A stretch of DNA of 42,015 nucleotides, from assembly GCA_028720145.1 (NCBI GenBank), contig JAQYLJ010000028.1:1-42015 (forward strand). Reading direction: 5' to 3'. How positions within the stretch are numbered: the stretch's first letter is position 1; each line of letters begins with the position of its first letter. This document shows positions 1 through 42,015 of the stretch, one piece after another. The position numbers and the translations under genes are program-made. Below the pieces are notes generated by a model. The model was given only the letters and a program-made list of their open reading frames with translations, searched no databases and had not been told where the DNA came from. This DNA comes from Clostridia bacterium. Lineage in GTDB: Bacteria; Bacillota; Clostridia; Oscillospirales; CAG-272.

Positions 1-207
1 TGGCTAAAAGTGATATGCAAGGGGCTTGCGTTATATTTCGGCTTTCAGCCGAAGTTATATTATATTTGCCTTAGCTTCTCTCGAAGAGAGAAATATCACT
101 TTGCTTAAAGCAAAATATCACGCCGCAGGCATATAACTTGCCGTAAGGCAAATATAGTTGCGGCGTAGCGATAATCCCTATCGCTACGCCGCCAAATCGG
201 CTGTTTT
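1..207. repeat. Dispersed tandem-hairpin element, copy 1 (left end cut by window)
   Basis: Aligns with 5983-6189. Successive hairpins: GCAAG-ggg-CTTGC (17-29), TTCGGCT-ttc-AGCCGAA (37-53), TTCTCTC-gaa-GAGAGAA, TTTGC-ttaaa-GCAAA, TTGCC-gtaa-GGCAA, and a 14-bp stem GCGGCGTAGCGATA/TATCGCTACGCCGC (160-192). Linkers are GTTATATT/ATATAACTT. Confidence 0.9.
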
Positions 208-236
208 GTTTTTATCTGCTTTTCTTTGGCTTTTTG

Positions 237-1076
237 CTACTGTGTTTTGGCTTTTGTTTTCTGGTGGAAGCGGAAACGGAGATTCTTGACGCGCGAGAGG
301 CGTCTCGCCTTTCTCTCTTCGTCAAACCGCCGTCGCCCGATAAGGTCGGCATAGCGGAAAGTACTCCCGATGACAGCCGCCATAACTTTTCTCGCGCCGA
401 GTTTCCGCACGGCACGGGCGCAGGCGACAAGAGATGCGCCACTCGTCACGATGTCGTCGACGAGAATCACCTGTTTCCCATGCAGGTCATATTTCGTGAC
501 GGGCGTATAGGAAGTGTCGGCGGCGAGAATGCGCGCGGAATAGTTCTTTTTCTTCTGCTGTCCCGCGTGTCCGATGCGCTTGACCGCACGCAGGTACGAG
601 ATTCCCGTTTTACGGGAGAGCGCACGCACGAGCAGCAGAACATGGTCGCCGCCGTACTTGCGGATGGCGGCGCGCGAGCGCGGGACACCGACCAATACAT
701 ATTGTTTCCCGTCTTGCAACATGGGTGTCAGGCGTGCCGCCAGTTCTCCCGCGAGGAAATCGATGACCGCCTCGGACTTCACCTTTTTGAGTCGGTAGAT
801 GAGCCGATTGGTCGAGAGGTCGGTCTCCTGCGGACGATAGGCATAGAGCTTCGCCACCGTCCGAACCCCGTTCCGTTCAAGGTAGCGGTTCGGGCAGGTA
901 CAAGCGGACAGGGGTTCGAGGCATGCGGGGCAGACCTGCTCCCGCGCGCTTTGGTAGTCCCGTTCACAGCTCGCACACAGATAGGTCTCTCCCCGTGCGA
1001 GCAATCTCCCGCACGCGACGCATTTGGGCGGGAAAATCCAGCGGAGAAGTTCCTCCCCTATCTCCCGTACCGTCAC
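237..1076 (-). CDS. comF: ComF family protein / phosphoribosyltransferase
   Basis: N-terminal zinc-ribbon cysteines (CVACGRLL...CASC...CPACLEPLSACTC) and PRPP-binding motif VILVDDIVTSGASL. Confidence 0.9.
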   Translation of the reverse strand: MTVREIGEELLRWIFPPKCVACGRLLARGETYLCASCERDYQSAREQVCPACLEPLSACTCPNRYLERNGVRTVAKLYAYRPQETDLSTNRLIYRLKKVKSEAVIDFLAGELAARLTPMLQDGKQYVLVGVPRSRAAIRKYGGDHVLLLVRALSRKTGISYLRAVKRIGHAGQQKKKNYSARILAADTSYTPVTKYDLHGKQVILVDDIVTSGASLVACARAVRKLGARKVMAAVIGSTFRYADLIGRRRFDEERKARRLSRVKNLRFRFHQKTKAKTQ

Positions 1077-2002
1077 GCGTCTCCTCCCTCATAGGTCAAA
1101 AAAGTACTTCCGCTCGGGAGCGTCAGGCGGAATGACACATAGGACGGGAGCGCGGGGTCCATACAGCGAATCCCACGTCCGAGCATTTCGGTATCCACCC
1201 CGCAGAGGGTGTCGAGCAGAAAGCGGAGCGCACCCAGCTCCGCATACCCGCCGACGGGTCTCGGTCTGCCGGCTTCCAGCACGGTCGGGTACAGAAGGTC
1301 TATTAATTCTTCTGCCGCCATCGCATCATAGAGGAACATACGATAGGAGCGCGGCACGGCGAATCCATCCTCGATGAGACACTGCCGAATCGCCGCATGG
1401 CTTCCCTCCGAGACAAAGCCGAGCGCCGCGGGAAGCACCGCGGTCAGAGGTCCCGATTCCCCGTGCTCGTCAACATACCTGCTCGTCTTTGGGTCATAAA
1501 ACCGACTGTGAAAGCTGTCGAGCAGTCTTGCCTGCCGTGCGAGCGGGAGAGTCATCCCACATGCGGCACCGACCCTCCGATACGCAAGCATTGCGCCGAG
1601 AAGAAACGCCGAGGTGAGGAAGTCCTCGCCCGTCTCGGGCGCATCCCAATAGGGCGAGAGGGTGACGCAATACTTCCTTATCGCGTTCATGACAAACGCC
1701 GTATCGCCGGTATAGCGCAGATAATACGAGAGGGCGAGCGGGTAGGTACAGGCGGCTCGCAGGGTCGCCTGCCCACGGATATTCTCCGTGAGATAGTCCC
1801 CCATCTCGGAGAGCAATGTCCGCACGCGAGAGGCGTCTCCGCAAAGCAGAAGCGCGACCCCAACATAGGCGGGGAAAGCCGCCGGCTCCGCGAGCAACTG
1901 CTCGCAGGACGGGGTCTCGGTCTCGGAAAACAGAGCGGTTCCCTGCTCCCAGATGCCCGTCAGCTCTTCGGAATCACTCTCGAATGTACAATAAAGTTCC
2001 AT
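1073..2002 (-). CDS. Hypothetical protein, possibly six-hairpin glycosidase-like (alpha/alpha toroid)
   Basis: Intact 309-aa ORF with a 4-bp overlap with comF. Patterns such as LRYTGDTAFV and DSFHSRFYDPKTSRYVDEHGESGPLTAVLPAALGFV resemble rhamnosidase/GH toroid proteins. Confidence 0.55.
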   Translation of the reverse strand: MELYCTFESDSEELTGIWEQGTALFSETETPSCEQLLAEPAAFPAYVGVALLLCGDASRVRTLLSEMGDYLTENIRGQATLRAACTYPLALSYYLRYTGDTAFVMNAIRKYCVTLSPYWDAPETGEDFLTSAFLLGAMLAYRRVGAACGMTLPLARQARLLDSFHSRFYDPKTSRYVDEHGESGPLTAVLPAALGFVSEGSHAAIRQCLIEDGFAVPRSYRMFLYDAMAAEELIDLLYPTVLEAGRPRPVGGYAELGALRFLLDTLCGVDTEMLGRGIRCMDPALPSYVSFRLTLPSGSTFLTYEGGDA

Positions 2003-2020
2003 CGGGTCTCCTCACGCAAA

Positions 2021-2042
2021 AACCCGACCGAAGTCGGGTATT
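2021..2042 (-). terminator. Rho-independent terminator downstream of glnS
   Basis: Minus strand reads ACCCGAC-TTCG-GTCGGGT followed by TTTTTG (stem 2023-2029/2034-2040). Confidence 0.7.
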
Positions 2043-2049
2043 GCATCAT

Positions 2050-3702
2050 TTAGGCTTTATAACTGTCTTTCAAACCGACAATGCAGTTATAGGTGTTCGG
2101 ATACTTGCTGTCCGCGATGAAATAGCCGACACGCACGAACTGATACCGTTCTCCGGGCGTGAAGGTCGCCATGGAGGGTTCGAGCTTGGCGTGTTCGACC
2201 TTTTCGACCGAGGCGAGGTTCAGGTAATCGTCAAACCCTTTCCCGTCGGGGATAGCGGTGACATCCTCAATCGTGAAAAGATGGTCATAGAGCATCACCG
2301 TGGTATCGAGCGCCTGCGAGGCGGAGAGCCAATGCACCGTGCCCTTGATCTTGCGCCCGTCGGCGGGATTGCCGTTCCCGGTCTCGAGGTCTGCCGTACA
2401 ACGCAGTTCTTTGACAGAACCGTCATCGTTCTTGACAATCTCGTCCAGTTTGATGATATACCCGCCCATCAGACGCACTTCCCCGCCCGGTTTCAGACGG
2501 AAGAACTTCGGAGGCGGAACCTCGGCGAAGTCGTCGGCATCGATATAAAGCTCCCGCGTGAACGGAACCTCGCGAGTGCCCATCTCGGGGTGCTGCGGAT
2601 GGTTCGGCAGAGTGAAATACTCCACTTTGTCTGCGGGGTAGTTGGTCACCACCACTTTCAGGGGGTGAAGAATCGCGATGCGGCGGGGCGCCGTCTCATT
2701 GAGTTCCTCACGAATGCAATGTTCAAGCAGACCGATATCGACAATGCTGAGCGATTTGCTGACGCCTGCGCGCTCGACAAAGTCGAAAATGGCGTGCGGC
2801 GTGTAGCCACGGCGGCGCAGACCGCAGAGGGTGGGCATCCGCGGGTCGTCCCACCCGTCGACGAGGTGCTCTTCCACGAGCTGCCGCAGATAGCGCTTAC
2901 TCATCACGGTATGCGTGACATTCAGACGGGCGAACTCGCGCTGTTTCGGCTTCTTCTCAAAGCCGATATGGTCGACCACCCACTCGTAGAGCGGACGGTG
3001 GTTCTCAAACTCGATGGAGCACAGAGAGTGCGTAATCCCCTCGAGCGCGTCCTGAATCGGGTGCGCGTAATCGTAGAGCGGGTAGATGCACCATTTATCC
3101 CCCTGCCGATGGTGCGCGGTGTGCACGATGCGGTAGATGGCGGGGTCACGCATATTGAGGTTCGGAGACGCCATATCGATCTTGGCGCGCAGGGTCTTCG
3201 CCCCATTCGGAAATTCCCCTTTCCGCATCCGCTCAAAAAGGTCGAGGTTCTCTTCGACCGAGCGGTTCCGATAGGGGCTCTCCTTACCCGGCTCGGTCAG
3301 AGTGCCGCGCATCTCGCGCATCTCGTCCTGCGAGAGGTCGCAGACATAGGCATCCCCCTGCCGAATCAGTTGGAGCGCGAACTCATAGCATTTCTCGAAA
3401 TAGTCCGAGCCGTAAAAGACACCGCCCGTCGGCTCGCATCCCAGCCATTTCAGGTCTTCATAGATGGAATCGACATACTCGGTATCCTCTTTCGAGGGGT
3501 TGGTGTCATCGTAGCGCAGGTTGAAAAGGCCGCCGTACTTTTTTGCGGTCATATAGTTAATCCAGATTGCTTTCGCAGACCCGATATGAAGGTAGCCGTT
3601 CGGCTCCGGTGGGAACCGCGTATGCACTTTGATCTCGGGATTTGCCGCCAAATCGGCATCGATAATGTCGTGAATAAAATTCCCTTTGATTGTCTCTTCC
3701 AT
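2050..3702 (-). CDS. glnS: Glutaminyl-tRNA synthetase
   Basis: Class I aaRS HIGH-like FPPEPNGYLHIGSAKAI; GlnRS motifs RYDDTNPSKED and MSKRYL. Confidence 0.95.
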   Translation of the reverse strand: MEETIKGNFIHDIIDADLAANPEIKVHTRFPPEPNGYLHIGSAKAIWINYMTAKKYGGLFNLRYDDTNPSKEDTEYVDSIYEDLKWLGCEPTGGVFYGSDYFEKCYEFALQLIRQGDAYVCDLSQDEMREMRGTLTEPGKESPYRNRSVEENLDLFERMRKGEFPNGAKTLRAKIDMASPNLNMRDPAIYRIVHTAHHRQGDKWCIYPLYDYAHPIQDALEGITHSLCSIEFENHRPLYEWVVDHIGFEKKPKQREFARLNVTHTVMSKRYLRQLVEEHLVDGWDDPRMPTLCGLRRRGYTPHAIFDFVERAGVSKSLSIVDIGLLEHCIREELNETAPRRIAILHPLKVVVTNYPADKVEYFTLPNHPQHPEMGTREVPFTRELYIDADDFAEVPPPKFFRLKPGGEVRLMGGYIIKLDEIVKNDDGSVKELRCTADLETGNGNPADGRKIKGTVHWLSASQALDTTVMLYDHLFTIEDVTAIPDGKGFDDYLNLASVEKVEHAKLEPSMATFTPGERYQFVRVGYFIADSKYPNTYNCIVGLKDSYKA

Positions 3703-3735
3703 AACCTTGAATCATGCGGTAAAAACCGCCCTCCT

Positions 3736-4353
3736 CTATATGAGTCCATGCACGGCGCATTCGTTCCCGACCGTGGTCGGGCGTCCGTGCCCGGGATAAA
3801 GAACCGTATCGCGTGGGAGCGAGAGCACTCGCTCAATCGACTGCATGAGTGCCGAGAAAGAACCGCCCGAGACATCGGTGCGCCCGATGGCGCCGTCAGC
3901 GAAAATGGTATCGCCCGTAAACACCGCGCCGTCACCCCGATACATACACCCGCCCGCAGTGTGCCCCGGGGTCATAAGAACGGTGAGCGACTCGTCCCCG
4001 AGCGGTATCACGTCTCCCTCGGAGAGCAGTCGGTCCGGGGGCGCATAAGTCGTGGGAATCCCGAAGACGGGTCCCGACACATTATAATCGGGGTCGGAAA
4101 ACCCCATGGCGTCCCCGCGCGGCACGCAGACAGGCACACCCGGGACGCGCCAAGCGTCCAAGGCGAGCATATGGTCATAGTGGGCGTGGGTCAACAGAAT
4201 GGCGGTCAGGCGCGCCTCTCTCCCGTCCGCGCGAGGCGGAAGAGACGTGGGCGGGACGCTCGGGTCAATCACGACCGCGGTCTCCCTCATGTCGTCCGTC
4301 ACATAGTAGCACGAGGAAGCGTATCCGACACCGCCGAGTTTCGTCACTTTCAT
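3736..4353 (-). CDS. MBL-fold metallo-hydrolase (glyoxalase II-like)
   Basis: THAHYDH motif, TPGHTAGG, FTGDTIF, YPGHGRPT. Confidence 0.93.
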   Translation of the reverse strand: MKVTKLGGVGYASSCYYVTDDMRETAVVIDPSVPPTSLPPRADGREARLTAILLTHAHYDHMLALDAWRVPGVPVCVPRGDAMGFSDPDYNVSGPVFGIPTTYAPPDRLLSEGDVIPLGDESLTVLMTPGHTAGGCMYRGDGAVFTGDTIFADGAIGRTDVSGGSFSALMQSIERVLSLPRDTVLYPGHGRPTTVGNECAVHGLI

Positions 4354-4474
4354 AGGATTCCCTCTTTTCCCTACATTTTAACATATCCGTCTCGGTTTGT
4401 CCACAGTTTTTCCCGATGGAACGAGAAAAATTTACCCGCATAAACTGGAATGTAGAAATCTCTACAAAAAGGGG

Positions 4475-4699
4475 GTGACCCTCTCGCAAACCGATACCAT
4501 TCTCATCGGTTCCATCACCTACGCGCTCAAAGCGAAAACCGCGCTCGGGGAAGCCGGGGTCAAAGCGCGGCTCCGTAAATTACAACCGAAACACTACGAC
4601 GGTTGCAGTTACGGTCTGGAAATCCCGGAGGGGAATCTTCTCGCAGTCGCGGCGGTACTGCGTCCGCTCGGAATCCAATACACGCAATTTACCGAATGA
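4475..4699 (+). CDS. DUF3343-like protein (putative Se/S carrier-like)
   Basis: Small protein LIGSITYALKAKTALGEAGVKARL...GCSYGLEIPEGN with a central Cys. ATGA overlap with the downstream cysteine-desulfurase gene. The GTG start at 4475 is tentative. Confidence 0.75.
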   Translation: MTLSQTDTILIGSITYALKAKTALGEAGVKARLRKLQPKHYDGCSYGLEIPEGNLLAVAAVLRPLGIQYTQFTE

Positions 4700-5832
4700 T
4701 CTATCTCGATAACGCGGCGACCTCGTACCCCAAACCGCGCGTCGTCGAACGGGAACTCCTGCGGGCACTCAAAAAGTACCCGGGGAACCCCGGCAGAGGG
4801 GGGCACCGTCTCTCACTCGCCGCCGCCGAGACGGTGTTCCGTGCCCGCACGGCTGTCAAAACCCTGTTGCATGCCGAAAACGAAGAGCAAATTATCTGGA
4901 CGCAGAACGCAACTTTTGCAATCAACACGGTTTTGCGTGCGCGGGTCGAAGCGGGGATGCATATTCTGCTCTCCGACCTCGAACACAACGCCGTGTTCCG
5001 CCCGATTCATCGGCTCTCGCTGGACGGAACCGTCACCTACACGATTTTCCCGCATACGGGGAATGTCATGGAATCACTCGAAACCCTCGCGCGTGAGAAT
5101 ACGCGGATGCTGTTCTGCACCCATATCTCCAATGTGAACGGCTATGTGATGCCGGTCGAAGAGATTGCCGCGTTTTGTAAATCTCGCGGCATCTACTTTG
5201 TACTTGACGCATCCCAAAGTCTCGGGCACCGCGAAGTGACGGTCGACCGCATCCCCTGTGATGCGCTCTGTGCGCCCGGGCACAAAGGTCTGCTCAGTAT
5301 CCAAGGGTCGGGCTTTCTCTATGTGCGCTCGAAAGAGGGGCTACGCGATGTCTTTCAGGGTGGGAGCGGGTCTCACTCGCTATCCCCGAAAATGCCGCAG
5401 GACCTGCCCGATCTGCTCGAACCCGGGACGCTCTCGACCCCGGCTATCGGCTGCCTCGGCGCGAGTGTGCGCTATCTGCTCTCGCACGGGGTCACGGAAG
5501 CGGAGGCGAAGGAACAGGCGTTCAGCCGCCGCATCCATCTCCTGCTCTCCGAGATGCCGCGCGTAGAGTTATTTTCACAGCCGAACACGGGAATCGCGGC
5601 ATTCCGCGTCCCCGGAGTCTCCTCGGACACCATCGCGACCGAACTGAACCGCCGCGGGGTATGTGTTAGGGGCGGCTATCATTGTTCTCCCCTCGCCCAC
5701 CGCGCGCTCGGCACTCTCGACACGGGGCTTGTACGGCTCTCGGCGGGTATGTATTCGACCGAAAAGCAAGCCGAGAAAACCGCAAGGTACCTGCGGGAAA
5801 TCTTAGCGGACCTGCCTATCAGAAACCGATAA
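4696..5832 (+). CDS. Aminotransferase class V / cysteine desulfurase family protein
   Basis: MIYLDNAATSYPKP, PLP-lysine region DALCAPGHKGLL, active-site-Cys region VRGGYHCSPLAHRALGT. ATG at 4696 overlaps the upstream stop. Confidence 0.93.
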   Translation: MIYLDNAATSYPKPRVVERELLRALKKYPGNPGRGGHRLSLAAAETVFRARTAVKTLLHAENEEQIIWTQNATFAINTVLRARVEAGMHILLSDLEHNAVFRPIHRLSLDGTVTYTIFPHTGNVMESLETLARENTRMLFCTHISNVNGYVMPVEEIAAFCKSRGIYFVLDASQSLGHREVTVDRIPCDALCAPGHKGLLSIQGSGFLYVRSKEGLRDVFQGGSGSHSLSPKMPQDLPDLLEPGTLSTPAIGCLGASVRYLLSHGVTEAEAKEQAFSRRIHLLLSEMPRVELFSQPNTGIAAFRVPGVSSDTIATELNRRGVCVRGGYHCSPLAHRALGTLDTGLVRLSAGMYSTEKQAEKTARYLREILADLPIRNR

Positions 5833-5890
5833 AACGAAAAACAGGAGGTGAAAATGGCGTTTCCCATAGGGAATTTTTAGTTCACAACAA

Positions 5891-6189
5891 AAGTATAGCA
5901 CACTATACTTCACCAAAGGTGAAATGTAGTGTGCTTTTCTTATCCACAAAAGAATTAAAATCAAGTTATATTTTTAGCCTTATGGCTAAAAGTGATATGC
6001 AAGGGGTATGCGTTATATTTCGGCTACGCCGAAGTTATATTATATTTGCCTTAACTTCTCTCGAAGAGAGAAATAACACTTTGCTTAAAGCAAAATATAA
6101 CTGCCTAAGCAATATAACTTGCCGTAAGGCAAATATAGTTGCGGCGTAGCGATAAATCCCTATCGCTACGCCGCTAAGCCCCCTGTTTT
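5891..6189. repeat. Dispersed tandem-hairpin element, copy 2
   Basis: Same array as 1-207: TTTTAGCC-ttat-GGCTAAAA (5972-5991), TTCGGC-tac-GCCGAA (6019-6033), TTCTCTC-gaa-GAGAGAA (6056-6072), and others, ending in GCGGCGTAGCGATA-aatccc-TATCGCTACGCCGC (6141-6174). Lies between convergent genes. Confidence 0.9.
5897..5941 (+). terminator. Terminator-like long hairpin after the DUF3343/desulfurase operon
   Basis: AGCACACTAta-c-TTCACC-aaa-GGTGAA-a-tgTAGTGTGCT followed by TTTTCTT. Confidence 0.65.
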
Positions 6190-6251
6190 TTCTGTGCAAT
6201 CGATTCTTCAAATGATTTGTATTGTGATTTGTTTTTGAGAACCTGTTTGTT

Positions 6252-8189
6252 CTATTTATGCCTTTGTTTGCGGCTCGACTTTGAAAGCAAGACGCGTGCC
6301 GCAAGGGGCGGCAAAGTCACCCTGTCCGTGATGCTCTCTCCGGGGTTTAACCCATCTGTCCAAACGCCGCGAACGACAAAGGTCTTGTCGATGTCCGAGC
6401 CGTTCACAAGGGTCAGCGAACGCGCGGTGCCGAGTGTACGGCTGAAGGCCGCCGTATCGGAATCAAGATGAAGAAGGCGGAAATCTCCCTCGGCATACTC
6501 CCGACGACTGTGGCGGAGCGCGCCCACCGCGCGGTAAAACGCGAGAAGGTCCTCATCGGTATGATGCCACGGGTACGGCATACGGTTAAACGGGTCGGCA
6601 TACCCCTCGCTCCCCGCTTCGTCTCCATAGTAGATGGTGGGTATCCCGGGCAGGGTCGCAAGCATGAGATAGGCGAGCCGCAGGCGGCGCACGGCGAGCG
6701 TGCGCTGTTCCTCCGTCATACGCATCTCCGCGAGTTCCTTTGTGGTATGTCCCGCGGGTTCCTCTCCCGCGAGCGCGGTCAGAATCCGCACGGTATCATG
6801 GGTGCCGAGCAGGTTCATCTGATAGTTCTGCACCCGGTGCGGGGTGTTCGGCATGACCTCGGTCAGCGCATAGCGCAGTTTCTCGGGGTCGTGATAGCGT
6901 AAGAACCGAATGATGCCGTCGCGCAGCTCATAGTTCATCACGCCGTCGAGCTGTTCCCCTTGGAAATAGTGGCGGCGGTACCCGTAGGCGATCTTGTTGG
7001 ATGCGTCTTCCCACACTTCCCCGTAGAGGATACTGTCGGGCGCTGACGCGGCAAGACGCTCTTTTAATCCCGAGACAAACCCGTCAGGGTATTCGTCCAC
7101 GACATCGAGGCGGAACCCGTCGACACCGCGGCGGGCGTAGTGGTCAATGACCCCGCCCTCGCCGAGGAAAAAGTCGCGGCAGGACGGCACCTGCGTATTG
7201 ATGCGCGGCAGGATGGGGATGTTCCACCAGCAGGTGTATTTATCGGGATAGTTCTGAAAATCGAACCATTCGTAGTACGGGGACTCTTTCGACTGATAGG
7301 CGCCGAGCGTGGGATACCGTCCGTAGCGGTTAAAGTACACGCTGTCGTCGCCCGTATGATTGAACACCCCGTCCAGAATGAGGTGCATTCCGCGCTTTTT
7401 GATTTCCGAAATCAGTTCGTCAAACGCGGCTTCCCCCCCGAACATCTCGTCGATTTTGAGATAGTTCCCCGTGTCGTATTTATGATTGGAATACGCCTCA
7501 AAAATAGGGTTGAGATACAGGCAGGTGACGCCGAAAGACGCGAGATAATCGAGTTTCCGCGTCACGCCTTGCAGATTCCCGCCGAAGAACATATTGTTCG
7601 CGAGCGGAGCACCCGGATACGCGGGGTACTGCGGCATTCCGTTCTCCCAGTCGGGGTTCAGAATCGCGTCCTCTCTGACAGGGGTCTCCGCGCCGCGCGC
7701 GAAACGGTCGACGAAAATCTGATAGAGAATCCCGCCCCGCATCCATGTCGGCTCGGCATAGCGGAAATGATAAAGTGTTAATTGAAAGGTATAATCTCCC
7801 GTCAAGCCCGAGACGAAACGACAGCCGCTCCCTGCAATTTTGAGGGCGCTCCCCTCGCCTGCCATCCCCCGAAAAGCGGGACGGAGGAAGTAAAGCCCCG
7901 TTCCCATCTCGCTCGTATCGAGTTCCCCGCGCCACAGGTCGTCGGCTCCTTGGATGCCGCCCCACGCAAGCGGTACCGTGCGGGCCTCTCCGCTCTCGTC
8001 CGAGCGGACCGAAACCGACGCCTCGGTCGCCCCGAGCTGTCGCGGGAGCGACAGGGTAAAACACAGAACGCCGCCGCGCTCAAACGCGCGGCGACTGTCC
8101 GAATCCTCCTGCCCATCACCGTAGAGAAACCGACCGTGACAGGCAAGAAGATGAGAGAAATTCAGGCGAACGAATGACGGCTCGCTCAT
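6252..8189 (-). CDS. Glycoside hydrolase family 13 (alpha-amylase / neopullulanase-like)
   Basis: GVTCLYLNPIF, DGVFNHTGDDS, GFRLDVVDEYP, YGEVWED, LGTHDTVR. ATG at 8189 overlaps the glgP stop (ATGA). Confidence 0.93.
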   Translation of the reverse strand: MSEPSFVRLNFSHLLACHGRFLYGDGQEDSDSRRAFERGGVLCFTLSLPRQLGATEASVSVRSDESGEARTVPLAWGGIQGADDLWRGELDTSEMGTGLYFLRPAFRGMAGEGSALKIAGSGCRFVSGLTGDYTFQLTLYHFRYAEPTWMRGGILYQIFVDRFARGAETPVREDAILNPDWENGMPQYPAYPGAPLANNMFFGGNLQGVTRKLDYLASFGVTCLYLNPIFEAYSNHKYDTGNYLKIDEMFGGEAAFDELISEIKKRGMHLILDGVFNHTGDDSVYFNRYGRYPTLGAYQSKESPYYEWFDFQNYPDKYTCWWNIPILPRINTQVPSCRDFFLGEGGVIDHYARRGVDGFRLDVVDEYPDGFVSGLKERLAASAPDSILYGEVWEDASNKIAYGYRRHYFQGEQLDGVMNYELRDGIIRFLRYHDPEKLRYALTEVMPNTPHRVQNYQMNLLGTHDTVRILTALAGEEPAGHTTKELAEMRMTEEQRTLAVRRLRLAYLMLATLPGIPTIYYGDEAGSEGYADPFNRMPYPWHHTDEDLLAFYRAVGALRHSRREYAEGDFRLLHLDSDTAAFSRTLGTARSLTLVNGSDIDKTFVVRGVWTDGLNPGESITDRVTLPPLAARVLLSKSSRKQRHK

Positions 8190-10660
8190 TTTCTGACAGG
8201 CGAGATGCGCCAAATATTGTTCGCGTAGTTGTGGATGCTGATATCCGACGAGAATCTGCCCGACGACGCGATATTGACGAGCGATTTACGCGCCCATTCG
8301 GTCGGGTCGGCGGTGTAGTCCGCGAGCGCCCGCTGATATGCGTGATAGTAGGCATCGAAATCGGCGAGGCACATATACGGGTCGGCGACGCTGTAACCGC
8401 CGTTGATGAGATAGTCCGCGATGAACGAGAAATCCTCTCCGCCGATGGGCTTCGAGAAGCGGTCGATGACCGCACGCAGGCGATCGGAGTTGTGATAATA
8501 CTCTCTCGCCTCGTAGCCGTGTCTCCACAGTTCGTCGACTTCCCAACTGTTCATGCCGAAGATATAGATGTTATCGTCTCCGACCGAGTTGCAAATCTCG
8601 ACATTCGCGCCGTCCATGGTGCCAATGGTGATGGCACCGTTCATCATGAGTTTCATGTTCGAGGTGCCGGACGCCTCTTTCCCCGCGAGCGAAATCTGCT
8701 CGGAGAGGTCGGCGGCGGGAATCAGCACTTCTGCCATGGAGACATTGTAGTCCTCCATGAAGACGACCTTAATCTTATCCTTGGTGCGCGGGTTGTTCTC
8801 GAGTTCTTTCGCGAGGAAGCAAATCAAACGGATGATCTTCTTCGCCATAACATATCCCGGCGCGGCTTTCGCACCGAAGATGAAGGTCTGCGGGGTAAAC
8901 TCGGCATTGGGATTCGCGAGCAATTCACCGTAAATCCCGATGATTTTCATGACATTGAGCAGTTGTCTCTTGTACTCGTGCAGCCGCTTGATCTGGACAT
9001 CGAAGAAGGACGACGGATCGATGACAACGCCCGATTTTTCATACGCCCACTTTGCGAATCTTGCCTTATTTGCCTTTTTGACATCGGCGAGGCGTTTCAG
9101 CACTTCCTCGTCAGTCGAATAGCGCTCAAAGTTCGCGAGCAGAGACGGCGACTGGCGAAATTCGGGTCCGATGCAGTCGGTCAGAAGCTCGGAGAGCCCC
9201 GGGTTCGCGTAGCAGAGCCAGCGGCGGTGTACCACGCCGTTCGTGACATTGGTGAACTTCCACGGCGTCATCTTGTAGTAGTCGTGGAAAATGGTGTTCT
9301 TCAAAATCTCGGAGTGGAGCGCGGAAACCCCGTTGACGGTATGTGAAGCGACCACGCAGAGGTTCGCCATCCGTACCTGATTGTAGCCGACAATCGCCAT
9401 GCGGGAGATGCGATCCCAGTCGCCCGGATAGAGGTTCCAGAGGTCGGCGCAGAAACGGCGGTTGATCTCGGTAATGATCGCGAAGATGCGCGGCAGTTTC
9501 ATGCGGAAGAGGTCGACCCGCCAGCACTCAAGTGCTTCGGGCATGACCGTGTGGTTGGTATAGGTGATGCACTTGGTGATGACGTTCCACGCCTGATCCC
9601 AAGTGTAGGAATAGACATCCATCAGAATCCGCATGAGTTCGGGAATCGCGAGGGTCGGGTGAGTATCGTTGATATGAATGGCGATGCGGTTCTCGAAGTT
9701 TTCAAGAGAGCCGTTCTCGGCGAAGTAGTCGCGGATAATGGATTGCAGAGACGCGGAGACGAGGAAATACTGCTGGGTCAGGCGAAGCAGTTTCCCCGAA
9801 TCGTTGTGATCCGGCGGATAGAGCTGACGCGTGATCTCCTCGACATTCGCCTTCTCTTCCAGCGTCTTGAGATAGCCGCCCTGAGAGGTATAGCCGCTGA
9901 TGGGCGCCGTTCTGTTCTCGCGGGCGCGCCAAAGCCGCAGGGTGTTCGTAGCATCCGAGTCCGCCCCCGGAATCATGACATCGTACGGAACCGCCCGCAC
10001 CTCGTCATAGTCGGTGTGGACGATGTGGAATTGCCCGTTCTCCCATTTCTCGGTCACTTGACCGCCAAAGCGCACGATCACGCTCTTCTCGGGGCGCGGG
10101 AACAGCCATGCGCCGCCGCGCTCAATCCACTCGTCGGGCAGTTCGACCTGCTCGCCGTCGATGAGTTTCTGTTTGAACAGCCCCGTCTCATAGCAGAGCG
10201 AGTATCCGTTCGCGGCATAGTTGAGGTTACTGAGCGAGTCCATAAAGCAGGCGGCGAGCCGTCCGAGGCCGCCATTCCCGAGTCCGGGGTCAATCTCGCA
10301 GGCATAAATCTCATCAAAAGAAGAGCCGCAGTCTTTTAAGACGTTGCAAAGGCTGTCGTAGATACCGAGGTTGCGCGCGTTATTCAGAAGCGAACGTCCG
10401 AGAAGGAACTCCATGCACAGGTAGCATACACGCTTACTCTCCTGCGCTTTGATTCTCTTTTTATACGCGGTGCGGTTACGCGACATGATGTCTTTCATCA
10501 CCGCGACCGTCGCGGTATAGAGTTGCTCTGTCGTCGCTTCCCGAGGGTTCGAGATGCCGCGCGTCTGCAGCTTGGCGCTCAGTTTCTCTTTGAGTTTCGC
10601 CTCGGTCATGACCTCACGGTCGGAAACGGTCTTTGCGGTCTTTTTGCTTGCATTATTCAT
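8186..10660 (-). CDS. glgP: Glycogen/starch/alpha-glucan phosphorylase
   Basis: FLLGRSLLNNARNL, GNGGLGRLAACFMDS, HINDTHPTLAIPELMR, PLP-binding EASGTSNMKLMMNGA. Confidence 0.97.
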   Translation of the reverse strand: MNNASKKTAKTVSDREVMTEAKLKEKLSAKLQTRGISNPREATTEQLYTATVAVMKDIMSRNRTAYKKRIKAQESKRVCYLCMEFLLGRSLLNNARNLGIYDSLCNVLKDCGSSFDEIYACEIDPGLGNGGLGRLAACFMDSLSNLNYAANGYSLCYETGLFKQKLIDGEQVELPDEWIERGGAWLFPRPEKSVIVRFGGQVTEKWENGQFHIVHTDYDEVRAVPYDVMIPGADSDATNTLRLWRARENRTAPISGYTSQGGYLKTLEEKANVEEITRQLYPPDHNDSGKLLRLTQQYFLVSASLQSIIRDYFAENGSLENFENRIAIHINDTHPTLAIPELMRILMDVYSYTWDQAWNVITKCITYTNHTVMPEALECWRVDLFRMKLPRIFAIITEINRRFCADLWNLYPGDWDRISRMAIVGYNQVRMANLCVVASHTVNGVSALHSEILKNTIFHDYYKMTPWKFTNVTNGVVHRRWLCYANPGLSELLTDCIGPEFRQSPSLLANFERYSTDEEVLKRLADVKKANKARFAKWAYEKSGVVIDPSSFFDVQIKRLHEYKRQLLNVMKIIGIYGELLANPNAEFTPQTFIFGAKAAPGYVMAKKIIRLICFLAKELENNPRTKDKIKVVFMEDYNVSMAEVLIPAADLSEQISLAGKEASGTSNMKLMMNGAITIGTMDGANVEICNSVGDDNIYIFGMNSWEVDELWRHGYEAREYYHNSDRLRAVIDRFSKPIGGEDFSFIADYLINGGYSVADPYMCLADFDAYYHAYQRALADYTADPTEWARKSLVNIASSGRFSSDISIHNYANNIWRISPVRK

Positions 10661-10693
10661 TGAAATGTGTTTTCCTGTTCTCTATTTATTTGG

Positions 10694-12124
10694 TTATCGA
10701 ATACTTCTGTATAGGTTGAGGTACTGCTCCGCCGACTTCTTCCATGTGAAGTCCGCGTGCATGGCGCGCTGTACGAGCGCATCCCACTCGGGCTGATTGC
10801 GGTAGACGGCGAGGGCGTCTTTCACTTTGAAGAGCATTTCGTGCGCGTTGAAATTATTGAATTGGAATCCGATGGACCCCGGTGCGCCGTAAGGAATAAT
10901 CGAGTCGTAGAGCCCGCCGACCGCACGGACGATCGGGACAGTGCCGTAGGAGCAGGCGATCATCTGCGAAAGCCCGCAGGGTTCACTCTTCGACGGCATG
11001 AGGAAGAGGTCGGAAGAGGCGTAAATCCGCTTGGAGAGTCCGCGGTCGAATTTTATCAGCGCGCGCGCCTTCTGCCCGTTCCTCGATGCAAGGGTTTCAA
11101 GGATTCTTTCATAGGAATCATCGCCCGTGCCGAGCAGAACAAATTGAACATTCTCCTGCATGAGTTCATCGAAAATGTGGAGCAGGAGGTCGATGCCTTT
11201 CGCGTGGGTGAGACGGGTAATCATGCCGATCATGGGGATCGAGGGGTCGCGGGTCAGCCCGAGCTCCTCCTGCAACGCCATTTTGTTCGCCGCTTTCCCT
11301 TCCCGCACGGTCTTCGCATCATAGGGTTTGACAATATCGCCGCCCTTATCCGGGGAGAAATAGACAGTATCGATGCCGTTAATCACTCCGCAAATTTTAT
11401 AGGCGTACATATTGATCATATTTTGGAGCCCGCAGGCGAAGAACGCATGGCGCAGTTCGTTCGCGTAGTTCGGGCTGACGGTGGTCACACGGTCGGCGCA
11501 GACGATGGCGCCTTTCATGAGGTTGAGACAGCCGTCGAACTCGAGAATGGATTTATACCGTTCTTCGAGACCGAAGACATTCCCGAGAATATAGGGGTCG
11601 AATTTCCCCTGATACTCGATATTATGAATGGTGAACACGGTCTTGACACCGCGCAGAGCGGGATTCTCCGCATATTTCGTGCGAAGATAGACCACGGTCA
11701 TCGCGGTCTGCCAGTCGTTCGCCGCCAGAATATCGGGTATTTGGTTCATGCGGAGCATAAACTCGACGACAGCCATGGAGAAATAGGCGAACCGCTCGCC
11801 GTCGTCGTACTGCCCGTAGAGCCCGCCCGGACGCTTGAAATAGTGCTCGTTGTCAAGGAAGTAGTAATGCACCCCGTTGACCTCGGTGCGGAACACGCCG
11901 CAATACTCGTCTCGCCACGAATAACGGATATGGTAAGAGGTCAAGAACTTCATTTTTTTGCGCTGGGCATCGGTCACCTGTCCGTAGAGGGGCAGAATGA
12001 CGCTGACATCGCAGTTCTCCGGGTCGGCGGCTTTCACCGCGGCGGGGAGCGCGCCCATCACATCTCCGAGCCCGCCCGAAGCGGCGAACGGAGCCGCCTC
12101 ACTCGTCACATATAAAATCTTCAT
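10694..12124 (-). CDS. glgA: Glycogen synthase (ADP-glucose)
   Basis: MKILYVTSEAAPFAASGGLGDVMGALP; PSKSEPCGLSQMIACSYGTVPIVRAVGGL. Confidence 0.97.
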   Translation of the reverse strand: MKILYVTSEAAPFAASGGLGDVMGALPAAVKAADPENCDVSVILPLYGQVTDAQRKKMKFLTSYHIRYSWRDEYCGVFRTEVNGVHYYFLDNEHYFKRPGGLYGQYDDGERFAYFSMAVVEFMLRMNQIPDILAANDWQTAMTVVYLRTKYAENPALRGVKTVFTIHNIEYQGKFDPYILGNVFGLEERYKSILEFDGCLNLMKGAIVCADRVTTVSPNYANELRHAFFACGLQNMINMYAYKICGVINGIDTVYFSPDKGGDIVKPYDAKTVREGKAANKMALQEELGLTRDPSIPMIGMITRLTHAKGIDLLLHIFDELMQENVQFVLLGTGDDSYERILETLASRNGQKARALIKFDRGLSKRIYASSDLFLMPSKSEPCGLSQMIACSYGTVPIVRAVGGLYDSIIPYGAPGSIGFQFNNFNAHEMLFKVKDALAVYRNQPEWDALVQRAMHADFTWKKSAEQYLNLYRSIR

Positions 12125-12175
12125 GTGCTATCCTTTCTTTGGGATGGTGTTCTGCTTTGGGATGGTGTTTGGAAA

Positions 12176-13306
12176 TCAAACATGTCTCCCCTTGGAGATG
12201 AAGAACGGCAGAGTCGGTGCGCCCGAGAGCGTGCTGTTCGCGGAAATCGAGACATTCTTATCCGCGACGACGCACTGAATGGTCGAGCCGTCGCCGATAT
12301 CTGTCCCGCCGAAGAGAATGGAATCTTTGACGACAGCGCCGCGTCCGACTTTGACACCACGGAAGAGAATCGAGTTCTCGACCGTGCCCTCAATGACGCA
12401 TCCGTCGGCGATCATGGAGTTCGAGACCGCCGCACCCTCGCGGTAAAGTACAGGCGCGGAGTTATGCACCTTGGTATAAATCGGGCGCTCGCCGCAGAAT
12501 AGCTCGGCGCGCAGACTGGGGTCTTTCGCAAGCGCGATGCTGTGGCGATAGTAATCGGTGAACGAGGAGACCTGCGCGACAAACCCTTTGAATCTGTGCA
12601 CATAAATCTTCTTGTCCCCGGTATTCTTCATGAGGACATCCTCCGAGAGACTCTGGAGGTTCTCGCGGAAAGACTGGTTCAAAACCGCGTTCAGATACGC
12701 CGTCCTGACAATATAGATATTGATGAACCGATCGGAATATCCCTTGACGGGCACCGTGGATTTGGTAATCCGCTTGACACAACCCGTCTTTTCATCGGCG
12801 TCGACCATCATCACGCTGCCCTTCGACGAGAAGTCGGGGGTACAGGGGGTCGTCACCATGGTGATGTCCGCGCCGCGGGTCTCATGTTCCTCGATGATTT
12901 CATTGAGGTTGAGATTGCAAATGTTATCGGTATCCGAGAGCACGACCGTATCTTCCCGAATCTCCAAAATGAACTCCTGCATACTCTTGAGTGCTTCGAG
13001 ATGATGGAGATACATGACGCTGTTCGGGGTGCGGGCGGTCTGATAGGGAGAGATGAACTTGATGCCTCCCGCACGACGCGCCAAATCCCAGTCCTTACCG
13101 GAACCGATATGTTCGTTGAGCGAACGGTAGTTGTAGTTGGCGATGAGGGAGATATTCGTGATCCCCGCGTTCACCATATTGGAGAGCGCGAAGTCCACGA
13201 GACGGTAGCGGCATCCGAACGGAATGGCGGCGACCGTCCTGTCCGCCGTCAGACGGGACAGATTGTTATCATTGAGGTTCGAGAATACAATTCCTGCTGC
13301 GCTCAT
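12176..13306 (-). CDS. glgD: Glucose-1-phosphate adenylyltransferase subunit GlgD
   Basis: Nucleotidyltransferase fold with C-terminal hexapeptide repeats; SAAGIVFSNLNDNNLSRLTADRTVAAIPFGCRYRLVDFALSN, lacking the usual GGxGxRL loop; adjacent to glgC. Confidence 0.93.
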   Translation of the reverse strand: MSAAGIVFSNLNDNNLSRLTADRTVAAIPFGCRYRLVDFALSNMVNAGITNISLIANYNYRSLNEHIGSGKDWDLARRAGGIKFISPYQTARTPNSVMYLHHLEALKSMQEFILEIREDTVVLSDTDNICNLNLNEIIEEHETRGADITMVTTPCTPDFSSKGSVMMVDADEKTGCVKRITKSTVPVKGYSDRFINIYIVRTAYLNAVLNQSFRENLQSLSEDVLMKNTGDKKIYVHRFKGFVAQVSSFTDYYRHSIALAKDPSLRAELFCGERPIYTKVHNSAPVLYREGAAVSNSMIADGCVIEGTVENSILFRGVKVGRGAVVKDSILFGGTDIGDGSTIQCVVADKNVSISANSTLSGAPTLPFFISKGRHV

Positions 13307-13307
13307 C

Positions 13308-14450
13308 TTACTTTACCTCGCTTCCCTTTGCAATGACCTTGATATGGTTCTTGTCCCCTGCCGGATCCCCGACATGGGCGCCCTCGCAAATCAGCGTGTC
13401 GCTGTCGATGATGGCGTAGTCGATGACCGCACCGCGCTTGACGACCACGTCTTCCATAATGACCGAGTTCCGCACGACCGCGCCCTCTTCGATGATGACA
13501 CCACCCGAGAGCACCGAATGTTCGACCGTGCCGTTGATCTCACAGCCCTCGGAGATCATCGCATCGCTGATTTTGGCGGACGCGCCGATGTACTGCGGTG
13601 CACGGGCGATATTCCGAGAGAAAATACGGGAGGTCGGCAACGAGAGGTTCAGCACCGGGGAGGGCCCGAGGGTATCCATATTGGCCTCCCACAGAGACGC
13701 GATGGTCCCGACATCTTTCCAATAGTCGTTATAGCGGTAGGCGAATACGCGCTCGCCGTTCGCGAGCAGGTTCGGGATAATGTTCTTCCCGAAGTCGTTC
13801 TGCGAGGTCTCATCCGCCTCATCGGTCTCGAGGTATTTCAGCAGGACATCCGCGGAGAAGATGTAAATCCCCATGGACGCCTGATTGTTCTTCGGCTGTT
13901 TCGGCTTTTCCTCAAACTCGTAGATGCTCCCGTCGGGGTTGGTGTTACAAATCCCGAAACGGCTCGCCTCTTCCATGGGAACCGTGATGGTGGCGATGGT
14001 GCACGCCGCAGCGGTCTCCTTATGTTGTTTGAGCATCAGGGAGTAGTCCATCCGATAGATATGGTCGCCCGAGAGGATCAGGACATAATCGGGGGAATAC
14101 TGCTTGATGAAGTTGATGTTCTGGTAGATCGCGTTCGCCGTCCCTTTGTACCAATCGGAGCGACGGCTCCCCATGTACGGCGGCAGGACCGTCAGACCCC
14201 CGCGCGTGCGGTCGAGGTCCCACGGCGCCCCATTCCCGACATACTCGTTGAGCGCGAGCGGCTGATACTGGGTCAGCACGCCGACGGTGTCGATGCCGGA
14301 ATTGATACAGTTCGAGAGCGGAAAATCAATGATTTTGTACTTCCCCCCAAAGGTGACGGCGGGCTTCGCCGTCTGTTGGGTCAACTCGTAGAGACGGCTC
14401 CCCTGTCCGCCTGCGAGCAGCATGGCAATGCACTCTTTTTTACAGTACAT
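13308..14450 (-). CDS. glgC: Glucose-1-phosphate adenylyltransferase
   Basis: [56 protein letters not shown]. Confidence 0.97.
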
Positions 14451-14463
14451 AAACGACCTCCGT

Positions 14464-16473
14464 TTATAGAATAATCTGATTCTTGTCTCCGTCTTTCGGG
14501 CGGAGAATGATACCCGTCATATGGGCGAGAGGAACGTCGATAAACCAGTCCTCCCGCGTCTCGGTCACGCGCTTGACCGTTGGTTTCACCGTCTCGGGGA
14601 GCGCATCGCCGGTGCTCTTCTTACGGCTCTTTCTCGGTTTCACCGTCACTTCTTTTTCATAGGTCACGGTGACGGGATACGGGACGAGCGGGGGTTTCTC
14701 TTCCCCGTTCCCCTCGGTCTCGAAGGCGACCTCGTAAATCTTACCTTTTTCGGCGGGGACACGAATGGTCAGGTCGCACCCGCCGAACCCGAGCACCACG
14801 ATGAGAGAAGTACCGTCCAAGGCGTTTCTCGTAAACGCGACCATGTTCTCTTTCGCGGCATCGGGATAAATCCATGTGAATCCGCGCGGGGAGAAATCCT
14901 GCTCCCAAAGCGCGGGGGTCTCCAAATAGAAGCGGTTGAGCGCCGCGACATACTCGCGGAGCGCGGCGTGCGCGGGGTAGTCGAGCATGAACCATTCGAG
15001 GGATTTGGAGAAGTCCCATTCCGCGAACTGCCCGTACTCGGTGCCCATGAACATCATCTTTTTCCCGGGGTAGGTCATCTGGAGCATGACCGCCGTCTTG
15101 AACTGACGGAACTTATCCTCATAGGAGCCGAACGGCTTATTGATGAGCGACTTCTTCCCGTACACCACTTCATCGTGGGAAACCGGGAGAATATAGTTCT
15201 CGTTATACGCATAGAGAAGCGGGAAATTCAGGGCGTTGTGGTGATACTGCCGGAAATAGGGGTCGGTCGCGAGATAATCGAAAAAGTCGTTCGCCCATCC
15301 CATATTCCATTTCATATTGAACCCAAGACCGCCCTCGTGGACGGGGTGGGTGATGCCGCCCCAAGAAGTAGACTCTTCGGCAATCATCAGAATGTCGGGA
15401 TAGAGCCCGAAGAGGTGGGCATTCAGCTTCCGGAAAAACGCGATGGCTTCGAGGTTCTTATTCTCCCCGTAAATGTTCGGAATCCACTCGCCCGGCTCTC
15501 TGTCATAATCGAGATACAGCATGGACGAGACCGCGTCGACACGAAGCCCGTCGAAGTGAAATTCTTTGAGCCAATAGGTGGCGTTCGAGACCAGGAACGA
15601 CTGCACCTCGGTGCGACCGAGGTCGAAGAAGCGCGTCCCCCAAGAGCGGGACTCTTGTCTGTCCTTCCCCTGATATTCATAGGTGGGATAGCCGTCGAAC
15701 TCGTATAGTCCCCACGCGTCTTTCGGGAAATGCGCGGGCACCCAGTCGAGCAGGACTCCAATCCCCGCGCGGTGGAGGGTGTCGACAAAATAGCGGAGGT
15801 CATCGGGGGAGCCGTAGCGGGAGGTCGGCGCGTAGAAACCGCAGACCTGATACCCCCATGAGCGGTCGAACGGGTATTCGGCGATCGGCATGAGTTCGAC
15901 ATGGGTATACCCCATGGATTTCGCATAGGGCGCGAGCGCGTCCGCGAGCTCTCGATACGAGAGATAACTCCTGTCCTCATGCTTCATGAACGAGCCGAGA
16001 TGCACCTCATAGATATTGATGGGTGCGGGGATATACGCGCCGTCCCGCGCGGTGATGGTCTCGCGACGGTGGGCAAGCCATGCGGCATCCCCCCAAGGGT
16101 AGACGTGCTCGTCGCAGACGATGGATGCGCCGTCCGCGCCCCCGCGCGAAAAAACAGCGTAGGGGTCCCCTTTGTAAAAGACCCCTTTCGCAGATTGTAC
16201 CCGAATTTTATACGCCTGTCCATCGAGGGAGACCGCGGAATCGTATGCCAGTTCCCAGACACCGCCGTCCGACAGACGGCGCATCGGGATTCCTCTCTCC
16301 CAGTCGCAGAAATCCCCGACAACAAAGACATGGGTCGCGTGCGGCGCCCAAGTGCGGAATGTATAGCGGTAGCGTCCCTCGGACACCTCGGTCAAGTGGC
16401 ACCCGAGAAAATCATACGCATTGTAATGCGTACCCTGATGGAAAAGATATACATCCGTCTGAATATCTCTCAT
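14464..16473 (-). CDS. glgB: 1,4-alpha-glucan branching enzyme
   Basis: [76 protein letters not shown]. Confidence 0.97.
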
Positions 16474-16572
16474 GCGCGTCCCTCAACTTTGAAATCCTTA
16501 TTGAAATCCTTACTATCTTGCGCCGATTCGCACACGCATATACGCGAGTGCGCGTATAAATTAACTATAATA

Positions 16573-16601
16573 ATCATAGCAAAATGTACGGGGAGTGTCA
16601 A
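16573..16601 (-). promoter_or_regulatory. Sigma-A-type promoter for the glg operon
   Basis: Minus strand: TTGACA (16596-16601) - N17 - TATGAT (16573-16578). Confidence 0.8.
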
Positions 16602-16669
16602 CCGATTTTGAAAAATCTACATTGCCATCTATTTCCGCTTCCCTTTTTTGTCATATTTGCATAAAGAAA

Positions 16670-16694
16670 GCGGGAAAAGCCGTGATTTTCCCGC
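16670..16694 (-). terminator. Terminator downstream of fumarase alpha gene
   Basis: Minus strand: GCGGGAAAA-tcacggc-TTTTCCCGC followed by TTTCTTTAT. Confidence 0.75.
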
Positions 16695-16701
16695 CTTATT
16701 C

Positions 16702-17556
16702 TCACAAGATTCCACTCGCGTGCCGGTTGACATGGCATGAAATATTGACGGCGCAGGGCAGTCCTGCAATATGCGTCGGAGCCGTCAGTACCGAGACGGC
16801 GAGCGCGGTCGTGCGTCCGCCGAACCCCTGCGGTCCGATCCCCGTGCGGTTGACTTCCCGCAACATACGGGCTTCGAGCGCCGCGTATTGCGGGTCCTCG
16901 TGATGTTCCCCAATAGGACGCAGCAATGCGCGTTTTGCGAGGGCGGCGCACCCCTCAAAGTCCGAGCCCAGTCCCACGCCGACGACGAGCGGCGGGCAGG
17001 CGTTCCCCCCCGAGAGACGCACGGTCTCGACCACAAACGCGAGAATATCCGCGTCGGTCGCCGCGGGGGTAAACATTTTCATACGGCTCATGTTCTCGCT
17101 CCCGAAACCTTTGGGCGCGACCGTCACGGTCACGCGGTCACCCGGGACGATTCTCAGATGAATCAGAGCAGGCGTATTATCCCCCGTGTTCTCGCGGTGA
17201 TACAGCGGGTCGCGCACGACAGAACAGCGCATCCCGCCGTCGAGATACGCCCGCCGCACGCCCGCGTCCACCGCCGCTTGAAGCGGTTCCCCTTCCAGCA
17301 CGACCTCGGCACCGAGATCGATGAAGACCACCGCCATGCCCGTGTCCTGACAGATGGGGAGCCCGGTTTCCTTCGCCGCCCGCAGATTCTCTTCGAGGCA
17401 GGCGAGCACCTGCACCGCGCGTCCGTTCTCCTCGGTCTCTTTCGCCTGCGTGATGGCATCCGAGAGGTCACGTCCCAGCTCACGGTTCGCTTTGGACAGC
17501 AGTTCCGCCACCAAGCGCGTGAGGTCTTCCGACGGTATTTTTCTGATAGCTGACAT
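16702..17556 (-). CDS. Class I fumarate hydratase / L(+)-tartrate dehydratase alpha subunit (stand-alone)
   Basis: LPICQDTGMAVVFIDLG, APKGFGSENMSRMKMFTP, GNACPPLVVGVGLG, GIGPQGFGGRTTALAV. Start assigned to MSAIRKI; the ORF extends to 17628. Confidence 0.92.
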   Translation of the reverse strand: MSAIRKIPSEDLTRLVAELLSKANRELGRDLSDAITQAKETEENGRAVQVLACLEENLRAAKETGLPICQDTGMAVVFIDLGAEVVLEGEPLQAAVDAGVRRAYLDGGMRCSVVRDPLYHRENTGDNTPALIHLRIVPGDRVTVTVAPKGFGSENMSRMKMFTPAATDADILAFVVETVRLSGGNACPPLVVGVGLGSDFEGCAALAKRALLRPIGEHHEDPQYAALEARMLREVNRTGIGPQGFGGRTTALAVSVLTAPTHIAGLPCAVNISCHVNRHASGIL

Positions 17557-18103
17557 TTCTCGTCCCGCGCAGACCGACGAGCATTCTCGCATTCTCTCGC
17601 CCGAGGGTCCGCCTTTTCCTTTTGTCATAGTTTTTCACCGAAATTCTACCACAGACACGCGTGAGACGCAAGTGGATTTTCCCGAAAACGCGCCGTGCGC
17701 GTCGCGCGAGCGTGCGGGCGAGCCACCGCAGGGGGAACGACAGAATCAGAAAGACCCTAAGAAGCAGTCGGTGCACCCGAGACACCAGTCGATCGGATGC
17801 CGCACGCAAGGGTCTCCCCCACTTTTTTTCGAGGAAAAGCAATGTCCCTAGCGTCCCCGCGACGAGGAACCAGCGGAGCACCCCGCGATTGACGGCATAC
17901 AAAAAGACGGTCATGGCGAGCGTCACCACGAGGCAGGCGAGGCATACGGCGACCTCGCTCCGCCATTTCCCCGCTCTCCCCCTGTGCACTCCGCCGATAA
18001 GGTGCACGCAAAAGCGCACGGTCAAAAGGAAAAAGAAAAGGCAAAGCCCCAGTCCCGGCGCGGCGAGCAGTGCGCGCGCGAGGTCGGACATCCGAATCCC
18101 CAT
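17480..18103 (-). CDS. yabQ: Spore cortex biosynthesis protein YabQ-like
   Basis: N-terminal membrane helices, position directly after yabP, Arg-rich C-terminus. The C-terminus overlaps the start of the fumarase gene. Confidence 0.7.
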   Translation of the reverse strand: MGIRMSDLARALLAAPGLGLCLFFFLLTVRFCVHLIGGVHRGRAGKWRSEVAVCLACLVVTLAMTVFLYAVNRGVLRWFLVAGTLGTLLFLEKKWGRPLRAASDRLVSRVHRLLLRVFLILSFPLRWLARTLARRARRVFGKIHLRLTRVCGRISVKNYDKRKRRTLGRENARMLVGLRGTRNVSYQKNTVGRPHALGGGTAVQSEP

Positions 18104-18381
18104 CAGTCCTTTTTCCGCCGAAAGAAGCCGCCCGTGCGCTCTTTCACTTTGGTGTAGAACAGCCCGGTGACAAGCCCCTCGATATCCGCCTCGCCGTGTT
18201 CGAGGTCCAGCCGCGTGATATGCAGGTCATCCCCCTCGATTGACAGGCACCCGCAGGAGGTCACAAGGACGACCGAGAGCTCATCGAAACTCGTCACCTC
18301 ACTCACCCCCGTGAGTGTGAGACGCTTACAACATTCCATCGCCACCCGATGTGGTTTCTGTCCGTATTCCATCTCCGACAT
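18103..18381 (-). CDS. yabP: Sporulation protein YabP
   Basis: MSEMEYGQKPHRVAMECCKRLTLTGVSEVTSFDELSVVLVTSCGCLSIEGDDLHITRLDLEHGEADIEG; located between the S4 gene and yabQ. Confidence 0.9.
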   Translation of the reverse strand: MSEMEYGQKPHRVAMECCKRLTLTGVSEVTSFDELSVVLVTSCGCLSIEGDDLHITRLDLEHGEADIEGLVTGLFYTKVKERTGGFFRRKKD

Positions 18382-18423
18382 AAAAAACCTCCGCACAGAT
18401 CTATTACAATCTATGCAGAGGTT
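18382..18423 (-). terminator. Hairpin plus T6 (terminator-like), overlapping the yabP RBS
   Basis: Minus strand AACCTCTGCATAGATTGTAATAGATCTGTGCGGAGGTTTTTTATG: 15 paired positions including two U.G wobbles, then T6 and the yabP ATG. Confidence 0.75.
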
Positions 18424-18429
18424 TTTCAC

Positions 18430-18675
18430 TTATTCCGAAAGGACTTCAAACATATCTGTCGCTTCCGCTTTTTTTGTTGTTTCCCGGATGTCGGTCACGC
18501 GGACGCGCAAGGTCTTCTGTCCGAAACCGACTTCGATAATGTCGCCGATTTTGACCTCATAAGACGCTTTCGCCCGTTTCCCGTTGACCGAGATGTGCGA
18601 CGCATCGCACGCTTCATTCGCGACCGTGCGCCGTTTGATAATGCGGGAGACTTTCAGATACTTATCGAGACGCAC
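18430..18675 (-). CDS. rqcP: S4-domain RNA-binding protein (RqcP/Hsp15-like)
   Basis: MRLDKYLKVSRIIKRRTVANEACDASHISVNGKRAKASYEVKIGDIIEV. Confidence 0.92.
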   Translation of the reverse strand: MRLDKYLKVSRIIKRRTVANEACDASHISVNGKRAKASYEVKIGDIIEVGFGQKTLRVRVTDIRETTKKAEATDMFEVLSE

Positions 18676-18681
18676 GGAAAA

Positions 18682-18957
18682 TCAGTTCAGAGCGTCCTTC
18701 ATCGCCTTGCCGGGAGCGAAGGTGGGTTTCTTGTACGCGGGTTTCACAACGGTCGCGCCGCTGCCGAAACGGTCGGTGTATTTCTTTTCAGCGACATCCT
18801 TCACATCGAATGCGCCGAAGCCGATGAGCTGGACTTTATCGCCCGCTTTGAGTGCTTCGATGATGGCCTCGAAGGTAGCGTTCACAGCCGCCTCGGCATC
18901 CTTCTTGGAGATATTGGTTTTGTCTGCGACGACCTGAATCAGTTGTGCCTTGTTCAT
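18682..18957 (-). CDS. hup: HU family DNA-binding protein
   Basis: MNKAQLIQVVADKTNISKKDAEAAVNATFEAI...KVQLIGFGAFDV...PAYKKPTFAPGKAMKDALN. Confidence 0.97.
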   Translation of the reverse strand: MNKAQLIQVVADKTNISKKDAEAAVNATFEAIIEALKAGDKVQLIGFGAFDVKDVAEKKYTDRFGSGATVVKPAYKKPTFAPGKAMKDALN

Positions 18958-19017
18958 GGTAAAATATCCTTTCTCTTTTTTGATTTTGGGTTAGGTTTCT
19001 TGGGCTTTACCGAGAAA

Positions 19018-19046
19018 AGTATAACATTTCCGCACCCGATATGCAA
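19018..19046 (-). promoter_or_regulatory. Promoter upstream of HU
   Basis: Minus strand TTGCAT (19041-19046) - N17 - TATACT (19018-19023). Confidence 0.7.
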
Positions 19047-19200
19047 TAGTTTTCGAGTTCGATAGTGAATATTCGTTAAAACAGGTCAATATTCAATTTA
19101 TACTCTTGTGAATTTTGCACACAAAAATTGCAAAATTATCGAAGAAACTGCTGTTTTACTTGATGACGGAAAAGCACCCACGACCAAAAAAAGAGAGAGT

Positions 19201-20793
19201 TCACCCGCGGTTTTCTTTCCGTTTTCGAGCAAATACCGCCGCAAAATCCTCGCGTCTGACCGAACCGAAGAGAAGCGAGAACAGGAAGTAGAGCGCCGCC
19301 GCAAGCGCGACGCAAAGAATACTCCCGAAGAAGCGACTGCCGACGAAAAAGCGGTAGTAAATGAGACCCGCGATCCCGATACCGAGACCCGCGGAGACCG
19401 CAGGGAGCACAAGCACCTCGCGCAAACGCGGATAGTACCCCGTCCGTCTCCCCATCATGACCATACCGAACAGCATGGCGGTGAGATAGCACAGCACCGT
19501 CCCCGCGGGCACCCCTGCGATTCCGACCGTAGGAATCCCCATGAGCAGATATCCCGCGAGGGTTTTCACCCCGCCCCCGAGGAGCATCCCAATCATGGGC
19601 GTGACCGTGGACTCCGCCGCCTGCAAAACCGCGTTTGTGACCGTGAGCATACAGAGGAAGTAGACGGCGGGGGCGAGATAGGCGAGCAGGCGGTATGCCG
19701 TCGCGGCACTGGCGGGCGGGTACAGGAGCGCGAGTACCGGGCGCGCAAAGACGGCGAACCCGAGCGATGCGGGGACGGCAATGATTGCCGCTAAGCGAAA
19801 TGCCCAATCGGTCAGTCGCGTTGCCTCTTCGGTGTCCCCTCTCGCACGGGCATGGGAGAGAGCGGGAATGATGCCCGTTGCAATCGGGGTCACCACGACC
19901 GACGGCAGATGGAACATGGGCACCACCAAAGTGGTATAGTTCCCGAACAGGGCGGTCGCCTCGACCCGCGTATAGCCGATGGAGACCAAGCGTCTGATCA
20001 TCATGCCGAGGTCGATAAGACCCGTCAGACTGACGACCGATGCGCTGATCGTCACGGGAATGGCGATGCGTAAAAGCCGCGCCGCGAGTTGCCGCCCGCT
20101 CGCATAAGACAGCACCCCCGTGTCCTCTGTGCGGAACCGTTTTTTTGAGAACAGAAAACGAAGCAAGAGGTAGAGCGTCCCCGCCGCCGTCCCGACCGTC
20201 ACGCCGAGGATGGCATAAGATGCTACAACCGGCAGAGGTTTTTCAAGACGAAGTGCCCAATTCGCGAACGCGATACCGAGCAGGAGTTTCCCGAGTGCTT
20301 CGAGCAACTGTGAGACCGCGGTCATGGTCATGACGCGGTAGCCCTGAAAATATCCGCGGAAAAGCGAGGTCAGGCAGACGAAAAAGAGGGTCGGCGCGAT
20401 GGCGGCGATGGCATAGTGCGCGTCGGGCGAGCCGAGCAATCGCGCGATTCCGCGCGAGAAAAAGAGCATGACGGCGGTCGTCACCGTCCCGAGTGCAAGG
20501 AGGATTCCGCCCGAGAGACGGAAAATTCTCTTCACCTGTTTCGCCTGTCCGCGGGCATCCGCCTCGCTGACGAGGATAGAGACCGCGACGGGAATCCCCG
20601 CCGTCGAGACCATATAGAGCCACGCATAAATGGTATAGGCGGCGTTGAAATATCCCATTCCCTCGTCGCCGAGCATATAGGTGAGCGGAATTTTATAAAA
20701 CACGCCGATGACTTTCACCAAAAGACCCGCGAGGGTCAGAATCGCCACCCCGCCGTATACCGTCTGTCGGTGTCCTCTCTCCACGCGCTCCAT
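19201..20793 (-). CDS. SpoVB/MurJ-like polysaccharide flippase (MATE/MVF superfamily)
   Basis: Multi-TM protein; GGVAILTLAGLLVKVIGVFYKIPLTYMLGDEGMGYFNAAYTIYAWLYMVSTAGIPVAVSILVSEA; next to the HU-rqcP-yabP-yabQ cluster. Confidence 0.9.
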   Translation of the reverse strand: MERVERGHRQTVYGGVAILTLAGLLVKVIGVFYKIPLTYMLGDEGMGYFNAAYTIYAWLYMVSTAGIPVAVSILVSEADARGQAKQVKRIFRLSGGILLALGTVTTAVMLFFSRGIARLLGSPDAHYAIAAIAPTLFFVCLTSLFRGYFQGYRVMTMTAVSQLLEALGKLLLGIAFANWALRLEKPLPVVASYAILGVTVGTAAGTLYLLLRFLFSKKRFRTEDTGVLSYASGRQLAARLLRIAIPVTISASVVSLTGLIDLGMMIRRLVSIGYTRVEATALFGNYTTLVVPMFHLPSVVVTPIATGIIPALSHARARGDTEEATRLTDWAFRLAAIIAVPASLGFAVFARPVLALLYPPASAATAYRLLAYLAPAVYFLCMLTVTNAVLQAAESTVTPMIGMLLGGGVKTLAGYLLMGIPTVGIAGVPAGTVLCYLTAMLFGMVMMGRRTGYYPRLREVLVLPAVSAGLGIGIAGLIYYRFFVGSRFFGSILCVALAAALYFLFSLLFGSVRREDFAAVFARKRKENRG

Positions 20794-20805
20794 GCCGTCC
20801 CCCTC

Positions 20806-20872
20806 CGAAAATAAAAAATACCCGCCGATACAAGAGAGTATATGCGTTTCTCTCTCTTTCTATCAGCGGGTA
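20806..20872 (-). terminator. Terminator downstream of hemZ
   Basis: Minus strand TACCCGC-T-GATA...AGAGAG / CTCTCT...TATC-G-GCGGGTA then TTTTTTAT; the 1x1 mismatch is a U.G wobble only on the minus strand. Confidence 0.75.
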
Positions 20873-20894
20873 ATCATTGGGATGCCTTTGAGAA

Positions 20895-22436
20895 TTATTC
20901 GGTATCTTTCGGCAAAAGCCCGTTTTCTCGGTAAAACGCGAAAATCCGCTCGCGCACCGAAGGCTTCCCCTGTTCGGGGAGACCGTCGCGAATCCCGTCC
21001 GCGTCGCGGAGGTATTCATAAGGGTATTTCGGGGTGAAGATGCGGGTGATATGCGACTCTCCCCGCTCGCCCGTATGCCGCGCCACGAGTTTGGTGACGG
21101 CGCCCGCGCCCACCGAAAAAATACTGTGGAGTTCTTCCATCATAAAGATATTATACATACCCTCCGCGCCCTCTTTGGCATAGCCGACATTCTCGAGGTT
21201 GCCGACCGTGTTCTTTTGGCGATAGAGGTAGTAGGGGCGATAGCCCGCGAGTTTCGTTTGAAGCTGGGAATACGACACGCTCTTCCCGACATCTCCGCCC
21301 GTGAGCGAATAGACCTGACTATTCTCGCGGAGGATATCCGCCGCTTTCTTGACACAGAAAGTATGTACGGTGATATTGCTCGGGTCGAGACGTATGATCT
21401 CGTCCATCGTATGAGAGAACTGGGCGAAACAGTCGCCTGGCAGACCCGCGATCAGGTCGACATTGATATCGGGGATGCCGGAGTTCACCGCTATCTCATA
21501 GGCGCGGTAGAAGTCCGCGACCGTGTGGTTCCGCCCGATCTGTTTCAGAATCTCGTCCGAGAGGGTCTGCGGGTTGACGCTGATACGGGTGACCCCGTAT
21601 TTCTTCGCCACGGCGAGTTTCCCTTCCGTGATGGTATCGGGGCGCCCGCTCTCGAGGGTAAACTCCATGAGCGAGTCGATGTCTACGAGCGCCGCTATCT
21701 TCCCGAGCAGGGTCTCGAGCTGACGCTCCGAGAGCACCGTCGGGGTCCCGCCGCCGATATAGACGGTCGCGACTTTGAGCCCGAGGTCGCGAATAATCCC
21801 CACCATGTTCTGAAGGTCGACATAGAGCTTTTCGAGGTACTCGTCTATGAGCGACAGCAGTTTCGACGAGGTGTAGGAGACAAACGAGCAGTAGGCGCAA
21901 CGCGTCGGACAGAACGGAATGGAGATGTAGATACTGCACAGGCGGTCGGGTAGCTTTTTCGTCAGAATCATCTCGGTATTCGCGACCGAGACGGCGAGCG
22001 CCGCTTTCTGTGGGTTGAGGAAATACTCGTCGCGGAGAATCCGCTTGGAGCGCAGAATCCCGTTCCCCTTTTCGATGAGTTCGGTCGCGACTTTGGAGGG
22101 GCGCACGCCCGTGAGAATCCCCCAGAGTGGAATGTGTCCGAAGAGCTCTTTTCCTGCCGCAAACATGGCTCGTCCAACGGCAATTTTTTCAATGCTTTCG
22201 GTGACAAAGTCAGTTGAGGGGGAAACCGTCTCCTGTGCGCTCGTGACCTTTCCGAACGCGCGAATCTCGACCGTGCCGCGGACGCTGCCGTTGCGGAACC
22301 GACGCACGCCGACCGTCACTTTCGGGACCGTGGGCGACGCGACCTCTCCCTCCCGAAACTTCGCGCCCGGGAAGAACAGTAGACACAGCGTCTGCACATA
22401 GTAGCGGCTGATATCGCCGTTGACACGCAAGATCAT
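20895..22436 (-). CDS. hemZ: Coproporphyrinogen dehydrogenase HemZ-like radical SAM protein
   Basis: Radical SAM motif SIPFCPTRCAYCSFVSY; YIGGGTPTVLSERQLETLL; long N-terminal extension. Confidence 0.93.
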   Translation of the reverse strand: MILRVNGDISRYYVQTLCLLFFPGAKFREGEVASPTVPKVTVGVRRFRNGSVRGTVEIRAFGKVTSAQETVSPSTDFVTESIEKIAVGRAMFAAGKELFGHIPLWGILTGVRPSKVATELIEKGNGILRSKRILRDEYFLNPQKAALAVSVANTEMILTKKLPDRLCSIYISIPFCPTRCAYCSFVSYTSSKLLSLIDEYLEKLYVDLQNMVGIIRDLGLKVATVYIGGGTPTVLSERQLETLLGKIAALVDIDSLMEFTLESGRPDTITEGKLAVAKKYGVTRISVNPQTLSDEILKQIGRNHTVADFYRAYEIAVNSGIPDINVDLIAGLPGDCFAQFSHTMDEIIRLDPSNITVHTFCVKKAADILRENSQVYSLTGGDVGKSVSYSQLQTKLAGYRPYYLYRQKNTVGNLENVGYAKEGAEGMYNIFMMEELHSIFSVGAGAVTKLVARHTGERGESHITRIFTPKYPYEYLRDADGIRDGLPEQGKPSVRERIFAFYRENGLLPKDTE

Positions 22437-22897
22437 GGCTGTTTTCCTTTCCTCAGTAATTCGCTATCCATTTGGAGGGTGACGGGGCCGTCGAGCAGGC
22501 AGTCTATCTGCATATCCGCGCCGAAGACCCCGGTTTCGACACGTCCGACCCGCTCCCGCATCCGAGAGACGAATCTCTCCCAGAGCATCGTAGCGCGCGG
22601 CGGTTTCTCCGCCGCGAGAAAATCGGGGCGATTCCCGTGAGAATAGTCGCCGTTTAGGGTGAAATTCGAGATAATCAAGACTTCCCCACCGATATCGACG
22701 ACCGATTTCCCCATCTTTCCGTTCTCGTCCGAAAAGATGCGGAGGCGAGAGATTTTGTCCGCTAAGAGCTCTGCGTCGGTCTCATCGTCCCCGCGGGCGA
22801 CCCCGACGAGCAGGAGCAGACCCGCGCCGACAGTTCCGCTCGGGATTCCGTCCGCCGTCACGGACGCGCGCGTGATTCTTTGCACTACAACTTTCAT
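22433..22897 (-). CDS. dtd: D-aminoacyl-tRNA deacylase
   Basis: MKVVVQRITRASVTADG...GLLLLVGVARGDDETDAELLADKISRLRIFSDENGKM...VLIISNFTLNGD. Confidence 0.96.
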   Translation of the reverse strand: MKVVVQRITRASVTADGIPSGTVGAGLLLLVGVARGDDETDAELLADKISRLRIFSDENGKMGKSVVDIGGEVLIISNFTLNGDYSHGNRPDFLAAEKPPRATMLWERFVSRMRERVGRVETGVFGADMQIDCLLDGPVTLQMDSELLRKGKQP

Positions 22898-25120
22898 TTA
22901 AGTCCCGCTCCCGCGGCAGACGCTCTCGACGCTTTCCAGCGTGCGGAGACGCGCGACAATCGACTCGGCGTGCGAGACATTCCGACACCCGACCGTAAGG
23001 TTCACCATGGTGAATCCCTTATCGGGTACCTGCTTGATGATGACATCGAGGACCGAGACTTTCATCTCGGCGAGCATGGTGGTAATTTCCGCGAGCACAC
23101 CGATGCGGTCGCGCACCTTAATGGACAAAATTGCCTCGAAAAGGTCGGTGCCTGCCTCGTTGTCGCCGAGTTCCCAATGCGCTTCCACCCAGCGGTCGGC
23201 GGACTCGGGAATCTTCCTGCCCGCGAGCGCGTTGGGGCAATCCTGTTTGTGAATCGAAATCCCGAAACCGCGGGTGATGAATCCGACGACGCTGTCTCCC
23301 GGGAGAGGGTTACAGCATTTCGCAAACTTGACCTCACACCCCGTCTGCCCGTCGACCACGATGCCGCTCCCGCGCTTGACCCGCCCGTTCGTCTTTTTGG
23401 AGACGATGGTGGGTGTGATGTCGGGCGCGGGCAGCTCCTCGGTCTCGGTCGGGGGACACACGCGGTCGAACTCGGTCTTGATGGTCTTGGTGAGACGCGA
23501 AATGGTCAGCCCGCCGAACCCGATGGTACTGTAAAAATCATCCGCGCCGCCGTTGATGCCGACGATACGCCCGACGGCATCCGCAATCTCGTCCCGCTGT
23601 TTATCGGTATACGGTCTGCCGTAGCGTTTGAGTTCCTTGTCGAGTTCGTCTTTCCCGACCTCGATATTTTCTTCCCGTTTTTCTTTTTTGAACCAAGCGC
23701 GAATCTTGTTGCGTGCCTCGGAGGTCTTGACGATTTTCAGCCAGTCGCGGCTGGGTCCTTTGGAGGCGGAGGAGGTCAGAATCTCGACGATATCGCCGTT
23801 CTCGGGGACACGGTCAATCGGGACGATCTTCCCGTTGATTTTCCCGCCGACCATCTTATTCCCCACCGCGCTGTGAATGGCGTAGGCGAAGTCAATGACG
23901 GTCGCGCCGAGCGGCAGAGAGATGACATCCCCTTTCGGGGTGAAGACGAAGGTCTCGTCGTGGAAAATGTCGGTCTTGAACGAGTTGATAAACTCGTCGG
24001 GGTCACGCGTGTTGTCGTTCGTCTCCAAAAGCGAGGCAATCCAGCGCAGTTTCTCGTCGATGGAATCCTTGCTCTTCTCGCCGGACTTGTATTTCCAATG
24101 TGCGGCGATACCGTATTCCGCCACTTCGTGCATTTCTTTGGTGCGAATCTGCACCTCGAACGGAATCCCGTCATGCCCGATGACCGTGGTATGCAGCGAG
24201 CGGTACAGGTTGGGTTTCGGGGTCGAAATATAGTCCTTGAATCTGCCGGGGATGGAGTTGAACGCCTCGTGAATGATCCCGAGCACGGTGTAACATTCGA
24301 GTTCGGTCTCCACGATGATGCGGAGCGCGTAGAAATCATAGATTTCATCGAAGTTCTTATTCTGGGTATACATTTTGCGGTACAAACTGTACACCGACTT
24401 CGTCCGCGACTCGACCTCGAACGGAATCTTCGCCTCGGTAAGACGCTCCTCGATCATCTTCTTCGCGTTCTCGATCAGACCCGCGCTCGCGCCGTACTTT
24501 TTGTCAATGAGTTTGAGCACCTCTTCGTAGCCGATGGGGTCGAGGTATTTCAGACTCAGGTCTTCGAGCTCCTGCTTGATCTTCTGCATACCGAGACGGT
24601 GTGCGAGAGGCGCGTAAATGTGCATGGTTTCGAGCGCGATGTCCCGTCTCCGCTCCTCTTTCTTGGCAGAGAGAGTACGCATATTGTGCAGGCGGTCGCA
24701 GAGTTTGATAAAGATGACGCGAATATCGCGGTTCATCGCCAAAAGCATTTTTCGGATATTCTCGATATGCTCTTCTTCTTTGTCGCGCACCTGCAAGAGT
24801 TTAATCTTGGTCAGCCCGTCGACGAGCTGGGTCACCTCTTCCCCGAACAGGCGGCGAATCTCGTTAAGATTCGTCTTATCCGCACAGTCCTCGACCGTGT
24901 CGTGCAAGAGGGCGGCGCAAATCGAGTCGGTATCGAGTTCGAGTCCCAAGACGATCGACGCGACGGCGACGGGGTGGCTGATATACGGTTCCCCGCTCAG
25001 GCGAAACTGCCCCTCGTGCATTTTTGCGGCATATTCGTATGCTTTTTGTATCTTCTCTAAATCGTATTTTCTGCCGGTCGCTCGGATGGCGGCAACCAGC
25101 TCTTCAAATCCATCGTTCAT
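22898..25120 (-). CDS. rel: Bifunctional (p)ppGpp synthetase/hydrolase (RelA/SpoT family)
   Basis: HD-domain AALLHDTVEDC, synthetase YRSLHTTVIGHDGIPFEVQIRTKEMHEVAEYGIAAHW, TGS and C-terminal ACT regions. Confidence 0.97.
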   Translation of the reverse strand: MNDGFEELVAAIRATGRKYDLEKIQKAYEYAAKMHEGQFRLSGEPYISHPVAVASIVLGLELDTDSICAALLHDTVEDCADKTNLNEIRRLFGEEVTQLVDGLTKIKLLQVRDKEEEHIENIRKMLLAMNRDIRVIFIKLCDRLHNMRTLSAKKEERRRDIALETMHIYAPLAHRLGMQKIKQELEDLSLKYLDPIGYEEVLKLIDKKYGASAGLIENAKKMIEERLTEAKIPFEVESRTKSVYSLYRKMYTQNKNFDEIYDFYALRIIVETELECYTVLGIIHEAFNSIPGRFKDYISTPKPNLYRSLHTTVIGHDGIPFEVQIRTKEMHEVAEYGIAAHWKYKSGEKSKDSIDEKLRWIASLLETNDNTRDPDEFINSFKTDIFHDETFVFTPKGDVISLPLGATVIDFAYAIHSAVGNKMVGGKINGKIVPIDRVPENGDIVEILTSSASKGPSRDWLKIVKTSEARNKIRAWFKKEKREENIEVGKDELDKELKRYGRPYTDKQRDEIADAVGRIVGINGGADDFYSTIGFGGLTISRLTKTIKTEFDRVCPPTETEELPAPDITPTIVSKKTNGRVKRGSGIVVDGQTGCEVKFAKCCNPLPGDSVVGFITRGFGISIHKQDCPNALAGRKIPESADRWVEAHWELGDNEAGTDLFEAILSIKVRDRIGVLAEITTMLAEMKVSVLDVIIKQVPDKGFTMVNLTVGCRNVSHAESIVARLRTLESVESVCRGSGT

Positions 25121-27294
25121 TTTGTGTCCGTAGGTCGCCGTTGCGCGCGCAGACGGCGAAGTAAATTTGATTTTTCCAAGTCGATTTTCGTCTCAAAGGA
25201 GTAGAGGTGGAAGTGGTAGGTGTCCTCGCTCGTCTCGTCAATCCCCATAAGGTTCAACTCTTGGAAAATGCGGATCATGAGTTTCAGTTTGACATACCCA
25301 ATCTCGTTTTGCGCCAGCCGCGCGAGCAGGGTGCGGTGGCTCATCTCGTCCACCCCTGCGCGAATCTGTTTCCGCACGAGGACATAGAGCGCAGCGAAGT
25401 CGTCGCGCGTCGGGAACACATCGTCCTCGCTGTACGGCTCGCCCGCCCAAATGCGCGCATAGCGTTCTCTCACATCCGAGAGCCGCGCGAGCGCAGACGC
25501 AGAGAGCCGTGCGTCACGGACGATGAACTGGACGCTGCGCCGCCCGTTATACTCGTTGACATCCAATGTAAAGAGCAGGTCGATCCTGTCTCCCGTAAAG
25601 AACGGGAGCGTGGACGGCGGACAGGAAAAGTACATCGCCGTAAAGGTCTTTCCGCCCGTGGCGACCGTGAGTCGTGTATGCTTCCCGCCGCTGACCGACA
25701 TGCGGTCGATGAGTTCGACCTCCCGCATAACAAACACGGGGACGGGATTCCCCACCCCGCAGGGTTCGAGAATACGGAGCTCCTCCGCGAGCGCGAGGGT
25801 CGCGTCCTCGCCCGTGAGTTCCATATCGGCTTCCAGCGTGGGGGTCAGGGCATCCTCGTCGAGCACTTCCCGCGCATACACATTGACCGTGCGACGGAAC
25901 GCAGGGAGATTCGCCCGCGTGACGCTCAGCCCTGCCGCGAGTTCATGCCCGCCGAATTTGACGAGATACTCCTGCGAATGGATGAGCGCGTCCATGAGGT
26001 TCATGCCTTTGATGCTTCTGCCCGAGCCCTTTCCGACAGCGTCGGGACCCTCGCCCGCCCCTTCAAAGGAAATGAGGATAGAGGGCAAACCGTACCGCTC
26101 GGTGATGCGGGACGCGACGATCCCGATGATGCCGTGGTGCCATTTATCGGAATCCAAAACAATCACACGGTCATGCTCGAAATCGTGTTCTTCCTCAATC
26201 ATGGCATACGCTTCCTGCATGATGAGGTTCTCCTCGTTCTGCCGCTCGCGGTTCGCTTCGCAGAGTGCATCTGCCAAAGGGCGCGCCTCTTCTACGCTGT
26301 TCGCAAGGAAAAGGTCAATCGCGAGCGTGGCGGAGCGCACACGCCCCGCGGCATTGATGCGGGGAGCGAGGGTGAACCCGATGAACCCCGCGGAGATTTT
26401 GCTTTTCCGCTTATTCTGCGGGCGGTCGTCGCCTGTCCCGGACACCGCGTCGAGCAGGGCGATGATGCCGGGGCGTTCGGTCTTCTCAATGAGAGAAAGC
26501 CCGAGTTTCACGATAATCTTATTTTCACCCAAAATGGGCATGACATCCGCGATGGTGCCGATGGCGACCAAATCCGCGTAGGCGCGGCAAAGCCGCCGCG
26601 TGCAGTCGATAAGGGAGTCCCCCGTGAGGTACGCATCGAGTGCGGTCACGACTTTGAAAATCACGCCCACGCCCGCGAGGTCCTTAAAGGGATAGGGGTC
26701 GTCGGGGCGATGCGGGTTCACCACCGCGACGGCGCACGGCAGTTCGGCACAGCACTCGTGGTGGTCGGTGACGACAAAGTCCACGCCGAGCTCTTTGGCG
26801 CGCTCGACTTCGGCTCCCGCCGTGATGCCCGTATCCACGGTGATAATCAGGCGGACGCCCTGCGCCGCGAGGTTCTCGACCGCGGCGAGAGACACGCCGT
26901 AGCCGTCGGTCAGACGGTGCGGCACATAGTATTGGACATCCGCGCCCTGTGATTTGAGATAGAGGTACAGGGTCGAGACCGCGGTCACGCCGTCGACATC
27001 GTAGTCGCCGTATATCGCAATCTTCTCGTGTTCTCTGACCGCACGCCCGATGCGGGTCACGGCGGGGTCAATGTCTTTGAGCTCCCGCGGGTCGCAGAGC
27101 ATCTCGGTCTTCATCGAGAGGAATCTCTCGGCGGACACAGGGTCGCGGTATCCGCGGAGCGAGAGCAGGCGCGCCATGACCGGTGAGACGCCCAGCTCTT
27201 TTGTGAGCCGTCGTTCCTCTTCGGGGAAAACGCCCTTTTCTTTCTCGCGGAGTACCCACTTTTTCATCCGCGTTTTCGGGTATTTTGTTTGCAT
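25117..27294 (-). CDS. recJ: Single-stranded-DNA-specific exonuclease RecJ
   Basis: IAIYGDYDVDGVTAVSTLY, VVTDHHECCAELP, APRINAAGRVRSA, GGHELAAGLSV. Confidence 0.97.
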   Translation of the reverse strand: MQTKYPKTRMKKWVLREKEKGVFPEEERRLTKELGVSPVMARLLSLRGYRDPVSAERFLSMKTEMLCDPRELKDIDPAVTRIGRAVREHEKIAIYGDYDVDGVTAVSTLYLYLKSQGADVQYYVPHRLTDGYGVSLAAVENLAAQGVRLIITVDTGITAGAEVERAKELGVDFVVTDHHECCAELPCAVAVVNPHRPDDPYPFKDLAGVGVIFKVVTALDAYLTGDSLIDCTRRLCRAYADLVAIGTIADVMPILGENKIIVKLGLSLIEKTERPGIIALLDAVSGTGDDRPQNKRKSKISAGFIGFTLAPRINAAGRVRSATLAIDLFLANSVEEARPLADALCEANRERQNEENLIMQEAYAMIEEEHDFEHDRVIVLDSDKWHHGIIGIVASRITERYGLPSILISFEGAGEGPDAVGKGSGRSIKGMNLMDALIHSQEYLVKFGGHELAAGLSVTRANLPAFRRTVNVYAREVLDEDALTPTLEADMELTGEDATLALAEELRILEPCGVGNPVPVFVMREVELIDRMSVSGGKHTRLTVATGGKTFTAMYFSCPPSTLPFFTGDRIDLLFTLDVNEYNGRRSVQFIVRDARLSASALARLSDVRERYARIWAGEPYSEDDVFPTRDDFAALYVLVRKQIRAGVDEMSHRTLLARLAQNEIGYVKLKLMIRIFQELNLMGIDETSEDTYHFHLYSFETKIDLEKSNLLRRLRAQRRPTDTK

Positions 27295-27336
27295 TTTATA
27301 TTAGTATCGGGGCATTTCTGCCTCTCCTTATCAGAA

Positions 27337-28968
27337 TCAATCCTGAATCGGCGCATACTGCGCCATGAGTGCGAGCGCCGAGCGAAGCCCGTCGAGCGCC
27401 GCGCTGGTGATGCCGCCCGCGTATCCCGCGCCTTCGCCTGCGGGATAGAGGTTCCGATACCCGAGGGCGGTACGGCTCTCGGGGTCGCGCAGAAGACGCA
27501 GCGGTGCGGAAGTCCTGGTCTCCGCACCCGACAGCAAAGCGTCGGGGGTATCGAATCCCCGAATCATCTTTCCGAACGCGGGGAATGCGTCGCGGAGTGC
27601 CGCCGTGACAAAATCGGGGAGATAGGCGTCGGGGGACGCGAGACGGTAGGCACCCCCGCCCATATAAGTCGGTAAAATCCGAGACGGCGCGGTCCCCGTC
27701 TTCCCGTCGAGGAAATCTCCGAGGGTGGTAAGCGGGACGGCATAGTCCCCTCCGCCCCCGGCATACGCCGCCTGTTCGATTTTTCTCTGGAACGCAATCG
27801 CGGACGCGGGGGTGTTCCCGCAGTCTGTGGGGAGAACCGAGACGGCGATGGCGCTGTTTGCGTTTCTCCCGTCACGCGCATGATTGGACATCCCGTTCAC
27901 AACCACGGCACCCTCTTCGCTCGTCGCGGCGATGACCTCACCGCCCGGGCACATACAGAACGAGTATACGCCGCGGGCACGGGTATTGTGTGACAGATGA
28001 TACTCCGCGTGCCCGATTTTCGGATGCCCCGCGAAGTCGCCGAGCAGCGCGCGGTCAATATCGGTTTGGAGATGCTCCACACGGACACCGACCGAAAAGG
28101 GTTTCGGCTCCATCGCAAGAGAACGGCGCATGAGGGCACTATAGGTATCCCGCGCGCTGTGTCCCGTCGCGAGAATGACCGCTCCCGCGGGGATTTCTCC
28201 GCGGTTCGTCAAGACGGCTTGTATCTCACCGCTCCGCGCGGTGAAGTCGTCCATGCGGGTATGGTAGAGCACCTGCCCGCCTCGCGCTTCGATTTCCCCT
28301 ATCATGGCGGGAATCACGCGGGCGAGAATATCGGTCCCGATATGCGGCTTCGCCTGAATCAAAATATCCTCGGGCGCGCCGAATCGGACAAAGGTCGAGA
28401 GAATCTGGGAAGTATACGGGTCGCGGATGCGAGTCACGAGTTTCCCGTCCGAGAAAGTCCCCGCGCCGCCCGCACCGAACTGGACATTGGTCTCGGGGTC
28501 GAGCACACGGGTTTTACGGAAGGCGTCGATGGCGTTCTGCCGCTCGGAGACCGAGCCGCCACGCTCCAAGAGGATGGGGGCATATCCGTTCTCCGCCAGA
28601 ATCAGAGCGGCGAAAAGACCTGCGGGACCCGACCCGACCACGACAGGGCGCGCCGAGAGCGGGGTCGCACCGTGCGAGACCGTCACGGGTTCCTCTTCCG
28701 AGAGGGTCAAAGCGGGGATGGCGTGCGCACGGATGCGCGAAAGGGCGCGCTCCGAAAACTCACCCGTGACGGCGACCGTCCAGACAAAATGAATCTCGCG
28801 CCGTTTCCGCGCGTCGAGCGCACGGCGGGAGATGCGAAAAGCGGCATTTCCTGCGGAAATACCGTGCTTTTCCAGATATTTTTTTGCCTGAAAACACACA
28901 TCCCCCTCGACAGCGTCGAGGGGAAGGTGCAAGTCGGCTACATAAACCGTCATGGATTTTTGCGTCAT
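27337..28968 (-). CDS. FAD-dependent oxidoreductase
   Basis: VVVGSGPAGLFAALILAENGYAPILLERG; NVQFGAGGAGTFSDGKLVTR; PAGEGAGYAGGITSAALDGLRSA. Confidence 0.93.
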   Translation of the reverse strand: MTQKSMTVYVADLHLPLDAVEGDVCFQAKKYLEKHGISAGNAAFRISRRALDARKRREIHFVWTVAVTGEFSERALSRIRAHAIPALTLSEEEPVTVSHGATPLSARPVVVGSGPAGLFAALILAENGYAPILLERGGSVSERQNAIDAFRKTRVLDPETNVQFGAGGAGTFSDGKLVTRIRDPYTSQILSTFVRFGAPEDILIQAKPHIGTDILARVIPAMIGEIEARGGQVLYHTRMDDFTARSGEIQAVLTNRGEIPAGAVILATGHSARDTYSALMRRSLAMEPKPFSVGVRVEHLQTDIDRALLGDFAGHPKIGHAEYHLSHNTRARGVYSFCMCPGGEVIAATSEEGAVVVNGMSNHARDGRNANSAIAVSVLPTDCGNTPASAIAFQRKIEQAAYAGGGGDYAVPLTTLGDFLDGKTGTAPSRILPTYMGGGAYRLASPDAYLPDFVTAALRDAFPAFGKMIRGFDTPDALLSGAETRTSAPLRLLRDPESRTALGYRNLYPAGEGAGYAGGITSAALDGLRSALALMAQYAPIQD

Positions 28969-29804
28969 TCGTCTTGCCCGTTCTCTTCACTTTCGTGAAG
29001 CAAATTCTTGACAAGGAACGCGTGTAGAGACTGGAAGGAATAGTCCTGTACGAGTTCCGAGTGATAAGCAATGGAGATGAGTCCCGTCTCTTCGGAGACC
29101 ACGATCACCACCGCGTCGCAAATCTCGCTGAGACCGAGCGCCGCACGGTGCCGCGTCCCGAGGTCCTGATTGATATCCGAGCGGGAGGACAGCGGGAGAA
29201 TGCAGGAGGCAGCCCACACGCGGCAGTTCCGAATAATCATGGCGCCGTCGTGCAGAGGTGCTTTATCGTAAAATACATTCCGAATGAGGTAGGGAGAGAC
29301 TTTGGCGTCGAGCTCCACCCCGGAACGCGCGATGTCGTCGAGCTTAATATGCCGCTCCAAGACGATGAGTGCGCCGGTATGGCTCCTCGCCATCTCAGCC
29401 GTCGCCTGGCAGACCGCATCAATGACGCTGTGGTGCAAATCGACCACCGCCACCTGTTTCTTCCCCGAGATCGCACCGCCGCCGAAAACGCTCACGAAAA
29501 TCTCGCGCAGCTCCTGCTGGAACGCGAACATGATGATGAGCAGAGCAATAAACACCCCGTAAATGAGTGCGCGGATCGCAAAGACCTGTGCAAACAGAAG
29601 AAGCAGGGTCGCGGAGAGAGAAATCCAAGCGATCGCACGGTACATGGGACCGCGTTTGTAATGGATGAAAAACAGGAGTGTCAAGAGCGCACCCGCCACG
29701 GCGGTCACGATAAACGAGATTAAGTTGGTATTCTGCCATGGGCAGGATAGTATGCCGGAAAAGCCCTCTGCCGCGAGGCAGAAAGCGGGATATATGGTTG
29801 TCAT
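28965..29804 (-). CDS. cdaA: Diadenylate cyclase (CdaA type)
   Basis: Three N-terminal TM segments; DAC motifs APLHDGAMII and LGTRHRAALGLSE. Confidence 0.95.
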   Translation of the reverse strand: MTTIYPAFCLAAEGFSGILSCPWQNTNLISFIVTAVAGALLTLLFFIHYKRGPMYRAIAWISLSATLLLLFAQVFAIRALIYGVFIALLIIMFAFQQELREIFVSVFGGGAISGKKQVAVVDLHHSVIDAVCQATAEMARSHTGALIVLERHIKLDDIARSGVELDAKVSPYLIRNVFYDKAPLHDGAMIIRNCRVWAASCILPLSSRSDINQDLGTRHRAALGLSEICDAVVIVVSEETGLISIAYHSELVQDYSFQSLHAFLVKNLLHESEENGQDE

Positions 29805-29989
29805 ATCTATGTCTCAGCGCGAAAAGCGCATACTTTCATCAAAAACCGGCGAACCGGAATTAAAGAAATTTTAACACACAGAACAGCCGATTTCAACTGC
29901 TATATAATAATTTTCTCAACAAAAATATAAATTTGGTACATTTGTCGGAAAAAAAGTTTGTTTTTTGTCGCAATTATTGAGATTTGCCG

Positions 29990-30035
29990 TTGACTTTCCC
30001 CGTGGGAATAGGTATAATGTGTCTCAAATGAGACA
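29990..30035 (+). promoter_or_regulatory. Promoter with perfect palindrome upstream of the Crp/Fnr gene
   Basis: TTGACT (29990-29995) - N17 - TATAAT (30013-30018), followed by TGTCTCA-AA-TGAGACA (30020-30035). Confidence 0.85.
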
Positions 30036-30048
30036 GTTAGGAGGAGCC

Positions 30049-30750
30049 ATGACCCAACAGGACGAAGAAGCGCTCGCGCGCTGTTACCTCTTTTCACCCC
30101 TGAACGAGCAGGAGCGAAAAGATGCTTTTCATGAGATGCATATCTCGGTCGGTATCTTCCCCGCGGGGGCGGTGGTCTGCTCCCCCGAGCACTTTTTCCC
30201 CGCAATGATCTATGTGATTTCCGGCACGCTCACCATCGAACGGACACGTCAAAAGAAGTCTGTCTTTCTGAAAGAGATCGGCGCGGGGGAATCGTTCGGC
30301 GCGGCGGGTCTGTTCGGGGACTGCGAGAGCTATCCCACGACCGTCCGGGCGAAGACCGATGTGCGCTTTGCCGCGATGGATGAAGAGTCGCTCAAACGCC
30401 TGTTTCTCTCCTATCCGAAAACCGCCGTCGCGCATATCGAATTTTTAAGCGAACGGGTGCGATTTCTCAACGAAAAACTGGACGCGACCACCGGCAGAAA
30501 TGTGGAAAGTAAAGTTTCCAAATGTCTGTTAGACATGAATGGAAAGGACGCTTTACACCGCCGGCTGAACATGACGAAAATGGCTGAATCACTAGACATT
30601 GGGCGTGCTTCGCTCTACCGTCTTTTGACCCGTTTTCAAGCCGAAGGGCTCATCTCTTTTACTGACGGTCGCGTGACCGTCCTCGACCCCGAGGGGCTAA
30701 AAAAGAAGGCGGATTCCTCCCCTCCCCCGCCGCATGAAACCGATTCTTAA
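30049..30750 (+). CDS. Crp/Fnr family transcriptional regulator
   Basis: cNMP-like sensor fold plus C-terminal HTH (NMTKMAESLDIGRASLYRLLTRFQAEGLI). SD GGAGG precedes ATG 30049. Confidence 0.93.
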   Translation: MTQQDEEALARCYLFSPLNEQERKDAFHEMHISVGIFPAGAVVCSPEHFFPAMIYVISGTLTIERTRQKKSVFLKEIGAGESFGAAGLFGDCESYPTTVRAKTDVRFAAMDEESLKRLFLSYPKTAVAHIEFLSERVRFLNEKLDATTGRNVESKVSKCLLDMNGKDALHRRLNMTKMAESLDIGRASLYRLLTRFQAEGLISFTDGRVTVLDPEGLKKKADSSPPPPHETDS

Positions 30751-30776
30751 ATACATTAGATAAAGGAAAAAAGGTC

Positions 30777-31763
30777 ATGAAAAAACTACTCTCTCTCTTA
30801 CTCCTTCTCGCGCTCACCCTCTGCTTCTTTGTCTCCTGCAAAGACGACGCGAGCACGCCCGATAACACGCAGGGTACCCCCGATGCCTCTACACCCGATA
30901 CGACCGTCGCCCGTATCGGTTATCTCCCCGGAACGACTGCCCTCGGCATGGCGAAAATGGTATCCGACGCGGACAGCGCATACAACTATACCAAATACAA
31001 CGGTGCGACCTATATCGCAACCGCGCTGATGAACGGTGAGATCGACATCGCCGCGTATCCGACCAACGGCGTCCCCACCCTCTCGTCCAAAGTGACGGGC
31101 GGGGTCCAATATCTCGCCATCAATACCCTCGGGGTGCTATACCTCTGCACGAACGGGGTGACGATCAATTCTCTTTCCGACCTCGCCGGAAAAACCGTTT
31201 ATGTCCCCGAACAGTCCCCGAAAATGATTCTCGAATATATCCTCGAAAAGAAAGGAATCGAGAATGTCACGATTCAGATGAGCTCTCTCGACCTGCTCCC
31301 GGGACAAATCGTGTCGGGTGAAAACGGCGTCCAAATCGCACTCCTGCCCGAGCCGAAAGTGACGGTCGCCGCGAATACCGCAAAAGCACAGAACGTCACC
31401 GACTTTGCCGTCTCCTCGGTCGACCTTAACGCCGCATGGGACGAAGTGAGCGACACTCCGCTCGTCCAGGGTTGTGTGGTCGTGCGCACCGAGTTCGCCG
31501 CCGCGCATCCCGAAGTCGTCAAGAGATTCCTCACCGCCTACGCGGCATCCATCGAGTATATCAAAAACCCCGACAACCTCGATGCCGCAGCACAGATTGT
31601 CGCCGCAACCGGTATTCTCCCCGCCGCCGCGGTCGCAAAGTCCGCGATTCCGCGCTCCAATCTCACCTACCTCGCGGGTGCAGAGATGAAAACCGCAGCA
31701 GCGGGCTTCCTCGCCGCGCTCGGTATTCAGTTCCCCGACAACGGCTACTTCCTCGGCGAGTAA
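30777..31763 (+). CDS. ABC transporter substrate-binding lipoprotein (NMT1/SsuA/TauA type)
   Basis: Lipobox MKKLLSLLLLLALTLCFFVSC; ARIGYLPGTTALGMAKM; TNGVTINSLSDLAGKTVYVPEQ. Confidence 0.9.
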   Translation: MKKLLSLLLLLALTLCFFVSCKDDASTPDNTQGTPDASTPDTTVARIGYLPGTTALGMAKMVSDADSAYNYTKYNGATYIATALMNGEIDIAAYPTNGVPTLSSKVTGGVQYLAINTLGVLYLCTNGVTINSLSDLAGKTVYVPEQSPKMILEYILEKKGIENVTIQMSSLDLLPGQIVSGENGVQIALLPEPKVTVAANTAKAQNVTDFAVSSVDLNAAWDEVSDTPLVQGCVVVRTEFAAAHPEVVKRFLTAYAASIEYIKNPDNLDAAAQIVAATGILPAAAVAKSAIPRSNLTYLAGAEMKTAAAGFLAALGIQFPDNGYFLGE

Positions 31764-31766
31764 CGT

Positions 31767-32552
31767 ATGACGGCACCGAAAAAGTTGCATAAATTGCCCT
31801 CTTTCATCCATTCCCTGTTGGCGGTTCTCTTCTGGGTCGGGGTGTGGTGGCTGGTGGCGCTCATCTATCAAAAACCCGCGCTTCTCCCCACCCCGTGGAG
31901 GGTCCTCCTCCGTCTCGTTTCGCTTCTGAGAACCGGAACATTTTATGCGGCGGTCGGCACCTCTCTTTTACACATTCTCATCGGGCTCGCCGCAGGGTGC
32001 ACCGTGGGAATCCTCGTAGGGATTCTCGTCGCCTTCTCACGGGTGTCCGATACCCTCCTCACCCCCGCGTTCTCGGTCGTGCGCGCGACGCCCGTCGTCT
32101 GCTTTATCATCATCGCGTGGCTGTTCGTCGGGACGCGGGCGCTCCCGTCGTTCATCTCTGCGCTGATGGTCGCACCCGTCATGATGACCTCGACCGCCGC
32201 CGCCATCCGTTCGGTCGACCCGAAGCTCGTCGAGGCGGCTCGCGTCTATCGACTCACCGTGACGAAAAAGATACGCGCCCTCTATCTGCCATCGACCCTC
32301 CCGCAGATCCGCGCCTCGCTCGTCACCTGTGTGGGGCTGGCGTGGAAGTCGGGGATCGCCGCAGAGGTCATCGCCCTGCCGAAGAACTCCATCGGGTATG
32401 AAATCTGGTACGAAAAGAGCTGGCAACTCGATTTCGAGGCGGTGTTCGCATGGACGGTCACGGTGGTCGTATTTAGTCTCGTCCTCGAAAAACTGGTGAA
32501 ACTCGCCCTCGCTTACCGGAAAGGAGGACGCCGTGTCTCTCAATCTGTATAA
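31767..32552 (+). CDS. ABC transporter permease (SsuC/TauC type)
   Basis: Multi-TM; EAA-like loop DPKLVEAARVYRLTVTKKIRALYLPSTLPQIRASLVTCVGLAWKSGIAAEVI. Confidence 0.93.
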   Translation: MTAPKKLHKLPSFIHSLLAVLFWVGVWWLVALIYQKPALLPTPWRVLLRLVSLLRTGTFYAAVGTSLLHILIGLAAGCTVGILVGILVAFSRVSDTLLTPAFSVVRATPVVCFIIIAWLFVGTRALPSFISALMVAPVMMTSTAAAIRSVDPKLVEAARVYRLTVTKKIRALYLPSTLPQIRASLVTCVGLAWKSGIAAEVIALPKNSIGYEIWYEKSWQLDFEAVFAWTVTVVVFSLVLEKLVKLALAYRKGGRRVSQSV

Positions 32553-33123
32553 TGTGTGCAAATCCTACGGGGAACAGCGCGTCATCACGGGCTTTTCCTA
32601 CGCCTTCCCCTTGTCCGGCATCTTCCTGCTCTCGGGCGCGAGCGGTACGGGGAAAACAACGCTCATGCGTCTGATTTCCGGTCTGGAACCCCCGGACAGC
32701 GGCACCGTCGAGCGGGCGGGTGCGGTCTCTTTTCTCTTTCAGGAAAAGCGGCTGTTCGACTCTCTGACCGCCCTGCAAAATGTGACCCTCGTGGCACCGA
32801 AAAAGGCGCCGAAAGAAGAAACGCGCGAGCGCGCGGCGGCACTGCTCTCCCGTCTCGGCTTCTCCTCCGACGACCTGAACAAACGCGGGAATGAACTCTC
32901 GGGAGGGATGCAACAGCGGGTCGCCATCGCGCGGGCGCTCTTCTTCGACGCGCCTATTCTCCTCCTCGACGAGCCGACCAAAGAACTCGACGCCGTGAAC
33001 CGCAAGGTCATTCATGAACTGATCTGCGAAGAGGCAAAAAACCGTCTTGTCATCATGGCGAGCCACGACGCGGAGGATGCAAATCTGCCCGATCTCACCG
33101 TGATTTCTCTAACCTCCGCGTAA
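32533..33123 (+). CDS. ABC transporter ATP-binding protein (SsuB/TauB type)
   Basis: Walker A LSGASGTGKTTLMR, signature ELSGGMQQRVAIARAL, Walker B PILLLDEPTKELD. GTG start overlapping the permease gene. Confidence 0.93.
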   Translation: MSLNLYNVCKSYGEQRVITGFSYAFPLSGIFLLSGASGTGKTTLMRLISGLEPPDSGTVERAGAVSFLFQEKRLFDSLTALQNVTLVAPKKAPKEETRERAAALLSRLGFSSDDLNKRGNELSGGMQQRVAIARALFFDAPILLLDEPTKELDAVNRKVIHELICEEAKNRLVIMASHDAEDANLPDLTVISLTSA

Positions 33124-33141
33124 GACAAATACGATCAAAAA

Positions 33142-33179
33142 AGCCGAGGGACACAGGTCCTTCGGCTCTTGTTTTATTT
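33142..33179 (+). terminator. Terminator of the ABC transporter operon
   Basis: AGCCGAGGGAC-ACAG-GTCCTTCGGCT followed by CTTGTTTTATTT; the one non-Watson-Crick position is G.U on the plus strand. Confidence 0.8.
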
Positions 33180-33181
33180 GG

Positions 33182-34678
33182 TTACTGTTTGGTTTGCGGG
33201 GCGGGGGTCGACGGCTCTCCGCAGTCCTGTTTCATGGTGAACTTAAATTCACAGAACTCGCCGTAGACGCTCTCGACCGAGATGGTCTGTTTCATGGCTT
33301 CGATAAGAGTCTTGACAATGTATAGTCCCAAGCCGACCCCCATCTTGTCAAGTCCGCGGCTCTTATCGCTCTTATAGAACCGTTCAAAGACGAGCGGGAT
33401 GTCCTCTTCGGGGATCCCCTGTCCTTCGTTATAGACCGATATGACGACCTTCTCGGGAGTCTTCACCGCGAATGTCAGACGCAGTGTTCCCTCGGGTCTG
33501 CTGAACTTAATGGCGTTCTCCACCAAATTATAGAGAATCTGATGGGTCGCGTCCTTATCGCCCAAGACAAAGAGCGAATTGGTCTCGCTGACGAACTCGA
33601 CATTCAGCCGTTTCTCATCAATCTTCTGTTCAAAGGAAATCAAGATCAAGCGCCCCAGCTCGCAAATGTCGAAGCGGGTCTCGGTGAACTTCCGAACCCC
33701 CGACTCCAAACGGGAGATATCCAAAAGGGTACTGACGAGGCGGGACAGGCGGTGCACCTCGGAAGATACGATCTCCAAATACTGCGGCTGCTGCTCGGGG
33801 GGAATCGCACCCGAGAGCATCCCGTCTACAAACCCCGCGATGGTCGTCATCGGGGTGCGAAGGTCATGAGAAACATTCGCGAGGAACATATTTCTCATCT
33901 TCTCGTTCTCTTGTATAGACTCCGCCATTTTGTTAAAGGCATCGGCAAGTTCTGCAATCTCGTCTTTTCCCTTAATCTCCACGCGGGAATCGAGTTTCCC
34001 TTTCCCGAACTCCTTAACGGCGACCGTCATGGAGCGGAGCGGACTGGTGACGCGGTCGGTCATGAAATAGACCGCGATGATGGCGGCGAGCATGACGAGC
34101 AGACACACCATGATGACCGTCCGCGTCGCTTCCTGCACGAGCTGTGTCTCGTTCTCCGCCGATATACACGCAAACACAGCGCCTATCATGGTGCCCTCGG
34201 TCGTCACAATCGGCAATCCGCCGACGATATGCCGCACGGGAAATACGCCGAATGTGCCGTCGCACTCATAAACCTCGTTCGGGGTGAGCGAGGCAATCAG
34301 CGTCTCGGGTACCCGCATATTCTCTTTCGGCGGCAATTCCATCTTACTCGATTGTGCCGTCACAAGAATCTGTCCCGTATAGTCGGTAATGATCACCGTG
34401 TTTTGCTCGGTATTCGTCAAAAGGCCCGTCAGCAGCCACAAGACGCCCTCCGTCTCCCCGCGAATATAACCCTCTAAACTCCTCCCGTTACCGTGATGCA
34501 AATATGCGTAAGACAGAATGTCACACGCGCTCTTCACCGTCCTGTTCGCATCCGAACGAATATTGTCGATGGCATACCCGGAGAACAGGGAGCCGATGAT
34601 GACCGCGAGCAGGACAAAACTGATAAATATAATCATCGCGAACGCGAGCAAATATTTCGTAAAAACGCTGCGATACAT
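33182..34678 (-). CDS. Sensor histidine kinase (HAMP, HisKA, HATPase_c)
   Basis: FLANVSHDLRTPMTTIAGFVDGML, NLVENAIKFSRPEG, GVGLGLYIVKTL; two TM segments plus HAMP. Confidence 0.95.
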   Translation of the reverse strand: MYRSVFTKYLLAFAMIIFISFVLLAVIIGSLFSGYAIDNIRSDANRTVKSACDILSYAYLHHGNGRSLEGYIRGETEGVLWLLTGLLTNTEQNTVIITDYTGQILVTAQSSKMELPPKENMRVPETLIASLTPNEVYECDGTFGVFPVRHIVGGLPIVTTEGTMIGAVFACISAENETQLVQEATRTVIMVCLLVMLAAIIAVYFMTDRVTSPLRSMTVAVKEFGKGKLDSRVEIKGKDEIAELADAFNKMAESIQENEKMRNMFLANVSHDLRTPMTTIAGFVDGMLSGAIPPEQQPQYLEIVSSEVHRLSRLVSTLLDISRLESGVRKFTETRFDICELGRLILISFEQKIDEKRLNVEFVSETNSLFVLGDKDATHQILYNLVENAIKFSRPEGTLRLTFAVKTPEKVVISVYNEGQGIPEEDIPLVFERFYKSDKSRGLDKMGVGLGLYIVKTLIEAMKQTISVESVYGEFCEFKFTMKQDCGEPSTPAPQTKQ

Positions 34679-34701
34679 GAAATCCCCCCTTGTACGATAG
34701 T

Positions 34702-34730
34702 ATTATACATTCCCCCCTATCCGCTGTCAA
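34702..34730 (-). promoter_or_regulatory. Consensus sigma-A promoter for the histidine kinase gene
   Basis: Minus strand TTGACA (34725-34730) - N17 - TATAAT (34702-34707), exact consensus. Confidence 0.85.
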
Positions 34731-34749
34731 ATGATTTTCCCGAAAAGAA

Positions 34750-34778
34750 TTGACTATCCGTTTTGACTGTGATAATAT
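34750..34778 (+). promoter_or_regulatory. Promoter upstream of gltX
   Basis: TTGACT (34750-34755) - N17 - TAATAT (34773-34778). Confidence 0.65.
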
Positions 34779-34842
34779 GAGATGGTATTTGCGTGCCACG
34801 CGCGCACACTACGCGTAAAGCGAAAAACTACGAGGATTTATT

Positions 34843-36309
34843 ATGACACAACCGAACCATGCCGTCGTCACCCGTTTCGCCCCCAGTCCGACGGGGTATA
34901 TGCATATCGGCAATCTGCGGACTGCCCTCTATTCCTATCTCATCGCGAAACACGCGGGTGGCACCTTTATTCTCCGCATCGAGGACACCGACCGCGAGCG
35001 GCTCGTCGAGGGGGCGACCGATGTCATCCTCTCCACGATGGAGATGACCGGACTTTCTTATGATGAGGGTCCCAGCGTGGGCGGGGAACACGGTCCCTAT
35101 GTTCAGAGCGAACGCAAAGAAATCTACGCAAAATATGCGAAAGAGCTCGTGGACAAGGGGTACGCCTACTACTGTTTCTGCTCGAAAGAGCGGCTCGAAC
35201 AACTCCATGAAGAGGACGCGACGGGCGGCTATGACCGCCATTGTCGGAACCTCTCGCCCGAGGAGATTCGGGAGAAGCTCGACGCGGGGGTGCCGTATGT
35301 GATTCGGCAAAAGATGCCCCTCGACGGGACGGTGGTCTACCAAGACGCGGTCTTCGGGGAAATCACCTGCGAATGCAAGGAACTCCAGGATCAGATTCTG
35401 ATGAAAGCCGACGGTTATCCCACCTACAACTTCGCCCATGTGGTGGACGACCATCTGATGGGGGTCACCCATGTGGTGCGCGGGAGCGAATACATCACTT
35501 CCACGCCGAAATACGCCCTGCTCTATGATGCGTTCGGATGGGAGCGTCCCGTCTATGTCCATCTGCCCCTGCTCATGGGGAAAGGCGAGGACGGAACCGT
35601 CTCCAAGCTCTCCAAGCGGCACGGTGCCGTCAGTTTCCAAGACCTCGTGCGCGACGGGTATCTGCCCGAAGCCATCATCAACTATATCGCCCTGCTCGGA
35701 TGGAGCCCGCGCGGGGTGATGGCGGAGCGCGAGTTCTTCACGCTCTCCGAACTCACCGAGGCGTTCACCATCGAGGGGGTCAACAAATCCCCTGCCGTCT
35801 TCGACTACGAGAAACTGCTCTGGTTCAACGGCGAGTATATCCGCAAGATGCCGTTCGACGATTTCCGCCGCGCGGTCACGCCCTATCTGCCCGAGAACCT
35901 GCCCGAAAACCTCGATATTGACCTGATGCTGACGCTGCTCCAAGGGCGGCTCTCGAAACTCAGCGAGATTGGAGAGAAGATTCAATTCTTCATCGAACTG
36001 CCCGCCTATGACAAAGAACTCTTCTTCAACAAGAAGAACAAGGTCACGAGCGACAATGTGACGGCTCTCGTCGCGGGGGCAAACGATGCGCTCCTCGCGG
36101 TCTCCGACTGGACGAACGACGCGCTCTTCGCCGCCTGCTCCGCGAAAGCGGAAGAACTCGGGGTCAAATCGGGTGCGCTCCTCTGGTGCGCGCGCATCGC
36201 CGTCTCCGGCATGGCGATAACGCCCGGCGGCGCGACCGAGATCATGTGCGTCATCGGACGGGACGAGACCCTCCGCCGCATGAAACACGCCATGGCGCTG
36301 TGCTCCTGA
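34843..36309 (+). CDS. gltX: Glutamyl-tRNA synthetase
   Basis: TRFAPSPTGYMHIGNLRTALYSYLIAK (HIGH), SKLSKRHGAVS (KMSKS equivalent). Confidence 0.97.
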   Translation: MTQPNHAVVTRFAPSPTGYMHIGNLRTALYSYLIAKHAGGTFILRIEDTDRERLVEGATDVILSTMEMTGLSYDEGPSVGGEHGPYVQSERKEIYAKYAKELVDKGYAYYCFCSKERLEQLHEEDATGGYDRHCRNLSPEEIREKLDAGVPYVIRQKMPLDGTVVYQDAVFGEITCECKELQDQILMKADGYPTYNFAHVVDDHLMGVTHVVRGSEYITSTPKYALLYDAFGWERPVYVHLPLLMGKGEDGTVSKLSKRHGAVSFQDLVRDGYLPEAIINYIALLGWSPRGVMAEREFFTLSELTEAFTIEGVNKSPAVFDYEKLLWFNGEYIRKMPFDDFRRAVTPYLPENLPENLDIDLMLTLLQGRLSKLSEIGEKIQFFIELPAYDKELFFNKKNKVTSDNVTALVAGANDALLAVSDWTNDALFAACSAKAEELGVKSGALLWCARIAVSGMAITPGGATEIMCVIGRDETLRRMKHAMALCS

Positions 36310-36364
36310 TTCCACGCATTTTCACACTTTCAAATAACATTCAGACAAAACAAAGGAGTCGGAT

Positions 36365-37222
36365 ATGGCGAAAAACATTGCCGACCTGATTTCACAAAAT
36401 CTCTCGACTTTTTCCAAAGGACAAAAGCGAATCGCGCACGCGATTCTGAACGATTATGACAAGACGGCGTTCATGACCGCGGCGAAACTCGGGCAGACCG
36501 TAGGTGTGTCCGAATCGACGGTCGTGCGATTCGCGAACGAACTCGGATTCTCGGGGTATCCGGAATTTCAGCGCGCGGTACAGGACCTCGTCCGCACCCG
36601 CCTGACCCCGAACCAACGCATCGAAATCTCCAACGAGCGGCTCCACGATGTCGACCTGCTCACGGGGGTTCTCACAGACGATATCGACCGTATCAAGCGC
36701 ACGCTGGAAGAAATCGACCGTGCGGCGTTCTCTGCCGCTGTGGCGGCGCTCAATGCGGCGAAGCGTATCTATATCATCGGCGCGCGCTCCTCTGCTTCAC
36801 TCGCGTCTTTTCTGCATTTCAACCTCTCGATGATCTGTAACAATGTGCGGATGCTGCAACCCACGAGTTCCAGCGAAGTTTTTGAGCAAATCCTCGACAT
36901 GGAACCGGGCGATGTGCTGGTCGCCATCAGTTTCCCCCGCTATTCCACCAAGGTCGTCAATATGGTGAAATACGCGAAGAAGAGCGGTGCGGAGGTCATC
37001 GCCCTCACCGACAACCGAGAGGCACCCATCGCGGAATACGCATCCTATCTTTTGACGGCAGAGAGCGACATGGTCTCGTTCGCCGACTCGCTCATCGCGC
37101 CGTTCAGCGTCATCAACGCGCTTTTGGCGGCGGTGGCGAATGCGCGCCCCGACATGGTGAAAGAGCGGTTCGACAAACTCGAACGGCTCTGGGACGCTTA
37201 CGAAATCTATGCCAAACGCTGA
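36365..37222 (+). CDS. MurR/RpiR family transcriptional regulator (HTH plus SIS)
   Basis: LGQTVGVSESTVVRFANELGFSGYPEFQ HTH; SIS domain AKRIYIIGARSSASLASF. Confidence 0.95.
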   Translation: MAKNIADLISQNLSTFSKGQKRIAHAILNDYDKTAFMTAAKLGQTVGVSESTVVRFANELGFSGYPEFQRAVQDLVRTRLTPNQRIEISNERLHDVDLLTGVLTDDIDRIKRTLEEIDRAAFSAAVAALNAAKRIYIIGARSSASLASFLHFNLSMICNNVRMLQPTSSSEVFEQILDMEPGDVLVAISFPRYSTKVVNMVKYAKKSGAEVIALTDNREAPIAEYASYLLTAESDMVSFADSLIAPFSVINALLAAVANARPDMVKERFDKLERLWDAYEIYAKR

Positions 37223-38444
37223 GAAACCTAGGGTCGCCGTCGTCGGCGGCGGTGCGGCGGGACTGATGGCGGCGGGGTACGCGGCGGAAAATGGCGCTGT
37301 GGTCACGCTCTTCGAGCATAAGGCGAAGACCGGCATGAAACTCGGCATCACCGGCAAGGGCAGATGCAATCTGACAAACGACTGTACGGAAACCGAATTT
37401 CTCGAACATATCACCGTCAATCCCCGCTTTCTCTATTCCGCCGTCTCGCGCTTTTCCCCGAAAGACACCATTGCTTTCTTTGAAAACGCAGGCGTCCCGC
37501 TCAAAACCGAACGGGGGCGCAGGGTCTTTCCCGCATCCGACAAAGCGTCGGACATTGTGAAATCGCTCCGCGCTTATGCGTCCCGGGCGACACTTGTCAG
37601 CGACCATGTCAATCGGCTGATTGTCGAGAACGGACAGGTAGTTGGGCTGGGGACACCGAAACGGGAGTACTTCTTCGACGCGGTGATTCTCGCGACGGGC
37701 GGTGCCTCCTACCCCGCGACCGGCTCCGACGGGAGCGGCTATCGGCTGGCACGGGACGCGGGACACACCCTCGTGCCGCTCGTCCCCTCGCTCGTCCCCC
37801 TCATCTCTCCCGACCCGTTCTGCGCGGACGTGCAAGGGGTCTCGCTCAAAAATGTGAAAATCCGCGTCATTGACGCGAATAAGACGGTCTACGAGGATTT
37901 CGGAGAAATGCTCTTCACCCACTTCGGGGTGAGCGGACCTCTCATCCTGTCGGCCTCTGCCCATCTGCGGGCGAGCGATTTCTCGGACACGCGTCTCAGA
38001 ATCGACCTCAAACCCGCACTCACGGACGAACAACTCGAATCCCGTCTGCTCTCCGACTTCCGCGAGAACGCCAACCGCGATTTTCAAAACGAACTCGCGA
38101 CCCTGCTCCCGCAGAAAATGATTCTTCCGTTCGCAGAAAAAATCGGAATAAATCCGCACAAAAAAGTGCATGATATCACAAGAGAAGAACGCAGACGGCT
38201 CCGCGAGGGGCTGCGCGGTTTGACCCTCCCGCTGTCGGGCTTCCGCCCGCTCTCCGAGGCAATCGTCACATCGGGCGGGGTCAAGGTCTCCGAGGTGTCG
38301 CCCAAAACCATGGAGAGCAAGCTCGTGAAGCGGCTGTATTTCGCGGGAGAAATCCTCGATGTCGACGGATACACCGGAGGGTACAATCTTCAAATCGCAT
38401 TCTCCACCGCGCGTCTCGCCGCCGAAAACGCGGCAAATCCATAA
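37209..38444 (+). CDS. HI0933-like NAD(P)/FAD-dependent flavoprotein
   Basis: AVVGGGAAGLMAAGYAAENGAVVTLFEHKAKTGMKLGITGKGRCNLTND; YFAGEILDVDGYTGGYNLQIAFSTARLAAE. Confidence 0.95.
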   Translation: MPNAEKPRVAVVGGGAAGLMAAGYAAENGAVVTLFEHKAKTGMKLGITGKGRCNLTNDCTETEFLEHITVNPRFLYSAVSRFSPKDTIAFFENAGVPLKTERGRRVFPASDKASDIVKSLRAYASRATLVSDHVNRLIVENGQVVGLGTPKREYFFDAVILATGGASYPATGSDGSGYRLARDAGHTLVPLVPSLVPLISPDPFCADVQGVSLKNVKIRVIDANKTVYEDFGEMLFTHFGVSGPLILSASAHLRASDFSDTRLRIDLKPALTDEQLESRLLSDFRENANRDFQNELATLLPQKMILPFAEKIGINPHKKVHDITREERRRLREGLRGLTLPLSGFRPLSEAIVTSGGVKVSEVSPKTMESKLVKRLYFAGEILDVDGYTGGYNLQIAFSTARLAAENAANP

Positions 38445-38456
38445 CGAGGAGTGAGT

Positions 38457-39134
38457 ATGTACAAAATCGCCATTGACGGACCCGGAGGTGCCGGAAAAAG
38501 CACCGTCGCAAAAGCGGTCGCCGCCGCTCTGAAAATCACCTATGTCGATACGGGTGCGCTCTATCGCACCATCGGTCTCTATGTCAAGCAAAAGAAAGTG
38601 GACCCCTCCGACGCGCAAGCGGTGACGGCTCTGCTCCCCGAGATTCATATCGAGCTCCTGTACCGCGACGGCACCCAGCACATTCTCTTAAACGGAGAGG
38701 ATGTGGGCGACAGCATCCGCACGCAGGAGATCTCCATGTACGCGTCCAAAGTCTCCGCCTATCCCGCGGTACGGGATTTTCTGTTATCGACCCAAAGAGA
38801 CATCGCCAAGACCCAATCGGTGATTATGGACGGTCGGGATATTGGCACCGTCATCTTCCCCGATGCGGAGGTCAAAATCTTCATGACGGCGACCGCCGAA
38901 AACCGCGCGGAGCGCAGATACAAGGAACTCATCGACCGCGGCGTTCCCGCCGACTATGAGGTGATTCTCGAAGAAATCAAGACCCGCGACAGAAACGACT
39001 CGACCCGCGCGACCGCCCCCTTAAAACAGGCGGATGACGCGATTCTGCTCGACAACACCGGCTTCAAGCTGGAAGAGAGCGTCGATGCGGTTTTGAAAAT
39101 CATCGCGGAGAAACTGCCCGAGACCGCAAAATGA
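38457..39134 (+). CDS. cmk: Cytidylate kinase
   Basis: YKIAIDGPGGAGKSTVAKAVA; VDTGALYRTIGLY; VIMDGRDIGTVIFPDAEVKIFMTA. Confidence 0.97.
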   Translation: MYKIAIDGPGGAGKSTVAKAVAAALKITYVDTGALYRTIGLYVKQKKVDPSDAQAVTALLPEIHIELLYRDGTQHILLNGEDVGDSIRTQEISMYASKVSAYPAVRDFLLSTQRDIAKTQSVIMDGRDIGTVIFPDAEVKIFMTATAENRAERRYKELIDRGVPADYEVILEEIKTRDRNDSTRATAPLKQADDAILLDNTGFKLEESVDAVLKIIAEKLPETAK

Positions 39135-39796
39135 GTAAGAAAAAAGCCAAAAAAGAAAAACTCTCGTTCTATTTGCGGATGCACCGCCGCTTCGCGGGAT
39201 TTGTGAGGTGGCTCTTCCGCATCCGTGTGCACGGGGTCGAGAACCTGCCCGAGGGCGGGTGTATCCTCTGTTCCAATCACATCGACTATCCCGACGCGCT
39301 CGTGCTCGCCGCATCGGTGCCGCGCGAGATTCGGTTCCTGGCGAAGAGAGAACTCTTTCGGGTGCCCCTCATCGGCGGAATGCTCAAAAAAGGCGATGCG
39401 ATCGCCGTCTCGCGCGACAGCGCCGATGTCAGCGCCATCCGCACGGTGGTCGAAAAGGCAAAGGGCGGCGACGCGGTCGCCATCTATCCGCAGGGACACC
39501 GCCGCAAAGGGAAAAATCCGTGGGATACCGAAATCAAGCCCGGAATCGCCATGATGGCGTATCGGAGCGGGGTGCCGGTCGTCCCCGTCTGTATTCAACT
39601 CAAAAAGCAGAAATACGCGCCTTTCCGCGTCACAAACCTCTACATAGGCGAGCCCATCCTCTACCCGTTCCCCTCTGAAGCGCCCGGGAAGCGCGTCTAT
39701 GAAGATGCGACAAAAACCTATTTCAGGGCGGTCTGTGCGCTCGGTGGGTATCTGCCGCCTGCCCTGCCCGAGGGAGAGACGCCATGCGACAAGTAA
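39131..39796 (+). CDS. plsC: 1-acyl-sn-glycerol-3-phosphate acyltransferase
   Basis: CSNHIDYPDALVL (HX4D), YPQGHRRKG, PxxP-type C-terminal region. Confidence 0.92.
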   Translation: MSKKKAKKEKLSFYLRMHRRFAGFVRWLFRIRVHGVENLPEGGCILCSNHIDYPDALVLAASVPREIRFLAKRELFRVPLIGGMLKKGDAIAVSRDSADVSAIRTVVEKAKGGDAVAIYPQGHRRKGKNPWDTEIKPGIAMMAYRSGVPVVPVCIQLKKQKYAPFRVTNLYIGEPILYPFPSEAPGKRVYEDATKTYFRAVCALGGYLPPALPEGETPCDK

Positions 39797-41883
39797 CACT
39801 CGCGAAAAACGCGGGATTCTGTTTTGGTGTCAAGCGGGCGACCGATTATGTCTCCCGCCTGCTCCGCGAACCCGCAGTCAAGAAAATCTACACCCTCGGC
39901 ACCCTGATTCACAACCGCCGGTATATCGGAGAACTCGAAGAAAAAGGCGTTTTTTCGATTACGATACAAGAGGCGGAGCGGGTCGCCGCGGAAAGTGACA
40001 CTTTGGGTAAAACCGTCCTGCTCATCCGCACCCACGGCATCCCCCGCGACGAGGAAAACGCCTTACGCGCACTCGAAAAGAAACACCCCGCGTTCCATGT
40101 CGAGGACATGACCTGTCCGTTCGTCAAGCGCATTCACCGCATCGCGGACACCGAGACAAACGAAGACACGCGTTTTCTGCTCCTCGGGGCGAAAGATCAC
40201 GCGGAGTGTATCGGGATTTTGAGCCATGTCACGGGCGAAGCGGCGGTATTCTCAACCACCTCGGAACTCGAAGCGTATCTCGGCGCGTCCCCTGCGCGTC
40301 CGACCGACACAAAAGCGGTCATCGCGGCGGCGCAGACCACGGGAAGCGTCTCCGAGTGGAAAAAAACTCAAAAATATCTGAAAAAACTATATACAAACGC
40401 AAAAATATTTGATACAATATGTAATGTTACCGAGACGCGCCAGCAAGAGGCGCTCGCCCTCGCAGGCAAGTCCGACTGCATGATCGTCATCGGGTGCCGC
40501 GACTCTTCCAACACACAGAAGCTCTATCAGCTGTGTAAGGAAATCTGTCCCGACACCTATCTTGTCGAACACGCAGACGAACTCCCGGACTTATCCGAGA
40601 GGGAACGGATTTCAATTACCGCAGGCGCATCTACGCCCGACGGCATCATTATGGAGGTATATCACAAAATGAGCATGGAAGATTATGCAAGTCTGCTCGA
40701 CGAGACCCTGAAACCGATACATACGGGAGATATCGTCGTCGGCACCGTGCTGGCTGTTACGGATAAATGCGTTTATCTCGACCTCGGCACCAAACAGACC
40801 GGTCTCATTGAAGCAGACAAGTTGGTTGCAGACCCTTCGGCGAAAATCACTTCGCTTTACAAGGTCGGCGACCAAATCAAGGCATTCGTCGTCCGCGTGG
40901 ACGACAAAGAGGGGTCTGTCTCCCTCGACAAACTGCGGGTAGACCGCGACGCGGGTTGGTACACTTTCGTTGAAGAAGCGAAGACAAACCCGATTAAGGA
41001 AGGCACCGTGACCGCAGTCGTCAAAGGCGGTCTCACCATGGACATCGAGGGCTACCGCGTGTTCGTCCCCGCGTCCCAGAGCGGCGTCGCCAAGGACGGA
41101 GACCTCTCTGCCCTCGTCGGCACCACCCAGAAAGTCAAAATCATAGACATTGACGAAGAGAGAAAACGCACCGTCGCGTCCATCAAGTCCTATCAGTACG
41201 AGGCACGCAAAATCGCCCGTGCCGAGAGAGACGCCGCGCGTGACGAAGCGTTCTCGAAACTCGAAGTCGGTCAGAAGTATGTCGCGAAGATTAAGAATCT
41301 CACCTCGTATGGTGCGTTCGTCGATCTCGGCGGCATCGACGGCATGATTCACAAGTCGGAGCTCTCTTGGAGAAACATCAAGAACCCCGCACAGGTCGTC
41401 TCCGTCGGACAGGAAGTCGAGGTCTACATTAAGGAACTCGACCCCGAGACCCATCGCATCTCCCTCGGGTACAAGACCCCCGAGATGGACGAATTTACGA
41501 AGTTCGCGAGCACACACAGCGTAGGCGACATCGTGTCCGCGAAGATCGTCTCGATCGTTTCTTTCGGTGCGTTTGCGGAAGTCGCAGAGGGTGTGGACGG
41601 TCTGATTCACAACTCGCGCATCTCGCTCGAACACGTTGACAAGCCCGAGAACTATCTCACGGTCGGTCAGGTGGTCGACGCACAGATTACCGGTATCGAC
41701 ACCGAGAAACGGCAACTCGCGCTCTCCATCCGTGCGATTCTGGAAGCGCAGAAGAGAGCGGAAGACGCGGCTGCCCGTGAAGCAGAGCGCGCCGAGGCAC
41801 AAGCTGCTGCGAAAGCGGAAGCCGAAGAGAGAGCGAAAGAAAGAGCCGAGATGGCTCCCTATATCGTCGGCTCCATCGACTGA
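39784..41883 (+). CDS. ispH-rpsA: Fused 4-hydroxy-3-methylbut-2-enyl diphosphate reductase / ribosomal protein S1
   Basis: N-terminus: AKNAGFCFGVKRATD and RDSSNTQKL...ITAGASTPDGIIMEV (IspH). C-terminus: four S1 repeats, e.g. GAFVDLGGIDGMIHKSELSW and GAFAEVAEGVDGLIHNSRIS. Confidence 0.96.
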   Translation: MRQVTLAKNAGFCFGVKRATDYVSRLLREPAVKKIYTLGTLIHNRRYIGELEEKGVFSITIQEAERVAAESDTLGKTVLLIRTHGIPRDEENALRALEKKHPAFHVEDMTCPFVKRIHRIADTETNEDTRFLLLGAKDHAECIGILSHVTGEAAVFSTTSELEAYLGASPARPTDTKAVIAAAQTTGSVSEWKKTQKYLKKLYTNAKIFDTICNVTETRQQEALALAGKSDCMIVIGCRDSSNTQKLYQLCKEICPDTYLVEHADELPDLSERERISITAGASTPDGIIMEVYHKMSMEDYASLLDETLKPIHTGDIVVGTVLAVTDKCVYLDLGTKQTGLIEADKLVADPSAKITSLYKVGDQIKAFVVRVDDKEGSVSLDKLRVDRDAGWYTFVEEAKTNPIKEGTVTAVVKGGLTMDIEGYRVFVPASQSGVAKDGDLSALVGTTQKVKIIDIDEERKRTVASIKSYQYEARKIARAERDAARDEAFSKLEVGQKYVAKIKNLTSYGAFVDLGGIDGMIHKSELSWRNIKNPAQVVSVGQEVEVYIKELDPETHRISLGYKTPEMDEFTKFASTHSVGDIVSAKIVSIVSFGAFAEVAEGVDGLIHNSRISLEHVDKPENYLTVGQVVDAQITGIDTEKRQLALSIRAILEAQKRAEDAAAREAERAEAQAAAKAEAEERAKERAEMAPYIVGSID

Positions 41884-41900
41884 TTTCCCCTGCAATATTT

Positions 41901-41940
41901 ACCCGTCGGGCATTTCTTGCACCCGACGGGTTTTCTATTT
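41901..41940 (+). terminator. Terminator after ispH-rpsA
   Basis: ACCCGTCGGG...CCCGACGGGT (41901-41910/41922-41931) followed by TTTCTATTT. Confidence 0.9.
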
Positions 41941-41960
41941 ATATCGCACTCAACCCTATG

Positions 41961-42015
41961 GCGGCGCGATACGCCGCGGTGAGAAGATTGCCTCCCTCCG
42001 GGAGGGAGGTGGCAC
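41961..42015. repeat. Multi-hairpin intergenic repeat, cut by window end
   Basis: GCGGCG-cgata-CGCCGC (41961-41977) followed by CCTCCCTCC-G-GGAGGGAGG (41991-42009); non-coding, right after a terminator. Confidence 0.6.

Follow-up and report, generated by a model that had tools for sequence, protein, structure and literature searches.

The closest described relatives of the locus reported here are the intervening sequences (IVSs) found in the 23S rRNA of Coxiella and Leptospira. IVSs replaced the tetraloops of rRNA helices, and the Coxiella IVS contains an S23 ORF with three tandem heptamers upstream (PMC4990558). A Xanthomonas S23 homologue is reported to form a toroidal pentamer of four-helix bundles (PMC4990558). 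The function and origin of IVSs have been called unclear, and for both IVSs and S23 the question has been open for decades (PMC4990558). A second described relative is Gut-1 (Rfam RF01706), which was catalogued as restricted to the human gut and as most likely a stand-alone ncRNA (PMC2864571). In the open-access subset of the literature that we searched, no report linking terminator insertion, Gut-1 arrays and S23 was found.

A dispersed multi-hairpin element and its match to Gut-1

The window, that is the whole stretch of 42,015 nt analysed here, is contig 28 of a 1.9 Mb MAG (the source genome, 97.8% complete). It contains an element of 317 nt flanked by two convergent protein genes. From the comparison of copies with unrelated flanks, the element begins at about 5858-5861 (TTCCCATAGGGA...) and ends at 6177 (...CGCTAA); the outer flanks differ in every copy and these two ends are common to the copies. 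The element is thus as real as the initial annotation held, and its limits move from 5891-6189 to about 5861-6177. We place it on the minus strand, which is the sense orientation of both Gut-1 and the S23 genes described below.

From left to right, the element consists of a 39-nt long hairpin with a T run after it (5897-5935, helix 1 of the copy comparison), seven short hairpins and a terminal 14-bp hairpin. The short hairpins 1 to 3 (helices 2 to 4) lie at 5971-5992 (TTTTTAGCC-TTAT-GGCTAAAA), 5999-6011 and 6019-6033 (TTCGGC-TAC-GCCGAA, with compensatory changes). Hairpin 4, at 6056-6072 (TTCTCTC-GAA-GAGAGAA, helix 5), also shows compensatory changes and marks the centre, where the orientation of the linkers flips. 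It is followed by hairpin 5 (6080-6094, helix 6), the short hairpin 6 (6102-6111), which aligns poorly among copies, and hairpin 7 (6119-6132, TTGCC-GTAA-GGCAA, helix 7). The right terminal hairpin (6141-6174, loop AATCCC, helix 8) has double changes in 8 pairs. The near-identical linkers of 7-9 nt read GTTATATT/GTGATATT to the left of the central hairpin and AATATAAC to its right. The hairpin run, the central palindrome, the right stem and the dyad symmetry of the linkers had all been described correctly from the letters of the window; we count seven short internal hairpins in addition to the long left one.

The element folds far beyond chance on either strand, with MFEs of -131.7 and -133.0 kcal/mol (z = -9.2 and -11.8 against shuffles). 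Its structure is under constraint: the 13 copies that are complete or nearly so have 95% of their stem cells paired, with changes on both sides in 14 pairs (40 cells), whereas slid controls pair in only 32-45% of cells and none of 500 shuffles matches the observed covariation.

The source genome holds at least 14 copies of the element family, many of them at contig ends, and at least 5 copies are found in the genome of a sister species in the same genus (G060). The initial annotation had called the element dispersed with two copies in the window. Dispersal is confirmed, as is the second copy (1-195, minus strand), whose left part is removed by the contig end; the genomic count, however, exceeds two. 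Matches to a DNA pattern scan came only from Clostridia/Oscillospiraceae-type gut MAGs and uncultured bacteria.

The element also has a named relative, contrary to its first description as a member of an unknown family. The second window copy scores 53.6 bits against Gut-1 (88-160, minus strand), above the gathering cut-off of 50, and the copy under study scores 41.0 bits (6068-6141, minus strand), below it. In the whole source genome there are 23 Gut-1-like hits at E<0.001, 6 of which exceed the cut-off. The hits correspond to the three-hairpin end of the arrays, and the model covers 77 nt of the 317-nt element. Some weaker hits come from arrays with other linker dialects (AGTGAAGTT/AACTTCACT and ATGAATTG/CAATTCAT). 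While Gut-1 was described as a human-gut-only ncRNA, the hits here fall within a mobile element that is dispersed in the genome, and we reinterpret the catalogued ncRNA as three hairpins of this larger unit. Another repeat of the source genome (L043-L045 and L047-L050), in which hairpins are linked by AACTTCACTT between GGCGGGAGCAAGCCCCCGCC units, is weakly Gut-1-like, and the split terminator described in the next section was not seen there.

Insertion into terminator loops

For most copies, the left and right flanks, which are unique to each, together make up a single intrinsic terminator, one arm on either side, so that the element sits in the terminator loop. In the window, AAAAACAGGAGG (5837-5848), downstream of a gene that ends at 5832, pairs with GCCCCCTGTTTTTT at 6178-6191, the position of the right terminator half (GCCCCCTG plus TTTTTT), and the MFE fold closes the element with these arms on both strands. 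The second copy is followed by its own right terminator half, CGGCTGTTTTGTTTTT, at 198-213. Further arm pairs are AAAAAAGGAGC/GCTCCTTTTTTT, AGAGCCGCC/GGCGGCTCT and AAGTCGGA/TCCGACTTCTTTTTT in the source genome and AAAACAGGCGGAGC/GCTCCGCCTGTTTT and CAGAAAAGCACCCC/GGGGTGCTTTTCTG in G060.

Permutation of the partners shows that the pairing is specific. For 12 copies of the source genome and G060, the mean duplex energy with the own partner is -22.5 kcal/mol compared to -17.6 kcal/mol for permuted partners (0 of 10000 permutations). The 48 elements of the Clostridia set give -15.4 compared to -12.8 kcal/mol (again 0 of 10000). Weak or no flank pairing is seen for two copies (G60c and C8) and for around 30 of the 48 in the Clostridia set, partly because the left end falls outside the fixed left window of the test. 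Because the arms are not the same from one copy to the next and each pairs solely with its own counterpart, we reject the possibility that they are part of the element. Among 63 elements of the Clostridia set, the share of T is highest, at 65-76%, in the region 12-18 nt past the right hairpin, after a G+C-rich stretch, which fits the 3' half expected of a terminator.

An orthologous site is found both filled and empty. On contig 55 of the source genome, a copy lies 3' of a glycyl-tRNA synthetase-like gene (glyS). In G060, the ortholog (83% identity) has an uninterrupted terminator behind it, ACGGGCTGCCGC-GTTTT-GCGGCAGCCCGT, and the array is also absent from the glyS 3' end in 20 further congeners. 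Taken together, the flank tests, the fold and the empty glyS site reveal the IVS trait of a hairpin whose small loop is replaced or extended by an insert with complementary flanks. Dispersal, insertion into terminator loops and presence or absence at an orthologous site are shown for this family, and the initial suggestion of a non-autonomous mobile element holds. Residence in terminator loops would be a way for a mobile element to avoid harm.

As a whole, the element folds into a multi-hairpin unit complete in itself, and the flanking arms can re-pair around it. Insertion would be tolerated for this reason: the element would lengthen the terminator hairpin as a branched rod and leave termination intact. 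Read from the sequence, the left end ATAGGGA(T/A)TTT, of which ATAGGGA occupies 5866-5872, is complementary to the right-hairpin loop AAATCCCTAT. Relatives keep this complementarity with other letters (CTAAAGGACA/TGTCCTTAGG, TTAACGGAG/CTCCGTTAA and TCCTAATGAGAAGT/ACTTCTCATAAGGA), and complementary element ends of 10-15 nt are observed in copies and relatives. Such pairing between the left end and the loop may draw the two ends of the element together.

S23 genes behind the arrays

Besides the split terminator, a second feature goes beyond the initial annotation: elsewhere, the same arrays are followed by an S23/IVP gene. In relatives, arrays lie immediately 5' of a PF05635 (23S_rRNA_IVP) gene, on the Gut-1 strand, and Gut-1 hits are located within the S23 leaders of several dialects. 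PF05635 genes, whose product is a four-helix-bundle protein, are present in 47 of 59 relatives with up to 7 copies each. The source genome has four; three of these, on contigs 39, 35 and 10, are preceded by arrays, each in a dialect of its own, and the solved structure closest in sequence to its S23 is 2rld. At 27 S23 loci with sufficient flank, the median fold z is -4.9 upstream of the gene compared to -0.5 downstream (Wilcoxon P = 0.0005).

The S23 loci fall into three groups. In the first, three S23-carrying loci (L107, L112 and L114) have split terminators with exact inverted flank matches of 11-16 nt. They run in the order terminator half, right hairpin, array, S23, cargo ORF and terminator-like hairpin, followed on the far side by an end whose letters can pair with the loop of the right hairpin, and lastly by the second terminator half. 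When the element and one copy of a 3-nt repeat are removed by eye, perfect terminators with the tetraloops GAAA, ATAA and ATTT are restored; the 3-nt repeat (the last 3 loop bases) is an apparent target duplication seen by eye in these three loci only. In the second group, S23 elements come directly after complete tRNA terminators or after the end of an rRNA-methyltransferase gene. Many S23 elements are placed like this, behind a complete terminator of a tRNA or gene instead of within a split one. For example, L095 (contig 35), L120 and L123 are found where an rRNA-methyltransferase-like gene ends, and the first hairpin of the element overlaps the codons for a conserved HVESV/HVETV C-terminus. 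On a human faecal 'phage' scaffold (L304, MT835815.1), S23 and its array come right after a tRNA-Arg terminator.

The third group has no hairpins, and inverted short repeats lie on either side of S23. Inverted tandem heptamers surround S23 in other phyla (Nostoc, Treponema, Bernardetia, Euhalothece and Monoglobus). At 39 loci, 236 inverted 8-mers are common to both sides of S23 compared to 41 in swapped pairs (0 of 20000), and among lags 3-14 only lags 7 and 14 stand out. Long heptamer runs beside S23 genes were also noticed in Treponema, Bernardetia and Euhalothece plasmids (L302, L305 and L307).

The S23 ORF is absent from the window copies and present in relatives and in the three array-led copies of the source genome. 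The long hairpin at 5897-5935 takes the place of the gene and terminator hairpin of S23-carrying relatives. Since the ends are shared with S23 elements and the long hairpin replaces the gene block, we read the window element, from its sequence, as a putative internally deleted, non-autonomous copy. S23 is not obligatory in each element, as most copies are without it: of the 60 arrays in the Clostridia set that lie away from contig edges, only 2 have an adjoining S23. S23 may therefore be either cargo or a factor that need only be supplied in trans. In two loci (L146 and L153), small ORFs resembling membrane proteins stand in the place of S23, which suggests exchangeable cargo.

The family has several traits in common with the 23S rRNA IVSs. 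Its larger members carry the S23/PF05635 gene, the insert sits at the tip of a hairpin (for IVSs, the tetraloop of rRNA helices; PMC4990558), its flanks are complementary and enclose it in a longer stem, and tandem heptamers adjoin the S23 ORF (PMC4990558). Nonetheless, the element lies outside rRNA, between two protein genes, with relatives in terminators or after tRNAs; its linkers are spaced by perfect hairpins; it occurs in tens of copies, gene-less ones included; and its S23 is on the strand opposite the T run of the terminator.

Routes of movement and rival explanations

We consider it probable that the window copies are non-autonomous members of an IVS-like mobile family that inserts at the hairpin tips of intrinsic terminators. 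S23 would bind the linkers or hairpins of its own element, in the transcript or in single-stranded DNA, and would be needed for mobility, so that gene-less copies such as those of the window would be mobilised in trans. A wider and more tentative proposal is that the 23S rRNA IVSs could be the rRNA-trapped members of a large unrecognised S23-encoding family. This family would have inverted heptamer dialects with or without hairpins, would target stem-loop tips, terminators above all, and would move with the involvement of the S23 pentamer and with no known transposase or reverse transcriptase.

The route of movement is narrowed by the enzymes that were searched for. Reverse transcriptase (RVT_1) gave 0 hits in four array-bearing genomes, all incomplete MAGs, and retro-mobility by a resident reverse transcriptase, as for a group II intron or another retroelement, was rejected. 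Given this negative result, movement would more likely proceed at the DNA level, on extruded or lagging-strand hairpins. Mobility in trans by an IS110 bridge RNA was likewise rejected, as DEDD_Tnp_IS110 gave 0 hits in the source genome and G060. The lack of detectable RVT_1 and Y1_Tnp, the RAYT transposase, makes both retro-mobility and RAYT action unlikely. Since two rve-type transposase genes are present in the source genome and RVT_1, Y1_Tnp and the IS110 DEDD gene were not detected there, the main rival is a conventional transposase acting in trans.

Under this rival, the element would be an ordinary MITE, the non-autonomous form of a DNA transposon, on which a conventional (DDE) transposase would act in trans, with S23 as cargo or as a passenger regulated by its leader. 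The inverted complementarity of the ends, the variable cargo, the short (3-nt) apparent target duplication and the two rve genes are all in keeping with it, and certain IS elements are described in one report as targeting palindromic REP sequences (PMC1525189). S23 could indeed be cargo, as most arrays of the Clostridia set have no adjacent S23 and some carry other small ORFs. The element is, like bacterial MITEs and REPINs, small, dispersed, non-autonomous and strongly structured; it differs from them in its split-terminator target, its many hairpins and dialect linkers, and in having no identified transposase partner or Y1 gene. Elements of the IS1397 type also insert into palindromes, but they carry a transposase and target REP repeats, whereas the element targets diverse terminators and has none. 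Moreover, no transposase-bearing element with these ends appears among the loci read, two array-carrying genomes (G028 and G058) have no rve match, and a passenger role would not explain why arrays in many unrelated dialects are repeatedly followed by PF05635. Accordingly, we hold the MITE explanation to be unlikely.

The family could instead be a functional, vertically kept RNA, with Gut-1 acting as a trans-acting ncRNA or as a 3'-UTR stabiliser or bidirectional terminator element. The strongly conserved fold with compensatory changes, the position at gene 3' ends between convergent genes and the listing of Gut-1 by its describers as a likely stand-alone ncRNA (PMC2864571) speak for this reading, and the structured ncRNA had been among the first suggestions for the locus. 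It is very improbable in view of orthologous sites that differ between species in the presence of a copy, of many dispersed copies with unrelated flanks, and of arrays that break into an already complete terminator.

Another early suggestion, a REPIN-like element, would imply REPIN/BIME-like palindromes that depend on a RAYT (Y1) transposase for their movement. These share the palindromic, intergenic and multi-copy character of the element, yet this reading can be dismissed almost entirely: the defining Y1_Tnp has 0 hits in the source genome (which refutes it there, unless a RAYT lies in the missing 2%) and one sub-cut-off hit in four genomes, and with its 8+ hairpins, its dyad linkers and the split terminator around it, the element does not look like a REP pair. 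As already stated at the outset, the locus is not a CRISPR array, its units being palindromic hairpins of irregular length with mirror-image linkers.

The IVS-like reading has practical consequences. With many copies per genome, empty sites, gene-less copies and varied cargo, the movement of IVS-like elements can be studied in these genomes. The family also accounts for recurrent assembly breaks in gut Clostridia MAGs, whose assemblies break within these repeats: contig ends lie inside elements at position 1 of the window and on contigs 7, 15, 26, 29, 38, 51, 58 and 61 of the source genome. Several flanks at these ends pair across contigs (left of contig 7 with right of 15, left of 15 with right of 58, left of 38 with right of 51, and left of 26 with right of 61), which we read as assembly breaks or recombination among copies. 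Terminator halves can be matched across broken contigs, which could aid scaffolding.
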